From Bacteroidota bacterium (GTDB lineage: Bacteria > Bacteroidota > Ignavibacteria > Palsa-1295), in contig JAUZNX010000002.1 of NCBI GenBank assembly GCA_030706745.1, positions 62,001-126,000 on the forward strand: a DNA stretch of 64,000 nucleotides. Reading direction: 5' to 3'. The number at the start of each line of letters is the position of its first letter. The first letter of the stretch is position 1. The position numbers and the translations under genes are program-made. Under the pieces are notes generated by a model. That model was not told the DNA's origin. It saw nothing but the letters and a program-made list of their open reading frames with translations, and searched no databases. Below, piece by piece: positions 1 to 64,000 of this stretch.

Positions 1-1059
1 AGTGGACCACAGTGTCGTATCGAGCACTGTGACGAGCGTGGGATCACTAATCCCATTCGCGACTTGCGAAGAACCAGCGGCCAATTCATGCAACTCTGCT
101 GGGAATGCCGTCGTGATTTCGGCTGGTCCCGAAAATGAAAGCACGGCGCGATTGCCGGGTGCAAACCCTGGGATGCCATTGACTGTGTAGTTAAACGGGC
201 GGTCGCTTGTCAGCATCGCCCGGACATTATCCGCAACGATTCCATCGTCATTCCCAAGCGGTGCGATAAAGAAGTGAGTGCCCCAATGGCTTTTGCCAAG
301 GATCTCGTCCATCAATTCATTGCAGGACTCTGCGGCAAGCGGAACATACGCGCACGTCGTGCCGACGATAACGCTGACCGGATTCGAAGCTTCAACGATC
401 GAGTTTGCCAAAGATGACGGGAAGGGTTGGCCCGACGTATCGGCCTTGACGATATAACATTCGCCAGCATTCAGTTGTATCGAGAAGGGAACGCCTGCAG
501 GCTGCCCCAACATGGTTTCGACGCTTGGTGTGATCGTAACGCGAGTCCCTTCGGCCAGCGAGGTCACGAGGATTTCATTGTGATTCTGCTCGCCAACGTC
601 ATCCCATAATCCCCATTCAGCAACCACATAACTTGTATCGAGGACCTCGTCCGGGTACAGTTGGGTGGCATCTCCAGCTTCGAGGACGTAATCATGCAGC
701 GTAAGGCTGACTGGTTCACTCGTATGGACACGAAGGCCCTTAAAGGTCCTCCCTAAATCCAAACTATGCTTGAGATTTTCGGGTAGCGTGAGAATAGTGG
801 GAGCCACCGCCGAGAAAGTAAAATCCTGTCGGTAACCGCTCGGTGAAGCGATCGTCCCGCTGCCACTAAATGGGCTTACGATCGTCAGCGTAAGCGCAGA
901 TGACGTGGTGTCGGCACCGGGGAGATTCTCCGGCCCTTCGATAATGCCGAACGTAAAACTCTGTCCCGCGAGTGGCAACGGTTTCTGTGCAGATGCAGAC
1001 TCATAACTCCACCCGAGCGCGACAATTGACAGACCGAGAATTAGCGGAAGAGATCGCAT
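1..1059 (-). CDS. IgGFc-binding-like secreted protein, C-terminus missing
   Basis: The minus-strand frame stays open from an ATG at 1059 down to the window edge, 353 codons with no stop. The first 25 residues form a signal peptide ending in SASAQ. The rest resembles the IgGFc-binding N-terminal domain seen in many secreted bacterial and eukaryotic proteins. Recognisable pieces are TSLAEGTRVTITPS, LANSIVEASNPVSVIVG, a Cys-containing stretch near CAYVPLAAESCNELMDEI, and WGTHFFIAPL. Such proteins in this bacterial group usually end in a type IX sorting domain, but that end lies outside the window. It is divergent from the SDR gene. The family match is by eye and any ligand is unknown. Confidence 0.8.
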   Translation of the reverse strand, partial: MRSLPLILGLSIVALGWSYESASAQKPLPLAGQSFTFGIIEGPENLPGADTTSSALTLTIVSPFSGSGTIASPSGYRQDFTFSAVAPTILTLPENLKHSLDLGRTFKGLRVHTSEPVSLTLHDYVLEAGDATQLYPDEVLDTSYVVAEWGLWDDVGEQNHNEILVTSLAEGTRVTITPSVETMLGQPAGVPFSIQLNAGECYIVKADTSGQPFPSSLANSIVEASNPVSVIVGTTCAYVPLAAESCNELMDEILGKSHWGTHFFIAPLGNDDGIVADNVRAMLTSDRPFNYTVNGIPGFAPGNRAVLSFSGPAEITTAFPAELHELAAGSSQVANGISDPTLVTVLDTTLWST

Positions 1060-1238
1060 GCCTTCAGAACACCATTTGATGCGCTTGGTTGCGGGAATAT
1101 CACGGCAATCGCCACGCTCTTCGATCTCCCGAGATATTTCCGGAAAGATGAAGTCAGTGAAATGGCACTCTTTGCCGTTGCGTCGTTTGGTGGGGTGTTT
1201 TGCGAACGTCCCGTGCGCCAGAGCCGTTTGCAGGTGCA

Positions 1239-2009
1239 ATGAAGCAATACAAACGCGCGCTGGTGATCGGCGCATCTTCGGGAATTGGTCGCGCACTGAC
1301 AGAACAGTTGCTCGCAGAGGGGGCATTCGTCGCATTGGTTGGTCGCAACAGGACAGCAATGGAGGCGATTGAGGAGAATCTCAAACACCCCGCATCCAGT
1401 CCAGCTGCTAAGGGAGAAAGGGGCAAGGCCTTCATTTATCCACACGACGTTCGCAATTATTCCGAAGTCCCGGCGCTATTCCAACAAGTTACACACGATC
1501 TCGGTGGCCTCGACCTCGTGATTTACAACTCTGGCGTAATGTTCACATTGGATGAGCATGAGTACTCATTCGAGAAGGACCGCGAAGTCATTGAAGTAAA
1601 CGTGCTTGGTGCATTCGCATGGTTTGATGAAGCCGCAAAGCGATTCGAGCAAACCAGGGGCGGGACGATTGTTGGAATTTCTTCCGTCGCAGGCGATCGT
1701 GGTCGTCGCGGAAATCCCGCTTACGGTACATCGAAAGCCGCACTCACGACGTTCCTAGAATCGCTTCGAAATCGGCTCTCGCGGTTTGGCGTGAAAGTCG
1801 TGACGATCAAACCTGGTTTTATCGATACGGAGATGACTCGCGGCAAGCCCGGACTCTTCTGGCTCATTACGCCGGACGAAGCGGCAAAGCAAATCCTCCA
1901 CGCTGCACGCAGCGGGAAATCGACGGCGTATATTCCCGGTCGGTGGCGTGCTGTCTCCTTCGTGCTTCGCAGCATTCCATCATTCATTTTCAAGCATTTG
2001 CCGGTTTGA
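1239..2009 (+). CDS. SDR-family NAD(P)H oxidoreductase, DprE2-like
   Basis: This is a 256-residue short-chain dehydrogenase/reductase. It shows the Rossmann motif GASSGIG at residues 11-17, the NSG variant of the NAG motif at 97-99, Asn121, Ser148/149 and the catalytic Tyr162-x-x-x-Lys166 (YGTSK). I chose ATG 1239, ten residues before the glycine motif, over an upstream TTG at 1200. Its TGA overlaps the ATG of the next gene (TGATG), which implies translational coupling. Because that neighbour looks like DprE1, this protein may be the keto-reductase half (DprE2-like) of a two-step polyprenyl-phosphoryl sugar epimerase. The SDR family call is secure; the substrate is inferred from context. Confidence 0.88.
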   Translation: MKQYKRALVIGASSGIGRALTEQLLAEGAFVALVGRNRTAMEAIEENLKHPASSPAAKGERGKAFIYPHDVRNYSEVPALFQQVTHDLGGLDLVIYNSGVMFTLDEHEYSFEKDREVIEVNVLGAFAWFDEAAKRFEQTRGGTIVGISSVAGDRGRRGNPAYGTSKAALTTFLESLRNRLSRFGVKVVTIKPGFIDTEMTRGKPGLFWLITPDEAAKQILHAARSGKSTAYIPGRWRAVSFVLRSIPSFIFKHLPV

Positions 2010-3448
2010 TGCAAGCCACGAACACGCAGCACAGAACACTTCCGATCGATCATCTCGAACCGCTCAAAGGTTGGGGCGGGGCGGTGGAGTCGGCAGCGTA
2101 CGTATTTCGGCCATCGACGGTCGAGCAACTCAAAGAGGCAATTCAGGTTGCTCGCGATACCGGGCGCACAATTACGCTCCGCGGTGCGGGTCGAAGCTAT
2201 GGTGATGCCGCGCTCGGTCGCGAGAATATCACGATCGATTTTACCCGGATGAATCGCATTCTGGCATGGGATCCGTCATCGGGTATTATTACATGCGAGC
2301 CCGGAGTCACGATCGCGCAACTGTGGCGGTATATCATCGAAGACGGCTACTGGCCCCCTGTTGTGCCGGGGACGATGTTCGTGACGCTTGGCGGTGCGCT
2401 GGGAATGAATCTTCACGGCAAAAACAACTTCAAGGCTGGCCCAATTGGCGACCATGTGCTCGCCTTCGATTTTGTTGCGGCCTCCGGTGAGGAATTTCAT
2501 ATTAGTCGCGAGGCCGAGTCCGAACTCTTCTTCTCTATTATTGGCAGCTTCGGGATGCTCGGTTGCTTCACGCGTATTACTTTGAAAATGAAACGCGTGT
2601 ATTCCGGTGATCTCGATGTCAAGGTCTTCGAGTGTGATAATCTGCACGAGTTGTTCAAGGTCTACGACTGGCAAATAGCAGAGTCGGATTATCTCGTCGG
2701 CTGGATCGATGCGTTCGCGGTTGGGGCCGCCTTTGGTCGTGCAATTGTGCATCAGGCGAATTATCTCGCTGCGGGTGTCGATCCGATGCCTGCGCAAACG
2801 CTTCGAGCCGAACATCAGGACTTGCCAGAGACTATCGTCGGACTCGTTCCGAAGTCGATCGTTTGGGTATTTTTGCGACCGTTTACAAATGCCTTCGGAA
2901 TGAAGTTCGTCAATTGGGCGAAGTTTCTCTCGTCGAAGATTAGTCCCAAGAAACAATTTCGTCAGGCGCATGCGGCATTTGCGTTCTTGCTCGATTATGT
3001 TCCAAATTGGAAAAAATCGTACGGGCCGATCGGACTGATACAGTATCAGTCGTTTATTCCAGAAGAGAACGCGGAGGAGGTATTCCGCAAACAAATCGCC
3101 TTGTGCCAAAAGGAGAACCTCGTGCCGTTCCTCGCGGTCTTCAAACGGCATCGACCAGATTCATTCCTGATGACGCACGCCGTCGATGGATACTCGCTCG
3201 CATTGGATTTTAAGGTCACAAGAAGAAACCGATCGCAGCTCTGGAAATTAACAGAGAACCTGAACGCGCTTGTACTTCAGGCCGGTGGCCGATTTTACAT
3301 GGCCAAAGATGCCACGCTTACCCGGGAAGCCTTCCGGCAATATCTCGGCGCGGATACCCTTGCACGATTCCGCGAGCTCAAACGCCGGTTCGATCCCGAT
3401 GACTTGCTCCAGACCGAATTGTCGCGCCGTTTACTGATGTCGGACTGA
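2009..3448 (+). CDS. FAD-binding oxidoreductase, DprE1-like
   Basis: This 479-residue protein has the VAO/PCMH-type FAD-binding fold. RGAGRSYGDAA at residues 58-68 and LHGKN at 135-139 closely resemble the flavin-binding motifs of decaprenylphosphoryl-ribose 2-oxidase (DprE1). The C-terminal GRFYMAKD matches the DprE1 segment with the active-site lysine, here Lys433. In mycobacterial DprE1 a cysteine (Cys387) is the covalent target of benzothiazinones; the aligned residue here appears to be alanine (about residue 398). The ATG at 2009 overlaps the stop of the SDR gene. The pair probably oxidises then reduces a lipid-linked or free sugar. The actual substrate is unknown; a related alditol or gulonolactone-type oxidase is the alternative. 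Confidence 0.85.
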   Translation: MQATNTQHRTLPIDHLEPLKGWGGAVESAAYVFRPSTVEQLKEAIQVARDTGRTITLRGAGRSYGDAALGRENITIDFTRMNRILAWDPSSGIITCEPGVTIAQLWRYIIEDGYWPPVVPGTMFVTLGGALGMNLHGKNNFKAGPIGDHVLAFDFVAASGEEFHISREAESELFFSIIGSFGMLGCFTRITLKMKRVYSGDLDVKVFECDNLHELFKVYDWQIAESDYLVGWIDAFAVGAAFGRAIVHQANYLAAGVDPMPAQTLRAEHQDLPETIVGLVPKSIVWVFLRPFTNAFGMKFVNWAKFLSSKISPKKQFRQAHAAFAFLLDYVPNWKKSYGPIGLIQYQSFIPEENAEEVFRKQIALCQKENLVPFLAVFKRHRPDSFLMTHAVDGYSLALDFKVTRRNRSQLWKLTENLNALVLQAGGRFYMAKDATLTREAFRQYLGADTLARFRELKRRFDPDDLLQTELSRRLLMSD

Positions 3449-3494
3449 ATCCGCACATCCAATCTGGGCATCTACCGTTAATAATCTTTATTCT

Positions 3495-4052
3495 ATGTTC
3501 GCCAATTTCATTCCTGTCGGGTTCGACCATATCATCACTGGCTATGACCATCTGCTTTTTCTCGGCGCACTCATCGTCGCCAGTCGCCGGTGGCAAGATC
3601 TGCTCGCCGTCATCTCTGCCTTTACGATCGCGCATACGATCACTATCTTCCTGACGGTATTTGGTTTTCTTTCGCTGCCATCGCTCTTTGTCGAGTCGCT
3701 CATCGCGCTCTCGATTGTTTACGCGGCGGCCTCCAACCTTGTATTGAAGCATAGCGATAATCGCTGGCTTCTCGCTGGTGCCTTTGGGCTGGTTCATGGC
3801 GCCGGGTTTTCCGGCTTGCTCGCTGCAATGGTGCATCCAATGATTGGCACTGCAGCCGCATGGACTGCCATCTTTGGTTTTAGTACTGGCATCGAGTTGG
3901 GGCAACTTTCTCTTATCGTGCTACTCTATCCATTGATCGTTTGGGCCCGAAAAACCAATCGTCAACGTCTGCTTGTCCGTTGGCCTTCCGGAGCGATTGC
4001 TGTCGCCGGAACGGTATTGTTGGTGCTTCGCCTCGCCGGTGGTGCGTTCTAA
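3495..4052 (+). CDS. HupE/UreJ-like membrane protein
   Basis: This 185-residue, very hydrophobic protein is predicted to have five to six membrane segments. The N-terminal pattern VGFDHIITGYDHLLFLGAL, the following AFTIAHTITIFL and the HGAGF motif further on are typical of the HupE/UreJ_2 family. Members are thought to move metal such as nickel, but many occur, as here, with no hydrogenase or urease nearby. It starts 46 bp after the FAD oxidase and may share its transcript. No nickel enzyme is visible in the window, so the transported species cannot be assigned. Confidence 0.8.
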   Translation: MFANFIPVGFDHIITGYDHLLFLGALIVASRRWQDLLAVISAFTIAHTITIFLTVFGFLSLPSLFVESLIALSIVYAAASNLVLKHSDNRWLLAGAFGLVHGAGFSGLLAAMVHPMIGTAAAWTAIFGFSTGIELGQLSLIVLLYPLIVWARKTNRQRLLVRWPSGAIAVAGTVLLVLRLAGGAF

Positions 4053-4183
4053 GTGGGACGATTCTTGCCATTAATCTTCGCTCATAGCGGCTGAGAACTG
4101 AACTTAGCCACCCAAACGGCCATTTTAGCTGTTGCACACTAGTTGCTTAGTGTGGAGCGATAGTTTTATTCACTTTTCTCTGG

Positions 4184-7100
4184 GTGCAGAACGAAGAGCC
4201 ACGAAACATTCCTGAGCGAACGGATGAGCCCTCCGTCGCAGGATCGCGCCTTCACCGAAGAAAGCGTCGTCTCGTGGTTCTTATTTTGTTTTGGACTGTC
4301 AGCTCATTGCTGTTTGTCGGACTTGCCGTGCTTCTGATTATTCAGTTGCCAGTCTTCAAGCGTCTCGTGGTCAATGAATTGGTCAAGACGATTGAGTCTT
4401 CGACCAATGGGACGCTCGTCGTGAAAACGATCGATGGCAATCTCCTTCAAGGCTTTATCATGCGGGATGTCACCCTTCAACTTAAGACCGGAACGAAGTA
4501 TGACTCGGTCAATCTCATCCATGCGGATGAGCTGCTTGCTCGTTACTCCGTGGTCCGGTGGCTTCGAAAAGATGAGATCGGGATTACAAGTCTGGTGCTT
4601 GTTCGACCGACGATCCGGCTCGTAAAATTTGCTGGCGATACCACCTGGAATTACAGTCTGCTGACGAAGTACGTCCCAACAGCGCCAAAGGCTCCTCGAA
4701 AACCCTTTACACAGATTCTCGATCTCGCGGGATTGCGTATTCAGGATGGAAGCATTTTCATGCGAGACTACAATTTCCCGGCGCGTCCAACGAAAGTCGT
4801 TGGGGCGGCCGAGGCCCGGGTCAAAGAAAAGGAGATAGACTGGTCCGACCTCGATATCGAGGGGCTCGACTTCGATGGCAGGTTTTATGCGCATGGATCT
4901 ACTGCTCAATCGGCGCGGGTAAACCACTTGCGGTTTACGGAAACGCACAGCGGGTTCTTCGTACAGCATCTCGAATTCGCAGGGTATTTGGATTCGATTC
5001 AGGCACGAATGGACCATGCGAAGATCACGACCGGACATACCGACATCGGGTTCTCGTTAGAAGTCTCACCCCCAAGAAGTCTACAAGCCGGGCAGATCAC
5101 CTCCATTCAGCATTCCTCGATCAAGCTTGCAATGAAGGGGCCGGTCATCAGTACGTATGAATTGAAGCAGTTCCTGCCAAGCGCACTGGGATTCCTGGGA
5201 GGATCGCCAGGTATTGACTTGGATTGTTCTGGAGAGTTCGGTGCTCTCAAGATTAAACGCCTTTCGCTGGATTTCAAAGGACGTGGCGGGATCACAATCG
5301 TGGGCGACCTCAAGAATTTGCATCATCCCGATTCGCTATGGATGAACCTCGCGCTCGAAGCCCGGAATCTCACGAATGCAACGCTCGATGCCTATGTGCC
5401 GGGCTTGCACCTTCCGAATCTCAGCCGGTTTGGTACTATGACGATTCCGCGCCTGACATTTACCGGTGAGCCTCTGAATTTCCACACGGTGTTCGATGCG
5501 CGTTCCACCGGCGCAGGAAATATCGCCGCCGATGCGATCATGGATTTTCGTCACTCGAAAATTCAATACCGCGCCGGGATAAGAACGAAGGCCTTCAATT
5601 TTGCAGCGATCATTCCGAAGCCGGAGTACGAGACAAGTATCTCCGCGGACGGTACGCTCGCGGGTACCGGAACAAACTGGAAGACGCTTGCCACAACTCT
5701 TGGACTCAAGGCAACAGAGCCTTCGATCGTCGCCAAGCGACAAATCCAGACGTTCGATCTGGCTGGGAGTATGAAACTGGGCCATGTAAAGATCGATCGA
5801 CTGATTGCCACGCTCGCCGGTGGGCCGGAAGTGAACGTGCGTGCTGCTTCGGCCGATCTGCTTTCTCCGACGTTACCATTCGCATTTGATGGTACCGTCA
5901 ACGATCTGAAACTCACGGATGTATTGAGTGGCAAACAGGGAAATCCTGCTCGCCTTAGCTTCGATGCAACGGTAGTTGGAACAGCCATGAATCTCGAGGA
6001 TGCCACGGGCACATTCAAAGGCAAGCTATTTGATTTGGAGTATCGAGGCCGGCCACTGAATGATGTCACGATCGATGCGAAGTTGGCGCCCCTCCGTGCC
6101 GGGGATAATAATCTTGAACTGTCCAGCGACATTGCGAACATAACCATCCAGCACCGTTTTGGTCTTGCGGATCTGATGCATACCCTTCCCGAGCACGTCA
6201 ATGCTCTGATGATCGCTATCAAGGATCGGGATTTTCCGGAATCCGGCGTTCATACTCCGCTTCAAAATATTTGCTCTGATTCGATTGATTTTGATTATGA
6301 TATCCGTATTAAAGACTTGCGCCCCTTGGCGGATTTCTTACCGGAAACATTCTTGTTGGCCGAGGGAGATCTCAACGGAACCGTCGCTGGCTGTCCAAAG
6401 GGCGATCTGAGTTTCACGATGCGAGGAGACAGTATTGGCTTCATCATGCGTAGCCGACCAGGCAGCGGAGATTCTCCCCTGGCCGCCGCAGATACGAGCG
6501 TCGGTTTGGCGTTCGATAATCTTATCCGAGGTATCACTCATGATTCGACATCCAAAACCGACACGGCAAGGCATACGCCACTTTCGTTGCCGCAGTTTGG
6601 CGAAGGGACTCCGCGCATCCATGTGACGCCTACATCATTTCGGTTAGAGGCCGAAAATCTTTCCATCGATCCAAAGCTGGTACTCGATCATTTGTCGGCG
6701 AAGCTTGCATTCGCGAGCGATTCAGTGATACGGCTCGGATCAGCGTTGTTCTTCAAGCCGATGGTTGATCTCGAGTACAAGAATCAAGTCCTCGATTTTA
6801 ATTTTGCCTCAGTATACAACGATGCGATCGGACTGCATGTCGCGGGGAGTGCAAAGTTTCCAAATCACGCGTTTGATTTTGCGCTGGACACGATCAGTGC
6901 GGTCTATTTCAACAGCGCACAAATGGACCGAGAGTATCGCTGGATGAATGAAGGAGTCTCCCATGTGCTCGTCGATCAGAGTGGCACGGTCACCATTGAT
7001 ACCCTGCGGCTTGTTCACCCGCTTCGTCATTTTGACAACGAATATCATACGTTTGCTTTGCGCGTGAACGTGGGTGGGACATTGCACCATGATAGTGTGG

Positions 7101-9223
7101 ATGCTTGGGCCCGCGTGCCTGGATCCGGATTCAACCTTGAAGATCTCGACCGGGTATTACCCGGTGCACGGTCAGCGGCGTTCGTAAATTATGGTGGCGA
7201 AGTCAGGGATCTTGCGGTTGATCTCCATGGCACGCTGGAACGTCCGGAGATCGCAGCCCGCTTGAGGATCGACTCGATGACATACGGACCGGCCGAATAT
7301 CAGATCACCTTTGACTCGAATTATCTCGATCTGACCTATCGAAATCAGATACTCCAAGGTACGATCGATATGCATGTAGCGCGCATTCAGACCCCAAATG
7401 GAGTGCAGTCATTCGGAATCGATTCGACGAGTGCGCTGACGGCCCGGATTCAAAGCATTCCGATGCTCTTCGCCCTGAAGCACGGTCCGACCTTCGTGGC
7501 CGATAGCCTGGCGAGCCTAAAATTGCCTGTCTCCGCTCGCATCGACGCATCGCATTTCCCCGTTGACGTGGCGACACCATTTCTGCCGGTCTTTACTGCG
7601 ATGACCGGAACCGCCGATCTTCATTTTTCCGCAACCGGCACGCGCGAAAATATCGTGTATGGGGGCTCTGCAACGATCACGAATGGCGAGATCCTTCTGG
7701 GCGTGAATAACATGTGGTATCGGGTCGACGGGCCACTATCTTTTGCCAATAATTCGCTTCGGCTAAATAATATCGCGCTTCGTAACATCGATGCGGATGA
7801 TCCTGATGGCCGCGCAACACTCAATGGCCACTTCGATTTCTCCGGCTTTACCATAACCAATTTTGATATTGCAGCTCGTTCCGACCGATTGATGGTCCTG
7901 TCAGACGATTCCCGGCAGTCCATTAAGGCGATATACGGACCCGTCACGATTTCAACTGGTGGACAGGATCTCCATTTTCACAACACGTTCAAGGCGCCAT
8001 CATTGAATGGTACTGTCAATATTTTGTCAGCGCACCTGACATTACCGCAAGCTCCAAACGCTCCTCAGGCTATCAGTTCGGAAGGTATCGTTTATCGTAC
8101 CCTGCCGAATGATTCTGCAATTGTCGTTGGACGAGATACTGTCATTGCCCCCTCGGCGCGCGAGAACCTGCGGCGGGCTGTAAGCTCCGCATCGGTACGG
8201 ATGACACGCCAGGATGATAGCCTGTTTTCGAATCAGATGAAGAACATCTATTTGAACGATGATGGAAGTATGCCCTCGATGGATACGGTGAACGCTGCGG
8301 AATCCAACTCCGCGCTGGGTCCTAGTTTTGCGGACCGTTTGCGGATGGATCTTCGCGTGGCTATCCAGGGCGATGCCACCGTGTTCATGCCTTTTAACGG
8401 ACTCTTCGGTCTGATCGGCGCGCAAATGAATGCGGGTCTCAAGAGCGATGGAGTCATCACGTTCGAACGCGGCGACGAATTGGGAATGATCGATGTAAAC
8501 GGTGTCCTTGAACTGACCCCGAACTCCACATTCCGATTTTATCAGACGTTCAACATTGCCAGCGGAAGCCTTCAGTTTACCAGCGATTTTACGAATCCAC
8601 AACTGAATATCATTGCGGATTACGTCGGACCGCATCACGATCCAAAAGGCGAAAATCAGGCGAAAATCGAATTGGCGGTCACCGGCACAAAAGCCCAGCC
8701 CCATCTCGATGCCGCGATTTACACGGATGCATCCGGATCGTTTGAGTTACGGCCGGAGAGCACGAGTCAAACTGCGGTAGAGGATGCCCTGTATTTTCTT
8801 GCCTCCGGTGGATATTTCAAGAATGAGATGACGCCAGATGCCAGTCGTAACGTTCTGGCGAATGCCTCGTCCAGCCTGGGTACACAACTCTTGAGTGATA
8901 TGCTGTCGAATTCCCTGGGGTCAACCTCTTCAGAATTTGCACTTCGCTCCGCTTCATTGCGGTATGGCCCGAACGCTGGAGTGGAGTTGACGGCCGCCAT
9001 TTATAAAATCACACTCCATTATAATCTGAACACTACTCAGAACAGCTCGGATTATATTATCGATCTTCCTCTGAGTGGATACACGACGAATGAGCTTATG
9101 CGCAGCCTTCTGATCGAATTACAGTACCACCAGAACTCCACGACCATGACGGCGGGTTCGTTGATTCAACAACCTCTGGTTCTTACAAAGTTAGTCTGGA
9201 CCCCGCCATTCCTGCGCTTCTGA
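4184..9223 (+). CDS. TamB-like translocation/assembly protein
   Basis: This 1679-residue protein starts at a GTG. A basic N-terminus (RRKRR) precedes one inner-membrane anchor at about residues 30-52. The remainder is long, repetitive beta-rich sequence typical of AsmA/TamB proteins, which span the periplasm as a hydrophobic groove and help lipids or beta-barrel proteins reach the outer membrane. The last 300 residues match the TamB C-terminal (DUF490) style: DLRVAIQGDATVFMPFNG, repeated GVLELTPNSTFRF-like strands, and a final aromatic-ended segment (WTPPFLRF) that could engage a barrel partner. No TamA/BamA gene is visible next to it. It lies just upstream of the heptose genes, in keeping with an envelope role. 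Confidence 0.85.
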   Translation: MQNEEPRNIPERTDEPSVAGSRLHRRKRRLVVLILFWTVSSLLFVGLAVLLIIQLPVFKRLVVNELVKTIESSTNGTLVVKTIDGNLLQGFIMRDVTLQLKTGTKYDSVNLIHADELLARYSVVRWLRKDEIGITSLVLVRPTIRLVKFAGDTTWNYSLLTKYVPTAPKAPRKPFTQILDLAGLRIQDGSIFMRDYNFPARPTKVVGAAEARVKEKEIDWSDLDIEGLDFDGRFYAHGSTAQSARVNHLRFTETHSGFFVQHLEFAGYLDSIQARMDHAKITTGHTDIGFSLEVSPPRSLQAGQITSIQHSSIKLAMKGPVISTYELKQFLPSALGFLGGSPGIDLDCSGEFGALKIKRLSLDFKGRGGITIVGDLKNLHHPDSLWMNLALEARNLTNATLDAYVPGLHLPNLSRFGTMTIPRLTFTGEPLNFHTVFDARSTGAGNIAADAIMDFRHSKIQYRAGIRTKAFNFAAIIPKPEYETSISADGTLAGTGTNWKTLATTLGLKATEPSIVAKRQIQTFDLAGSMKLGHVKIDRLIATLAGGPEVNVRAASADLLSPTLPFAFDGTVNDLKLTDVLSGKQGNPARLSFDATVVGTAMNLEDATGTFKGKLFDLEYRGRPLNDVTIDAKLAPLRAGDNNLELSSDIANITIQHRFGLADLMHTLPEHVNALMIAIKDRDFPESGVHTPLQNICSDSIDFDYDIRIKDLRPLADFLPETFLLAEGDLNGTVAGCPKGDLSFTMRGDSIGFIMRSRPGSGDSPLAAADTSVGLAFDNLIRGITHDSTSKTDTARHTPLSLPQFGEGTPRIHVTPTSFRLEAENLSIDPKLVLDHLSAKLAFASDSVIRLGSALFFKPMVDLEYKNQVLDFNFASVYNDAIGLHVAGSAKFPNHAFDFALDTISAVYFNSAQMDREYRWMNEGVSHVLVDQSGTVTIDTLRLVHPLRHFDNEYHTFALRVNVGGTLHHDSVDAWARVPGSGFNLEDLDRVLPGARSAAFVNYGGEVRDLAVDLHGTLERPEIAARLRIDSMTYGPAEYQITFDSNYLDLTYRNQILQGTIDMHVARIQTPNGVQSFGIDSTSALTARIQSIPMLFALKHGPTFVADSLASLKLPVSARIDASHFPVDVATPFLPVFTAMTGTADLHFSATGTRENIVYGGSATITNGEILLGVNNMWYRVDGPLSFANNSLRLNNIALRNIDADDPDGRATLNGHFDFSGFTITNFDIAARSDRLMVLSDDSRQSIKAIYGPVTISTGGQDLHFHNTFKAPSLNGTVNILSAHLTLPQAPNAPQAISSEGIVYRTLPNDSAIVVGRDTVIAPSARENLRRAVSSASVRMTRQDDSLFSNQMKNIYLNDDGSMPSMDTVNAAESNSALGPSFADRLRMDLRVAIQGDATVFMPFNGLFGLIGAQMNAGLKSDGVITFERGDELGMIDVNGVLELTPNSTFRFYQTFNIASGSLQFTSDFTNPQLNIIADYVGPHHDPKGENQAKIELAVTGTKAQPHLDAAIYTDASGSFELRPESTSQTAVEDALYFLASGGYFKNEMTPDASRNVLANASSSLGTQLLSDMLSNSLGSTSSEFALRSASLRYGPNAGVELTAAIYKITLHYNLNTTQNSSDYIIDLPLSGYTTNELMRSLLIELQYHQNSTTMTAGSLIQQPLVLTKLVWTPPFLRF

Positions 9224-9285
9224 TTTCGATCGGTATAGAGTTGACTGGGAGCTTTCGCACGTTCTCGCTGTTCCGGTTTCCGAAG

Positions 9286-10323
9286 ATGATTTCACCGATC
9301 GAATCGCCCATCCTGCTGCCCATCGGCCTCAGCCGCTTGGAATCGCTAACCGCGTCATTTTCCTCAGCGCGTATCGCCGTCATTGGCGATCTGATGCTGG
9401 ACCGGTACACGTTTGGAAGTGTTAGCCGGATTTCGCCGGAAGCACCCGTGCCCGTCCTCGAAATCGAAGATGAGCAAGCGCGATTGGGAGGCGCCGCAAA
9501 TGTCGGGAATAATATTCGCGGCCTTTCAGCCATGGCGCTGATGCTCGGTGTCGTGGGAGATGATACTTCGGGACTCATCCTGAAGGGGCTGTTTACCGAT
9601 CTGGGATTTCCGCCAGACGGAATCATCACCGATCGTTCGCGCCCAACCACTGTGAAAACGCGTGTGATTGCCGGCAGCCAACAAATGCTGCGGCTGGACC
9701 ATGAGGCGAAGCGAGATATTTCGCAAGCTACGGAAGACCGGTTATTGGCCGTGCTCGAGGAACGGATCGAAGACCTTGATGCAATCATTCTTGAAGATTA
9801 TAACAAGGGTGTCATCACGCGGAATGTGATTCAACGGGTTATTACGTTAGCGAAGAAGCACAAGCGGCCAGTGCTCGTTGATCCCAAAGCGCATAACTTT
9901 TTCGAGTATCAGGGTGCAACCGTCTTCAAACCGAACCGTAAGGAGGTCGAAGATGCGTTGATGGTGCGTCTCGATTCGGATTCCGATGTTGAACAGGCCG
10001 GTCACCGGCTGCTCGATCGATTGAATGCGGAGAACGTCCTGCTGACACTTGGCGAAAAAGGAATGATGCTCTTCGAGCGATCGGGTGACGGCACAGTGGC
10101 AATTCCGACCCGGGCTCGGCAAGTCGCGGATGTTTCCGGTGCCGGAGATACAGTCATCGCGTGCCTTGCCGTAGCAATGGCATGTGGCGCAACCGTTCGT
10201 GAATCGGCCTTGCTGGCCAATCGCGCCGCGGGACTCGTAATTGAAGAACTTGGGATTGTCCCGATTTATCGCGATCAATTGATTGGCGCGATCATGGAAG
10301 ACATTCAAGCGCAGGCAGCCTGA
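9286..10323 (+). CDS. rfaE1: D-glycero-beta-D-manno-heptose-7-phosphate kinase
   Basis: This 345-residue PfkB/ribokinase-family protein corresponds to the N-terminal half of HldE. It contains [23 protein letters not shown] and [11 protein letters not shown], which are characteristic of RfaE domain I, and the PfkB signature [11 protein letters not shown] with its catalytic Asp. The enzyme phosphorylates heptose-7-phosphate at C1 on the way to ADP-heptose for the LPS inner core. I chose ATG 9286 over an in-frame TTG at 9241 because the conserved fold begins soon after it. The stop overlaps the start of the adenylyltransferase gene (TGATG), so the two activities that are fused in E. coli are separate but coupled here. 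Confidence 0.93.
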
Positions 10324-10835
10324 TGTCGCCAGAATCTGCCCCAATCTTTTCCTTCCGCGACGCAGACGATCGCGAAGCATTCATCGCGTGGCGAAAGGCT
10401 TCCGGCCTTCGCAAGTTGGTCTTCACCAATGGCGTGTTCGACATTCTTCATGCCGGTCATGTTTCCTATATTCACGACGCGCGAAAGCTTGGCGATGGGC
10501 TGGTGCTTGGTTTGAATTCGGATGCTTCGGTCCGTTCGATCAAAGGTCCGAAGCGTCCGCTGATGCATGAGCAAGATCGGGCAACAGTGTTGGCAGCACT
10601 AAGAACGGTGGACGCGGTCCTAATCTTTGATGATGACACTCCGCTCGAACTCGTGCGTTTTGTTCAGCCGGATGTGATGGTCAAGGGCGGGGATTACACC
10701 CGCGAAACGATTGTCGGAGCGGATGTGGTGGAAGCGCGGGGCGGACGAGTTATCACGATCCCACTTCTGGAAGGGCGCTCGACAACCGGCGTCGTCGAGC
10801 GCATCCTTGAACGATACCAAAAAAATAACGAGTAA
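10323..10835 (+). CDS. rfaE2: D-glycero-beta-D-manno-heptose 1-phosphate adenylyltransferase
   Basis: This 170-residue nucleotidyltransferase corresponds to the C-terminal half of HldE. The ATP-binding motif [11 protein letters not shown] carries the HxGH signature. [15 protein letters not shown] and [15 protein letters not shown] are family hallmarks, and [11 protein letters not shown] forms the second phosphate-binding motif near the C-terminus. It transfers AMP from ATP to heptose-1-phosphate. The ATG overlaps the TGA of the kinase gene. The final codons run into a 12-bp perfect hairpin that probably ends the transcript. Confidence 0.94.
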
Positions 10836-10856
10836 CGACCCAAATCGTTACTCGTT
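10827..10856. terminator. Hairpin between convergent rfaE2 and osmC
   Basis: A perfect 12-bp stem (AACGAGTAACGA at 10827-10838 with its complement at 10845-10856) has a 6-nt loop and overlaps the rfaE2 stop codon. The right arm continues into heptamer-like copies of GTTACTC. It lies between converging genes, so a two-way terminator is likely. There is no long T-run on the plus strand; on the minus strand the run TATTTTTTTGG follows the stem. It also belongs to the heptamer-repeat hairpins described in the findings. Confidence 0.6.
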
Positions 10857-10883
10857 ACTCATTACTCGTTTCTGGTCTTCTCG

Positions 10884-11312
10884 TTATTCGACGAGCTTTG
10901 CATTCACATTGATCTTCACACTCGCTAATGCGCGAGCGACCGGACACGCGGACTTCGTGCCATTCGCAATCTCCTGGAATTTCATATCATCGATGCCAGG
11001 GATACTTGCTTCGACAGCCAAGTCCATGCTGTCCACGGTCCATTTCCCGGATGCGTTGCTGAAGTTCGCAGTGGCACTCGTCTTGACTTGCCGGGGGTCG
11101 AATCCTGCCTTTTCAAGATCGGCACTGAGCGCCATGGAGTAACATCCCGCAAGTGCGGATGCAAGTAGTTCTTCGGGTGACGAACCCTGGCCGCCTTCCA
11201 TTCGAGAATTGAAACTGAAGGGATACTCCGCGCCGCCGCTGGCCGAGCGCATGGTGCCCTTGCCGCCTTTAAGTGTACCGTTCCATTGTGCTGTCGATGT
11301 GCGTGATGGCAT
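10884..11312 (-). CDS. osmC: OsmC-family peroxidase
   Basis: This 142-residue protein reduces organic hydroperoxides in the cytoplasm using two redox cysteines. Both are present: Cys57 in LAGCYSMAL and Cys123 in SACPVARAL. The stretch GSSPEELLASALAGC is the classic OsmC signature, and GTMRSASG near the N-terminus is typical of the osmotically induced OsmC branch rather than Ohr. The length is normal. It is transcribed toward rfaE2 and lies downstream, on the same strand, of the sorting-domain protein at 11411-13564, from which a strong hairpin separates it. It is therefore probably transcribed from its own promoter in the AT-rich stretch near 11313-11350. Confidence 0.94.
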   Translation of the reverse strand: MPSRTSTAQWNGTLKGGKGTMRSASGGAEYPFSFNSRMEGGQGSSPEELLASALAGCYSMALSADLEKAGFDPRQVKTSATANFSNASGKWTVDSMDLAVEASIPGIDDMKFQEIANGTKSACPVARALASVKINVNAKLVE

Positions 11313-11360
11313 AAAGTCTGAATTCTGATGAGTGAAAAAATAAACGACAAATGCAAAATG

Positions 11361-11401
11361 GGACCAGTAGGACCTATGCGTTCCATAGGTCCCAATGGTC
11401 C
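11361..11401 (-). terminator. Hairpin after the sorting-domain gene
   Basis: An 18-nt arm at 11361-11378 pairs with 11384-11401 with only two mismatches and a 5-nt loop. Read on the minus strand it lies 10 nt after the stop of the 11411-13564 gene and is followed by short T-runs (CATTTTGCATTTG). This fits a factor-independent terminator separating that gene from osmC. Confidence 0.6.
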
Positions 11402-11410
11402 GTTCAAAAG

Positions 11411-13564
11411 TTACTTAGTGACTACGATATTTCGTGCCAGGCTTTGGCCATCGGCGGAGAGCCGGCAGAGATAAACGCCTGCAGCGAAATGCGAGGCATC
11501 CCAATTGTACGCGTGCGGGCCGGGTGTCAGGACCTGATTCGTGATGAGCTTCACTTCGTGGCCCGAGACATCAGTGATCGAAAGCGTCACGACGCGCGGT
11601 GCATCGAGCGAAAACGAAATGTCCGTGTTTGACGAAACCGGATTCGGATAGATACCGGCGAGCGCGAGCGTTGAGGTTCCGGCATCTCCGACACCATTCG
11701 GAGGTGCTATGGCCGCGGGCATCGGGCTTTGTTGCACGCCGTGATCCCTGGTGCCTGCGAATACGAATGATCCTTGTACCGCAATGCTGGCAAGCAGCGT
11801 GTCGCTCGAAAGACCGAACGCTGTTGCATTCCAACCTGTAGCACCGCGGGTTGCATAGTAGACGCCCTGGTCCTGCGATGCAATGAATACGGTGTCCTTG
11901 TTGACTGCTAATGCGACCGCGCGCAACATGCCTGTGGTCCCAGGTGCGATCTGCGACCAGGTCAGATTGTTCGTCGTGACGAAGACTCCGCCACCCAATG
12001 TGGCTGCATAGACCGCGCTCCCGCTATCGGCTAAACTCACAACCGGAAGATTCGCAACCGTCTGAAGCCCGCTAGTGAGTTGTGTCCATGTCAGGGTAGC
12101 GCCCGCAACTGACGTGAAAACGCCTCCCGTAGCGCAACCAGCGAATACATTCGTGTTATTGGCAGTCAGTGCTGCAATATTGGTCGAGGTCAGTCCCAGA
12201 TTCATCTGAAGCCAGGAATTACCATTGTTCGTCGAACTATACACACCTCTCGTGTAGGTGCCTGCGTAAACGGTCGAGCCAGTCGTGAAGATCGCAGGGC
12301 CGATGGAGTCTGACATGCCAATCGCTTGCCGGGTCCAGTTAATGCCATTGTTGGTCGTGCGATAGAAACCGGAATCGGTCGCATAAAACACAGTTGAGCC
12401 ATTGACCGAGATGTCCCGAATTGGAGTGCGGAACAGACCGTTCGTCAAATGAGACCAATGGGCGCCGGCATCGACAGACCAGAACGTTTCGAAGTCATCG
12501 GTTCCGGCATATAGCGTATGGCCATCGGAGCGAAGGGCCGTAATCGTCATTGCGGAGAGTCCTGTGTTGGAACTCGTCCAATTGCTACCGGAATTCGCCG
12601 ACGCGTAGATCCCATCATCGGTACCGGCGATGGCATTTGTACCCGATGTCGCCAGAGAGAATACATTCATAGCACCAGTGCCGCTGAGACCCGTACTCGC
12701 CGCATTCCATTGGCCGGTCAATCCTTGCGAGATTGAGTAAGCGAAAATGCCGCCCGTCCCGCCGCCAGTACCGTAGTAGTCAACCGATCCCGCAAAGATC
12801 GTGGTGCTGGATGCAGCAATAGATCGAATCGCCGTATCCGTCATACCGGTATTTCGCTGTGTCCAGGTCGCTCCGCCATTCATAGATAAGTAGACGCCGC
12901 CATCGGTCGCGGTCAGTAACAATGGCGCGGATGCAGCGATCGCGTTCACACCTGGATTCATACCTGGCGTTGCGATGAAAGTCCAGGAGGCACCATCATT
13001 GGTGGAGACTCGGAGCGAGCTATCATTATAATAAGGGATGGCAGCGTATACGTTGTTGCCGGCCACGGTAAGCGCACTCACGCGCTGGGCGCGAAGTCCC
13101 GAATTTTTCAGGCTCCAATTGGCGCCGTTATCGCTCGACACAATCACACCATCAGAACCGGTACCTGCGAAGAGGACAGTCCCGTGTACGGCAACAGCAA
13201 CGACATCCGACGTTGCATTGAGATTGGTGAGCAGGGCGAAGGAAGCACCGCTATTCATCGAAAGCAGAACATTGCCCCCGGACGTACCGGCCAGGATAAT
13301 ATTTCCACTTGTGGCGATCGAAAGGACTGTCGTATCCACGTTATTCGGAACCGGTGACCAGCTTGCGCCATTATTCGTGGAGGCAAAGATCCCATGTCCG
13401 ATCGTCCCGGCATACAGTGTCGTGCTGCTCGACGCCATGCAGCGGATCGCCCCGCCCCACGGACCGTTAGTGCCGCTCCATTGCTGAGCCTGTGCGGGAA
13501 GAGAGAGTCCGGCGACTGAAATCAGAAGCGCAAGGAATGCGCTCCATCGTGCGATAGCTTTCAT
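11411..13564 (-). CDS. Secreted BNR/beta-propeller protein with type IX sorting domain
   Basis: This 717-residue protein starts at ATG 13564, not at an upstream in-frame extension. A signal peptide ends near LPAQAQ. The body has about a dozen copies of a 45-50-residue BNR/sialidase-like repeat with the pattern STNNGASW, typical of YCF48/VPS10-like beta-propellers. The last 85 residues form a type A sorting domain: the YPNP motif, then LSITDVSGHEV, and a final strand around GVYLCRL ending in a basic tail (VVTK). Such proteins cross the outer membrane by the type IX system and are anchored or released. A TATCTTTG promoter box lies about 45 bp upstream. No enzymatic residues are evident. Confidence 0.9.
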   Translation of the reverse strand: MKAIARWSAFLALLISVAGLSLPAQAQQWSGTNGPWGGAIRCMASSSTTLYAGTIGHGIFASTNNGASWSPVPNNVDTTVLSIATSGNIILAGTSGGNVLLSMNSGASFALLTNLNATSDVVAVAVHGTVLFAGTGSDGVIVSSDNGANWSLKNSGLRAQRVSALTVAGNNVYAAIPYYNDSSLRVSTNDGASWTFIATPGMNPGVNAIAASAPLLLTATDGGVYLSMNGGATWTQRNTGMTDTAIRSIAASSTTIFAGSVDYYGTGGGTGGIFAYSISQGLTGQWNAASTGLSGTGAMNVFSLATSGTNAIAGTDDGIYASANSGSNWTSSNTGLSAMTITALRSDGHTLYAGTDDFETFWSVDAGAHWSHLTNGLFRTPIRDISVNGSTVFYATDSGFYRTTNNGINWTRQAIGMSDSIGPAIFTTGSTVYAGTYTRGVYSSTNNGNSWLQMNLGLTSTNIAALTANNTNVFAGCATGGVFTSVAGATLTWTQLTSGLQTVANLPVVSLADSGSAVYAATLGGGVFVTTNNLTWSQIAPGTTGMLRAVALAVNKDTVFIASQDQGVYYATRGATGWNATAFGLSSDTLLASIAVQGSFVFAGTRDHGVQQSPMPAAIAPPNGVGDAGTSTLALAGIYPNPVSSNTDISFSLDAPRVVTLSITDVSGHEVKLITNQVLTPGPHAYNWDASHFAAGVYLCRLSADGQSLARNIVVTK

Positions 13565-13608
13565 GTGTTCCCCAAAATAGTTTATGGAAGTCGTGCCTCT
13601 TGGCGGTA

Positions 13609-13616
13609 CAAAGATA
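13609..13616 (-). promoter_or_regulatory. Bacteroidota-type -7 box (TATCTTTG)
   Basis: Minus-strand TATCTTTG is an exact match to the TAnnTTTG -7 element. Transcription would begin near 13604, giving a leader of about 40 nt before ATG 13564, which includes GGGGAA ahead of the start. Confidence 0.5.
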
Positions 13617-13731
13617 CAAAACTCGCGGCAGGGGCGAGTTGAAAGCTCGGATCGGTTAGGAGGTTCGATGAATGAAAACGACTGCCATTGCAGAACTCCA
13701 TTCGCCATTCGCGCTGAACAACATTATTACC

Positions 13732-16700
13732 CTATTCCGACCGGACGAGTAACTTTCGGCCTTGTCGGCTTTGACCGGACATATTCGATGCCTCGACGGT
13801 AATGAAATATGCGCCTTCGGATAGTCCCGAAAGTTCGAGCGGGATTCTTTGAATGCCGGCTTCGAGTGAACTGTTTGATTGAAAGCAATCACGTCCGAGC
13901 ATATCCCGAACATGGATGCTGACATTGCTTGCGGTTGAGAGCGCCAGTGTCAAGGTGGCGTAGGCTGCTCCATTTTGTGGTGCCGCAGGATTCGGGCCGA
14001 GCGAGACGATTTCCATCGTCAGGTTATTGTTTATCAAGGCTCGCTCTTTCGGATTGCCGCACACATCGATAGTGGAATAGCGGACGCTTTCCGGAGTTGC
14101 TAACGATGTGAGTATACACCTGGCGTAGCTCGCATCATTACTATTGAATTGCAGGCCTGTTAGCGTAATATCGGTGGCCGCGGAATCGCCGAGCGTTGTG
14201 GAGAAAAAGATCTCGGCAAGCACAGAGGAGAATGCCACGGCGCCACCGGCGTCATGTCGAAGTGTCAAGCGGAGTTGCCCACTTGGCTTCTCGACACTAT
14301 CAAGAATCGACCATCCGGCCGGGACGGTAATGCCGCTCATCGTGAGCAGATTGCCATTGTAGTGAATCTCAAGCGACACCGTTTGGAGTGCCGAGGAGTC
14401 GCCGATCCCATCAAATGCCATTACCTTCATCGAAACCGGGGTACCAGCATGACTGCTAATGGACTGAGTCAAGTCGTTCGCACGAATCCCAATGCGCGCG
14501 GTGGGCACAGCGCCTCGGACATCACCCACCAGCAAGACACTACGCTCAAAGCGACCTTGCTTCGACCCAATCGAAAGAAGCGCCGAGTCGGCATTGCTTA
14601 ACGAATCCGGATCATATTGGACTGTAAATCGAAGTGTATCATGTGCGTGCAGAGTATGCGGAAGGACTGGCACATTGCCAAGCGCAAATCGCACGGCTCC
14701 ACTTGCGAGTTTTAGCGTATCGAGAATCACAGTGTCACATCCGGTGCTCGTTAGCCAATAACTCTTCGTGATCGTCTGGCATGGACGGACCGGAAATACG
14801 GTGTCGGGTTGAGAGAACTCGAGTTTATGCGCCCCAGGAAGAGAGGCATACATAAGCGTTATTGTCGTATCGATATTTGGTCCGGAGAAATGAATCTGCG
14901 AGACTTCCATGCTATCCTCATTTGGCAGGATTTGAAAGTACCAGCCCGCAGAATCGCCGGGATGCATCACGAGTGGTAGCATGGGCTCCGGTGTAAGGGT
15001 TATGCCGGGATAGCCGGTCACTGTTACTGTTTGGATGATGATATCATCACACGTTCCAAGATTCACGAGCATCACGGATGAATCCGCCGAGCCACAAGGA
15101 GGTATGGCAGTCAATGTGATAGACGTCGTATCGATCGAAAGCTTATGTGTGATGGGCTTGACATACCCGGAAAGCAAGATTGTGCGCGGGTAGTCACGGC
15201 CTGTGACCGGGTCGTGGACCATAACCACCGCTGAATCCGTCAGAGCGCCAGACCTGTTCGGTTTCAATCGAACTTTGACATGCAGAGTATCGCGCGCACC
15301 GAGAGAATAGGGAAAGCTCGGACTGAGAATTTCAAAATTCAATGTATCCCCCAGGAGCGTGCTCAGAGCCACGATGGAGTCACAGGAGAGATTGATCAGA
15401 TCGCCTTCCAAATCCTGCTGCTGACATTGAAGAAGCGTGTCGAATCGGAGCGTAGGAGTCAGCAGCGTATCTCGGAAATTCGAAATACCTAGCGCGGTGA
15501 CCGGTATCACGGTATCGATAGATTTGCCATCGAGATTGAGGGTGATCCTCAACATACGAGTAGATTGGCCCGGAGCAAGGGGCTTGAAATGGACCCGAAT
15601 TTGAGTCGAATCGAGAGATGCGATGGTAAGCGGGAATGACAGAGAATCGAAAGAATATTCGCTATCAGGCGGGTCCCATGCTAGCCCGGTGATCGAATAG
15701 TCACGGCAAACCGGGTTTGTTAGCCAAAGCGTACGAGCCGACTCTTCGCAGGGGACACTCACTGTTCCCATGTCGAGTGTCGAATCACTAAAGTGCGTGA
15801 GGATTGGAATGTCTTGCTTGACCTCATCCGTCAGTGTGATGGTCGTATCGACCAGCCGATGTCCGCTCAGGTAGCGGACATGCAGCAGCGTGGCATAGAT
15901 GCCTTTGGGTTGCGGCACGAGGTGGATTGGAAGCGCGATCGAGCCAGATGCCGCAATCGTTGATGGCAGCGATATTGGCGCGAGATGGAATACCGATGTA
16001 TCCGAGAGCGAAGCCGCAAGCAGCACAATGGAATCGCACGGCGTGGCACCAATCTCAAATGCCGTATCCATCGCGACACAGCGATTGAGGAGTGCAAGAT
16101 CGAGAGCGCCGAAGAGCGCCTGCGCGCCCTGGGTCACGTCCAGTCGGAGTGGTATGGTATCAAAGATCTGTGTTCCGGCATCTGTTGTCAACACAAGTCG
16201 CAAACGCGATGTGAACGTCCCATCGGTCGAAGAACTGACCGTCACCGCGACGACTGCGGTGTCAGAAGGACCAAGGACCTTTGGCAAATTGCTGGAAGCT
16301 GGTGTCGGAAGCAGTTGGAAATGACTCGTGTCACTCAGTGAGGCGCTCGTCACCGTGAGGGAGTCGCAGGAAAGATTGGTAATGACCAGCATCGTATCTT
16401 TGGTAATGCAGGCATACGGCGAGACCATGGAAAGCTGTGCCACATGACCGTAATTCGATGAGTACTGTCCTGTGCCATACAGGGAGATGATCGTATCGAT
16501 GATCTTCGTTCCGGTGTTGAATTCCAGTAAGAGCTTTCCCGAGTCAAGCAACGACTTACTCGGAGTATATCCAACTGCAATCGAATCACGACCGATCATA
16601 ATCTTGGGAAGATTGACTAACCCAACGAAGAAACTCGGAGCGCCGCTTAGAATCTGAGCCTTGGTGAGCACGCCTCCAGTGCAAATTCCCGACATCGTCA

Positions 16701-17712
16701 GCCGAATCATCGAGTCGGTGATGTGGCATCGCGCACCCGTCATTCGGAGCATCAGATTATCAATTGATAGCGTGCTGGAGCTTCCTGTTCCATCCGGATT
16801 GTACCACAGCGTTCTGGCACCATCACCGGCAAAGATTTCCTTACCCTTTGAATAGAATCGGGTGTCGCGGCTGTTCGGCGGACCGCAGACCGAATGCCAG
16901 GTTGTGCCCTGATCGGTCGAACAATAGAATCCATTCGAGGTCTGGACAAAAAGATTTGCAAGTGTCCCCATGATCGCGCCGGTGGGAATCGGCGTCGTAA
17001 ACCGATAGGTACTACTCCAACTCATTCCGCCATCCGACGAACGGAACACCTGACCAGTCTTTTCCCCAATGGCAAAGAACATTGTTGTTCCCGGGACACC
17101 ATACGGCGACCAGCATTCTGTGAAGAGTTTTGAGGCAAGAGGTGTCCAGGTCTGACCACCGTTGGTGGTATAAAGAAAGCCCTGTATTGATTGGAATGTA
17201 CTCATGACGCCATTCAATCCGCTGAAGGTGACGCCATTTTGCTGGGTGGGAGCGCAGGTGGACCAGTTCGTGCCCAAATCACTCGACTGACTTGCCGAAT
17301 TAGACCAGTTGACTGCGATCAATTCAGAGACCGTTGAATTGTAACCAACGGAGACGATATTATTACCGGCGTATGCGGCGGCAGTCCAATGCAAGCCACC
17401 GTCGGTTGTCGCCCACAGACCCTCGTCGGTGGCGCACCAGCCTTGATTTGGATCTCGAAACGCAAATTGTTTGACGATGGCGCTGGAGCCAGGTGTGGTT
17501 GTTGCGCTCCAGGTTACACCGTTATCGGTCGTGCGCCAGATCTCCCCATCAGAAAGGCCGACAAAACCTGTCTGGGCCACACCGACCTGATCCTGAAAAT
17601 AGACGCTCTCGACCCAGGCCGAGAATACTTTGAGGGCGGACCATTGCGCAGATACCACTGAGGGAGCAATGACCAGAAGCAGCGCGGAAAAGACGAGTAA
17701 TCTTCGCAGCAT
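13732..17712 (-). CDS. Secreted multi-domain protein, YCF48-like and choice-of-anchor-D-like repeats, type IX sorting domain
   Basis: This 1326-residue protein has a signal peptide of about 23 residues (ends VVSAQ). Residues about 25-310 carry YCF48/BNR-like repeats (RTTDNGVTW, ATTDGGLHW, STDQGTTW). Residues about 330-1130 hold roughly eight immunoglobulin-like modules of the choice-of-anchor-D/ASPM-SPD-2-Hydin type, each with a conserved Cys (for example NLSCDSLTV, ATPCDSIVL). A cohesin-like or beta-sandwich stretch follows, then a type A sorting domain beginning SLGPNPAAPQNG and ending RKLLVRSE. The likely role is an extended surface or matrix protein. It sits directly upstream of the 11411-13564 gene on the same strand, but a promoter box lies between them. 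Confidence 0.88.
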   Translation of the reverse strand: MLRRLLVFSALLLVIAPSVVSAQWSALKVFSAWVESVYFQDQVGVAQTGFVGLSDGEIWRTTDNGVTWSATTTPGSSAIVKQFAFRDPNQGWCATDEGLWATTDGGLHWTAAAYAGNNIVSVGYNSTVSELIAVNWSNSASQSSDLGTNWSTCAPTQQNGVTFSGLNGVMSTFQSIQGFLYTTNGGQTWTPLASKLFTECWSPYGVPGTTMFFAIGEKTGQVFRSSDGGMSWSSTYRFTTPIPTGAIMGTLANLFVQTSNGFYCSTDQGTTWHSVCGPPNSRDTRFYSKGKEIFAGDGARTLWYNPDGTGSSSTLSIDNLMLRMTGARCHITDSMIRLTMSGICTGGVLTKAQILSGAPSFFVGLVNLPKIMIGRDSIAVGYTPSKSLLDSGKLLLEFNTGTKIIDTIISLYGTGQYSSNYGHVAQLSMVSPYACITKDTMLVITNLSCDSLTVTSASLSDTSHFQLLPTPASSNLPKVLGPSDTAVVAVTVSSSTDGTFTSRLRLVLTTDAGTQIFDTIPLRLDVTQGAQALFGALDLALLNRCVAMDTAFEIGATPCDSIVLLAASLSDTSVFHLAPISLPSTIAASGSIALPIHLVPQPKGIYATLLHVRYLSGHRLVDTTITLTDEVKQDIPILTHFSDSTLDMGTVSVPCEESARTLWLTNPVCRDYSITGLAWDPPDSEYSFDSLSFPLTIASLDSTQIRVHFKPLAPGQSTRMLRITLNLDGKSIDTVIPVTALGISNFRDTLLTPTLRFDTLLQCQQQDLEGDLINLSCDSIVALSTLLGDTLNFEILSPSFPYSLGARDTLHVKVRLKPNRSGALTDSAVVMVHDPVTGRDYPRTILLSGYVKPITHKLSIDTTSITLTAIPPCGSADSSVMLVNLGTCDDIIIQTVTVTGYPGITLTPEPMLPLVMHPGDSAGWYFQILPNEDSMEVSQIHFSGPNIDTTITLMYASLPGAHKLEFSQPDTVFPVRPCQTITKSYWLTSTGCDTVILDTLKLASGAVRFALGNVPVLPHTLHAHDTLRFTVQYDPDSLSNADSALLSIGSKQGRFERSVLLVGDVRGAVPTARIGIRANDLTQSISSHAGTPVSMKVMAFDGIGDSSALQTVSLEIHYNGNLLTMSGITVPAGWSILDSVEKPSGQLRLTLRHDAGGAVAFSSVLAEIFFSTTLGDSAATDITLTGLQFNSNDASYARCILTSLATPESVRYSTIDVCGNPKERALINNNLTMEIVSLGPNPAAPQNGAAYATLTLALSTASNVSIHVRDMLGRDCFQSNSSLEAGIQRIPLELSGLSEGAYFITVEASNMSGQSRQGRKLLVRSE

Positions 17713-17893
17713 GATATCAAAGGAGCAACTCGAGGGGATAAACCAATTGCGCGGCGGCGCGGAACACTAGAGCAAACGGCGGAAGTGAGGGACGGTTCCC
17801 GGCATGAACATGCATTCACGAAGCTCAAAACTGACACAGCAACCAAGGCCAGTGAATACGCATTCATTCGAACTCTTTCGGAGGTCCAGGCTG

Positions 17894-17901
17894 TATATTT
17901 G
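17894..17901 (+). promoter_or_regulatory. Bacteroidota-type -7 box (TATATTTG)
   Basis: This exact TAnnTTTG element predicts a transcript start near 17906, ahead of the small His/Cys protein and the TonB-dependent receptor. It overlaps the most upstream possible GTG (17901) of the small gene, which argues against that start codon. Confidence 0.5.
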
Positions 17902-17921
17902 TGTCGCCATACCCCACCATA

Positions 17922-18242
17922 TTGCCCACGAAACGACAGGACACGCGCAATTCGCCTCGGCTCACATTCGTGGGGCGATATCTCGCGCTCGTCTTGTTGC
18001 CGGTGATGCTCCTACGGAGCGGCAGCGAGCTTTTCCATTCTCACGAAGCGGCACAAGGCGTTAGTATCTCGGCGCCGTGCAATGCCTGCGAGCTTGAAGC
18101 GACATTTGCGATCGAGGGCATCGATCCAGCTCCACTCCCCACGCTCCCTGTTCTACAACGATTCGAATGCCTCGCGAATGAGTCTCACCCATTCGTACCG
18201 TTCACTCTCCGCTCGAGCGGACGCGCGCCTCCTCAAGCCTAA
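17922..18242 (+). CDS. Small membrane-anchored His/Cys protein upstream of a TonB receptor
   Basis: The open frame begins at 17901, but a promoter box covers that GTG. TTG 17922 or GTG 17970 are more likely starts, and I am unsure which. A basic N-terminus precedes one hydrophobic segment (GRYLALVLLPVMLL). The predicted exported part has a FHSHE motif and a CNACELE motif about 20 residues later, which together look like a small metal-binding site. It ends 81 bp before the TonB-dependent receptor and probably shares its transcript. I do not recognise a named family. A role in metal handling linked to the receptor is inference only. Confidence 0.55.
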   Translation: MPTKRQDTRNSPRLTFVGRYLALVLLPVMLLRSGSELFHSHEAAQGVSISAPCNACELEATFAIEGIDPAPLPTLPVLQRFECLANESHPFVPFTLRSSGRAPPQA

Positions 18243-18301
18243 AACGGTAATACTCGAGTCACTTATTTGCTGCGCAGAGTCTGCGCGGCCTCACCGTTTT
18301 T
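18242..18301 (+). terminator. Nested hairpin between the small His/Cys gene and the TonB receptor
   Basis: AAACGGT (18242-18248) can pair with ACCGTTT (18293-18299), enclosing a perfect inner hairpin GCGCAG-AGT-CTGCGC at 18272-18286. A five-T run follows. It could be a weak terminator or an attenuator controlling the receptor gene, which starts 23 bp later. Confidence 0.3.
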
Positions 18302-18323
18302 CTAGAGCTAAAATTTCGTTTGT

Positions 18324-20717
18324 ATGAGCATCTCAAATCTACACTGTTTGGCTCGTCGGCATCGAGCGCGATCCTGCTTCTTTTCTCTTCTCGTCTTTCA
18401 GTTATTGTTTCTTGCTTCGAATACTCGAGCGATTGAAACGGATCCGCCCCCACAAGAAGGCGTGCCGTATTCAGTCGTTGTGTATGATGGGACAAACCAG
18501 CTCCCATTAGAACTCGCGCGGGTTGCACTCTATCGTGGCGCGATGTTCGTCAAAGGTAAAGTAACAAATCCGGAAGGCCGAGCTCTGTTCATCGATCTGA
18601 AACCTGGTAGGTATCGACTTGTCGTTCGCTCGGTTGGGTACAACGAATTCAGCGATACGGTCCTTATCGATAAGACCCACACCATGGATTCCGTGCAACT
18701 CTTTGAAACTGGTGGAGAAGTGGTGGTTTCCGGATCCCGAGAAGCGGCAATCAGCACGGTCGAACCAACGACCGGCAATCAAGTCTTCGAAGCGGAGACC
18801 TATCACGCTCCGCCCACGGCGCGCATCACACAACTTGTACAAGAGAACGTTCTCGGAGCAGTCCGTGCGCCAACCGGAGAAGTGCATATTCGCGGACAGC
18901 ATGGTGAACTGACATACTTCGTCGATGGCGCACCGATTCCGCTCGGTGTATTCGGTGGACTCAACGAAGTCGTCGATCCCAAAGTGATTGAACGGTCAAC
19001 ATTCCTGACGGGCGGATTTCCCGCCGAGTATGGCGGTCAAATTGCGGCAGTAATGGATATCCAAACGCGCGTACCCACCGGCCAACTCCATTTCGATTTC
19101 TCCTCATATGCCGGGTCGTATTTACCAAATGGCAATAAAGACACGCTTGTTATTCCAAACGGTTTGTTGAACTCCAATGGACAGCAACTGGCCGTCAGCG
19201 ATCATGTGGGGAAGCTTGCGTTTTTCCTTTCCGGGTCACGACAAGAAACCGATCGGCGCATCGATCCTCCAATCCCATCCATTGTTCACGATCACGGCTT
19301 CGATTACTTCCTCTATGGCAAAGCGGATTATCTCTTGTCCGACAAAGACTACCTCACGCTGAATTTAAACTATGGCATTACGAATACGCAAGTGCCATTC
19401 GATTCCGTCGAGACTGGTGGGCCGCTGGATGATTATCAATATACCACGAATGCATTCCAAACGCTCTCGTATTTTCGCACGCTGTCAAGTGAAAGCGATC
19501 ATGAAAGCAACATCTTCGCCACCGGTTATGCCAGAGAGGGGAGTCTGACCTATACGCCGGGTGCGATCGATCGTGCGGCCCTGCAACCCAACGGCGATAC
19601 GATTCATGTCGCGAGTGAAACCCGGAATTTTACTACGCTCGGCATTCGCACAAAATACGATCATCGGCTCTCCCACGAATTGGAATATGCCGCCGGGGTG
19701 AACTTCAGTATGACTGCGGGCCATGCAGATTTCTCGGAATTTGACAGCGCGCGATTCTCTGGGCCACATTCAGTTGCAGATTTCCAGGGCTCCGATTTTG
19801 GCGCATTCCTGCAAGGCGAGATTCATCCGGCGGAATGGACCCGATTCGATGTCGGTCTTCGCTACGATCAACACATTGCGCCGGATGTGCCAATGGAATC
19901 GCAATTGAGTCCCCGCATCCGATGGAATTTCCTCCTCGGTGAGTCCGACGATGCATATCTGTATTACGGACGCTTGTTCATGCCAACGAATATCGAGGGG
20001 ATTCGCTCGCTTAGCCTGAGTTCCGGCGAACCATCGACCGTGCAAGGGACGCGGGCCGAACGCGATAACCTTTATGAGGCCGTTTATACGCATTCATTCG
20101 ACTTCGGCATCCATACCAAACTGGCGGCATTTAGAAAGGACGCGACACCTGGACTCGATGATGAGACGATTGGCTCGAGCGCGATCAAGACCCCAATCAA
20201 TATCGAACAAATCCATGCCTCTGGCCTGGAACTTGGGCTGTCCTTTAGTTCGACTCAGACTCCCTTGTCTGGATACCTCAATACCGCGATCATTCATGCG
20301 TATGGCTCAGGTCTAATCACTGGCGGATTTCTTCCAATTTCCACCGTGGGGCCGGCTCAGGATCTCGATCACGACCAGAGGCTCTCAGTCGTTGCTTCGC
20401 TTAATTATCAGCCTGAGGACTGGTTTGCGAATGCGACCGGCATTTATGGTTCGGGTTTGACGAATGGGAATCCAAGCAATGAACCGTATGGCACGGGACT
20501 GTTTGATTTCAATCAATTCGCGCATGTGATGCCATCGTGGATTGTCAATCTCTCGGCGGGCTACACATTCCACCTTACCGGCGGCACGACCATCGCGCCT
20601 TCGCTTTTCGTCGGCAACTTACTCGACCATCAGCACCTCATCAAAGGTGCATACTTCAGCGGCGCGAGTTGGGAGGAGTCTCGGAATGTGATATTTAGGG
20701 TGGACATCCATATTTAG
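18324..20717 (+). CDS. TonB-dependent receptor
   Basis: This 797-residue outer-membrane protein has a basic N-terminus, a signal sequence at about residues 18-36 and a carboxypeptidase-like regulatory domain at about 45-125 (LPLELARVALYRG, LKPGRYRLVVRSVGY). A plug domain follows at about 130-250, with VHIRGQHGELTYFVDG and GGFPAEYGGQIAAVMDI as clear receptor motifs. The remainder is a beta-barrel of amphipathic strands. The ligand is unknown. The upstream small His/Cys protein suggests a metal or metal complex, but polypeptides or sugars are equally possible for this family. No SusD-like partner is present. Confidence 0.92.
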   Translation: MSISNLHCLARRHRARSCFFSLLVFQLLFLASNTRAIETDPPPQEGVPYSVVVYDGTNQLPLELARVALYRGAMFVKGKVTNPEGRALFIDLKPGRYRLVVRSVGYNEFSDTVLIDKTHTMDSVQLFETGGEVVVSGSREAAISTVEPTTGNQVFEAETYHAPPTARITQLVQENVLGAVRAPTGEVHIRGQHGELTYFVDGAPIPLGVFGGLNEVVDPKVIERSTFLTGGFPAEYGGQIAAVMDIQTRVPTGQLHFDFSSYAGSYLPNGNKDTLVIPNGLLNSNGQQLAVSDHVGKLAFFLSGSRQETDRRIDPPIPSIVHDHGFDYFLYGKADYLLSDKDYLTLNLNYGITNTQVPFDSVETGGPLDDYQYTTNAFQTLSYFRTLSSESDHESNIFATGYAREGSLTYTPGAIDRAALQPNGDTIHVASETRNFTTLGIRTKYDHRLSHELEYAAGVNFSMTAGHADFSEFDSARFSGPHSVADFQGSDFGAFLQGEIHPAEWTRFDVGLRYDQHIAPDVPMESQLSPRIRWNFLLGESDDAYLYYGRLFMPTNIEGIRSLSLSSGEPSTVQGTRAERDNLYEAVYTHSFDFGIHTKLAAFRKDATPGLDDETIGSSAIKTPINIEQIHASGLELGLSFSSTQTPLSGYLNTAIIHAYGSGLITGGFLPISTVGPAQDLDHDQRLSVVASLNYQPEDWFANATGIYGSGLTNGNPSNEPYGTGLFDFNQFAHVMPSWIVNLSAGYTFHLTGGTTIAPSLFVGNLLDHQHLIKGAYFSGASWEESRNVIFRVDIHI

Positions 20718-20759
20718 AGCGGTCAAAAAGCCGGGGAACCGGGCTCTGGCTATTCTCGG

Positions 20760-20790
20760 TTAGAGTGCTTTGTAATGCAAAGTACTCTAA
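20760..20790. promoter_or_regulatory. Palindromic operator candidate
   Basis: Thirteen-base arms at 20760-20772 and 20778-20790 are inverted repeats with one G/T mismatch around a 5-nt centre (core CTTTG-TAATG-CAAAG). It lies 18-48 bp before the membrane-protein gene whose operon encodes a winged-helix regulator. It is therefore a natural candidate for that regulator's own binding site, although it could be an RNA hairpin instead. Confidence 0.45.
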
Positions 20791-20807
20791 TCACGAACGA
20801 TTGACAC

Positions 20808-21461
20808 ATGGAACACACAGCGAATCTTCGACCTGAACTGACACCGGATCAGGAATTGGCCTACATTCGCAAGATCATGGCCGACAGCCGACGTGCTTTC
20901 GCCGAGGACGGCAAACCTTATGTCGTGTGGGGCCTGATTGTCTCCATCGGGATGACAGTCACCTACATCTCCGCACTTCTGGATCGTGACCTATACTCCG
21001 GTTACGTTTGGATCGGCCTCGTGCTCCTCGGTTATGCCAACATCTTCTTCTATGTTCGGAAAAAGAAGCGAGAGGAACCACGTGTAAAGAGCGTCCTGGA
21101 TCGGATCCAGGCTGCGATCTGGGGCGCCGTCGGTGGCTCGATCGGACTCGTAATCCTGCTTATCTTTCTAGGATCGATGATCGACACCGGAGTGTCATCC
21201 ATCTCGGGATTGTTTATCTGCTTCATTACCGCAATTCTCACGGGAATTGGATTTTTCCTCAGCGGTATCGCACTCGACCTTAAATGGCTACGAAATGTTG
21301 GCTTTGCGTGGTGGGCCGGCTCGATCGTGATGTATCTATGGCCGAGCGTCCATATCCTCGGTCTCTATGCGCTTATGATGCTGCTCTTCCAGGTTGTCCC
21401 CGGGATTGCGCTGAACCATAAGTATCGCGCCGACTTATCTCACGCCGCGCTGGAGGCCTAA
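20808..21461 (+). CDS. Multi-pass membrane protein of unknown function, paired with a winged-helix regulator
   Basis: This 217-residue protein has a hydrophilic N-terminal segment (PDQELAYIRKIMADSRRAF) and then about six membrane helices. A basic cytoplasmic loop (VRKKKREEPRVK) separates the second and third. I do not recognise a family beyond generic multi-pass proteins encoded with small winged-helix regulators. Only 3 bp separate its stop from the regulator start, so the two form an operon, apparently controlled by the palindrome upstream. A sensor, transporter accessory or stress protein are all possible. Confidence 0.75.
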   Translation: MEHTANLRPELTPDQELAYIRKIMADSRRAFAEDGKPYVVWGLIVSIGMTVTYISALLDRDLYSGYVWIGLVLLGYANIFFYVRKKKREEPRVKSVLDRIQAAIWGAVGGSIGLVILLIFLGSMIDTGVSSISGLFICFITAILTGIGFFLSGIALDLKWLRNVGFAWWAGSIVMYLWPSVHILGLYALMMLLFQVVPGIALNHKYRADLSHAALEA

Positions 21462-21464
21462 CCC

Positions 21465-21764
21465 ATGCGCGACTTCGATTATCAGCAACTTGATGACCTG
21501 ATCCACTCACGGATTCGGCTGGCAGTTGTATCTGTGCTTGTCTCGGTCGATGAGGCCGAATTCACTTTCTTGCGCGAGAAGGTCCATGCGACCGATGGCA
21601 ATCTGAGTATCCATCTCAAGAAGCTTGAAGAAGCCAATTACATCTCTGTCACGAAGCAATTCGTGGACAAGAAGCCGCAGACAACCTACAAGCTGACCCG
21701 GAAGGGCCGCAAAGCCTTCGAGGAATACGTCGATCGGCTGGAGAAGATGGTCCGAAAGACCTAA
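21465..21764 (+). CDS. Small winged-helix transcriptional regulator
   Basis: This 99-residue protein is almost wholly one winged-helix DNA-binding domain of the HTH_34 type (PadR/MarR-like). The recognition-helix region reads TDGNLSIHLKKLEEANYISV, followed by a wing (KKPQTTYKLTRKGRKAF) and a short C-terminal helix that may dimerise. There is no separate ligand domain. Being co-transcribed with the membrane protein and facing a palindrome, it is likely an autoregulatory repressor of this two-gene operon. The signal is unknown. Confidence 0.88.
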   Translation: MRDFDYQQLDDLIHSRIRLAVVSVLVSVDEAEFTFLREKVHATDGNLSIHLKKLEEANYISVTKQFVDKKPQTTYKLTRKGRKAFEEYVDRLEKMVRKT

Positions 21765-21818
21765 CTTCCCAGGACTTCGGCGGGAGATTCTCTGCAAACT
21801 CGTTGTTGTTACCATTGT

Positions 21819-22847
21819 ATGGCAATCAACGAAGTCGCATACGCCGGAGTCCACGATAGCGTCGGGTTGTTCGACGCGAGCCGCTCGTTCGGGCGGCTCT
21901 TTGCGCGCGGGAAGGATGCGATCGACCTGCTGCACCGGATGTCCACGAACGACCTGATGCCAATGGAGACCGCGAAGGGCCTTGCGGTGCTGACGGTCCT
22001 GACGAATGAGAAGGGAAGGATTGTCGATGTCCTGAAAGTCGTGCGTGATGAAATGGGCGATGTGGCGCTCATCACCAGCAAGGACAAGGAGCAGACCGTC
22101 ATCCAGTGGCTCGACAAGTTCACGATCATGGAGGATGCGCAGTTTGTCCCTGCGACCGACATGCTTGCGCAATATCTGCTTTGTGGAAAGAGTGCAAATT
22201 CGATTCTCGGCAAGTACGCTACCGAGAACTTACAAGGAGCACCCAACTCGGCAGTCTTTGCACTTCATATTGGAGCAGCGAATGCAACGCTTGTGAAAGG
22301 TCCGAGCCTTGCCGGAAACGGGTGGTTCATTCTCACGGCCCAGGAGATGGCCGAGAGTGTTTGGAAGCAACTCGAAACCGATGTGCTCGCTTCGGGAGGC
22401 GCGGTGATGGACGATGATCTGTTCGATCTACTCCGCATCGAAAACGGAATGCCGCTCGCGCCGAACGAACTCAACGAAAAGCATAATCCGCTCGAGACAA
22501 CGATTGCGAAGGATGCCGTGAGCTTCACGAAAGGATGCTATATCGGACAGGAAGTGATCGCACGGTTAGATGCGCAGGGCAAGGTTCAGCGGCAGTTAGT
22601 TGGGTTGCAGTTCGCGGAGAGAGTGCCAAAAATTGGCGATAGAATATGTGATGACGCGTTAGCAGGCACTCCGTTGGGTGAGGAGATTGGCGAGATTACG
22701 AGCATCGCAAAGTCGCCAGCAATCGGTGATATTGGATTGGGATATGTGCGAGGGAAATATGCGAATCCCGACACGGTTGTTTCCGTAAAGGACCACGAGG
22801 GCAATAAATTGTCCGCAACGCTCGTTATACCGCCATTCAATGTCTGA
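21819..22847 (+). CDS. ygfZ: YgfZ/GcvT-like folate-binding Fe-S maturation protein
   Basis: This 342-residue protein is related to the glycine cleavage T protein. The diagnostic YgfZ motif K-G-C-Y-x-G-Q-E is present at about residues 238-245 (TKGCYIGQEVIARL). YgfZ/IBA57-type proteins help build or repair certain 4Fe-4S enzymes in a tetrahydrofolate-dependent way. Its end overlaps the start of nadA by 8 bp. That is meaningful, because quinolinate synthase NadA is itself a 4Fe-4S enzyme and could be a client. Confidence 0.92.
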   Translation: MAINEVAYAGVHDSVGLFDASRSFGRLFARGKDAIDLLHRMSTNDLMPMETAKGLAVLTVLTNEKGRIVDVLKVVRDEMGDVALITSKDKEQTVIQWLDKFTIMEDAQFVPATDMLAQYLLCGKSANSILGKYATENLQGAPNSAVFALHIGAANATLVKGPSLAGNGWFILTAQEMAESVWKQLETDVLASGGAVMDDDLFDLLRIENGMPLAPNELNEKHNPLETTIAKDAVSFTKGCYIGQEVIARLDAQGKVQRQLVGLQFAERVPKIGDRICDDALAGTPLGEEIGEITSIAKSPAIGDIGLGYVRGKYANPDTVVSVKDHEGNKLSATLVIPPFNV

Positions 22848-23985
22848 AGTGCTTGAACTTGAAGTAGTACCAGAATCCGAGACCGGAACGGTCGAGGATT
22901 TCCTGCGTGCCGAATCTTCCGCGCCAGAGGTTGTCTATCGCATCCATCAACTCAAGGAGGAGATGCGTGAGAAGGTCGTCATCCTCGGACATCACTACCA
23001 ACGCGATGACATCGTCCAATTTGCGGATAAGTCAGGTGACTCGTTCGAGCTGGCCCGCTTTGCATCACAACTGAATGACCGCGAATTTATCATTTTCTGC
23101 GGTGTCCATTTTATGGCCGAAACGGCCGATGTGCTCAGCGCACCGCACCAAAAAGTGATCCTGCCGGACCTCAAAGCCGGATGCTCCATGAGTGACATGG
23201 CGCGTACGGATCAAGTGTTCGACGCATGGGATGAACTTAGCGAGGTGATTGACACGTCTAAAGTGTGTCCGGTGACCTACATGAATTCGAGCGCGGCAAT
23301 CAAAGCATTCTGTGGCGAGCATGGCGGCGCGGTCTCGACAAGTTCGAACAACAAAGCAGTATTCGAGTGGGCGTTCGCGCAAGGATTCGAGAAGGTTCTC
23401 TTCTTTCCGGATCAGCATTTGGGTCGCAACACGGCGTACTTCCAAATGGGCATCCCGCTCGAAGAGATCAAGCTGTACGATCAGACGAAGCCGTTGGGTG
23501 CTCTCACACCTGACGAACTTCGCGCCGCGAAGATTTTGCTGTGGCGCGGACATTGTTCGGTCCATCAGCATTTCCAGCCGTCGCATCCGGCAATCATGCG
23601 AGCGATTTATCCGGGCATCCAGGTGATCGTGCATCCGGAGTGCATGTTCGAAGTCGTGCGGCAGGCGGACAAAGTCGGTTCGACTTCCTATATTATGAGG
23701 ACAGTCGAGCAAGCGCCACCCGGAAGCAAGTGGGCCATCGGCACGGAGCACCATCTCGTAAACCGGCTAAAGCAGGCGCATCCCGAGCAATTCATCACAA
23801 CACTCGCGCCGTATGCCTGCGAATGCGCGACAATGTTCCGTATCACCCCCGAATCGTTGCTGGATATTCTCGAAAACCTGAAGGAAGGCCGCATCAAGAA
23901 CCAGATTTCGGTGCCTGACACCGAGAAGCGCTGGGCCAAAGTCGCGCTCGAACGGATGCTGGAGATTACCAAGCGCGCGAGCTAA
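22840..23985 (+). CDS. nadA: Quinolinate synthase
   Basis: This 381-residue NadA condenses iminoaspartate with dihydroxyacetone phosphate to quinolinate, the start of de novo NAD synthesis. The family pattern is clear: VILGHHYQRDDIVQFAD, CGVHFMAETAD, NSSAAIKAFCGE, FFPDQHLGRNTA and VHPECMFEVV. The three conserved cysteines that hold the 4Fe-4S cluster are in LKAGCSM, HPECMFE and YACECATM. The start overlaps the end of ygfZ by 8 bp, so both are co-translated. nadB and nadC are not in the window. Confidence 0.96.
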   Translation: MSEVLELEVVPESETGTVEDFLRAESSAPEVVYRIHQLKEEMREKVVILGHHYQRDDIVQFADKSGDSFELARFASQLNDREFIIFCGVHFMAETADVLSAPHQKVILPDLKAGCSMSDMARTDQVFDAWDELSEVIDTSKVCPVTYMNSSAAIKAFCGEHGGAVSTSSNNKAVFEWAFAQGFEKVLFFPDQHLGRNTAYFQMGIPLEEIKLYDQTKPLGALTPDELRAAKILLWRGHCSVHQHFQPSHPAIMRAIYPGIQVIVHPECMFEVVRQADKVGSTSYIMRTVEQAPPGSKWAIGTEHHLVNRLKQAHPEQFITTLAPYACECATMFRITPESLLDILENLKEGRIKNQISVPDTEKRWAKVALERMLEITKRAS

Positions 23986-24016
23986 GCCGATTCGCAAATT
24001 GTTAGTCCCTTCATAG

Positions 24017-25024
24017 ATGAAAATTCGCGCCATTCTGATCCTTGTCGTGATTTGCGCTGCACTTGCGGCGTATTACGTCTTCTTTCTAAAGAATCCGAAA
24101 CTATCCGACAAGGAAGAGGTCGTGATCGTCCCACGCGGCGTTTCCGTTTCGGCGCTGGCCGATAGCATGGCGACGCACCACTTGGTGCGTTCGCGATGGG
24201 CGTTTCAGATTGCGGCACGGACGCTCGGCTCAGCAAAGAAGCTGCATGCCGGACTCTATCGCATCGCGCCCGGACTCTCGAACTCCGAGATACTGCGCCG
24301 ATTGACGGGTAGCGAGTATGCCCTCGTATTGCAGGCGACCTTCCCGGAAGGAATCACGATGTACCGTACGGCTTCCATCGCGCACGATAAGTTGGGACTC
24401 GATAGTGGCATCTTCATGCGCTTCGCAATGGACTCAGCCTTTCTCCACTCGCTCGGCGCCGATGTGGAAGCCCGCACCGCCGAAGGCTACCTCTTTCCCG
24501 ATACTTACGAGTTTCTGCTTAGTGCCGATCCGAAAGGGCTTATCACGCGGATGGTCAAGCGATGGAAAAAGATCGTTGCCGATTCGCTGTATGCGCAGTC
24601 GGATGAAGAAGATTTGTCACTGAATGAAGTCATGACGCTCGCATCGATTGTCGAAGCCGAAGCGCGCCGGCCCGAGGAGCGTGATACCATCGCAGGCGTC
24701 TATCTCAATCGCCTGCGCATCGGCATGAAGCTCGATGCCGATCCATCGGTGCAGTATGGTCTTCATCTTACGCGGCCCATCACGCACCACGATCTGGAGA
24801 CGCCGAATCCGTACAACACCTATCAGAATAAAGGTCTGCCACCCGGCCCGATCTGCTCGCCCGGCGCGGCCTCAGTCCGAGCCGTGCTGCATCCAGCGAA
24901 GCACCCGTATCTCTACTTCGTCGCACGCCGCGATGGTTCCGGCGGACATTACTTCAGCCGGACGCTGGCGGAGCAAGATAGGAAGATCGCGATGGCGCGG
25001 ACTAATGCGGCGTCCGAACCTTGA
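24017..25024 (+). CDS. mltG: Endolytic murein transglycosylase
   Basis: This 335-residue MltG/YceG protein has one N-terminal inner-membrane anchor (residues about 3-24), a LysM-like segment (IVPRGVSVSALADSMATH) and the catalytic YceG domain. The active-site glutamate is in TLASIVEAEA (about residue 212), followed by the signature VYLNRLRIGMKLDADPSVQYGL-like stretch and YNTYQNKGLPPGPICSPG. It cuts nascent glycan strands and so sets their length. It lies 31 bp after nadA and may be the last gene of that operon. Confidence 0.95.
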   Translation: MKIRAILILVVICAALAAYYVFFLKNPKLSDKEEVVIVPRGVSVSALADSMATHHLVRSRWAFQIAARTLGSAKKLHAGLYRIAPGLSNSEILRRLTGSEYALVLQATFPEGITMYRTASIAHDKLGLDSGIFMRFAMDSAFLHSLGADVEARTAEGYLFPDTYEFLLSADPKGLITRMVKRWKKIVADSLYAQSDEEDLSLNEVMTLASIVEAEARRPEERDTIAGVYLNRLRIGMKLDADPSVQYGLHLTRPITHHDLETPNPYNTYQNKGLPPGPICSPGAASVRAVLHPAKHPYLYFVARRDGSGGHYFSRTLAEQDRKIAMARTNAASEP

Positions 25025-25172
25025 TTTAGGAAATTACTGAGATTTACAGGATAAGAATTGCGGCGGAACGGCGCTCTCGCGTGCCCTGTTTCCCGCACCG
25101 AGTAGAACGTGGACTGCGGAGTTGTCTGGATCAATTCTGAAAATCAATCCAGAGAATCCCCTTTAATCCGCG

Positions 25173-25180
25173 TAATTTTG
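25173..25180 (+). promoter_or_regulatory. Bacteroidota-type -7 box (TAATTTTG) for tRNA-Pro
   Basis: This exact TAnnTTTG element ends 10 nt before the mature 5' end of tRNA-Pro(GGG). A transcript start near 25185 would leave only about 6 nt of leader, as is usual for tRNA genes. Confidence 0.55.
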
Positions 25181-25190
25181 GTTCTGCTTT

Positions 25191-25264
25191 CGGCGTGTAG
25201 CGCAGCCTGGTAGCGCACTACTTTGGGGTAGTAGGGGTCGTGGGTTCAAATCCCGCCACGCCGA
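25191..25264 (+). tRNA. tRNA-Pro (anticodon GGG)
   Basis: This is a complete 74-nt cloverleaf: acceptor CGGCGTG/CACGCCG (7 bp), D stem GCGC/GCGC, anticodon stem CTACT/AGTAG with loop TTGGGGT (anticodon GGG, reading CCC and CCU), 5-nt variable loop, T stem GTGGG/CCCGC with loop TTCAAAT, and discriminator A. CCA is not encoded. Confidence 0.96.
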
Positions 25265-25271
25265 CAATCGT

Positions 25272-25352
25272 AGTGGATAGTTGATAGTGGATAGATAACG
25301 ATATGCTGAGTGCTCGATCCCACTATCCGTTATCCACTATCAACTATCCACT
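25272..25352. repeat. Heptamer-based inverted repeat after tRNA-Pro
   Basis: The left arm (25272-25300) consists of heptamer-like units of the form GATAGTK. The right arm (25328-25352) is its reverse complement over 22 perfect bases, with a 4-nt insertion near the inner end of the left arm. It starts 8 nt after the tRNA and ends 20 bp before the next gene, so it may serve as the tRNA terminator. Compare the hairpin at 10827-10856, which is also built from heptamers. Confidence 0.7.
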
Positions 25353-25372
25353 CCTGAGTACTTCGGCACTTT

Positions 25373-26398
25373 ATGACGATACAACGACTCTCACATTACC
25401 TGACTTTCGTTTTCACGCTTGCCGTGCTCGCAAGCTGCGGAAAAAAAGATGAAGACATGTCGCCCGTTCAGCCGGGCGAGACGGTGACCTACAAGGATCT
25501 CGTCTATCGTTTTAGCTTTAAGGCGCCGAAGTCATGGGTGGTTGAGTCCGTCCCTGGCCGTAACACGACCTACTACTCATCGGCTGCGACCGAGACCCGC
25601 TTCCAGAAATTTACCGAAGGCGATTACGGCGCTCGCGTTGGCGTTGCCGCAGTTGAGCACGCAACGAAAGAGAAAGCCGCGCAGGACTTCACCACCAGCA
25701 TGGAGAATGTCAAGTTTACTGGTCCGACACCTGCAACGCTTGGCGGCCAGCCCGCTCTTAAAGTGACCTATACCACACCGGACGATGAGGATGGACTCAC
25801 CGGCTATCGCATCTTCACCGATAAAGACTCGCTCGTTACTTATTTTGATGCTGCGACGTTCGGCGAAAAGCGAATGAAGAAATACGAGCCGGTCTTCACC
25901 CTCGCGGAGCAATCGGTACAGCCGGCATTTGTACTTAAGGTTACGAATGGGAAAATCGATTCCGCCAGTCTGAATGCGATGATGGAGCAGATGAAGCCAT
26001 CACAGACATTCTCGACGTATGCCGGTCAGGGATACTCGATCCAGTATCCTGATAATTTCCAGGCTACCCCGTCGGGTGGCGGAGTGATCATCAAAGGTGA
26101 ACGCGCGGATGCGATGGTCAAAGTCGATGCAAATACGGTCGATAAAGGCATTGATCTTGCGAAGTACGCCGATGAGAATGCAAAGAAGACATACCATGGC
26201 GCGGCATTGTCTTCCACCACAGTTGGTGGTCAACCGGCGAAGATGGTCAGTTATGGCTCTGCCGCCACAACAGCCCGCGCATATTTTGTGATGTCGGGTC
26301 AGAAGGTCTATCGCATCACAGTCTCCTGGCCGAACGAGCTCGAAGCCGGGTTCCGCCCTGCACTCGAAAAATCGGTGCAAAGCTTCAAAGCCAAATAA
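25373..26398 (+). CDS. Lipoprotein with two PsbP/DcrB-like domains
   Basis: This 341-residue protein has a lipoprotein signal ending in LAVLASC (acylated Cys22). Two similar halves follow. Residues about 38-175 (YRFSFKAPKSWVVES ... GGQPALKVTYTT) and about 215-341 (YSIQYPDNFQATPSG ... GGQPAKMVSYGS ... KVYRITVSW) both show the pattern of a PsbP/DcrB-like domain: an aromatic start strand, a GGQPA turn and a final FxxxxQSF helix. The function of such periplasmic lipoproteins is largely unknown. No close neighbour explains it; it stands between tRNA-Pro and dapD as its own unit. Confidence 0.82.
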   Translation: MTIQRLSHYLTFVFTLAVLASCGKKDEDMSPVQPGETVTYKDLVYRFSFKAPKSWVVESVPGRNTTYYSSAATETRFQKFTEGDYGARVGVAAVEHATKEKAAQDFTTSMENVKFTGPTPATLGGQPALKVTYTTPDDEDGLTGYRIFTDKDSLVTYFDAATFGEKRMKKYEPVFTLAEQSVQPAFVLKVTNGKIDSASLNAMMEQMKPSQTFSTYAGQGYSIQYPDNFQATPSGGGVIIKGERADAMVKVDANTVDKGIDLAKYADENAKKTYHGAALSSTTVGGQPAKMVSYGSAATTARAYFVMSGQKVYRITVSWPNELEAGFRPALEKSVQSFKAK

Positions 26399-26404
26399 TT
26401 TGTA

Positions 26405-26463
26405 GCCGTGGCCGTGTTCGGCCACGGCGTCACTTTTCACCGTGGCCTGAAGGCCACGGCTAC
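26405..26463. repeat. Double-hairpin REP-like element before dapD
   Basis: Two adjacent perfect hairpins are present: GCCGTGGCCG/CGGCCACGGC at 26405-26428 (loop TGTT) and CCGTGGCCT/AGGCCACGG at 26440-26459. The outer ends (26402-26413 and 26452-26463) are also inverted repeats of each other, so a single large cruciform is possible. The element ends 5 bp before the dapD start codon. A one-hairpin relative occurs at 53488-53509. Confidence 0.75.
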
Positions 26464-26468
26464 TATGC

Positions 26469-27335
26469 ATGACGCTCCAGGATCTCCAACGCCAGATCGA
26501 GCAACTCTCGCCACTAACCGTTGAGCAGATCAACGTGCATCGAGACGTCGCGTTCGTGTGTATCACGCGGCTCCGGCTTGCACTGAATCATGGGGAGGTT
26601 CGTGCTGCTGAACCGGATGCCTCATCACCAAATGGTTGGAGGGCGAATGCCTGGGTCAAGCAGGGAATTCTCCTCGCGTTTCGGTTGGGCCGCATGCAGG
26701 AAATCGAAAGCGGCGGCGATTGGCATTTTTTCGACAAGGATACAGTCCCGCTGCGCGGCTTTCGGGTTGAGGATGGAGTTCGCATCGTGCCGGGCGGCAC
26801 GGCGGTACGTGATGGAGTATTCCTCGCTCCAGGTGTCATTATGATGCCGCCGTCATACGTTAACATCGGAGCTCACGTAGGCGCTGGTACGATGATCGAT
26901 TCGCACGCGCTGGTCGGTTCTTGCGCGCAAGTTGGTGAACGAGTTCATGTGAGTGCCGCCGCGCAGATTGGCGGAGTACTCGAACCGGCCGGAGCGCTGC
27001 CGGTTATTATCGAGGATGATGTTCTGATGGGTGGGAACACAGGCGTCTATGAAGGCTGCATCGTCAAGCGGCGTGCTGTGCTTGCGACGGGCGTTGTGCT
27101 CACCGGATCAACACCCCTCTACGATCTCGTGAATTCGCGGGTGGTTGCACGGCCCAGTCCCGATGAGCCACTCGTGGTACCGGAAGGTGCCGTGGTTGTT
27201 TCTGGCTCGCGGTCAATCGTCGGCAAATCCGAATTTGCCCGCGAGCAGGGCCTCTCGCTCTATGCGCCAATCATCATCAAGTACCGCGACGAAAAGACGG
27301 ACGCGCGGACGGCGCTCGAAAGCGCGTTACGGTAG
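26469..27335 (+). CDS. dapD: 2,3,4,5-tetrahydropyridine-2,6-dicarboxylate N-succinyltransferase
   Basis: This 288-residue enzyme succinylates tetrahydrodipicolinate in the lysine/diaminopimelate pathway, which also feeds peptidoglycan. The N-terminal helical part contains [19 protein letters not shown]. The left-handed beta-helix of hexapeptide repeats contains [65 protein letters not shown] and [12 protein letters not shown], all standard for DapD. The ATG at 26469 has no good ribosome-binding site because a REP-like hairpin occupies the preceding bases. Expression may therefore be limited or depend on that structure. Confidence 0.95.
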
Positions 27336-27364
27336 ATTGGGTCGAGCTGCATTGATTTCTGACC

Positions 27365-27393
27365 TTGACATACTTGCCATTAATTCGTAAGGT
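27365..27393 (+). promoter_or_regulatory. Promoter candidate TTGACA-17-TAAGGT
   Basis: TTGACA at 27365-27370 is followed after 17 bp by TAAGGT at 27388-27393. Initiation would fall at about 27400, exactly on the ATG of the downstream gene, which would make its mRNA leaderless. It does not fit the TAnnTTTG box, so the call is tentative; AAGGTG could instead be the ribosome-binding site. Confidence 0.3.
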
Positions 27394-27399
27394 GCGGTG

Positions 27400-28401
27400 A
27401 TGTTAAGACATGGGGCAGTTGTAGGTTTAATAGCAGCTATGATTGGCGTCAATACGATTCCATCACAGGCGCAGTATCTTTCTAAGACTTTTTATAATGA
27501 CACTGTTGCGATGGGCGATACCGCACTCATTGCTAGATTTGCGATAGTAGATCAGCACCTTCCATCCGGGTGCAATTGCAGCTATGATGGCGGGCTAGTA
27601 CATGATAGAGGTGACTTTATTAGCTATATTACAGCGGTCTTTTTTTCGCCCAGGCGAATCGGACTTCAATCGGATACCAACGTTATTACATTCCCTTGTA
27701 CGGACCAAAATCATTGCCCAGATTATTCCTTCTTTTCGCCAGTCTTTGGTTTTGGGGTCAGCGACTCCTTTCCAAAAATTCGGCCACAGGGCTGGCGCGT
27801 TACAATGCGTCTGGATTCGAATAGAAACTTTGCTGAACATTCCTGGCCTACATTTGACAACCCCACAGGCGACACCATCACATTCTCAGAATTTACGGCC
27901 AGGCCATCCAATGGGGCTTTGATGAATTGGCTGATATTGGATAGCATAACATCGATCTCGCAGTATAAGGCAAGTCCATTCGTCCGAAGGAGGCCACTCG
28001 AAGTTGTCTTCTCGTCCCCGATATATGAAAGCTTCGACACGATTCTCTTCTCGGCGCGGATTCATCGCACAGGAAGCGATTCCGTTGTGTCTTATATGCT
28101 CCCGGTTGCTTGGGAGGCTCCTGCGGCTGTCTCGCAAAGGGCGTCAAGCGACACGATAATGGTTTCTCCCAACCCGTTCTCGGACCGTCTAACAATCAGA
28201 GCGAATTGGGCCGATAGAACCGATGTGAGGTTTGAACTGGTAAATGCACTTGGTGTACACATCCAGTTGCAGGATGCCCCTTCAGCGGAAGGACATGCTC
28301 CCGTTGAAATCGATACGCACGCTGTTCCGCCTGGAGTGTACGTCTTAGTTATTCGGAGCCGCACACTGCTCAGAGTTGTGAAACTTGTACGACTCGAATA
28401 A
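27400..28401 (+). CDS. Secreted protein with type IX sorting domain
   Basis: This 333-residue protein has a signal peptide of about 24 residues (ends IPSQAQ). The middle has no domain I recognise; it is rich in Phe, Ser and Asp and includes two Cys pairs (GCNCSYDG and FPCTDQNHCPDY) that may form disulfides. The last 80 residues are a type A sorting domain: MVSPNPFSDRLTI, FELVNALGVHIQL, and GVYVLVIRSRTLLRVVKLVRLE as the terminal strands. I prefer ATG 27400 to the GTG three bases earlier. Base composition is visibly more AT-rich than the neighbours, which could mean recent acquisition. The stop is 1 bp from the convergent gene. Confidence 0.85.
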   Translation: MLRHGAVVGLIAAMIGVNTIPSQAQYLSKTFYNDTVAMGDTALIARFAIVDQHLPSGCNCSYDGGLVHDRGDFISYITAVFFSPRRIGLQSDTNVITFPCTDQNHCPDYSFFSPVFGFGVSDSFPKIRPQGWRVTMRLDSNRNFAEHSWPTFDNPTGDTITFSEFTARPSNGALMNWLILDSITSISQYKASPFVRRRPLEVVFSSPIYESFDTILFSARIHRTGSDSVVSYMLPVAWEAPAAVSQRASSDTIMVSPNPFSDRLTIRANWADRTDVRFELVNALGVHIQLQDAPSAEGHAPVEIDTHAVPPGVYVLVIRSRTLLRVVKLVRLE

Positions 28402-28402
28402 A

Positions 28403-28837
28403 CTACTTCCCATTTAGAAGCTGATCGACCTTCTCCTTCGTGCGGCTTGTCTTATCCAGCGTTTGATTCGTCTTGTCGAGCGTTTGGTTCGTCTTATCAA
28501 GCACATCCCCATTCTGGGATGTTTTGTGCTTCGGCGGTGCCGAAGTATGGGCTTTTGCTACATTGCCCAGGATCAGTGCTTCACGCATTTTGATTCCAAC
28601 GAGCGAATCCTGCGCGGCTTCGGTCAGCGCCGCTTCCAGAGTACCTTTGGTACCAGCGAGCACCAAAGTTTGCCGCAGCAATTCCTTATCGGCCGCGACC
28701 CGTCCGACGGCATCGCCATTCGTTTGGGTTTGAACGCCTGGGGTTGTGTCGATGAAGCCTGGCAACTGTTGGGATTTCGTGCAAGACCCCACTGAGAAGA
28801 CCAGAAGTAGCCAGCCGGCCAAACGAATGTGTTTCAT
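28403..28837 (-). CDS. Lipoprotein with C-terminal LDKTNQT repeats
   Basis: This 144-residue protein starts at ATG 28837 (in-frame codons upstream to 28888 have no signal-like sequence). A hydrophobic segment ends in VGSC, a plausible lipobox. A helical middle follows, and then a near-perfect threefold 7-residue repeat, LDKTNQT-LDKTNQT-LDKTSRT, leading into KEKVDQLLNGK. The heptads would give a short coiled coil that could bind a partner or span part of the periplasm. The family is not recognised. It is divergent from another lipoprotein gene at 28924, with 86 bp between. Confidence 0.7.
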   Translation of the reverse strand: MKHIRLAGWLLLVFSVGSCTKSQQLPGFIDTTPGVQTQTNGDAVGRVAADKELLRQTLVLAGTKGTLEAALTEAAQDSLVGIKMREALILGNVAKAHTSAPPKHKTSQNGDVLDKTNQTLDKTNQTLDKTSRTKEKVDQLLNGK

Positions 28838-28852
28838 GCGGTACGGAAGAGC

Positions 28853-28881
28853 AAGTTTCCGGCCAATGAATCGGGAAACTT
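28853..28881. promoter_or_regulatory. Inverted repeat between divergent lipoprotein genes
   Basis: AAGTTTCC at 28853-28860 and GGAAACTT at 28874-28881 form an 8-bp dyad with a 13-nt centre, placed between two divergent lipoprotein genes. It could be a shared operator. No regulator gene is adjacent, so this is a low-confidence call. Confidence 0.25.
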
Positions 28882-28923
28882 CCCCCATGCCCTGGCGTTG
28901 AACGAAAAAACTATCCTGTTCTC

Positions 28924-29790
28924 ATGAATAAATACCGGAGTGTTTCTTTCGCGCTTTTGGTGGCCTTCGGCTCGTTCTTTATCAGCTCCTGCGCCGAGCG
29001 GAGCCAGATGCCGCAACACGCCTTTGAAGGCACGATCGTCGAAGTGATATCCGTGCCTGGTGTTGCCAATCTTGCCGGTGCAGCCATGGATTCCGGCAAC
29101 GAAGAGAACCTCGGGACCTCTTTGCTCGGCGCGCTGAGCAATGTGACAATTACGATGCATGTACGTGGTGACAAAGTTGCCTCGAACGTCGCGATCCTGG
29201 GCGGGATGATCTCGATGACTTCGATCATCGACCGCAATGCCCGGACTCTGACCATGTTGCTCCCGAACCATACGGCTGTCGTGCAGAATTTGCGTGAGTT
29301 TGACAGCGCTCGTCACACGGTGGATGATTCATTACGCGTACGACCGGCCTTGCTCGATTCACTTGCTTCGTTGATGCCGCAGCCAACTGGACGGCACGAG
29401 ACGATTCAGGGCGTCGAAGCAGATGAGTACCATGCGGCAAAAGGCGATATGGAAATCACGGCCTGGCTTTCATCGAATGAGAAGGTTAAGGCTTTCGAGG
29501 TGCTGCGCGATGCATTGCTCGGGCGCGGCGGGCGAGGTGAGGGTGGCCTCGATCAAGTACTGGCGCTTATCCAACCTGTTGCCGGGAAGATACCGGTCCG
29601 GTTCGAGACCAAGCTCAAAGGCAAGACGTTTGCCAAAGGTGAAATGCAAGAGATTACAGAAGAGAAGCTCGACGATGCGATCTTCGAAATCCCGAAAGGC
29701 TATAAGATCGAGAATGCCGATAGTGTGCGAACTGCACGGCAATCCGAACAAACCGACACGACTCCCCACCGCCACTTCACTGCGCCTTAG
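28924..29790 (+). CDS. Periplasmic lipoprotein, DUF4412-like
   Basis: This 288-residue protein has a lipoprotein signal ending in FFISSC. The order of features resembles DUF4412/LolA-like proteins: an FEGTIVEV opening strand, TITMHVRGDKVASN, a Met-rich middle (GGMISMTSIID), ARTLTMLLPNHTAVV, then GRHETIQGVEADEYHA and an ITAWLS strand. These are thought to be periplasmic or outer-membrane-facing with an unknown ligand. It overlaps the convergent PAP2 gene by 4 bp. The function cannot be assigned. Confidence 0.72.
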   Translation: MNKYRSVSFALLVAFGSFFISSCAERSQMPQHAFEGTIVEVISVPGVANLAGAAMDSGNEENLGTSLLGALSNVTITMHVRGDKVASNVAILGGMISMTSIIDRNARTLTMLLPNHTAVVQNLREFDSARHTVDDSLRVRPALLDSLASLMPQPTGRHETIQGVEADEYHAAKGDMEITAWLSSNEKVKAFEVLRDALLGRGGRGEGGLDQVLALIQPVAGKIPVRFETKLKGKTFAKGEMQEITEEKLDDAIFEIPKGYKIENADSVRTARQSEQTDTTPHRHFTAP

Positions 29791-30764
29791 GAAGAAACGA
29801 TACGGTTTCGAATGGCGAGTGTCGAACTACGAACCCACTCCCACGTATAGAGTGTAAAGGTTGCGAGCACCGCGCCCCCGAGCACGTCGACAACATAATG
29901 ATAGCGTAGATAGACTGTTGAGATCAGCAGTCCCGCGCCGATAATGGTTACCGGCCAGCGGAGCTTGGCTCGCCACTTGAAGGCGAGCACGATCGTCAGC
30001 AGCGTAACATCGGTATGCCCGCTGGGGAATGCATCGCGTGTCACGACATGGATGATTTCCGGCAGAGACATACTGGGCAGGATATTCTCCCCACGGTTCA
30101 ACAACGTCCGAATCGGCTCTGTGACGAACAGGCCGGGAAGATCGTGTGACATCGAGAGGAAATTGTGCAACGTGAACCGAGGGCCTACGGACGGAAGAAA
30201 AAGATAGCAGAAATACGAAAGCAAAAAGCCGTACACGACAACGAAAAAGATTTGCTCCAGTCTCTTCCATAACATGGTCGCATCCTGCCCGCTCTTTTCC
30301 ATTCGGCGAGCACTTACATAGAACTCGATCGCAATAGCAGTTGGCAGGAAATAGAACAGGGAGTAACAGATCATCAGGAACTCTGTCAATGCTGGACAGG
30401 TGAGTCCATGCTGGTAAATCCATTGTGTTGGATTTGCACCGCCGCAAAGAATGCGGTCTGCAGCGATCAGGATCTGGTCGTTATTCGGGTCATATAGTGG
30501 TTGTGTCAGGTATTCGACATTTTTGAAGAAGACGGGAATGAGCGGAATCGCATAAAACCACTGCAGAGCCGAATGCGACCGGTCCAGATCGCGAGAAAGA
30601 AATGCCATGCCTCCAATAATGAGTACGACCTCGCCCATGTGAAGCAGCACCTTTGGCCATTCCGGGATAATGGACGAACCAATGACCACAACGAGCGAAA
30701 GAACGAGCGCCATCAAGACCATAAAGGACTCGTGGGGCAGGAGCGAGCGAAGAAGGCGTTTCAT
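29787..30764 (-). CDS. PAP2-family membrane phosphatase
   Basis: This 325-residue protein has about six to seven membrane helices. The three PAP2 phosphatase motifs are spread over the C-terminal half: the region around SVGPRFT, the motif FPSGHTDVT with its catalytic His, and YLRYHYVVDVLGG with the second His and Asp. It resembles the inositol-phosphoceramide-synthase/Aur1-like branch of PAP2 proteins that process undecaprenyl phosphate or phospholipids on the outer face of the inner membrane. It lies 57 bp downstream of rsmA on the same strand and probably shares its transcript. Confidence 0.85.
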   Translation of the reverse strand: MKRLLRSLLPHESFMVLMALVLSLVVVIGSSIIPEWPKVLLHMGEVVLIIGGMAFLSRDLDRSHSALQWFYAIPLIPVFFKNVEYLTQPLYDPNNDQILIAADRILCGGANPTQWIYQHGLTCPALTEFLMICYSLFYFLPTAIAIEFYVSARRMEKSGQDATMLWKRLEQIFFVVVYGFLLSYFCYLFLPSVGPRFTLHNFLSMSHDLPGLFVTEPIRTLLNRGENILPSMSLPEIIHVVTRDAFPSGHTDVTLLTIVLAFKWRAKLRWPVTIIGAGLLISTVYLRYHYVVDVLGGAVLATFTLYTWEWVRSSTLAIRNRIVSS

Positions 30765-30821
30765 GGAAGCGACCGAGAACAGAAGTCCCCTTCGCTACAC
30801 TCCCCAAGTCATGCCGAAATA

Positions 30822-31682
30822 TCATTCAGTGGGATCGAACGGAGTTCGGACGCTAAAAGCACCGACCGCTCGGTAGAGCGCGAGAAAATCGCAAAGATCC
30901 AATGCCTCCGCGCGAAGATCGAGAAAGCGCTTTTCGTCAGAACTTTCCAATTCCAACAGCGTCACTGGCGAGACCAGTCCTTTCAGATTGTTCCGAATGG
31001 TCTTTCGTCTCATGCCGAAGAGCGTTCGCACGAGCGTTCGAAACCGTGCAGCATCAAAGTTAGCCGGTCGTTCCGTACCGCTACGAGCGAAGTAATCAAG
31101 CCGGAAGTCGAGTTGCACGACAGCGGAATCGACTTTTGGGACTGGCCGAAATGCACCGGCCGGAACATGAAAGAGCAGCTTGACACTACCAAAGAAATTA
31201 GCGAGTACGGTAGGAATCCCGTAGGCCTTTGTGCTGGGCTTGGCGACCAATCGTTCGGCGACTTCTCGCTGAAGCAACAATGTTGCATCTCGCACACACT
31301 CGCGAGCATCGATGAGCTTGAAGAGGATCGGTGAAGTGATGTAATAGGGGATATTACCTGTGACTCGGAGATCGCTCGAGAATCGCTCGGCGAGTGCCGA
31401 GAGATCAGCTTGGAGAAAATCGCCCTCGATGACTTCGAAGCGATCACCAAATGATTCGAAGTCACTACGCAGACCGGGAATCACGCGCGCGTCTAGCTCA
31501 AAGGCGATGAGATGGCGAAGCGGAGTCGCGAGCAAGTGTTTGGTGAGCAACCCAGTCCCCGGTCCGATCTCGACAACCACATCCCTCTCGACCGGCGCAA
31601 CCGCCCGAACGATCCGCTCGTGCGCCTTCGAATCGATCAAGAAATGCTGGCCTAGTGACTTTCGAGCTTGCAGTGGGATCAT
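30822..31682 (-). CDS. rsmA: 16S rRNA dimethyladenosine transferase
   Basis: This 286-residue KsgA/RsmA enzyme dimethylates two adjacent adenosines near the 3' end of 16S rRNA and checks small-subunit maturation. It contains the N-terminal KSLGQHFLID, the SAM-binding VVEIGPGTGLLT, VIEGDFLQADL, the catalytic NIPYYITSPIL, and VPAGAFRPVPKVDSAVV of the substrate-binding part. The length is normal. It lies between the glycosyltransferase-like gene and the PAP2 gene, all on the minus strand with short gaps, which suggests one operon. Confidence 0.96.
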   Translation of the reverse strand: MIPLQARKSLGQHFLIDSKAHERIVRAVAPVERDVVVEIGPGTGLLTKHLLATPLRHLIAFELDARVIPGLRSDFESFGDRFEVIEGDFLQADLSALAERFSSDLRVTGNIPYYITSPILFKLIDARECVRDATLLLQREVAERLVAKPSTKAYGIPTVLANFFGSVKLLFHVPAGAFRPVPKVDSAVVQLDFRLDYFARSGTERPANFDAARFRTLVRTLFGMRRKTIRNNLKGLVSPVTLLELESSDEKRFLDLRAEALDLCDFLALYRAVGAFSVRTPFDPTE

Positions 31683-31748
31683 TTGTGTCGCCAGTAACGA
31701 GCGATAACGCTCGTTTGTTTGCTGAATCCAATGCCAAAGTCCCTGCAG

Positions 31749-33401
31749 CTATGGTACGGCATCGAAAGCCGATCGATCGAATGAGAGTAACATTGCGGTT
31801 GTGTCGCGAATGCAGACTTCCATGCTGGAGATTGTGCCCCGCCGTACCTGACGAACAATATCGATATAATCATCCGTGACGATCGAGTCTCCGGGCTGCA
31901 ATACGACATCCCGTCGAGCGCTTCCATCCGGGCGATAGGCAGCAGGAAATAGCATCATCTTGCTATCCGGCGGCACAGTAAGAATGTAATCAAGGGCAGA
32001 AACCCGCCGAGTTGTGAGTCCCTGAAAGCCTTCGGAGGCGTCGAGAGCAAAGACTTCGACAGCAGTCCACGAGTCGAGTGTCGCGCCTGTCGTCGTGCCA
32101 TCACGCACATTGCGTTCGCTCCCACCGTCCGCTTCGGCGCGAGTAACAAGTGCTTGCTGGCCTACCTGGAGCACTGTTGCGCTGCCTAACTTTGATGGCG
32201 AGGCGAGAATGCCAATGCGATGGGGACGTGCTTGTTCGATTGTCGCGGTGAGATTCTGCTTCAGTCGTTCAAGCAGTGCAGTGCTTTGTACCCACTCTGC
32301 CTGGGCAGTCAATGCTCGGAAGACATGCCAGCCCATGAGCAGAGCAAACAATACGCGGAGTGTGGATCGCACCGCTCGTGACGGGATCCGGCTCACGACG
32401 AGCACGATGACCGCTGCCAATCCGACCGACGGCAAGTATACACGCCAGCGTTCGAATGCCAGACAAAGCACAATACCGGTAATGACTGTAAAGAGAAGCG
32501 GAATTACAGACGCCCTCAACAGCTCACGATTGCCACGCGTCAGTAGAAATGCGACGATGAGTGCAACGCCTATCGCGCCAATGGTGAATGCTGCAGTGCG
32601 ATAGTGCGAAAGGAGTGCCGTTGCGGTGGCAAGATCGAGCGGTAAGAGCGTATAGCCGAGGGCATACGCGCTGTTGCGAAACAGATTGACCGGGCCATGC
32701 GCGCCGGCAAGGACTTCACTCGTCCGCGAAGTGAACTGTGACTGATAAACATAGAAGAGCGCGGCAACAACTGCATACGGAATCGCTCGCACAACTGTGG
32801 TGCGTACGGAACGTGCCCGAGCAATCACGAGGAGGAAAATGAGTGGAAGCGCGAGAATGCCGACTTCTTTCGAAAGTAAACCGAGTGCAAAGAACACTAA
32901 CCCAAACACTCCTCTTGAAGCGGGTGGGCGGCCTGATTCCGCGAGCACCGCAAGCATCACAAAAATTGCCGCAAGCACATCCGCTCGTGCGGTATCGACC
33001 GCGAGGTTGAACTCGTGCGAGGCCATCACGCCGAAGAACAGCGCTGCCAGAAGCGATTCAATCGGCCTGAGTCCAAAGAGATTACGTGCAACAAAGAAGA
33101 CCAGCGCAGTCGCGATGAGATGGAAAAAGAGATTCGTCAGGTGATATTCGCCACCACTCCAACCGAAAACGAGAAAATCCGCAACCATTGTCATGTTCGA
33201 GAGCGGACGAAAGTAGCTCGGGTTCGCGTCGGGACTCACGAACGGCCGCACGGCATCCGAAAGCGTGTGCATCGGCGCGAGCGAAGCGATGTACTGATAG
33301 TCATCTGAATTCAGTCCGATTTGTGCGACACCAAGCCACAACGCAGCGGTGATCGCAAGAACCAGTCCCAGACCAATCGCCAGCGGGCGGGTAAGTTGCA
33401 T
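31749..33401 (-). CDS. GT-C fold glycosyltransferase-like membrane protein
   Basis: This 550-residue protein has about ten membrane helices followed by a soluble C-terminal domain from about residue 370. Near the N-terminus, LNSDDYQYIAS carries the acidic pair typical of the first periplasmic loop of GT-C glycosyltransferases, followed by YFRPLSNM and the aromatic/His stretch EYHLTNLFFHL, as in Dolichyl-phosphate-mannose mannosyltransferase and TMTC-like proteins. It probably transfers a sugar from a polyprenyl carrier to protein or lipid. A TAACTTTG promoter box ends only 5 bp before its ATG. Confidence 0.78.
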   Translation of the reverse strand: MQLTRPLAIGLGLVLAITAALWLGVAQIGLNSDDYQYIASLAPMHTLSDAVRPFVSPDANPSYFRPLSNMTMVADFLVFGWSGGEYHLTNLFFHLIATALVFFVARNLFGLRPIESLLAALFFGVMASHEFNLAVDTARADVLAAIFVMLAVLAESGRPPASRGVFGLVFFALGLLSKEVGILALPLIFLLVIARARSVRTTVVRAIPYAVVAALFYVYQSQFTSRTSEVLAGAHGPVNLFRNSAYALGYTLLPLDLATATALLSHYRTAAFTIGAIGVALIVAFLLTRGNRELLRASVIPLLFTVITGIVLCLAFERWRVYLPSVGLAAVIVLVVSRIPSRAVRSTLRVLFALLMGWHVFRALTAQAEWVQSTALLERLKQNLTATIEQARPHRIGILASPSKLGSATVLQVGQQALVTRAEADGGSERNVRDGTTTGATLDSWTAVEVFALDASEGFQGLTTRRVSALDYILTVPPDSKMMLFPAAYRPDGSARRDVVLQPGDSIVTDDYIDIVRQVRRGTISSMEVCIRDTTAMLLSFDRSAFDAVP

Positions 33402-33405
33402 TATG

Positions 33406-33413
33406 CAAAGTTA
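33406..33413 (-). promoter_or_regulatory. Bacteroidota-type -7 box (TAACTTTG)
   Basis: This exact TAnnTTTG element on the minus strand ends 5 bp before ATG 33401. Initiation would fall on or within a base or two of the start codon, so the mRNA of the glycosyltransferase-like gene is predicted to be leaderless. Confidence 0.5.
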
Positions 33414-33653
33414 CGACGCGCGAACGGCAACCACGCCGCGCGTTAGTAGAAGCACTGCGCACGTTCTAACTGTATTCCGCTTCGTCGCGGCTTCGAAGTA
33501 TCTCGCTTCATCCGGTGCTTGACACCATGGATCAAGCTTGTCTTCTCTTCGGTATAATCGTATCTTAGGTATTTCGTATATTGTTCTCGCAATGATGAGC
33601 ACCAATCTATTCGAAAACCATCCTAAGTATATTTGGCCATATGGAAACCATAG

Positions 33654-33827
33654 CAAACAGACAACAGGCCGTTTTTGCGTGAATTCGATATTGTTCATGA
33701 AGCACAAACGCCCGCGCGCAACTTCGGTCAATATCCTTTTGGTGGCAATTTCGGAGTCTGGCTAGCGAAAGTAGACCCGGGGGGCTTGGCACTTCATTCG
33801 CTCCTCGAAAGAGGAATCGGTCAATGA
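33654..33827 (+). other. Possible gene remnant without a start codon
   Basis: A 57-codon open frame looks protein-like (PFLREFDIVHEAQTPARNFG, GVWLAKVDPGGLALHSLL) but has no ATG, GTG or TTG near its beginning; an in-frame stop precedes it. A different frame just upstream (MSTNLFENHPKYIWPYGNH, from 33594) could be the lost N-terminus joined by a frameshift. No family is recognised. The alternative is chance. Confidence 0.25.
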
Positions 33828-33944
33828 ACATTGAATTCACATGACGATAGCGGAATTCATTTTGCGAAACATGGAAATCCGTCTTACGTTAGTAATGGGC
33901 CGGTTCAACAATAGTGCTTTGCATGGATGTTGGTGGGCGAGTCG

Positions 33945-33958
33945 TTAGCAAATGCTAA
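33945..33958. promoter_or_regulatory. Palindrome TTAGCA-AA-TGCTAA upstream of the protease gene
   Basis: Perfect 6-bp arms surround a 2-nt centre about 96 bp before the start of the DegP-type protease. It could be a regulator site for envelope-stress control. No promoter box could be matched to it. Confidence 0.25.
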
Positions 33959-34053
33959 TCTACTGCACGGAACCATCATTCATAGGTAACCACTATCCAT
34001 TAGGCATTCTTGTGTTGATCCGTAATCACTTTTTTTCGGAGGTTAGTTATTTT

Positions 34054-35652
34054 ATGTTATCAAAACGACCCTATTTAGCGACCCTGCTTCTTCTCGGGTT
34101 GGGTCTGGTTTTCGGTGTTACTCTTGTCACGGGCTTTGGAAGCTGGAGAGGGGCATCACTTGCGTTTGGCGCGAGCGATCCTCAGCTCGGCGGTCCATTG
34201 CCGAGTCTTCCCGGCGATGCGACATTGGCGAACTTGAACGGCTCGTTTGTCGCGATTGCGAAAGCCGTATCGCCAACGATCGTCGAGGTCAATGTCAAAA
34301 CGGAAGCGCCAAAAGTGTCAAAGAACGAACACATGCTTCCGTTCGGTCACTTCTTTGGCTTTGGTGATAACGGCGATGATAATGGTGGGGGCGATATCCC
34401 ATTCCAAATGCCGCAGCAAGGCCCGGAGGAGGGCTTGGGCTCCGGTGTTATTATCACGAGTGATGGCTATATCGTTACGAACAACCACGTCGTGAAAGAT
34501 GCTGCCAAAAAAGGCGGCGTGAAAGTCACACTTGTTGATAAGCGGGTATTCGATGCGCATGTGGTCGGTACCGATCCGACGACGGACCTTGCGGTTATCA
34601 AAATCGACGCAACAGATCTTCCGGTCGCAGCGCTCGGCAATTCAGATGGGCTGGCTGTCGGGCAGATCGTGATGGCAGTTGGTAATCCGTTGAACTTAGA
34701 ATCCACGGTCACACAAGGTATCATCTCTTCGCTCGGCCGTTCGATCAATATCCCGGAGGAAGGTACGCGCAGCCGGGCGGGTAACTACTCGATCTCGAAC
34801 TTCATCCAGACGGATGCGGCGATCAATCCCGGCAATTCCGGCGGCGGGTTGTTCGATATTCACGGGCAAGTCGTAGGTATCAATGCCGCGATTGCAAGTC
34901 CAAGCGGCACCTGGACCGGCTATGGCTTTGCAATTCCGGTTAATATGGTCCGTAGCGTAGCGATGGATCTGATCAAGAATGGTAAGGTCAACCGTGGCTA
35001 TATCGGCGTGACGATCCGTGCGGTCGACCAGACGGATGCTCAAGCGTTGGGTCTCGACCGTGCTCGTGGAGTCAGAGTCGATGGTGTGACTGAAGGCGGT
35101 GCCGGTCAGGCAGCGGGTCTTCGGACAAATGATGTGATCCTGTCGGTCGATGGTCATGCCGTCGATGAGGCAAACCAGCTTCAGACGCTGATCGGTATGC
35201 ACCATGCCGGCGATAAGGTCCAACTCCGCATCTGGAGGGATGGCAAGGAAGTCGAAAAATCAATAACACTGAAGCCGCGCCCGGACTTGGCGGATAAGGA
35301 GAGCCCGGAGACGAATCCTGAGGATGCCCAGGGCCAGGAGGAATCGGCGAATAAATCGAGCGCGACGCTGGATAATATCGGCGTCACCGTTCGGAACGTG
35401 ACCGATCAGGAGAAGGATAAATATCATGTCTCCAATGGAGTCATCATCACGAGCGTGGCGATGGCCAGCGAGGCATTCGATCGCGGACTCGGAAAGAATC
35501 TTGTCATCACAGAGGCCGCGCGCCAGAAGGTGAAGACCGCGAGCGACTTCGAGAAGATTATCAATCAGAACAAGGGCAAGGCCGTTGGTCTGATGGTCAG
35601 CGATCCGAAAGGCGATACGCATTTTTACGCGATCCAAGTACCGAACGACTAG
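34054..35652 (+). CDS. degP: DegP/HtrA-type periplasmic serine protease
   Basis: This 532-residue protein starts at ATG 34054, which has GGAGG 11 nt upstream; an in-frame extension to 33952 lacks this. A membrane or signal segment lies at residues about 8-28. The trypsin-like domain has the full triad: His145 (TNNHVV), Asp178 (TDLAVI) and Ser262 (NPGNSGGGLF). Two PDZ domains follow at about 300-390 and 425-530, separated by an acidic linker. Such proteases remove or refold damaged envelope proteins. A near-perfect terminator follows 25 bp after the stop, so it is a single-gene unit. Confidence 0.95.
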   Translation: MLSKRPYLATLLLLGLGLVFGVTLVTGFGSWRGASLAFGASDPQLGGPLPSLPGDATLANLNGSFVAIAKAVSPTIVEVNVKTEAPKVSKNEHMLPFGHFFGFGDNGDDNGGGDIPFQMPQQGPEEGLGSGVIITSDGYIVTNNHVVKDAAKKGGVKVTLVDKRVFDAHVVGTDPTTDLAVIKIDATDLPVAALGNSDGLAVGQIVMAVGNPLNLESTVTQGIISSLGRSINIPEEGTRSRAGNYSISNFIQTDAAINPGNSGGGLFDIHGQVVGINAAIASPSGTWTGYGFAIPVNMVRSVAMDLIKNGKVNRGYIGVTIRAVDQTDAQALGLDRARGVRVDGVTEGGAGQAAGLRTNDVILSVDGHAVDEANQLQTLIGMHHAGDKVQLRIWRDGKEVEKSITLKPRPDLADKESPETNPEDAQGQEESANKSSATLDNIGVTVRNVTDQEKDKYHVSNGVIITSVAMASEAFDRGLGKNLVITEAARQKVKTASDFEKIINQNKGKAVGLMVSDPKGDTHFYAIQVPND

Positions 35653-35677
35653 GCCGTTCAACGACTCGCGTTTTATT

Positions 35678-35712
35678 GAACGCAGGCCGGGCGGATCGCC
35701 CGGCCTGCGTTC
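35678..35712 (+). terminator. Rho-independent terminator of the protease gene
   Basis: A perfect 16-bp GC-rich stem (35678-35693 with 35697-35712) with a 3-nt loop GAT is followed by GTTTTT. This is the clearest terminator in the window. Confidence 0.95.
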
Positions 35713-35915
35713 GTTTTTGGCCTCATCAAATCCATGCGAGGAGTATTTGGAGGATTCCAGGAAGCCTGTTGCACGCAAGACATCGTGGTTGAACTGTTCG
35801 CTTTTCCGAGACTGTTAAGACAATTCAAGTTGCATGGCGGCCCTCTCGGGATACGCCTTCAGAATCGTCACGATTGAGGTCGCACCAGCCCTCTTCGCGT
35901 GACACATCATCGCGG

Positions 35916-37310
35916 ATGAGCGATCATTCGCTAAACGGACTCGGTTTGACGAACATCACATTCATGGCGCTCGGAGGTGGGCGCGAGATCGGGGCCAATA
36001 GCTTTTACTATGAGATCGACGGCCATGGCCTATTGATCGATGCTGGCCTGCATCCGGAAAAACTAGGCTGGGATGCATTCCCGAGAGTCAAGTCGCTCGA
36101 GGGGCACACGGTCGATACATTCCTGGTAACACACGCTCATACCGACCATTTGGGTGCGGTGCCATACCTGATGCAGCATTACCCCAAGGCTCCAGTGTAT
36201 GCAACGAGCGAGACGATTGAGCTTGCTCGGATTATGCTGTCGAATTCAGCGAGTTTGCTTCCAAAACAGCATCCTCAGGAGGTGATCGATGCACTGACGA
36301 ACTATACGCTCGACGCGCTGCCGGATGTGATCGGGAAGCTTCAACCGCTGGAGTTGGGAGAGACAAAGCAATTTGGCGATGGCCGCCTCCGCGCGACGTA
36401 TTACTCGAGTGGCCATATTTTGGGCGCGGCCGGTGTGCTGATCGAGACCGATGGTAAGCGGATTTTTCATACCGGTGACACGTCTTTGCATGCGCAGCGG
36501 CTCATCGGCGGAGCCAAGTTGCCCGATGGTCCGATCGATGTTCTCGTCAGCGAATCGACCAATGGAATTGTCGATGCGTATCTGACGCATACTCGCGAGC
36601 GTGAAATCGAGCGGCTCGTCGCAACGATCAATGAGACGTTTGCCAATGAAGGCTCGGTATTGATTCCGGTCTTCGCGCTCGGTAAATTGCAGGAAATGCT
36701 CGCGACGCTCGATGATGCCATGAAGGCCGGCAAATTGCCGAGAGTACCGATTTATACGGGCGGAATGGGGCGGCGCATTAGCGATGTATACGATCAATTC
36801 CCGATGAGCCGATCCCGAACGAATTTCGAAGATCGGGTAGCAGAAATCGAGCAATCGGAATTGCCCAGACGCGATGCACTTTTCAGCGGAAAGTATTTTC
36901 ATGAACCGTCGATAGTACTTGCCGCCAGTGGCATGATGCAGGATGGGACACCCAGCTATTTCCTGGCGCAGCGCTGGCTCCGCATCGCGCACTTTGCGAT
37001 CTGTTTTGTTGGATATACTGATCCTCGCACACCGGGCTACACCGTATCCCATGCGGAAAAGGGCACGCGCATCAAATTCGGCTCGATGAAACGGGACGTA
37101 CCAGTGCGCTGCCGAATCGAGAGATTCCGCTTCAGCGCCCATGCAAGACGCGAAGAATTGCTGGAGATTGTCCGGCGCTTGCGTCCGAAAAAAGTTGTGC
37201 TGACTCATGGTGATGAGCGCGCCATCGCAGCCTTTGGAGAATTGATCGTCGAGACATTCCCGGATATCGAAGTGAGCGCCCCGGAAGTCGGGAAGTGGTA
37301 TTCGATCTGA
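35916..37310 (+). CDS. Beta-CASP metallo-beta-lactamase-fold nuclease
   Basis: This 464-residue protein belongs to the RNA-processing exonuclease / CPSF-like group. Metal ligands are in HAHTDH at residues 73-78, YYSSGHILGAAG, FHTGD and the C-terminal FSAHAR. The beta-CASP insert is recognisable by LIPVFALGKLQEML and SIVLAASGMMQDG. Bacterial members trim or cut RNA in the cytoplasm, although substrates are rarely known. I use ATG 35916; the frame continues upstream to a TTG at 35874 that adds only an unstructured serine-rich tail. It is a stand-alone gene. Confidence 0.9.
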   Translation: MSDHSLNGLGLTNITFMALGGGREIGANSFYYEIDGHGLLIDAGLHPEKLGWDAFPRVKSLEGHTVDTFLVTHAHTDHLGAVPYLMQHYPKAPVYATSETIELARIMLSNSASLLPKQHPQEVIDALTNYTLDALPDVIGKLQPLELGETKQFGDGRLRATYYSSGHILGAAGVLIETDGKRIFHTGDTSLHAQRLIGGAKLPDGPIDVLVSESTNGIVDAYLTHTREREIERLVATINETFANEGSVLIPVFALGKLQEMLATLDDAMKAGKLPRVPIYTGGMGRRISDVYDQFPMSRSRTNFEDRVAEIEQSELPRRDALFSGKYFHEPSIVLAASGMMQDGTPSYFLAQRWLRIAHFAICFVGYTDPRTPGYTVSHAEKGTRIKFGSMKRDVPVRCRIERFRFSAHARREELLEIVRRLRPKKVVLTHGDERAIAAFGELIVETFPDIEVSAPEVGKWYSI

Positions 37311-37333
37311 TCGAGAAGCGGCGGACTCCGGAT

Positions 37334-38371
37334 CTAATGATAGCTGACTGCCATCTTGCCGGCTCCCGTCGATAAGCGGAGCGTCAGAATGGGACTGTTG
37401 GAACGATCAAACCCAGGACTGGTCGCATAGCCCTCCCGCCGAATCGCAAGACCGCTGAAGGTGTATGAAGTGAACATTCCATCGTCATAGAATATCTGCA
37501 CGCGACCAGCTAACGGTGGAATGGAAATCGTGCACGTTCCGAGGCCAACTGAGACCCGAGCCTCTAGATTCTGTTCGAGCCGTCCTTCGAATCCCAAATG
37601 GTAACTTCCGACAGCACCGCTAAAGCTAAAATGTTTGGCATTGAGATTCGAAATACCACAGAACGTACACTCGCCTAGGCCAGCCTTGACCGAGCAATTA
37701 TAGAGCACTTGCGGATTTGGCTCGTTGCTGCAGATCATCGCGCGGGATGCGCCCGTTTCAATCTCCACATTGGTGAGCGCCAGGCGCGTCAGGTCGATCG
37801 AGGATTCTCCGAATCCAAGATTCGCATTGAAATCAATTGGCAAATCACGTGTGAGATAAATTCGTGTTCTGGATGTGTTCGATTTCTTAGAACCTTGATC
37901 GGTCTCACTCGCAACATGATAGAGCGACCCTTGCCTTCGAACGCCGATTCCAGAGATGCGAAGAGTACTCGCAGGAAGGAAATTATGATCGGCTTTCCAA
38001 ATTGCGAGCGGCGGGGTCATCAGTTGGCCCTCATCCGTCCCGATTCCGATGCGCAGCATTCCAACATCGTTCCCAAGAAGACCGTAGGACCAATGCGGGC
38101 TTTGCGAAGATGGATCGGCATCTTCCATCTGAATGGCCGCAACAGAATTAGGATCGGTGCCAGGCTTCAAGTCTACCGAGCCATAGGGTGCATCGAGCTT
38201 AACAATCAGTCGGCGTTCGTGACCAGTCTTGTGAATCGGGCTGGTAAAGAATCCAAAGGCTGCTGCAATCCCACCGACCGCGGCGAGGGTCGCAATAGCA
38301 ATGACGGCAACACATGCCATGCGACGCGTCAGGCATGAGCCTAGACTCTCAGAAGTGTTGGGGGCTTGCAC
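37334..38371 (-). CDS. Membrane-anchored toast-rack (LiaF/DUF2154-like) protein
   Basis: This 345-residue protein starts at GTG 38371, or possibly at ATG 38320. One N-terminal membrane segment (VAVIAIATLAAVGGIAAAFG) is followed by a wholly extracytoplasmic beta-solenoid. The stretch SIDLTRLALTNVEIETGAS, VKAGLGECTF, FSFSGAVGSYHLGFEG and VSVGLGTCTISIP is the stacked-strand pattern of the toast-rack/LiaF C-terminal family. LiaF-like proteins tune envelope-stress sensor kinases in Firmicutes. Here a sensor kinase gene lies divergently only 217 bp away, so a sensory partnership is possible but unproven. Confidence 0.75.
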   Translation of the reverse strand: MQAPNTSESLGSCLTRRMACVAVIAIATLAAVGGIAAAFGFFTSPIHKTGHERRLIVKLDAPYGSVDLKPGTDPNSVAAIQMEDADPSSQSPHWSYGLLGNDVGMLRIGIGTDEGQLMTPPLAIWKADHNFLPASTLRISGIGVRRQGSLYHVASETDQGSKKSNTSRTRIYLTRDLPIDFNANLGFGESSIDLTRLALTNVEIETGASRAMICSNEPNPQVLYNCSVKAGLGECTFCGISNLNAKHFSFSGAVGSYHLGFEGRLEQNLEARVSVGLGTCTISIPPLAGRVQIFYDDGMFTSYTFSGLAIRREGYATSPGFDRSNSPILTLRLSTGAGKMAVSYH

Positions 38372-38588
38372 GAGGTGTCAGCGAGTAGCAATCTTGCGAT
38401 AGCGTGTCAAATGTGTGAAATTTCAGCACTAGGGCTACGGTTTGGGGTAAGGGAAGTTTCAAATTAGAGTGGGGGGGCGGCATGGGACCACCGCTTTGCT
38501 GGTCGCCTCGTTATGGAAATGTCGGTTCCGAGTCTCTTCACCGCCGAGGGAGGGGAGTGTTCACATGGCAGCCCTTTGTTGAGTGACT

Positions 38589-40226
38589 ATGCTACGGCTA
38601 CGTCTGATCCTATGGTATTCGCTCCTCGTCTTCTTGACGATATCGGCGATCGGGCTCTTTCAATACTACAAGATTCGAGAATCTTTATTCGATGCACTGG
38701 ATATTTCGCTCATCGAAGATGCGCGGACGACCCTGACGCTGATTAGCACATTGCCGGCGAATACGAATCCTCACGAAGCGCAGATTCATGGGGAGTTGCA
38801 TGCGGCAAGTTCATTGCGCGATTTGGTGGATCATGCGATCTCGGAGGTCCCTGCCACGGCCCGCGGAACAGAATTGGCCGATCGTGTGGTCAGCGAAATA
38901 ATCGATCAAGTCCTTGCGGAGCTTTCCTTCCAGGATTCCACGGGGCGCATGGCCGATCCATTGGATGCGATTGTCGAGCGCTCGGTTTCCAGTCGGCGCA
39001 ATAATTTGGTCGAGATCTATGGCGTGGCGCGTGAGGCCAGCGGCCGGACACATGAAGAGTCTTTTTTCCGAACTGCGAATTTGGGCGAGGATACCATCAT
39101 GCGCGCCGTTCGTCCTCGAAGGGAGCGCATTAGTTCGGATACCACGGCGGCTTACAGCACAATCCACTTCCGAGGTGACCGGGTTCGAGTTGCGCGTGCC
39201 CATAACGCGCGGTTCGATGTCTACGTCGGATACCCGATCACGGATATTGAACAGAGTCTTGCGAGTGTGCGATCATCATTCTACATCGGGATCCCGCTGG
39301 CGCTCGCGATTTCAATTCTCGGCGGATTATGGCTGGCGCGCAAAGCACTCCGGCCAATCGAGCAAATCGCGGATATGGCGCGGGAGATCGGCGCAAAGAA
39401 TCTCTCGCAACGGATCGATCTGCCGGGCAAAACTGACCATGAACTGGTCATCTTGACCGAAACGCTGAATTCTATGTTCGAGCGGCTTGAAGGGTCCTTT
39501 GCACAAATCTCACAGTTCACTTCGGATGCTTCGCATGAATTGAAGACGCCACTCGCTATTATGAAGGGCGAAATCGAACAAACCGAGCGGCATCTGGAAG
39601 CAGCAGCGGCGCAGGGTAGTACGCTCGATCCAAATGAGACACGCAATGTTCTGGCGAGCGTGATGGAGGAGATCGATCGGATGCAGCGCATTGTCGACGG
39701 CCTGCTGCTGCTCTCCCGAGCGGATGATCGGCAGCTTCCGCTCGATCGGGAAGAGTTGGGGCTTTATGACTATCTTTCTGCACTCGGTGAAGATGGCGCC
39801 ATTCTCGCTGAGGAACGGGGGCTGACGCTCAACTATGACTTCGACCCTGGGGCGCGGTACATTCGTGTTTATGTCGATCCGACGAGACTCTATCAGGTCG
39901 TGATGAACTTGCTCGATAATGCATTGAAGTATACCCCGAAGGGCGGTTCGGTTACGCTATTTCTGCGACGGCGGGATATGAACGTGGAGTTCGGCGTCTC
40001 GGATACTGGCATTGGCATCGCGGCTGAAGATTTGCCAAAGATATTCCGGCGATTTTTCCGTACGGATGAAGCGCGGACCGGTCCGCATGACGATACGGCG
40101 CGATCACTTGGTCTGGGTCTCGCAATTGTGAAGTCTGTTGTCGAAGCGCACGGCGGGACGATCGCAGTGGAAAGTCAATTGGGTCGGGGGACGAGATTTA
40201 CGATCACGATGCCGGCGATGGGATAA
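38589..40226 (+). CDS. Sensor histidine kinase
   Basis: This 545-residue protein starts at ATG 38589 (a GTG two codons earlier is possible). One membrane segment at about 7-26 is followed by a periplasmic sensor region of roughly 200 residues with no recognised fold, then a second membrane segment at about 226-248 and a HAMP domain. The DHp motif is SHELKTPLA with phospho-acceptor His316. The ATPase domain has MNLLDNALKYTPKGG (N box), VSDTGIGIA and GLGLAIVKSVVEAHGG. No response regulator gene is next to it, so its partner lies elsewhere. Confidence 0.93.
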   Translation: MLRLRLILWYSLLVFLTISAIGLFQYYKIRESLFDALDISLIEDARTTLTLISTLPANTNPHEAQIHGELHAASSLRDLVDHAISEVPATARGTELADRVVSEIIDQVLAELSFQDSTGRMADPLDAIVERSVSSRRNNLVEIYGVAREASGRTHEESFFRTANLGEDTIMRAVRPRRERISSDTTAAYSTIHFRGDRVRVARAHNARFDVYVGYPITDIEQSLASVRSSFYIGIPLALAISILGGLWLARKALRPIEQIADMAREIGAKNLSQRIDLPGKTDHELVILTETLNSMFERLEGSFAQISQFTSDASHELKTPLAIMKGEIEQTERHLEAAAAQGSTLDPNETRNVLASVMEEIDRMQRIVDGLLLLSRADDRQLPLDREELGLYDYLSALGEDGAILAEERGLTLNYDFDPGARYIRVYVDPTRLYQVVMNLLDNALKYTPKGGSVTLFLRRRDMNVEFGVSDTGIGIAAEDLPKIFRRFFRTDEARTGPHDDTARSLGLGLAIVKSVVEAHGGTIAVESQLGRGTRFTITMPAMG

Positions 40227-40245
40227 AATTCCAAGTTACAACAAG

Positions 40246-40261
40246 CTTAATTCGGATTAAG
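40246..40261 (+). terminator. Weak hairpin after the kinase gene
   Basis: CTTAAT-TCGG-ATTAAG is a 6-bp stem with a stable TCGG tetraloop, 20 bp after the kinase stop, followed by CTTGACCTTTTTGG. It is a plausible but weak terminator. Confidence 0.4.
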
Positions 40262-40383
40262 ACTTGACCTTTTTGGAATTGTTGATTTCTGGGGCCAGTT
40301 AACCGGGGAGCACATGGGTGCTGCTTCACCCACATTCGTTATCGAGTCTGTTCAACGCATGAATCTTTTTACGATTTGAAGCC

Positions 40384-40815
40384 GTGAAACAAGGGCCTCC
40401 AACGCACAGCGCAACTCGCGCGACGCGTCACACTGCACACAGTGCTGTTCGAAGTGTTACATTTCCTATTTTTTCGTTCGCTCTGGGTGGAGCAATATTC
40501 GTTGCCTCGCACATGTTGGCCGGTTCGGACGCCAGCGCGGCGGGTACAACCTTTCAGTTGCAGGCCCAAGTGCCAACACAACGCCCGGCGACTCCCGTGC
40601 AACAACCGGTGCATCCGATTCCGCACCCCGCAAACATGACATCGGTTAACAAGGAGGAACGCCCGCGCGAGAGCCGTGTCACGCGCAAGACCGAGACTCG
40701 TGAAGCGATCATTGGACGCCAGAACGATCCAGCTCGTCGTCAGGATTTGTGTCGGAAGCTCGAACAACGCCGGCAAGAATTGCGCGAACGAGAGCATTCG
40801 CATCCGGCCCGATAA
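40384..40815 (+). CDS. Small exported or anchored protein, Pro-rich with charged C-terminus
   Basis: This 143-codon frame from a GTG has a basic N-terminus, a hydrophobic segment (FSFALGGAIFVASHMLAG), a Pro/Gln-rich linker (PTQRPATPVQQPVHPIPHP) and a highly charged C-terminal helix (RRQDLCRKLEQRRQELRERE). An overlapping minus-strand frame of similar length exists, but its composition is Arg/Cys-rich and unlike a real protein. An AT-rich hairpin beginning at the stop codon supports the plus-strand gene. No family is recognised. Confidence 0.5.
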   Translation: MKQGPPTHSATRATRHTAHSAVRSVTFPIFSFALGGAIFVASHMLAGSDASAAGTTFQLQAQVPTQRPATPVQQPVHPIPHPANMTSVNKEERPRESRVTRKTETREAIIGRQNDPARRQDLCRKLEQRRQELREREHSHPAR

Positions 40816-40845
40816 TTATTTCGGAGAGAATTCTTGAAATAATTA
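40813..40845 (+). terminator. AT-rich hairpin after the small Pro-rich gene
   Basis: TAATTATTTC (40813-40822) pairs perfectly with GAAATAATTA (40836-40845). The loop contains the palindrome AGAATTCT, and TTTGT follows. It starts on the stop codon of the preceding gene. From here to 41073 I see no gene. Confidence 0.5.
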
Positions 40846-41073
40846 TTTGTCACGGAACGAGCCGGAACTTGGGGGCCGAATCCCAAGTTGTACTCTTTGA
40901 TTGCATCAGATCGATGCAACGAACAAAGTGTGAGACTTATAGATGTAGGCGGGTTCCATTTAGGCCGTTTGTATCTAAAGTCAAGGTGAGAGAAAAGACA
41001 CTGTTGGCTCCATTGGCGCAAGCTGGTGGAGCCGCAGTGTTTTTTTGTAGGTGCCTATCGTTGAATTTTTAAG

Positions 41074-41280
41074 TCAATTTGCCCTGATATGGCGTGGAAT
41101 AGACCATGTATTCCTTCGATTCCGAACTGCACTCAGCCGCCCGGCTTTATGTAATTTCTCAGCCATTTCAACCCATTTGCCCGTCATCCAAACGATCCCG
41201 GCAAAGACAAGAAGCAACATTCCAGTGGAGAAGATAACTAAAAAGAGGATTAGCATGTGTCCCATAATCATGTGTCCCAT
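41074..41280 (-). CDS. Small single-pass membrane protein
   Basis: A frame of about 68 residues, from one of four closely spaced ATGs, encodes a short His/Met start (MGHM repeated), one strong membrane helix (LILFLVIFSTGMLLLVFAGIV) and a basic tail with an amphipathic helix (KWVEMAEKLHKAGRL). Codon use looks coding. A 15-bp in-frame tandem repeat lies at the N-terminus. The family is not recognised and the start is uncertain; it could be spurious. Confidence 0.45.
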   Translation of the reverse strand: MGHMIMGHMLILFLVIFSTGMLLLVFAGIVWMTGKWVEMAEKLHKAGRLSAVRNRRNTWSIPRHIRAN

Positions 41281-41283
41281 AAT
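41254..41283. repeat. 15-bp tandem repeat, two copies
   Basis: CATGTGTCCCATAAT occurs twice back to back at 41254-41268 and 41269-41283. Read on the minus strand it adds five residues (a repeated MGHM-type unit) to the small membrane protein, and it multiplies possible start codons. Confidence 0.85.
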
Positions 41284-41387
41284 TAGGCAAATACTCCAAG
41301 ACTTATTCCGGAAAACCGCGTCTGCAAGTCGAGAAATCGTTTGCATGAATCAGTTTTACTGCGGTGGCTTTCGAGCGGCACAAAATT

Positions 41388-41414
41388 GAAGTGCCGCGCT
41401 CCGCGCGGCACTTC
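41388..41414 (-). terminator. Terminator of the 41440-43743 gene
   Basis: GAAGTGCCGCGC/GCGCGGCACTTC is a perfect 12-bp stem with a 3-nt loop. It lies 25 bp beyond the stop of the minus-strand sorting-domain gene and is followed on that strand by AATTTTG. Confidence 0.8.
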
Positions 41415-41439
41415 GGCAAGAGAACACCTGACTGGCGGC

Positions 41440-43743
41440 CTATCGGTCAATTACCATTTTCTTGGTCACACGGGTGTATGGGGTCTCGAGCCGGAGATAA
41501 TATGTTCCGGTTGGCAATGCGGAGCCATTCAAGGAAATCGAGTGATTGCCAGCTTCCATTGTGCCAGTGGCTACCGTTTGCTGGACTCGGCCCATTACGT
41601 CGATCAAGACAAGCTCGACGTGCTCGCGTCCAGGAAGCGTAAAGCTAACTTCGGTTTGGCCGGAGAATGGATTCGGATATGCGGTGAGCGCAAGCATCTC
41701 TGGCGGCGCATCCGGCACGACTCCAGCAGCGGTACAGGTAATGTTGTCAGTTCCTGTGCATGCGTGAACGGTACCAAGGCTGTTGAATGTCTCCACATTG
41801 ACGCGATACGGCAGCAATGCTCCGCTGCTTTGCCGATAGTGGACAACGAATCCGCCCCGGGTCAGACCCGGCTGAATCTCTCCGTTGAAGTCCACCGAGT
41901 CACCGCCATAAGAAGTAACTCCCCATCCAATTGGGTGGTTCGTGGTGTCAACTTTCCATCCATCCAGAGGAATCACGCGAATCAGATTAATCGGACCCTC
42001 GCTCACAAGCCGCGAATATTTTACAGCAATAGTGTCGAGGCAATCATTCGTCTTGCTGTGAGTGAAGAAGATGTTGTCGCATGGTGGTGGAGGTGGAGTG
42101 CAGCTAATAACAGTCACACCATGGCCAGTGATTTTGTTCGACGCGGAGTCGCGCACGCTCCAGGTAACCGGCACTTGTGAACCTGCTACCACAGGGATCA
42201 AGGTGAAGGTATCCGTCTGTGTCTCAAATGGTTTGATGGTCTGGCCGGATCCGGCTGTAAACTGCATCGATGCATTCTGACTTCCAAAGTTGACAGGCCA
42301 ATGCTTATCAGAGGTTGCCTTACTTCCGAACGAGGCTACAGTCGGATCGACAGAGTATGTTACCGAGCGATCGTTTCCAGGATTGGGTTGATGTTTATTC
42401 ACCACTGTTCCGGTGAAGAGACATCCGCCTGGAGCGACTTGCGCGAAAATCACAGTGTCGGAGTCAACAGGAGGAATGGAGCATCGGAGCGGAAGAACCC
42501 CGCTGGACACAAGACTGGCAGTTCCTGCTGTCGTATCGTACGTTGACCATGCGAGGTTGAAATCACCCTGACTCGGATTATCCACAACCAGCGTGAAGGA
42601 ATTCGAGCGGCCACCGGGTAGATAATACGCGGAGGAGAAGGGCAAGAACGAGACCTTGGTCCGCGCAGGAGTATCGATCAGCGTTGCCCAACCATTAGGA
42701 CTGTTCTCGGCCGTTTCGAACGTCACGCCCGGCGTTTGGCTGGTCAGGACAACTCTTGTCAGCGGAGACGTTGGACGGTCCATGGAGACATGAAAATTCT
42801 CAGCGGTGATCCTGTAAGCGCAGCCTCCGATTTTGTCTGCGACTATGGTATCAGCGGAGGCATCAGTCGTAGCTGCACAAGGGGCGGTTGTCAGAGTGTC
42901 ATGGACTGTATCCCGATCGATAATGCTCGTCCCATTATATGCGCGCCACACGATATTGTAAACACGCAGGAGCGGGCTCGAACTGAGGGTCACGACAAAG
43001 CCGGTTTGGGTGCTGCCTCGGTTAACGCCCTGGAGCGAGGAGAAAAACGCCTTGGTACCGGTGACCGAATCGATGTTCCACCCATCCGGTGCGCTAACGG
43101 CGGAAGGTCGCATCATCGCTTGCCCACCAAGAATCTCAAAACTGAGATGATCGATTTGACTTTGCTGTCCATTCCGGTTGGTGACGCTAAGATTGAACGA
43201 TGGATCGCAGCTCGGCAGAAGAGTCCCCGTGGCGGTGACGTTATCTATCGGAGGATACCCTTGCCAGGCAGTGGTATACAGGCACACTGTACCTGAGGAA
43301 ATTTGGGTAACGCTGTTTCCCCTGAAGTAGTATGTCGTCCAGAGGATCTCAGTACATTGGTCCAGAGCGTTCGTATCCAGCGTGAATGCCAGGATGGAAT
43401 CGCGTCCACCATGTGGCGAAATCGAAAATCCCTGATCGTTCCAAAAATAAACCCTGTCTCTCGCTGCATTAATGGTATCCAACCACCCTGCACCCTGCAT
43501 GGGCGGCTCAGAAATCGGCAAGAAATTCTCATCCCACTTCACTCCGGGCGTCAGAATCTGGAATGTGACCCGGTTGATCGGCAGCAAGCCCACATTTTTG
43601 TTGATTATGGTCCAATCCCACGTGCGGTCAATGAATTGTTCCGGGTAGTACCGAACGGAATCGGACTGCGCATGAACGCGGCTGGTGCCGAAAAAAGAAA
43701 TTGCGAGGAGGAAAAGCGGGAGAATTCTGCCGAAGACTTTCAT
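41440..43743 (-). CDS. Secreted immunoglobulin-like repeat protein with type IX sorting domain
   Basis: This 767-residue protein starts at ATG 43743; a longer frame to 43851 lacks a signal sequence. The signal peptide ends near SRVHAQS. The body holds four or five beta-sandwich modules of about 120 residues, each with a pattern like VTFQILTPGVKW ... GWLDTI ... FTLDTNA and conserved Cys, probably adhesin-like. After a CTPPPPPC proline hinge and one more module comes a type A sorting domain beginning TAYPNPFSGQTEV, then LVLIDVMGRVQQT and a final GTYYLRLETPYTRVTKKMVIDR-type tail. A TATTTTTG promoter box lies about 85 bp upstream and a strong terminator follows. Confidence 0.88.
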   Translation of the reverse strand: MKVFGRILPLFLLAISFFGTSRVHAQSDSVRYYPEQFIDRTWDWTIINKNVGLLPINRVTFQILTPGVKWDENFLPISEPPMQGAGWLDTINAARDRVYFWNDQGFSISPHGGRDSILAFTLDTNALDQCTEILWTTYYFRGNSVTQISSGTVCLYTTAWQGYPPIDNVTATGTLLPSCDPSFNLSVTNRNGQQSQIDHLSFEILGGQAMMRPSAVSAPDGWNIDSVTGTKAFFSSLQGVNRGSTQTGFVVTLSSSPLLRVYNIVWRAYNGTSIIDRDTVHDTLTTAPCAATTDASADTIVADKIGGCAYRITAENFHVSMDRPTSPLTRVVLTSQTPGVTFETAENSPNGWATLIDTPARTKVSFLPFSSAYYLPGGRSNSFTLVVDNPSQGDFNLAWSTYDTTAGTASLVSSGVLPLRCSIPPVDSDTVIFAQVAPGGCLFTGTVVNKHQPNPGNDRSVTYSVDPTVASFGSKATSDKHWPVNFGSQNASMQFTAGSGQTIKPFETQTDTFTLIPVVAGSQVPVTWSVRDSASNKITGHGVTVISCTPPPPPCDNIFFTHSKTNDCLDTIAVKYSRLVSEGPINLIRVIPLDGWKVDTTNHPIGWGVTSYGGDSVDFNGEIQPGLTRGGFVVHYRQSSGALLPYRVNVETFNSLGTVHACTGTDNITCTAAGVVPDAPPEMLALTAYPNPFSGQTEVSFTLPGREHVELVLIDVMGRVQQTVATGTMEAGNHSISLNGSALPTGTYYLRLETPYTRVTKKMVIDR

Positions 43744-43828
43744 AATATAAGAAGTACGGTTTAACAGTATGCTAACAGGATGCGGAATGAAAAAGAATTC
43801 CTTCTGGGCCAAGAATCTCAGCCATTGG

Positions 43829-43836
43829 CAAAAATA
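43829..43836 (-). promoter_or_regulatory. Bacteroidota-type -7 box (TATTTTTG)
   Basis: This exact TAnnTTTG element on the minus strand predicts a start near 43824 and a leader of about 80 nt for the sorting-domain gene at 43743. It lies just outside the divergent small gene that starts at 43845. Confidence 0.45.
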
Positions 43837-43844
43837 CGACGATA

Positions 43845-44072
43845 ATGGCACATGACTTGAACCAGCAATGGCTTATGCCGTGGCCTGAAGGAATGAGACT
43901 CTTTGGGGTGACACTTCCCGCGTGGATGCGCAAAGGCCTCCGCGTGCTCGGCTTGATGACTGTTATGAATGTTGTACTTCGCTATACGTTCGTTGGCGAG
44001 TTGCTAGAACGATGGTTTCGGGATGCCTCCGGGGAAGATCTCATAAATGATGCGGTTCCCAAAAGTGAATAG
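43845..44072 (+). CDS. Small hypothetical protein, 75 residues
   Basis: ATG 43845 opens a 75-codon frame whose product has an aromatic N-terminal part (NQQWLMPWPEGMRLFG), an amphipathic or weakly membrane-associated middle (LRVLGLMTVMNVVLRYTF) and an acidic end (DASGEDLIND). Composition and codon use look genuine. There is no convincing ribosome-binding site. No family is recognised. It is divergent from the sorting-domain gene and convergent with the membrane protein at 44107. Confidence 0.5.
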   Translation: MAHDLNQQWLMPWPEGMRLFGVTLPAWMRKGLRVLGLMTVMNVVLRYTFVGELLERWFRDASGEDLINDAVPKSE

Positions 44073-44106
44073 CTGCCGCCAAAACGGAATAGCTAATAAT
44101 TGCTTT

Positions 44107-44847
44107 CTAAAACAAAAGGACGATCCCGAAGCCAAGAATTACTCCGATCAGCGCAACCAGATTGAAATTACGGCGCTTCGGCTCGATGCCGGCTTCGCGC
44201 AATAATGCAAAAATGCTCCAGCGTTGTAGTTCCGGATAGTGCTCATCCATCGACCATCGCAAAATGACATATCGCAACCGTTGGGTTGAAGTGAAGAACC
44301 ACATGATGTAAGAAGCAATCACTGTTGCGGTGCCGCAACTGGTCGCAACGACAAACAGGAGCGCCGCTTTGGTCATCGTTAGCAACATCCGATAGCGCAG
44401 CCAGTCGCGTTCGAAATCTTCCGTTCGATAGAAACCGTGCTTGTTCTGGTGAAACGAAAGCCGTACGACGAAGATCGAAAGAATCGCATCGACCTCCGCC
44501 ATCGCGAACAAGAAGAAGAGGACCCCGATGACTGGCGAACGCGTATCCTTCATAAGATAGAACGCGGCCATCACAATAATAAACGCGATGAGGGAGTAGT
44601 CACTCTGCCAGATCTGGGTGAGCAACTGGGTCGTTCGCCGTCGTTTGCCGGCCTCAAGCAGCCGTCTCATCCGTCCGACCTTAATGGTTGAATGCGGATC
44701 GCCAGCCGGCGCAATCACCTGGCTCGCCTCCCGGTCGCGGGCAATCTGTTGGATCGCCTCATCCTCCATTAGTGGGACCGGCGTTTGCTCGGATGGAGGT
44801 GTTTCCTCCACGCTGGCAGCTTCTTCGATCGTCGTTGTGAGGCGCAT
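44107..44847 (-). CDS. Membrane protein of unknown function with long cytoplasmic N-terminus
   Basis: This 246-residue protein has about 80 hydrophilic residues (Glu/Pro-rich then Arg/Lys-rich) preceding four membrane helices at about 84-102, 106-128, 157-183 and 228-246. A conserved-looking loop (HQNKHGFYRTEDFERDWLRYRM) lies between the second and third. No catalytic motif or family is recognised. It stands alone between two convergent or divergent small units. Confidence 0.7.
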   Translation of the reverse strand: MRLTTTIEEAASVEETPPSEQTPVPLMEDEAIQQIARDREASQVIAPAGDPHSTIKVGRMRRLLEAGKRRRTTQLLTQIWQSDYSLIAFIIVMAAFYLMKDTRSPVIGVLFFLFAMAEVDAILSIFVVRLSFHQNKHGFYRTEDFERDWLRYRMLLTMTKAALLFVVATSCGTATVIASYIMWFFTSTQRLRYVILRWSMDEHYPELQRWSIFALLREAGIEPKRRNFNLVALIGVILGFGIVLLF

Positions 44848-44988
44848 GAAGTTTATCTAAGAAAGAGAGCACCATTCGCCAATACCGGACGACCCGTGCC
44901 GCTTTCAAGCAGTTTATCCAATGGACGTGCCAAGTAGTTTCGAAGAGTTACGAATGATTCGATTTGATGCCCTGTTTACACGAACTGC

Positions 44989-45843
44989 ATGTCAGCTCTC
45001 GTACTTATCCTTCGCGACGCGCTTCCCGCGCTGTATGCCGGCCTTGTCTTTTATTTTGGCCGGACATTTTTCCGTCCAGTTGATACGGCGCGCCGACTGA
45101 AGTATGGCTTGCCCGCTGCTTACGTTGTCATCGCCATCCATGCGTTATATATTGGGGCATATACCGCGACCGAACATCACGAATTGCTGGCGACGATTTA
45201 CGAGCTGATGTCTCTGATCGCATTTACTTTGCTGGCAGTCTATGTCTTTGCCGAACTTCGCCTTTCGAGGGAGACGTCGGGGACAGGTTTCTTTGTGACG
45301 GCTGTGGCATTCTTGCTGCAACTTGCGTCCTCGCTGACTATCGGTAGCGAAAGCGTGCCGGAGCTTAAACCCCTCCTCAAAAACCCGATTTTCAATCTTC
45401 ATGTAACTACTTCTGTCTTCGGGTATGCCGCGCTCATTCTTGCAGCGATTTATGGCAGCTTGTATTTATTGCTCGATCGTGCGCTTCGGCGAAATGAATA
45501 TGGTGCGCTCTTCGAGCATATTCCAAGCCTTTCACGACTGGAGCGATATGGCACTCGTGCTACGGCTGCCGGATTTATCTTTCTCACACTGGCAATCGTG
45601 CTTGGTGGCATATTGCTGAGGGAGTTTCCTCCTGTGGCAAGCTCCGGCGCCCTGCTGCTCGATCCAAAAGTGTTGATGACCCTGCTCGTATGGCTGGTCT
45701 TTGGCGTGACATTGCTCATTCGGCAGTTCGCACATGTAGAAGGCCGCAGATTGGTGCTGTTCTGGATGTCTGGTTTCGCGCTGACGGTGATTTCCATGAC
45801 GATTATCAATACGATCGGTACCAATTTCCATAGTTTCCTCTAA
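44989..45843 (+). CDS. HemX/CcsA-like cytochrome c assembly membrane protein
   Basis: This 284-residue protein has eight predicted membrane helices. The sequence PIFNLHVTTSVFGYAALILAAIYG carries the conserved His and aromatic residues of the CcsA/CcmC/HemX family, and a second His region (RQFAHVEGR) follows. Only 7 bp separate its stop from the GTG start of hemA. HemX-type proteins are often encoded beside hemA and keep glutamyl-tRNA reductase levels in check or take part in heme delivery. The WWD signature of true CcsA is not evident, so HemX is the better name. Confidence 0.85.
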   Translation: MSALVLILRDALPALYAGLVFYFGRTFFRPVDTARRLKYGLPAAYVVIAIHALYIGAYTATEHHELLATIYELMSLIAFTLLAVYVFAELRLSRETSGTGFFVTAVAFLLQLASSLTIGSESVPELKPLLKNPIFNLHVTTSVFGYAALILAAIYGSLYLLLDRALRRNEYGALFEHIPSLSRLERYGTRATAAGFIFLTLAIVLGGILLREFPPVASSGALLLDPKVLMTLLVWLVFGVTLLIRQFAHVEGRRLVLFWMSGFALTVISMTIINTIGTNFHSFL

Positions 45844-45850
45844 ATCTCCA

Positions 45851-47176
45851 GTGCCGCAATCGCTCATATCGGTCAGTATTTCGCATCACCGGGCGCCGGT
45901 CGAGGTGCGGGAACGGCTGCATCTCAAAGAGCCGGAAGCGCGTGCACTGCTGGAGCGGATGAAACCTGAAATTGCCCGGGAAGCACTCATCGTTTCGACC
46001 TGCAACCGTACCGAGCTGTATGCCTTACCAGTTTCCGAGCAGGTTTCCAGCGAGTACCTCATCGATTTCTTACTTGGGGCCAAAGGGATTCCTCATGCGG
46101 AGGTCGGGGCCTATCGCGATTACTTCGAGCGCATGTCCTATTGCGACTCGATCCTGCATCTTTTTCGAGTGGCCAGCGGTACCGATTCGCAGATCATTGG
46201 CGATCAGCAAATTCTTTCGCAGGTCAAGGATGCGTTTCGCATCGCGACCGAATCCGGCGCATCCGGCAGCATCCTGACCAAGCTGGCCCATGCTGCGTTC
46301 CGGGCAGCCAAGCGCGTCATTTCCGAGACTTCGCTCATGACTGGCGCTGCAACGATCTCCTTCGCGGCCGTCGAGCTTTCCCGAAAAATTTACGACGATC
46401 TTCGCTCCCGCCGGGTGCTCATTATTGGTGCCGGCGAGAGTGCTGAACTCGTCGCGAAGCACTTTGCCGAGCGTGGCGTGCGCTCGCTGACTGTTGCGAA
46501 TCGGACGCTTGAGCGTGCAACGACGTTGCTCGCTAATGCCACGGAAGGCGAAGGCCGCGCGATCGAACTGGCCCAGTTGCCGGAAGCTCTCTCGTCGTCC
46601 GATATTGTCGTCAGCGCGACGTCCGCATCTGGTTTTGTTCTGACCAAGGAGATGGTCCAAGCCGCGCTCAAAAAACGCGAGTCATCGAGTCCACTCGTGC
46701 TGGTCGATATTGCTGTCCCACGCGACATCGATCCCGAAACGCGCCGGCTGCCGAACGTCTTCCTGAAGGACATCGACGATCTCCGCGCCATGGTCGATCA
46801 GAACCTGGAGCGCCGCAAACTCGAAATTCCGAAGGCCGAAACGATTGTTCGCGAAGAACTCGATCATTTTCTCCAGACGCTCTCCAAGCTCGAAGTTGGA
46901 CCGACCATCAAGGAGCTTCGCGAGAAGTTCGAAGCCGTCCGCCGCGAAGAGCTCGACCGCCACCGAGCCAAATTGGACGAGAAGTCATTCGCCATGATGG
47001 ACGAAATGACTCGCCGCATGATGAATCGGTTGCTCCACCAGCCCATGGTGACCCTGAAGGAGCCGGCTGGCGCAGGCCGCACCTACGGTGCTCGCCAGCC
47101 TTCGAACGACGACATGATGACCCGTATCGAGATTGTCCGAAAGCTATTCGCGCTCGATGGCAACGGCGAGGAGTAG
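45851..47176 (+). CDS. hemA: Glutamyl-tRNA reductase
   Basis: This 441-residue enzyme makes the first committed step of tetrapyrrole synthesis, reducing glutamyl-tRNA to glutamate-1-semialdehyde. The catalytic Cys51 is in VSTCNRTELYAL. SGTDSQIIGDQQILSQVKDAF and AHAAFRAAKRV are family signatures. The NADPH-binding motif is IIGAGESAELVAKH, and VDIAVPRDIDPETRRLPNVFL follows. The C-terminal dimerisation helix ends in a short acidic tail. It starts at a GTG 7 bp after the HemX-like gene, so the two are co-transcribed. No further heme genes follow. Confidence 0.95.
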   Translation: MPQSLISVSISHHRAPVEVRERLHLKEPEARALLERMKPEIAREALIVSTCNRTELYALPVSEQVSSEYLIDFLLGAKGIPHAEVGAYRDYFERMSYCDSILHLFRVASGTDSQIIGDQQILSQVKDAFRIATESGASGSILTKLAHAAFRAAKRVISETSLMTGAATISFAAVELSRKIYDDLRSRRVLIIGAGESAELVAKHFAERGVRSLTVANRTLERATTLLANATEGEGRAIELAQLPEALSSSDIVVSATSASGFVLTKEMVQAALKKRESSSPLVLVDIAVPRDIDPETRRLPNVFLKDIDDLRAMVDQNLERRKLEIPKAETIVREELDHFLQTLSKLEVGPTIKELREKFEAVRREELDRHRAKLDEKSFAMMDEMTRRMMNRLLHQPMVTLKEPAGAGRTYGARQPSNDDMMTRIEIVRKLFALDGNGEE

Positions 47177-47835
47177 CTGCCTCTTAGTTGACGGCATCCC
47201 AATTCAACTGACTGGACTCCAGTAACGGAGAATATCCCGTTGAATCAATTCACTCCTATGTCATTCCTGTGAAAGCGGGAATCCAGGTTCTCTTCTTTCC
47301 GCCAGTCCCAAGTTGTGCATCCGTTCTCACGGAAACGTACCATTGGTGCGCAAGCAGCCCAGTTCACCGAATCGGAAGTTAAGTGAAGAGTACCCCTTCC
47401 ATCTATTACAACGCTGCTCGACCCTTCCGGTGTTGCAGTGACATCAAAAACTCATATATTCAACTGCAGAATTAATGCAATATTCATAAGTCCTCATTCT
47501 AATTAGCGAAGAGAACCCATTCCACCCTATATAACAAGGTTCGACCCATCCGGCATCGCAAGTTTTCGATGAATTTTGCATACTGTTCTGGCCAGAATGG
47601 ACAGACCGCGAGTTGCAGCGCTCGCTTAAGCTTGCGCGAATCTGTGTAACGGCGATGGACCCGCCAGTTCGCGCGAAATGGTCTACAAACTTGTGGAGGT
47701 TGAAGTCGGATTGGTCTTCGCGATTCTAACGGCCTGCGAGATGTTTTTCTTGAAAAGTAGGTGTAACCTTTTGCTATCTCGCTGGTCTTCTATAAGTAGA
47801 AGCTTGGTTTCTCACGAACGTTTGGGAGGTTTCCC
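47177..47835. other. 659-bp region with decayed repeats and no gene
   Basis: No complete gene is visible. It contains a dRS3-like inverted repeat (47259-47287) and two diverged copies of a segment of about 45 bp (about 47392-47435 and 47518-47562, spaced 126 bp, each with TCGACCC-TCCGG). It also has protein-like but startless frames on both strands: minus near 47275-47445 (TATPEGSSSVVIDGRGTLHL) and plus near 47530-47732 (WTDRELQRSLKLARICV). This looks like remains of one or more inactivated genes. The last 15 bp hold a strong GGGAGG site for the next gene. Confidence 0.5.
47259..47287. repeat. dRS3-like short inverted repeat
   Basis: The core ATTCCTGTGAAAGCGGGAAT (47263-47282), flanked by TGTC and CCAGG, resembles the widespread bacterial repeat with ATTCCC and GGGAAT ends around an 8-nt centre. 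Only one copy is in the window. Confidence 0.5.
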
Positions 47836-48660
47836 ATGAAACGATTGCTCGTAGCGGTATTTCTCCTCCTCGGAGCCAGCCTAACGGCCAGCCGTGCCAA
47901 GGCGCAGGTGGATTCATGTCTCGCGCTTTACCAGAATATGACCTCAATGCCGAAAGACTCCACCATCGAGAATCCCGACAGTCTCAGGATTGACACATGT
48001 CATCCATGCCACACAAATTTTGGGGAGTTACCATGTACGTGGTACGCCAAACGGACATTTCTCACCATCTTCAAATATTACATTTTTCCCGACTCGATTC
48101 CGCCTACAGGTTATGGTGTCGTGCGTCAATGGTGGCAGATTGATTCAACGTTTCCCGAAGTCAGAAGGCACATGCAACTTATCGAGCAGCGATTCGGACA
48201 CTTTGACTTACAATACCGGCAAATGGGCAGCGGGTGGGATACGTCCAGTTATCTTGCAAAAGGATGGAAGTTCTATTTCGACCAATACGTGAACGTTGAT
48301 AGCGCGCTTGGCTACATAGACTCGTTGCCCGACCTTGAGGTCAACCTACTTGGCCATGTTCATGTGAGCTTTTACGACGGGCTGAATACTTACTTTGGCG
48401 GACATAGCGACGTTGAGCAAATACCTGACCGCCATTCGCGCACACATGCCTGGCCACAGCCATGTTCAAGCGAGCTTGTGTTGCAGGGAGAAGGCAGGAT
48501 TGATATTCCCGATGTTCTTGACTTGCTCGGGCGTCACCTGGCACCCCCCACTCGATTTGAAGACGACTCGACCCTCCACATCGATCTTACGACGGTGCCA
48601 AGCGGCATCTTATTCTTAAAACTCCCCCAACAGGTTATTAAAATAACCGTCAGAAAGTGA
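47836..48660 (+). CDS. Secreted protein with divergent type IX sorting domain
   Basis: This 274-residue protein starts at ATG 47836, with an ideal GGGAGG site 6 nt upstream. The signal peptide ends at about residue 23 (SRAKAQ). A mature part rich in Trp, Tyr and His contains a CHPCH motif that resembles but does not equal a CxxCH heme site (DTCHPCHTNFG). The C-terminal 75 residues look like a sorting domain whose usual PNP is PQP: AWPQPCSSELVLQG, then VLDLLGRHL, LHIDLTTVPSGILFLKL and the tail KITVRK. The function is unknown. Confidence 0.75.
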   Translation: MKRLLVAVFLLLGASLTASRAKAQVDSCLALYQNMTSMPKDSTIENPDSLRIDTCHPCHTNFGELPCTWYAKRTFLTIFKYYIFPDSIPPTGYGVVRQWWQIDSTFPEVRRHMQLIEQRFGHFDLQYRQMGSGWDTSSYLAKGWKFYFDQYVNVDSALGYIDSLPDLEVNLLGHVHVSFYDGLNTYFGGHSDVEQIPDRHSRTHAWPQPCSSELVLQGEGRIDIPDVLDLLGRHLAPPTRFEDDSTLHIDLTTVPSGILFLKLPQQVIKITVRK

Positions 48661-48705
48661 CATCTTGAATTGTCGCCGACCCCCGACACTGAGCTACTGG
48701 CGGAG

Positions 48706-49776
48706 CTATCGATCTCTGGTTGCGATATGTCCGTTGGCACCGATCATGATCGTGCGCTGTGGTGTGGCGTAGTTCACATCGATCCAGCGTGCCGAGCCGA
48801 GCGTAGCGTGTGGCCAGGTGGCGCCCTGATCCGTCGATTCGAGCACATTACCCGCATAGCCTGCGGCAGTGAGGATCCCGGCAGCTCCCGAGGCGATGCC
48901 CTGCACGGGATACTGCAAATGCGAAATCGTGCTCCATGTTTGTCCCGCATCGTCGGTCCGGAGCAATGCGCCGCCTGTTGGATCGGCACTTCCATCTGTC
49001 TGTTGCAGAATGCCACACGCGAAGCCCGTCTGTGCGTTCAGGAATGTCGAACGCGTGATTTGGTATTGCGGCACATCGTTGGCCGAACGATTCCAGGTTT
49101 GTCCCGCGTCGGTCGTCCAGTATGAGGTACCGAATTTGCCAAGCGCGATGCCATAGGTCGCCGACAAAAATCGGATGTGATAAAATGAACCAGTCGAAAT
49201 ACTGAGGACGCGGTTCCAGGTTGCTCCACCATCAGAGGTCCTCCAGAGTTCACCGTTGGAGCCTGGTGGTGTGGAATAGGCATCCGCCGTGCCGAGAATG
49301 CCGACGGTCGGCGAGGCAAATGCCATGCAACGCAAATTGTAGCTGGTGCTGATCGGAATCGCGGACCACGTATGGCCGCCATCATTGGTGCGCCACACAT
49401 TATATCCATCACCGGCGGCAAGTCCGTTGGTGGCATCAAAAAAGTGGATGCCATAGACGCCCGTTCCGGATTCGGAGGAGACCGGGACCGTTGCGAGCCT
49501 TGCCCAGGTCGTACCACTGTCGATGCTGCGAAGCACGGTACCGCCATCGCCGCCCACGAATCCAAGCTGTGGACTCAGAAACTCGCTGATAATCAGGTCT
49601 TCGGTTGTACCCGATTGACGATAGACCCACAGTGAATCATCCCAATCAGGGCTTTGGACGTACACGGTATCAAACTCCGTCGTGACTCGCTGGCGGCAGC
49701 TATTCAGACTTAGCATCGAGATGACCCCGAATGCCACAACGACCAGCGCGAGCGAGAAACCAATGACCTTCTTCAT
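48706..49776 (-). CDS. YCF48-like beta-propeller lipoprotein
   Basis: This 356-residue protein starts at ATG 49776; codons upstream to 49872 overlap mnmA and lack a signal. The lipoprotein signal ends in SLNSC. Seven BNR/YCF48-type repeats follow (RSIDSGTTW, RTNDGGHTW, RTSDGGATW, TTDAGQTW, RTDDAGQTW, STDQGATW) and form a seven-bladed propeller. In cyanobacteria YCF48 helps assemble photosystem II. In this group the fold is common in surface proteins and says little about function. There is no sorting domain, so it is probably held by its lipid anchor. It is divergent from mnmA, 128 bp apart. Confidence 0.87.
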   Translation of the reverse strand: MKKVIGFSLALVVVAFGVISMLSLNSCRQRVTTEFDTVYVQSPDWDDSLWVYRQSGTTEDLIISEFLSPQLGFVGGDGGTVLRSIDSGTTWARLATVPVSSESGTGVYGIHFFDATNGLAAGDGYNVWRTNDGGHTWSAIPISTSYNLRCMAFASPTVGILGTADAYSTPPGSNGELWRTSDGGATWNRVLSISTGSFYHIRFLSATYGIALGKFGTSYWTTDAGQTWNRSANDVPQYQITRSTFLNAQTGFACGILQQTDGSADPTGGALLRTDDAGQTWSTISHLQYPVQGIASGAAGILTAAGYAGNVLESTDQGATWPHATLGSARWIDVNYATPQRTIMIGANGHIATRDR

Positions 49777-49904
49777 GTTACGGTATTGACTGTTGTTCAA
49801 TCGGACAATTTTGTGGCAGACCAAGTCAAAAAACCGAAGTATTGGTTCCTTGGAAACGCACCCATGCGGCACCCGTCAACGGAAGGACCTGTTCTCGGCA
49901 TTTC

Positions 49905-51011
49905 ATGGCAAGAGTATTACTCGGAATGTCGGGTGGTGTGGATTCCTCCGTGGCGGCAGCGCTGCTCCGCGAGGAAGGCCACGACGTGATCGGCATGACC
50001 ATCAAGACCTACAATTACGAGGACATCGGCGGCAACCTCAATAATGATACATCGTGCTGCTCGCTCGATGGCATCAACGATGCCCGCCGCGTGGCCGCCC
50101 GACTGAAGATCCCGCATTATGTCACCGATATGACCGAGGAATTCGGTCGCGAGATCATTCAGTATTTTACCGAGACCTATCTTGCCGGTGAGACACCGAA
50201 TCCTTGTGTGAAGTGCAACCGTGAAATAAAATGGGCGGCGATGCTCCGCAAGGCAGACCAGTTAAGCTGCGAGTATATCGCGACAGGGCACTACGCACAT
50301 CTCCGCAACGAGGACGGTCGCATGATCCTCTCGAAGTCCGCCGATACGACCAAGGATCAGACGTATGCGCTCTGGTCGGTGCGTGAGGAGCATTTGCACC
50401 GCACGCTGTTTCCACTGCAGAAATATACAAAGGCTGAAGCACGACTTGTTGCGGAGAAGTACCAGCTTTCCGTTGCGAAAAAGCACGAGAGCTACGAGAT
50501 TTGTTTCGTGCAGGATAATGACTACCGCCGGTTCCTCAAGGATCGGGTCAGTGCAGCCAAGATAATCGCACCACGCGCGGGCGCTTTTGTACTCAAGGGT
50601 GAGACGGTCGGACAGCACGACGGTCTTCCATTCTACACAATCGGACAGCGGAAGGGACTGGGCCTGAGTATTCCTTCACATCCTGCGCCGCTTTACGTTA
50701 CGGGTCTCGACGTACTCAATAATCATGTCCATCTCGGAGATGATGACGATTTACTGTCGAGTCAACTCGTGGCCCATCACTTGAATCTCATTAAGTACGA
50801 CGCCTTGCCGAGTGCGGGTTTGCGTGTTACCGCAAAGATCCGATACAAGGACGAGGGTGCGCTCGCAACGGCAATTCCAGTTGCCGGCGACCGCATGCGC
50901 GTGATCTTCGATGAACCACGACGCGCCATCACACCGGGGCAATCGGTCGCACTCTATGAAGGTGACGATCTCATCGGTGGTGGTATTATCGAAAAAAGTG
51001 AATTAATATGA
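49905..51011 (+). CDS. mnmA: tRNA-specific 2-thiouridylase
   Basis: This 368-residue enzyme adds sulfur to U34 of Lys, Glu and Gln tRNAs. The PP-loop MSGGVDSSVAAALL is near the N-terminus. The catalytic cysteines are in TPNPCVKCNREIKW and YEICFVQDNDY. TGHYAHL, KDQTYALW and YTIGQRKGLGL are also standard. ATG 49905 is used; upstream in-frame codons to 49842 do not fit the family. Its TGA overlaps the ATG of the following lipoprotein gene (ATGA), so the two are coupled. Confidence 0.96.
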   Translation: MARVLLGMSGGVDSSVAAALLREEGHDVIGMTIKTYNYEDIGGNLNNDTSCCSLDGINDARRVAARLKIPHYVTDMTEEFGREIIQYFTETYLAGETPNPCVKCNREIKWAAMLRKADQLSCEYIATGHYAHLRNEDGRMILSKSADTTKDQTYALWSVREEHLHRTLFPLQKYTKAEARLVAEKYQLSVAKKHESYEICFVQDNDYRRFLKDRVSAAKIIAPRAGAFVLKGETVGQHDGLPFYTIGQRKGLGLSIPSHPAPLYVTGLDVLNNHVHLGDDDDLLSSQLVAHHLNLIKYDALPSAGLRVTAKIRYKDEGALATAIPVAGDRMRVIFDEPRRAITPGQSVALYEGDDLIGGGIIEKSELI

Positions 51012-51493
51012 TTGCTCGTACCAAATCAAACCTCGCTCTTGCGGTTCTGACCGTAGCATTTATTGCTGGCTGTAATACCGTTACACCGCCTCAGCAATAC
51101 AACCCCGGCAGTTTCGCGGCCGATTTCGCGAACGCGGATGGCGTGCCGTCCTACTTCACTGCAACGAATGCATTGGCGGTGCAGGTCGGTGCCGAGTATT
51201 CCATCTCCGCCACAGAAGCCACGCACCAGGGGACGAATGAGATCGACATATCCGGAATTCCTGCCACCGTGACGACAACGACTTCAAGTCAGTCTCCAAC
51301 GCTGAACATTCGGTATTACGATGCCACGACCAATCAGGATTTCGAGGCTCGCTCCGGCAGTGGTTTCTGCAGTATGACGGTTACGCAGACCTCGCCGACT
51401 CTCCAAGGTACGTTCACGGGACGACTGGTATCGAGTGGGCGCGCCGATAGCATCCGCGCAATAACGAGTGGGAATTTCAACGCATCCTTCTAA
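51008..51493 (+). CDS. Small lipoprotein of unknown function
   Basis: This 161-residue protein has a lipoprotein signal ending in VAFIAGC. The mature part is Thr/Ser-rich and beta-strand rich, with a pattern GTNEIDISGIPATV, LNIRYYDATT and a late Cys (SGFCSMTVTQ). It may form a small beta-sandwich. The start overlaps the mnmA stop by 4 bp. The last codons lie in a 13-bp tandem repeat, in which each copy contains a potential TAA. No family is recognised. Confidence 0.7.
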   Translation: MIARTKSNLALAVLTVAFIAGCNTVTPPQQYNPGSFAADFANADGVPSYFTATNALAVQVGAEYSISATEATHQGTNEIDISGIPATVTTTTSSQSPTLNIRYYDATTNQDFEARSGSGFCSMTVTQTSPTLQGTFTGRLVSSGRADSIRAITSGNFNASF

Positions 51494-51521
51494 GCCATCC
51501 TTCTAAGGCATCCTTCTACGC
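51483..51521. repeat. 13-bp tandem repeat, three copies, across a stop codon
   Basis: CATCCTTCTAAGC, CATCCTTCTAAGG and CATCCTTCTACGC lie back to back. The first copy supplies the last codons and TAA of the lipoprotein gene; the third ends 8 bp before the carboxylase ATG. Because 13 is not a multiple of three, loss or gain of a unit would alter the end of the protein or the spacing. Confidence 0.9.
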
Positions 51522-51529
51522 AAGTCCGC

Positions 51530-53110
51530 ATGGCCGATCAGGCAATCGCTCAGACCACCAAAGATACTCTCGCCCGCTACCGCACCGAAGCCCTTCAGGG
51601 TGGCGGATCAAAGCGCATTGAAGACCAGCATCGTAAAGGAAAGCTGACGGCCCGCGAGCGGCTCGAACTGCTGCTCGACTCTGGCAGCTTCGAAGAGTTC
51701 GACATGTTCGCCCGACATCGATCGACGGATTTCGGTCTTGAAAAACAGCGGCCGCTCGGCGATGGCGTTGTGACCGGCTGCGGACGCATTAACGGTCGCT
51801 TCGTCTACGTTTTCAGTCAGGATTTTACCGTGTTCGGTGGCTCATTATCCGAGTCTCACGCGGAAAAGATCGTGAAGGTCATGGAAATGGCGATGAAGAC
51901 CGGCGCGCCGATCATCGGCCTGAATGACTCAGGCGGAGCGCGCATTCAGGAAGGCGTTGTTTCGCTCGGAGGCTATGCAGATATTTTTCTTCTGAATACG
52001 TTGGCCTCTGGCGTGGTGCCGCAAATTTCTGCCGTGCTTGGCCCATGCGCAGGCGGCGCAGTGTATTCTCCTGCGATTACCGATTTTGTTTTCATGGTCG
52101 AGGGCACCAGTTACATGTTCGTCACAGGGCCGAACGTGGTGAAGACCGTGACACACGAGGATGTAACAAGTGAAGCGCTTGGCGGTGCGGATACGCATGC
52201 GCAGAAATCGGGCGTGGCGCACTTTGCGGTGCCGAACGAACTTGATTGTATCAATGGCATTCGGACGCTCATGAGCTTCCTTCCACAGAACAATCGTGAG
52301 AAGACACCGCGCTCAGTCAGTGATGATGATCCGACGCGCGTTTGCACTGCAACGCAGGATATCATTCCCGACTCGCCGAACAAGCCATACGACATGCACG
52401 TCGTGATCGAAGATGTTGCCGACAAAGGGAGCTTCTTCGAAGTCCACCGCGATTTTGCGACGAACATCATCGTTGGCTTTGCGCGATTAGATGGCGAAGC
52501 AATCGGCATCGTAGCGAACCAACCACTCTCGATGGCGGGCGTGCTCGATATTGATTCCAGCACAAAGGGCGCGCGCTTCGTCCGGTTCTGCGATGCGTTC
52601 AACATTCCGATCGTGGTCTTCGAGGACGTTCCGGGATTCCTGCCCGGCACCGATCAGGAGTGGCGTGGCATCATTCGTCACGGCGCAAAGCTGCTCTATG
52701 CCTTTGCGGAAGCGACGGTGCCAAAGGTAACGGTCATCACGCGCAAAGCCTACGGCGGTGCGTATGACGTGATGAACTCCAAGCACATTCGCGGTGACAT
52801 TAATTATGCGTGGCCAACGGCAGAGATCGCGGTCATGGGTCCTAAAGGCGCAGTAGAAATTATTTTCAAGAAAGAGATTGAAGAGGCCCGCGTCGCTGGA
52901 GGCGATCCCGCCGCCAAGGCCCGCGAGGAAGAGCTAACGAACGAGTACCGCACGCGCTTCGCCAATCCCTTCATCGCAGCCGAGCGCGGATACATCGACG
53001 ATGTAATCGAGCCGGAAGAAACCCGCATCCGCCTCATCCGCGCACTCAAGATGCTCGCGACAAAGCAAGATACGAACCCATGGAAGAAGCATGGGAATAT
53101 ACCCCTCTAA
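51530..53110 (+). CDS. pccB: Acyl-CoA carboxylase carboxyltransferase (propionyl-CoA carboxylase beta-like)
   Basis: This 526-residue carboxyltransferase subunit moves CO2 from biotin to an acyl-CoA, usually propionyl-CoA. It contains [45 protein letters not shown], the oxyanion-hole [30 protein letters not shown] with [17 protein letters not shown], and [19 protein letters not shown]. The biotin-carrying alpha subunit is not in the window; methylmalonyl-CoA decarboxylase alpha subunit is the main alternative for such a lone gene. Its TAA overlaps the ATG of the DUF952 gene (TAATG). Confidence 0.92.
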
Positions 53111-53466
53111 TGACCCGCATCTATCACTTCATCACCAAATCCGATCTCGATCAACACCTCGATGCGAAAGTATTTCGGGTCCCTTCGTTGGCAGGTCAAG
53201 GCTTCATCCATTGCTCGAAGATCGATCAGGTTTTGGATGTTGCGAATTACATAGCACCCTACAGCGAGGAAATGCTGCTTTTGGAGATTGACGAGGCGAA
53301 AGTCTTGCCGGAAATCCGATATGAGAACCTGGAGGGCGGCGAGCGGCTCTTCCCGCATATCTATGGTCCGCTCAACCGGGATGCGATCCTGGCCATTCAC
53401 CCACTGGACTGGGATGGCGAAGATGGTTATCAACTACCGGAAGTCCTCCGAAACGATTTGGCGTAA
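53110..53466 (+). CDS. DUF952 family protein
   Basis: This 118-residue protein starts at ATG 53110, overlapping the carboxylase stop. The family pattern is plain: RIYHFITKSDLDQHL, GFIHCSKIDQVLDVANYI, LLLLEIDEAKVLPEIRYEN and LFPHIYGPLNRDAILAIHPL. DUF952 proteins are small cytoplasmic proteins related to the RNA 2'-phosphotransferase/ADP-ribosyltransferase superfamily, without an established role. Coupled translation with a carboxylase does not suggest a shared function. Confidence 0.92.
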   Translation: MTRIYHFITKSDLDQHLDAKVFRVPSLAGQGFIHCSKIDQVLDVANYIAPYSEEMLLLEIDEAKVLPEIRYENLEGGERLFPHIYGPLNRDAILAIHPLDWDGEDGYQLPEVLRNDLA

Positions 53467-53487
53467 GCGGCGTTTAGCACTCGCCTT

Positions 53488-53509
53488 CGTGCCCTAAAGG
53501 GCACGGCTA
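53488..53509. repeat. Single-hairpin REP-like element
   Basis: The hairpin GTGCCCT-AA-AGGGCAC, with flanking CGTG and GGCTA, lies 11 bp before tRNA-Pro(UGG). It matches the second hairpin of the element before dapD except for compensating or neutral changes. It may also act as a terminator for the carboxylase/DUF952 transcript. Confidence 0.7.
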
Positions 53510-53519
53510 GAGGCAACAT

Positions 53520-53592
53520 CGGGGCGTGGCGCAGCTGGTAGCGCACCTGCTTTGGGAGCAGGGGGTCGCACGTTCGAATCGTGTCGCCCCGA
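53520..53592 (+). tRNA. tRNA-Pro (anticodon UGG)
   Basis: This is a 73-nt cloverleaf: acceptor CGGGGCG/CGCCCCG, D stem GCGC/GCGC, anticodon stem CCTGC/GCAGG with loop TTTGGGA (anticodon TGG), T stem GCACG/CGTGT with loop TTCGAAT, and discriminator A. No promoter box was found nearby. CCA is not encoded. Confidence 0.96.
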
Positions 53593-53727
53593 CAACATGA
53601 GGATGAGGGATGAAGGCTGAGGGGAGGATGGTGGGCTCGTTCTGTCTCAATTCAGGCATTCATTTTTGACCTCTCGTGACTCTCGACACCCGAACGCGGA
53701 TTTGGGTCAGGCCGTTAGTAGTCCCAC

Positions 53728-56700
53728 ATGAATCGGCCGTTTTCTTTACTCGCCACACTCTCCGTTTTCCTCCTCTGTGCTCTTGCTGGCATTGCCAACG
53801 ATGCGAGCGCGCAGTCCCAACGTCTTAGTCTTTCGACAGATGTCTCGCCACGGTCGATTATCGTCAAGTTTCCGAGCGCTGCTGCGATGCAGGATACTGC
53901 TCTTCTGGCGCGGTTAAGCGGTGTCAGTGGTAGCCGTGACATCATTCGGCCAGTCTTTAAGAATCACTCTGTTGCTGTGGGCTTTAGCCTGCGGAGTTCC
54001 GATCCGTTCGGTCTTTCACGAATTGTGCAGGTGCCGCTCCGTGAAGGGGTGAATGCTCAGGATGCTGTTCGAGCACTCGCCGTTGGCAACGCATTCGAGT
54101 ATGTCGAGCCCAATTTCCGGTACCACCTCGAAGGGACAGTTGTCCCCAACGATTCGCTCTTCAGTGGTCAGTGGTGGCTCCGGAATATTCATGCGCCCGA
54201 GGCATGGACAATTACCGAAGGGGACTCCACGATCAAGATCGGCTTCGTCGATACGGGTATCGATTGGCTTCATCCCGATCTCAAGAATCAACTCGCAGTC
54301 AATCCACTCGAAGACATCAATCATAACGGTTATTTTGATCCATGGCCAAATGACCAGTTAGGGATCGATGCGCGCGGCGATACCGTCACGGGCGATCTTG
54401 ATGGAATCGATCATGATGGCAACGGCTACGCAAACGATGTGATCGGGTATAATTTTGTCGATCAGGAAATTCCGAATGTCGGCCACTGGTCTGGCCGCGA
54501 TGCCATTCCGGTGGACGAGAATGGGCATGGGACCGCAGTGGCTGGAGTTCTTGCGGCGGAGCAGAACAATCACACTGGTGTGAGCGGCGTCGCACCAAAG
54601 TGCAAGCTTGTCGCACTCCGTGCCTTCACTGCGGATGGCGCCGGTGAGGATGATGATATTGCTTCTGCCATTGTCTATGCCGCCGATAACGGCGTCCGCA
54701 TCCTCAATCTCTCGTTTGGTGATGTTATTCCGTCACTCATGCAGCGGGATGCCATTCGCTACGCCACCAGCAAGGGGATGCTAGTGTTCGCTTCAAGCGG
54801 TAATGCCGGTGGAGATGGACCACATTATCCTTCGGATTTCGATGATGTTGTTTCGGTCGGTGGCACTTCGAATTATCCCTCTGAAGATGCACTCTACGGA
54901 TTCACGACGCATGGTGAAGGAATGGATGTCGTCGCGCCCGGAGAGAATGTGCTCACGACCTGGCCCAACGGCCATTACCAGAGTCTTGCCGGTACAAGCA
55001 TGAGTTCTCCGATCGCCGCTGGAGTGGCTGCGCTCTTGCTTTCGGAACATCCGAGTTACACGTCGCTTGAATTGCGTTCGGTCCTCGCATCGACCGCTCA
55101 GGATGTCTTCACGCCGGGATACGATCATTACAGCGCCAACGGTCGTGTCGATGCGCTTCGTGCGCTTACCTATCCGGGCGGCGCGGCGATAAAGATTACT
55201 TCGCCGAACGTGCGCGATGAATTTCACATGGGTGATACCATTCGCATTGCCGGCAGTGCGATGTCAACGCTCTTCGCGAGCTACTCGATTGATTACGCTC
55301 GCGGCAACAATCCCGATACAAATCCATCGGTCAACAATTGGAGGAACATTGCGACCGGAAGTTCGCAGATGCTCGATAGCTTGCTTGCAACGTGGGACAC
55401 TCATGACATTACACAAACCGGAGAGTACACACTTCGCTTAGTCGTTCGGTCGAGTGACCGACGTACGACCGAGGAGCATGTGATCGTTCGGCTCGCGAGT
55501 ACACCGCCGCGATTCCAGGCATTCGAAGTGGATTCCGTCTTTGCCAATGGCGACCGTGGATTGCTGGTCCGAGCAAATTCGGATCTGTTCACGCAACTCG
55601 AGGTGCAGTATGCCGCACCCGGTGCGGGTGTTTCCAGCAAACTCGATGACAAGACCGGACGCGAACATGCGGTGCTCATTAAACGCGAGGAGGCGCAGGT
55701 CGGCGTGCCGCTAACGATCACGGCTATACTTCGCGCGCCGAACGGAGACACGAGCACGATGCGGTCAACTGCAACGATACTCGATCAAGCATTCTCCGAT
55801 CAGGGCTTTGCCCAACAGCCGTATTCATTGCCGGCGGGCTATGTGCTGGATACGGTCCTTTCGACACCTGGAGGCGATAATGTTGTGATGCTGAATTACG
55901 CTGAGCAACAGATCAAAGTATTCTCGTTCGATGGGCATGCATTTCATGCTGTTGATTCTCTGGCCGACACTTCATTTCCGATCGCACTTGGAAATTCCAT
56001 GGGCGACGGAAAGCCAGAACTGATGACCGAGTATCTTGGAAGCTGTCCCGCGCTCTCGTGCGGCACGACACGTGTCTACAAACAGAATGCTGCACACACT
56101 CTTCTGGGGGATCTGATTTTTCGAAGTGATACGATTCGCGGCAGCACGTTCGCCAAACTTGCTCCGGATGGTAAGCAGCAGATTGTCGGCATGATCGACA
56201 GCTCGTACCGTGCTTATGAATACAGCAACGGCATTTATCAATTGCTGGGCACGATGGTGAACACAGCGCCGACGACATATTACAATCCCTCCGGATCCTA
56301 TAACCCGAATGGACAACCGAACTCCGCGCACGCCGATCTGGACGGAAAGGGATACGAGAATCTGATCACGCTGGATGCGGCCGGAAGCCTTGTAGTATAT
56401 GCCTATGATGCCTCGTCCCCGACCCGATTCAAGCCTGTCTTCATCGATGCCAATGCCGCGAGCGCCGATGGATCACTCGTAGCGACCGGTGATTTCGATG
56501 GCGATGGCAGGCCTGATATTGCGTATGCGTTTCATCCGATTGGATCGGAGTTCGATACGACCGGCGATGAGCCAGCACAATTCTGGACCATTCGGGTGCT
56601 CCGAAATAAAGGCGGGATGACCTTCGAGCGAATCATGGAGGAGCAATTCTTCGATCGAAGTACATTCTCCGGCGGATTCGGCTCTTCCTGTGTCTCCAGT

Positions 56701-58113
56701 GTGCCTAACATTACTGGTGGTCGCGCGAGACAACTTGCGCTTACACTTTTTCCGAATTTCTATTTGATGGAATTCGATTCGGCGTCACAAACGATGAAGC
56801 CAATCTGGCGATTTCCACTTGCATCATCAGCACGCGGCCCGATCGCGTGGGATTTCGATCGCAATGGCAAGCGCGAACTCGGATTCCTGGCTGGTGACTC
56901 TGTTCGCTTTTTCGAGCCGATTGGTACGCTCGCTTCTCGGGTACCATCGCCTGGAGGACTCCTCGTCTCGCCACGCGATACGAATCGTGTTGACATGGAA
57001 TGGGCGCCAGTCGAACGTGCAACGAGTTACCAGGTTCTGAGAGCCGATCCCGGAGATAATGGCTACACGATCATCGATACTTCGCTCGTACCAAGGTATT
57101 CCGATACCACAGTCAGCAACAATGAAGTCCATATCTATTCTGTCGCGGCTGTCTCTTCCAACTTCCGGGTTGACACAAGTCTTGCGGCGTTTGGCGTTGA
57201 AGCGCTGGTACATCCGATGCCGAGACTGATCAGCGCATCCGCCGCGAATCACTCCGTGTCAGTTCGCACCTCACAACCGCTCCGGACCGCACGGCCTGCG
57301 GCCGGATGGATTAGGATTGATGATTCGATTTCTCCAGAGTCAATCGCGATGAGTTCGGATAGCGAGATGGTGCTTGGTCTTGCCGGACCACTCATCGCTG
57401 GCGCACATTCATTGCGCGCGCGGTCGTTCGGACTTCGAGATTACTACAATTCTCCATTCGATACAGCGCATTCGGTTGTCTTTACTGTCTCATCGGATAC
57501 CACGCCGTATCGGTTCTACATCGTACGCTGGACCTTTACGCAATCTTCCAGCGGTCTGCGGATTCATGTTGTATTCAATCAAACGCCGGGGCCCAATGGT
57601 CTTGATGTCGTGCATTATACCCTCACACCGTATGGGACGCTTGTTGCTGTCGAGCGCGACCCTGCGGATGCGAACGCACTTTATATCGATGTGGCGCCAG
57701 GTGTGAATTTGGTCGCGCTCGGAGTGCCCTTCGTGCTGTGTGTCAAGGGAATTGAAAGCGCGCGCAACATACCACTCGATGAACAAGAAGGGGATTGCGT
57801 CGGCATTTCATTCACGGAGCCTAACCTTGACAACGTCATGGTCTATCCGAATCCCGCGAAGGAATCGGATGGCCTGCTAACCTTCGCCAGACTCACCGCT
57901 CAGGCAGATATTCGGATCTACACGATGGACATGCACTTCATCCGGCACATTGTAACTTCCGAAAAGCAAGGGGGAGCCGTCTGGGATATGCGTGATGAAA
58001 ATGGCGGCAGGGTTGAAAGCGGGATGTACCTCTATTTTGTGACCGGAAAGAATGACGCTGGCGATAACGTCGAGGGCAAGCCAGCGAAGTTCGTGATCGT
58101 TGGTGACCAATAG
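53728..58113 (+). CDS. Secreted subtilisin-like (S8) protease with type IX sorting domain
   Basis: This 1461-residue protein has a signal peptide of about 29 residues (ends NDASAQ) and an inhibitor-like propeptide to about residue 140. The S8 catalytic domain has Asp175 (FVDTGIDWLHP), His267 (NGHGTAVAGV) and Ser424 (GTSMSSPIAAG). An immunoglobulin-like region follows, then an FG-GAP/VCBS-like propeller with DFDGDGRPDIAYAF and DLDGKGYENLI at about 720-1080, a fibronectin-like stretch (VDMEWAPVERATSYQVLRAD), and a type A sorting domain starting VYPNPAKESDG. It is probably an exported degradative enzyme and looks complete and active. Confidence 0.95.
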   Translation: MNRPFSLLATLSVFLLCALAGIANDASAQSQRLSLSTDVSPRSIIVKFPSAAAMQDTALLARLSGVSGSRDIIRPVFKNHSVAVGFSLRSSDPFGLSRIVQVPLREGVNAQDAVRALAVGNAFEYVEPNFRYHLEGTVVPNDSLFSGQWWLRNIHAPEAWTITEGDSTIKIGFVDTGIDWLHPDLKNQLAVNPLEDINHNGYFDPWPNDQLGIDARGDTVTGDLDGIDHDGNGYANDVIGYNFVDQEIPNVGHWSGRDAIPVDENGHGTAVAGVLAAEQNNHTGVSGVAPKCKLVALRAFTADGAGEDDDIASAIVYAADNGVRILNLSFGDVIPSLMQRDAIRYATSKGMLVFASSGNAGGDGPHYPSDFDDVVSVGGTSNYPSEDALYGFTTHGEGMDVVAPGENVLTTWPNGHYQSLAGTSMSSPIAAGVAALLLSEHPSYTSLELRSVLASTAQDVFTPGYDHYSANGRVDALRALTYPGGAAIKITSPNVRDEFHMGDTIRIAGSAMSTLFASYSIDYARGNNPDTNPSVNNWRNIATGSSQMLDSLLATWDTHDITQTGEYTLRLVVRSSDRRTTEEHVIVRLASTPPRFQAFEVDSVFANGDRGLLVRANSDLFTQLEVQYAAPGAGVSSKLDDKTGREHAVLIKREEAQVGVPLTITAILRAPNGDTSTMRSTATILDQAFSDQGFAQQPYSLPAGYVLDTVLSTPGGDNVVMLNYAEQQIKVFSFDGHAFHAVDSLADTSFPIALGNSMGDGKPELMTEYLGSCPALSCGTTRVYKQNAAHTLLGDLIFRSDTIRGSTFAKLAPDGKQQIVGMIDSSYRAYEYSNGIYQLLGTMVNTAPTTYYNPSGSYNPNGQPNSAHADLDGKGYENLITLDAAGSLVVYAYDASSPTRFKPVFIDANAASADGSLVATGDFDGDGRPDIAYAFHPIGSEFDTTGDEPAQFWTIRVLRNKGGMTFERIMEEQFFDRSTFSGGFGSSCVSSVPNITGGRARQLALTLFPNFYLMEFDSASQTMKPIWRFPLASSARGPIAWDFDRNGKRELGFLAGDSVRFFEPIGTLASRVPSPGGLLVSPRDTNRVDMEWAPVERATSYQVLRADPGDNGYTIIDTSLVPRYSDTTVSNNEVHIYSVAAVSSNFRVDTSLAAFGVEALVHPMPRLISASAANHSVSVRTSQPLRTARPAAGWIRIDDSISPESIAMSSDSEMVLGLAGPLIAGAHSLRARSFGLRDYYNSPFDTAHSVVFTVSSDTTPYRFYIVRWTFTQSSSGLRIHVVFNQTPGPNGLDVVHYTLTPYGTLVAVERDPADANALYIDVAPGVNLVALGVPFVLCVKGIESARNIPLDEQEGDCVGISFTEPNLDNVMVYPNPAKESDGLLTFARLTAQADIRIYTMDMHFIRHIVTSEKQGGAVWDMRDENGGRVESGMYLYFVTGKNDAGDNVEGKPAKFVIVGDQ

Positions 58114-58159
58114 GTCTGATTTGACTCATTCGTCTGGTTTGCTAAGGTCCTAACCCTTT

Positions 58160-58224
58160 TGTGGATAACTTTTTAGCTTTCCCACAGTTTTCTTTTTGCT
58201 TGAAATGTGTCAAATTGTGGGGAA
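58160..58224. promoter_or_regulatory. Cluster of DnaA-box-like 9-mers
   Basis: TGTGGATAA at 58160-58168 is an exact inverse DnaA box. TTTCCCACA (58178-58186) and TGTGGGGAA (58216-58224) are two-mismatch relatives, one on each strand. An AT-rich stretch (58260-58290) follows. It could be a DnaA-regulated promoter for the RlpA-like gene, or an origin-like site. No dnaA, dnaN or other usual origin neighbours are in the window. Confidence 0.35.
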
Positions 58225-58259
58225 TTGTGCTGACCTCATAAATTACTTTAAGTGAGGGC

Positions 58260-58290
58260 TTGACTTTTCTTATTTATCAATATATATTTG
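58260..58290 (+). promoter_or_regulatory. Bacteroidota-type promoter of the RlpA-like gene
   Basis: TTGAC at 58260-58264 and TATATTTG at 58283-58290 give the best-formed -33/-7 pair in the window. Initiation near 58295 would leave a leader of only about 10 nt, which includes GAAGAAAG before ATG 58305. Confidence 0.65.
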
Positions 58291-58304
58291 TGGTTCGAAG
58301 AAAG

Positions 58305-58709
58305 ATGAACGCTCGAAGAATCGTCATTATCGCTGCTGTTTTGAGTCTCACTTCGGTGGTTCTCAGTTCGTGCGCGGTGCACTCGACAATTCGGGCGGTT
58401 GCGACTCAGGAAGGCCTCGCTTCTTATTATTCGAACGACTTCCAGGGCCGCAGAACCTCGAGCGGTGAGATCTTTGACAATAGTCGTTTTACAGCGGCGC
58501 ACCGCACATATCCGTTTGGGACTGTCGTGCGGGTCACGAATCTTGAAAGTGACGCCGTCGTGACGGTTCGAATTAACGATCGCGGGCCGGTTAAGCCCGA
58601 GCGGATCATCGATCTCAGTTATGCGGCAGCGCAGAAGCTCGGAATTCTTCGAAGCGGCTTGGGCCATGTGAGGATCGATGTCGTGGAATGGGGCCGGCCG
58701 TCATCATGA
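58305..58709 (+). CDS. RlpA-like lipoprotein with double-psi beta-barrel
   Basis: This 134-residue protein starts at ATG 58305; an in-frame TTG at 58260 is part of the promoter. A lipoprotein signal ends in VVLSSC. The mature protein is a single RlpA-type double-psi beta-barrel: GLASYYSNDFQGRRTSSGE, FTAAHRTYPFGTVVRVTN, and VRINDRGPVKPERIIDLSYAAA with the catalytic-type Asp. RlpA proteins cut peptide-free glycan at the septum or bind it. There is no SPOR domain, so it may be recruited differently. It is probably monocistronic. Confidence 0.9.
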   Translation: MNARRIVIIAAVLSLTSVVLSSCAVHSTIRAVATQEGLASYYSNDFQGRRTSSGEIFDNSRFTAAHRTYPFGTVVRVTNLESDAVVTVRINDRGPVKPERIIDLSYAAAQKLGILRSGLGHVRIDVVEWGRPSS

Positions 58710-58724
58710 ATTGTATAAGAGTGG

Positions 58725-58926
58725 GCATGCGGATGTCGAACGGAGCGGTGGCTATGGTTGTCATAGGGGCAAGCTTCCTTAGCGGGAAGCTGGCAGCTAA
58801 CGCTGACGTTTCGTTCGCTCCGCCCCGCGGCGTTCGTCTATAATCCGGACTCTGGGTCTGGACTGAGCTCTCAGGACGAGCGTCGCGGGGCGGAGATTCT
58901 TCCCCCCAATCGACTATGCCGCATGC
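58725..58926. ncRNA. Candidate structured RNA or miniature mobile element, about 200 bp
   Basis: Nested pairing can be drawn by eye. An outer helix joins GCATGCGG (58725-58732) with CCGCATGC (58919-58926), then GTCGA (58735-58739) with TCGAC (58910-58914). It encloses three hairpins: CTATG/CATAG (about 58752-58766), AGCTTCC/GGGAAGCT (about 58772-58791), and a 21-bp arm pair at 58818-58838 and 58875-58895 with only two differences. GCATGCGG is also an 8-bp direct repeat at both ends (58725 and 58921), as a target-site duplication would be. It does not match RNase P, SRP or tmRNA motifs I know. Strand unknown. Confidence 0.45.
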
Positions 58927-59254
58927 GGTATTGCCCTGGCTTTTGCGCAGGTCGTGAAGATTTTTTGAAAAAAGATTCAGAATAGGTGTAACAAAAGTCG
59001 AAATCCGAAGTTATTCGGGTGCCTCCTTAGAACGAGATCGGTACGGCATTCATAAATGTCGGTGGTTTCGGGATGTGGTAGGCTCCTTTGACTGCCAAAG
59101 AAAACCTGTTTTTCGCGCCGCGAGCGATTTGCATCGTATATTTGCACGAGCTTTTACTCTGCGGCAAGCACTTTATCCCACGATAAGGCGCTGCGATAGT
59201 CAGGTGCGTTCGGAGGTGGACAGTGTCCATAGGGCCGGGTGCAAGTGAGGACGA
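58927..59254. other. 328-bp gap between the structured element and tRNA-Arg
   Basis: I see no gene. A short A/T inverted repeat (ATTTTTTGAAAAAAGAT, near 58961) and a TATATTTG box (59137-59144) are the only notable sites. A minus-strand frame at 59027-59365 runs through the tRNA and is not a gene. Confidence 0.5.
59137..59144 (+). promoter_or_regulatory. Bacteroidota-type -7 box (TATATTTG) upstream of tRNA-Arg
   Basis: This exact TAnnTTTG element would start transcription near 59149, about 105 nt before tRNA-Arg. The leader is longer than usual for a tRNA, so either it is processed or the site serves a small RNA between 59149 and 59254. Confidence 0.35.
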
Positions 59255-59328
59255 GCGCCCGTAGTTCAACTGGATAGAACGTTGGATTCCGGTTCCAAAG
59301 GCTGAGGGTTCAAGTCCTTCCGGGCGCG
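59255..59328 (+). tRNA. tRNA-Arg (anticodon CCG)
   Basis: This is a 74-nt cloverleaf: acceptor GCGCCCG/CGGGCGC, D stem GTTC/GAAC, anticodon stem TTGGA/TCCAA with loop TTCCGGT (anticodon CCG), T stem GAGGG/CCTTC with loop TTCAAGT, and discriminator G. CCA is not encoded. Confidence 0.95.
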
Positions 59329-59392
59329 CAACTTTCGAAGGTACGAAACTGACGTTACGAGACACTAGACGAGACGATAGTTAGAGCACTGA

Positions 59393-60124
59393 ATGATTCG
59401 ATCGCAACGAGACCTCGCTGAAGTTCAGCGACCGACACGAGATCTAACGCAAATGGAGAAGCTCCTGCTGCGTTACGAAGACACGCGCGAATGGGTACGC
59501 AATAATCAGCGTCTCCTCTCGGGCGTTGCCGTCGTCTTGGTAGCGATTATCGCGGGACTCTGGTGGTGGGCGGGACAGGTCAAGCAGAACAACGAGCGGG
59601 CTGCGACCTACACCACACGCGTCATGAATTACTATCTCAGTGGGGACTACCGCCATGCGATCGATGGCGATCAATCGCGCAAAGTCTCTGGCGAGCCCTT
59701 ATATGGCTTGCGGTACATTGTCAAGGAGTACGGATCGAGTGCTGCAGCAACCGAAGCTGCACTTGCGCTCGGCAATTCCTACTATTATTTGGGCAAGTAC
59801 GATAGTGCCGGTATCGCATATAATGCCGCTCCAACCAACGACGATCCAGTGATGACCTCGTCGATCGAAGCGGGAAAAGCAGCTATTTTGGAGCACGGCA
59901 GTAACAAAATCGAAGCAGCGAAGTTATTCGAGAAGGCGGCCGGGCGCGACAAGACCAATCCGTTTAATGCGGAATATCTTGTTGATGCCGCAAAGGACTA
60001 CCAGGGGGCCAAGCAAACGGACGAAGCTGTCCGAGTTTGGCGGAAGATCCTGGCAGACTATCCGGCGACACAGTATGACGATCAGGCGAAGCGAGAGCTG
60101 ACCCGGCTGAACGTCGAACTGTAA
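59393..60124 (+). CDS. Membrane-anchored tetratricopeptide repeat protein
   Basis: This 243-residue protein has a charged cytoplasmic N-terminus of about 45 residues and one membrane helix (VAVVLVAIIAGLWWWAG, about 46-62). Four to five TPR-like helix pairs follow (ALALGNSYYYLGKYDSAGIAY, AGKAAILEHGSNKIEAAKLF, EYLVDAAKDYQGAKQTDEAVRV). The topology resembles YfgM-type proteins that associate with the Sec translocon and periplasmic chaperones. This fits a genome rich in exported proteins but is inference. It starts 64 bp after tRNA-Arg. Confidence 0.85.
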   Translation: MIRSQRDLAEVQRPTRDLTQMEKLLLRYEDTREWVRNNQRLLSGVAVVLVAIIAGLWWWAGQVKQNNERAATYTTRVMNYYLSGDYRHAIDGDQSRKVSGEPLYGLRYIVKEYGSSAAATEAALALGNSYYYLGKYDSAGIAYNAAPTNDDPVMTSSIEAGKAAILEHGSNKIEAAKLFEKAAGRDKTNPFNAEYLVDAAKDYQGAKQTDEAVRVWRKILADYPATQYDDQAKRELTRLNVEL

Positions 60125-60213
60125 AGCGGACAAACAAAGTGTATTGAAACATCGCTGCGGGTCTTTGGCCTTCAAACCGTCAATGGCTCGCGTAGCGAAA
60201 ATAGTGATAACCG

Positions 60214-60221
60214 TAAATTTG
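60214..60221 (+). promoter_or_regulatory. Bacteroidota-type -7 box (TAAATTTG)
   Basis: This exact TAnnTTTG element predicts a start near 60226 and a leader of about 93 nt for the giant beta-helix gene. Confidence 0.5.
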
Positions 60222-60318
60222 AGTCCATTCACAACGGGATATGCAATTCATTGACACGACCGGTCCCGCACGCCCAGAGAGCGGCGGCGGCGTAAGGAAA
60301 AGTTCAAACGGAGGCATT

Positions 60319-63300
60319 ATGCATCGTTTCCTGACCCTTCGGGCAACGTTACGCGTCGCGTACGTTACCCTCCTCGTTGCTGCCGGCCTTGTGCTTGCTC
60401 AGAGCCAGTCGCATGCGCAGTACTTTAAGCGCATTAGCGGCTATCTGACGCCGGGTAACACCAACGTCTTCTATCCGCGCGTGCCGGGTAACTCCCTGCG
60501 CGACACGATCTACGAGATTGCCGGCACCTACAATGTGTCCGGTACTCTGACGATCATGGAAGGCGCTGAAGTCCACTTCCTTCCGAACGGCCGCGTTATC
60601 GATTCGTCGTGTGGCGTGATTCGCGCGGATGGATTCACGGGCCTCAACCGGCGCATTCTCTTCCGCGGGATTCCGATTAATCAGAACTCCTACGAATGGG
60701 GTCATTTCCTGATTCTTCCGGGAGCCAACGCCTATTTTGCCAATTGCCGTTTCGTCAACTTCCGGAAACGGACGCTGGTCGATACGACATTGATCTATGG
60801 TGGTGCGCCTGGCAGTCAGGCCTACACGAATAGCGTCGCGATCAACAACGCGGCTAACGGCGTCGGCGGCGTTATTTGCACGTTCGCGCGCAACACGTAC
60901 TTATATGACATCATCGTCGATAGCTGCCAGGCTTCGTTCCGAGGCGGCGCATTCGCATTCCTTCAACAGCCGGCGAATTTCGTCGACCCGACGAACTGCG
61001 TGCCGAACGATGACGGCCGTCTCGCGCTCGTCGCGTCTCCGACTCCGCAGGTGCAAAAGCTCGTCATTCGTGATACGCGCGTCTACAATAATGAAGTTGT
61101 ACGGACCGCACCTCCTGCGAACAACATCACGGACGTTGTCGCGCTGGGTGGTGCCATTTACATTGCGTCGAATACCAACGCGATTTCGAGCGCGAACTTC
61201 GTAACCGGTCGGCTGGGCTATGACACGAATGGTGTCGTTGCGCAGACATCGGACAACATTTTGATCGAGCGCTGCTCTGCGACAAATGCACTCACCGGTG
61301 CGAATGAAGTCGCCAAGGGTGGTGGCATTTACGTTGGTAGCAACTCGGCGCTGTACATTTCGAGTGCAACGTTTAATAATGATTCGGCGATTGCCGCATC
61401 CGCAGACTACAATGCATGGGGCGGTGGTATTGCGGTCAGCGCAAGCTCGGGCCCACAGGGTACGAACTCTGTTCCGACGACCCTCGCCGATCGCGCTCCT
61501 GGTCTGACGATTTACAAGACTGCAAACTTCAACACATGCGTTGCCGGTCTCGGTGGCGCAGTGATGCTCGATTGCCCGGCGGGCGCCGGCGGACCGAGCC
61601 TTGTTCGTGGACCGGTGCTGAATATCGATGGTGAGCATTGGGTGCCAGCGGGCGCACAATCGGCCGAATATCCGCTCGGGTTCACAGCAGGCAGCACGAT
61701 TCCGTATCGTGATTCTGGCCTGATCATTTTCCAGAACAACGTTGCCAACGTCGATGGCGGTGCGATTTACACCTCCTATCACACGTTCGTCAATGGCTAC
61801 CTTGCTCCGCAGAACTTCCCGTGGCCCGGCGGCAACCGCCCGGTCGAACTTCGCGTGAAGTTCCTCAATAACGTGGCTGCTGTCGGTGGTGGTAGTATCT
61901 TCATCAATGACAATGGATACGGTCCTTACACGGTACCCGGCGGCGTCGCTGTGACTCAAACGGGTCCTGGCATTCTGTCGAACCATCGCGTATGGCATCA
62001 AGGGAATTCCGTTAATGCATACGATCCGCGCGTGCTGCCGACAAAGAGTCTGGCGCAGCGCTCCACGATCGCTCAGTCTGCCTTAGGTGGTGGTGCTGAG
62101 TGGCTTGGAATGACCGATTCGACCTACGCGACTGAATACAATAGCAATCTTGTCATCGGCGGTAACGGCGGTGCGGTTGCGATGGTAGGTCAGGTTTCGA
62201 ATAACCAGATTGCAGTCATTAACCGCTACTTCGTAGAAGAAGGCTACCAGATCGGCAAGCCGAACCAGTCACCGATTCCTTCAGACCCGCGCCAGTTGAC
62301 GCGCTTCCTGAACAATCAGTGCTATATGGGCGCCGATTCTACCGCCGAGGTTGGCAGTTATATTAACAGTGGAGGTCAAACTTCGCATGCCCGTGGCGGT
62401 GGTATCTATCTGAAGATCACGAACCCACAGACTCTGTTTGTGCAGTACGACTCAACATTCTTGAGCCGTGTTCGCCTCGAGCAGAATACTGCATTCACAG
62501 GTTCTGCCATCTTCTCTGATAATTTTGACCTTCGGTTCATCACGAACCTCTGCCTGATCGCGAACAATCTTTCCACATCGAAAGCTGTGGCTGATACCGA
62601 TCTTGATGCGACAGGGATTTCAAATCCATACAATTTGAACTCCGGTGCTACAATTTGGGCCGAGTTTGAAGGAACACTGCCGTCGTATAATGCTGCGTCG
62701 CGTAACGATGCTATCTATGACAATGTCGGCCGTTACATCCTTCGGTTGCCGGTTTCGCAAATCCAGGGCTTAGGCGGCACAGATACAATGCGCGGCCTCT
62801 TCTGGGGCGAGACAGGACCGAACGTGATCACGCAGATTAACCCACCGAATGGTGCCGAGCAGTCAACCTTCTTTATTGACTACTTCAATGGATGCTTTGG
62901 TAAGGAAATTATTCCTCCGCAGCCACCACCATATGGTGTCTACGAACCGAATAGCAATCCGTCGCAGGGTTATGCACCGCCACCGATTGGGCTCCTGCCA
63001 GATACCACGCTCATGGAAGGTCGCGTCTATGACGTCTATGATCTCGGAACCTCCATGCGAGTTGCCGATTACAACAATCGCCGCATGGCCCCCAGCGAAG
63101 ACATCGCACTTGGCCTGCCGAACGATTTGATGCGCATGCATCGCTATACACGGAACATCTTTGATCTTGATCCAGTGTATGTCAGTAAGATCGATCCTAA
63201 CCAAACGGATTTCGTCGGACCGCACCCGCTTGGCTACCCGCTGTTCCTGCAGGCTGATGTTTCAGCGGCAGACAGCAACCGCGATGCGTATGCAAAGAAT

Positions 63301-64000
63301 TACACGACATTTTTTGTCATCAATCAGACCACGAACGAGTTTGTCCGTGTGAATCTGAAAGAGACAATGGTGGATGAAGGTAATGGTCCACAACAGATCT
63401 ATCAGGGTCGGTTGGACTTCGTACCAGATTCATCAATTGCCAAGCGTCATGCGGCGGCTCGCGCAACGACCAACTGGTCGCTGTCGCTGCTGCGCCCGTC
63501 ACCAACGTCGGATTTCAACGAGATTCAGCGCGCTTCCGTACTTGAAGATGCGGCTGCGCTCGATGGACGTGAGTATCCGCTTCAATTGTCGGATCTTCAG
63601 GATACGGCCAATCATGACACGGTATGCACCGAAGGCATGAATGGAACGACCTATTGGTTCGCTGGTGAGCGCTATCATACGCTCCCGGTCCGCCCTGGCG
63701 ATCATATTGCCGTGGTTAGCCGCACACAGCTATGGAAGTGGGGCGCTGCCTATGCCCTTACGAATGGACTGCGCTTCGTCATTGGCGACGTGCTTGCTCC
63801 TCAGTTCGTGACGGATATCCCGAACCTGCAGGCCGATCCGTATAACCCGAACATCAAGTTCGTACACGAAGACGATACGCTTGATGGACGCGATGCCAAC
63901 CATACGCTCTTCCGTGTTGGTGGCTGGGATGCGAACAACTTCTACGATCCGCGTTTCCTGTTTAATCCAGGTAATTACACGCAGCTGGCCTTCAACGTCA
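60319..64000 (+). CDS. Giant secreted beta-helix protein, C-terminus missing
   Basis: ATG 60319, preceded by GGAGG at 60310-60314, opens a frame that continues without a stop to the window edge (1227 codons). A signal peptide of about 34 residues ends in SQSHAQ. After a start region (GTLTIMEGAEVHFLPNGR) that resembles a beta-helix cap, there are many repeats of the Pmp/right-handed parallel beta-helix type with GGAIY or GGGIYV and asparagine-rich turns (VAKGGGIYVGSNSALYI, NVANVDGGAIYTS). Codon use is strongly biased to C-ending codons, which suggests high expression. A type IX sorting domain is expected at the unseen end. The likely role is a surface adhesin or matrix protein. Confidence 0.88.
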   Translation, partial: MHRFLTLRATLRVAYVTLLVAAGLVLAQSQSHAQYFKRISGYLTPGNTNVFYPRVPGNSLRDTIYEIAGTYNVSGTLTIMEGAEVHFLPNGRVIDSSCGVIRADGFTGLNRRILFRGIPINQNSYEWGHFLILPGANAYFANCRFVNFRKRTLVDTTLIYGGAPGSQAYTNSVAINNAANGVGGVICTFARNTYLYDIIVDSCQASFRGGAFAFLQQPANFVDPTNCVPNDDGRLALVASPTPQVQKLVIRDTRVYNNEVVRTAPPANNITDVVALGGAIYIASNTNAISSANFVTGRLGYDTNGVVAQTSDNILIERCSATNALTGANEVAKGGGIYVGSNSALYISSATFNNDSAIAASADYNAWGGGIAVSASSGPQGTNSVPTTLADRAPGLTIYKTANFNTCVAGLGGAVMLDCPAGAGGPSLVRGPVLNIDGEHWVPAGAQSAEYPLGFTAGSTIPYRDSGLIIFQNNVANVDGGAIYTSYHTFVNGYLAPQNFPWPGGNRPVELRVKFLNNVAAVGGGSIFINDNGYGPYTVPGGVAVTQTGPGILSNHRVWHQGNSVNAYDPRVLPTKSLAQRSTIAQSALGGGAEWLGMTDSTYATEYNSNLVIGGNGGAVAMVGQVSNNQIAVINRYFVEEGYQIGKPNQSPIPSDPRQLTRFLNNQCYMGADSTAEVGSYINSGGQTSHARGGGIYLKITNPQTLFVQYDSTFLSRVRLEQNTAFTGSAIFSDNFDLRFITNLCLIANNLSTSKAVADTDLDATGISNPYNLNSGATIWAEFEGTLPSYNAASRNDAIYDNVGRYILRLPVSQIQGLGGTDTMRGLFWGETGPNVITQINPPNGAEQSTFFIDYFNGCFGKEIIPPQPPPYGVYEPNSNPSQGYAPPPIGLLPDTTLMEGRVYDVYDLGTSMRVADYNNRRMAPSEDIALGLPNDLMRMHRYTRNIFDLDPVYVSKIDPNQTDFVGPHPLGYPLFLQADVSAADSNRDAYAKNYTTFFVINQTTNEFVRVNLKETMVDEGNGPQQIYQGRLDFVPDSSIAKRHAAARATTNWSLSLLRPSPTSDFNEIQRASVLEDAAALDGREYPLQLSDLQDTANHDTVCTEGMNGTTYWFAGERYHTLPVRPGDHIAVVSRTQLWKWGAAYALTNGLRFVIGDVLAPQFVTDIPNLQADPYNPNIKFVHEDDTLDGRDANHTLFRVGGWDANNFYDPRFLFNPGNYTQLAFNV

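Follow-up and report, generated by a model that had tools for sequence, protein, structure and literature searches.

In the window, the 64,000-nucleotide stretch of DNA analysed here, a gene for an rlpA-like lytic transglycosylase, a conserved structured element, a promoter-like motif (GGTGTAACAAAA...GTTATT) and the gene for tRNA-Arg (CCG) follow one another on one strand, and a gene for a TPR protein comes next (Table 1). This order was found in all seven species compared. As judged from the sequences and their predicted folds, the element is very probably a structured RNA, conserved on the plus strand and confined to one genus. It is 178 nt long here and 144 to 181 nt long in the relatives in a seven-species alignment, and it starts 8 nt after the rlpA stop codon here and 8 to 122 nt after it across the seven species.

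Table 1. Features of the rlpA to tRNA-Arg interval (positions in the window)
Feature	Position	Strand	Basis or remark
Promoter-like site of rlpA, TTGACT-17-TATATT	58260-58288	+	Housekeeping type
rlpA-like lytic transglycosylase (DPBB_1)	58306-58709	+	Pfam E 1.5e-24 for ORF 58260-58709
Whole conserved structured RNA	58718-58895	+	Block limits in seven-species alignment; fold z in all seven
Invariant 24-nt 5' block, AGAGUGGGCAUGCGGAUGUCGAAC	58718-58741	+	Identical in 7/7 species; unpaired AGAGUG, then small hairpin P0, then first H1 nucleotides
P0: GGCAU, loop GCGG, AUGUC	58724-58728 / 58733-58737	+	
Alternative pairing, GCGGA with UCCGC	58729-58733 / 58819-58823	+	Predicted, versus UCCGC with 3' arm of H2
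Hairpin H1	58737-58817	+	Helices P1-P4, covarying
One-sided 9-nt bulge, UAGGGGCAA	58764-58772	+	Between two stacked H1 helices
Invariant junction, GUUCGCUCCGC	58813-58823	+	
Hairpin H2	58818-58895 (arms 58818-58838 / 58875-58895)	+	Long stem, species-specific sequence, loop freely changing; inverted repeat; covariation
ECF-sigma-like promoter, GGTGTAACAAAA...CCGAAGTTATT	58985-59015	+	Neighbour outside the RNA
tRNA-Arg (CCG)	59255-59328	+	Neighbour; right end of syntenic interval

Three blocks of the RNA scarcely change. The 5' block and the junction are invariant, and within the bulge of H1 UAGGGGCA is nearly invariant and UNGGGGCA occurs in 7/7 species. The invariant blocks stay fixed even though the adjoining TPR protein shares only 61 to 63% identity with its counterpart in five of the six relatives. 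Two species, G004 and G002 (loci L006 and L007), carry extra species-specific side hairpins in H1, so the 5' side of this hairpin tolerates large insertions while the bulge stays nearly invariant. In G003 (L004), short tandem repeats of the type AAGTAAGAGGTAAG lie between rlpA and the RNA.

A sequence-only reading of the locus had set the borders at 58725-58926, closed by an outer helix of GCAUGCGG with CCGCAUGC (58919-58926) and flanked by the 8-mer GCATGCGG as a direct repeat that might be a target-site duplication. The alignment moves these borders: the conserved element starts 7 nt further upstream and ends about 30 nt before the right border. The 8-mer is indeed repeated in this genome, at 58725-58732 and 58921-58928, but the second copy is missing from 6/6 relatives, as is the outer helix, and both therefore lie outside the conserved structure. 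Since CCGCATGCGG is a palindrome, a single 10-mer (58919-58928), itself absent from all six relatives, supplies the direct and the inverted copy alike. With its first copy inside the invariant 24-nt block and the other specific to one species, GCATGCGG is not a target-site duplication. Just after H2, positions 58910-58926 hold a near-complement of the invariant 5' block (TCGACTATGCCGCATGC versus GCATGCGGATGTCGA), again in this genome only, which is either chance or a recent inverted copy.

The nested complementarity that the same reading considered unlikely by chance proved robust. The plus strand of 58725-58926 folds at -113.8 kcal/mol with z = -7.9, and none of 200 dinucleotide shuffles was as good, which puts the fold well beyond chance; the minus strand reaches -94.5 kcal/mol (z = -6.6). 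Across all seven species the plus-strand fold gave z values of -5.4 to -9.7 against shuffled sequence. The full RNA is more stable on the plus than on the minus strand in each of them, the one exception at the level of parts being H2 of G002, which taken alone is slightly more stable on the minus strand. The 21-bp stem with two differences that had been noted is the stem of H2.

Covariation was examined in seven species, which are all that are known. An ungapped alignment of the H2 stems covers 17 pairs and 119 cells, of which 111 are canonical (101 Watson-Crick and 10 G-U), one is A-C and seven are of other kinds; ten of the 17 pairs are altered on both sides with pairing kept. Pairs altered on both sides also number three in P1, four in P4 and, over six species, four in P3. 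Even between the closest species, G000 and G001, an H2 pair has switched between C-G and A-U, and the loops are unrelated. When the 3' arms of H2 were permuted in 5040 ways, the true assignment alone reached 111 canonical cells, and over the H1 and H2 helices G-U mispairs outnumbered A-C mispairs by 37 to 1 on the plus strand, both counts leaning towards the model, with the H2 register chosen by hand and the helices taken from plus-strand folds. The excess of G-U over A-C, together with the better plus-strand fold in all seven species, indicates that the constraint acts on the plus-strand RNA. We regard the RNA structure as strongly supported; its mechanism we infer.

A DNA search found the element once in this genome and once in each of the six other species compared, all Kapabacteria-type MAGs of the same uncultured genus, and neither that search nor a covariance model revealed further copies in the seven genomes. 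The DNA search of 34 further relatives beyond the genus gave no match. An exact search of a named genome collection with the 21-mer GTGGGCATGCGGATGTCGAAC returned six contigs, which correspond in length to contigs of the six relatives and are labelled as Candidatus Kapaibacterium, Ignavibacteriae or Bacteroidetes MAGs. The covariance model, built from the seven copies, recovered the same seven and no others in a family search at E 0.1, and it added no further copy in 391 class genomes or 395 of the phylum, large runs with stricter filters in which weak matches are lost. A search of the 391 class genomes with the 5' block, allowing up to three mismatches, gave outside the genus only two chance-like matches, each with three mismatches and without the junction sequence. 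The plasmids, phages and viral contigs searched held no match to the RNA. In the sister genera, rlpA, the motif and the tRNA-Arg gene are present and the RNA is absent, about 125 to 200 nt separating the two genes. Because these genera have the same neighbours without the RNA, it was gained in this genus (or lost from the sisters) between older neighbours. The sequence-only reading had leaned to a non-autonomous mobile element, with an RNA as its alternative, and had proposed a comparison of copy number and compensatory changes among relatives. That comparison decides for the RNA: the seven species hold single orthologous copies with compensatory changes. One copy per genome, at a fixed place and with no duplication at the borders, led us to reject a MITE or other non-autonomous mobile element.

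Known RNA families do not account for the locus. Searches of the window and the seven homologous loci against Rfam 15, at gathering and relaxed thresholds, placed no family at threshold on the element, which agrees with the earlier impression that it resembles no known structured RNA; the only matches there were chance ones, of microRNA type or similar, to the long hairpin. Neither 6S (RF00013) nor 6S-Flavo (RF01685) was matched in this genome, or by covariance model at the seven loci, and 6S-Flavo was not detected in the sister genera either. A small open reading frame (ATG CGG ATG TCG AAC ...) runs for about 7 to 38 codons before a stop, a length that varies with the species, as read by eye in the alignment, so the conservation is not coding. 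An intrinsic terminator was also rejected: a clear U-run follows H2 in only one of the seven species (G005), which argues that H2 is no ordinary terminator of this kind, and a terminator scan of the window lists none there. To our knowledge, the element bears no resemblance to the XerCD dif site. A literature search for an RNA beside rlpA found nothing relevant.

A promoter-like site precedes rlpA, and the seven-species alignment shows no promoter box at a fixed position upstream of the RNA; cotranscription with rlpA would thus be the simplest reading. A TAnATTTG box lies 435 to 580 nt upstream of the RNA in six of the seven species, and the ECF-like promoter lies 69 to 209 nt downstream of it. 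Motifs of the GTGTAACAAAA...GAAGTTATT type stand before tRNA-Arg and several other genes, close to likely (possibly leaderless) start codons; they occur in the window, at L060, L061 and L062, and at the sister-genus loci L063-L066 and L030. From its sequence, the motif looks like an ECF-sigma-type promoter conserved across the whole family.

The explanation that we favor, and to which we would give nearly an even chance, is that the plus-strand structured RNA is probably part of the rlpA 3' untranslated region and acts as a regulatory RNA through its 5' block. The common ancestor of one Kapabacteria genus would have acquired the RNA, by new origin or by insertion, and its descendants would have kept it as a single copy. 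It would be transcribed from the plus strand, probably as the 3' part of the rlpA transcript, and would exert its regulatory effect either after release from that mRNA or while still attached to it. In all seven species it lies directly after the coding gene on the same strand, a position expected of sRNAs derived from 3' untranslated regions. The invariant, partly unpaired 5' block would contact a conserved partner, which may be a protein or target mRNAs recognized by base pairing, and the UAGGGGCA bulge may join in this contact. A precedent for this mode of action is GibS of Bacteroides (PMC7366714), which has its seed for target mRNAs in a highly conserved, single-stranded 5' region. Against a seed role here, most of the 5' block can also pair within the RNA, which is untypical of a seed. 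The freely rewritten H2 may be merely a strong 3' end, or an element of processing or stability.

Rather unlikely, but next in order, is a cis-acting two-state switch resembling an attenuator or riboswitch. As modeled, UCCGC would pair with GCGGA before H2 is complete, extending H1, and with H2 afterwards, when the finished 3' arm takes UCCGC and P0 forms. A ligand, a protein or the ribosome, bound to the invariant blocks, would favor one of the two pairings and thereby control where the rlpA mRNA ends or whether transcription runs on towards tRNA-Arg and the TPR gene. The predicted folds are consistent with such a course in all seven species: truncated directly behind CUCCGC, the transcript is most stable with GCGGA:UCCGC, and the full RNA folds best with H2 and P0, an arrangement more stable than the first by 0.5 to 9 kcal/mol. 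CUCCGC is invariant even in G001, G006, G004 and G002, where its partner strand in H2 has drifted or one pair no longer forms; this makes a second partner plausible, and the three invariant blocks within a covarying frame resemble a binding core. The near absence of a U-run after H2, however, speaks against attenuation, and the downstream genes, with an ECF-like promoter of their own, need not rely on read-through. Moreover, GCGGA and UCCGC are the same in all seven species and so offer no covariation for their pairing. We consider improbable a further reading, that the RNA represents a new class of two-state regulatory RNA in the rlpA 3'-UTR: its invariant core would detect a ligand or protein and, without a U-tract terminator, would shift UCCGC between pairing with the 5' block and pairing with a hypervariable hairpin. 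On the present comparison, we would rank the sRNA-like or 3'-UTR-acting reading first and the two-state switch second.

Three further readings fare worse. Single copy, invariant blocks and a size near 180 nt would suit an RNA of an RNA-protein machine, either 6S-like on RNA polymerase or of another ribonucleoprotein, that replaces or supplements a known RNA in the genus, and neither 6S family was detected in this genome. 6S RNA is defined by an extended open bubble in the middle of a single hairpin, with an arm on either side. Here, however, the element has no such bubble, it is confined to one genus, and the failure to detect 6S-Flavo in the sister genera too leaves no sign of replacement; we think this reading quite improbable. 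A relic or domesticated MITE-like element, stemming from a single insertion in the genus ancestor, is very unlikely. The empty interval in the sister genera, in which rlpA, the ECF-like promoter and tRNA-Arg remain, would fit an insertion, as would the long inverted repeat of H2, but the end repeats and duplication are not conserved, compensatory changes have been kept on the RNA strand, and neither the copy number of one in seven genomes nor the search of plasmids, phages and viral contigs points to mobility. A mobile origin would, in any case, leave the present conservation unexplained. We give hardly any weight to an element acting as DNA, whether as a cruciform or a protein-binding site; the invariant 24-nt block and the long palindromic H2 could be used in that form, but DNA use predicts neither the G-U bias nor the more stable plus-strand fold.

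Compared with known systems, the RNA shares with Bacteroidota sRNAs such as GibS (PMC7366714), as they are described, a length of about 145 to 180 nt, a conserved 5' part followed by structured parts, and conservation at the genus level; it differs in having no recognizable promoter of its own, in being far more structured, and in a long hairpin without a U-tract. Like the candidate RNAs of comparative genomics (104 motifs in PMC2864571; later pipelines in PMC8040213 and PMC8632094), it is intergenic, sets invariant blocks in covarying helices and has no assigned function; unlike them, it is absent from Rfam 15 by sequence or structure and is restricted to one genus. With 6S and 6S-Flavo it has single copy and similar size in common, but its architecture is different and no covariance model of theirs matched this locus. 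MITEs and REP-type elements are likewise hairpin-rich short intergenic DNA, whereas this RNA occupies one fixed place in one copy, without terminal repeats or target-site duplication. The RNA belongs among the lineage-specific structured RNAs, a known kind, and is not in the RNA family catalogue.

A literature search on noncoding RNAs of Kapabacteria found nothing, and such RNAs seem little described in this group. H2 shows well how a hairpin can be constrained in its pairing and yet free in its sequence. The locus illustrates clearly how a lineage-specific RNA was gained between neighbours that are themselves conserved and later became fixed under strong constraint, which allows the origin of the RNA to be assigned to a single branch.
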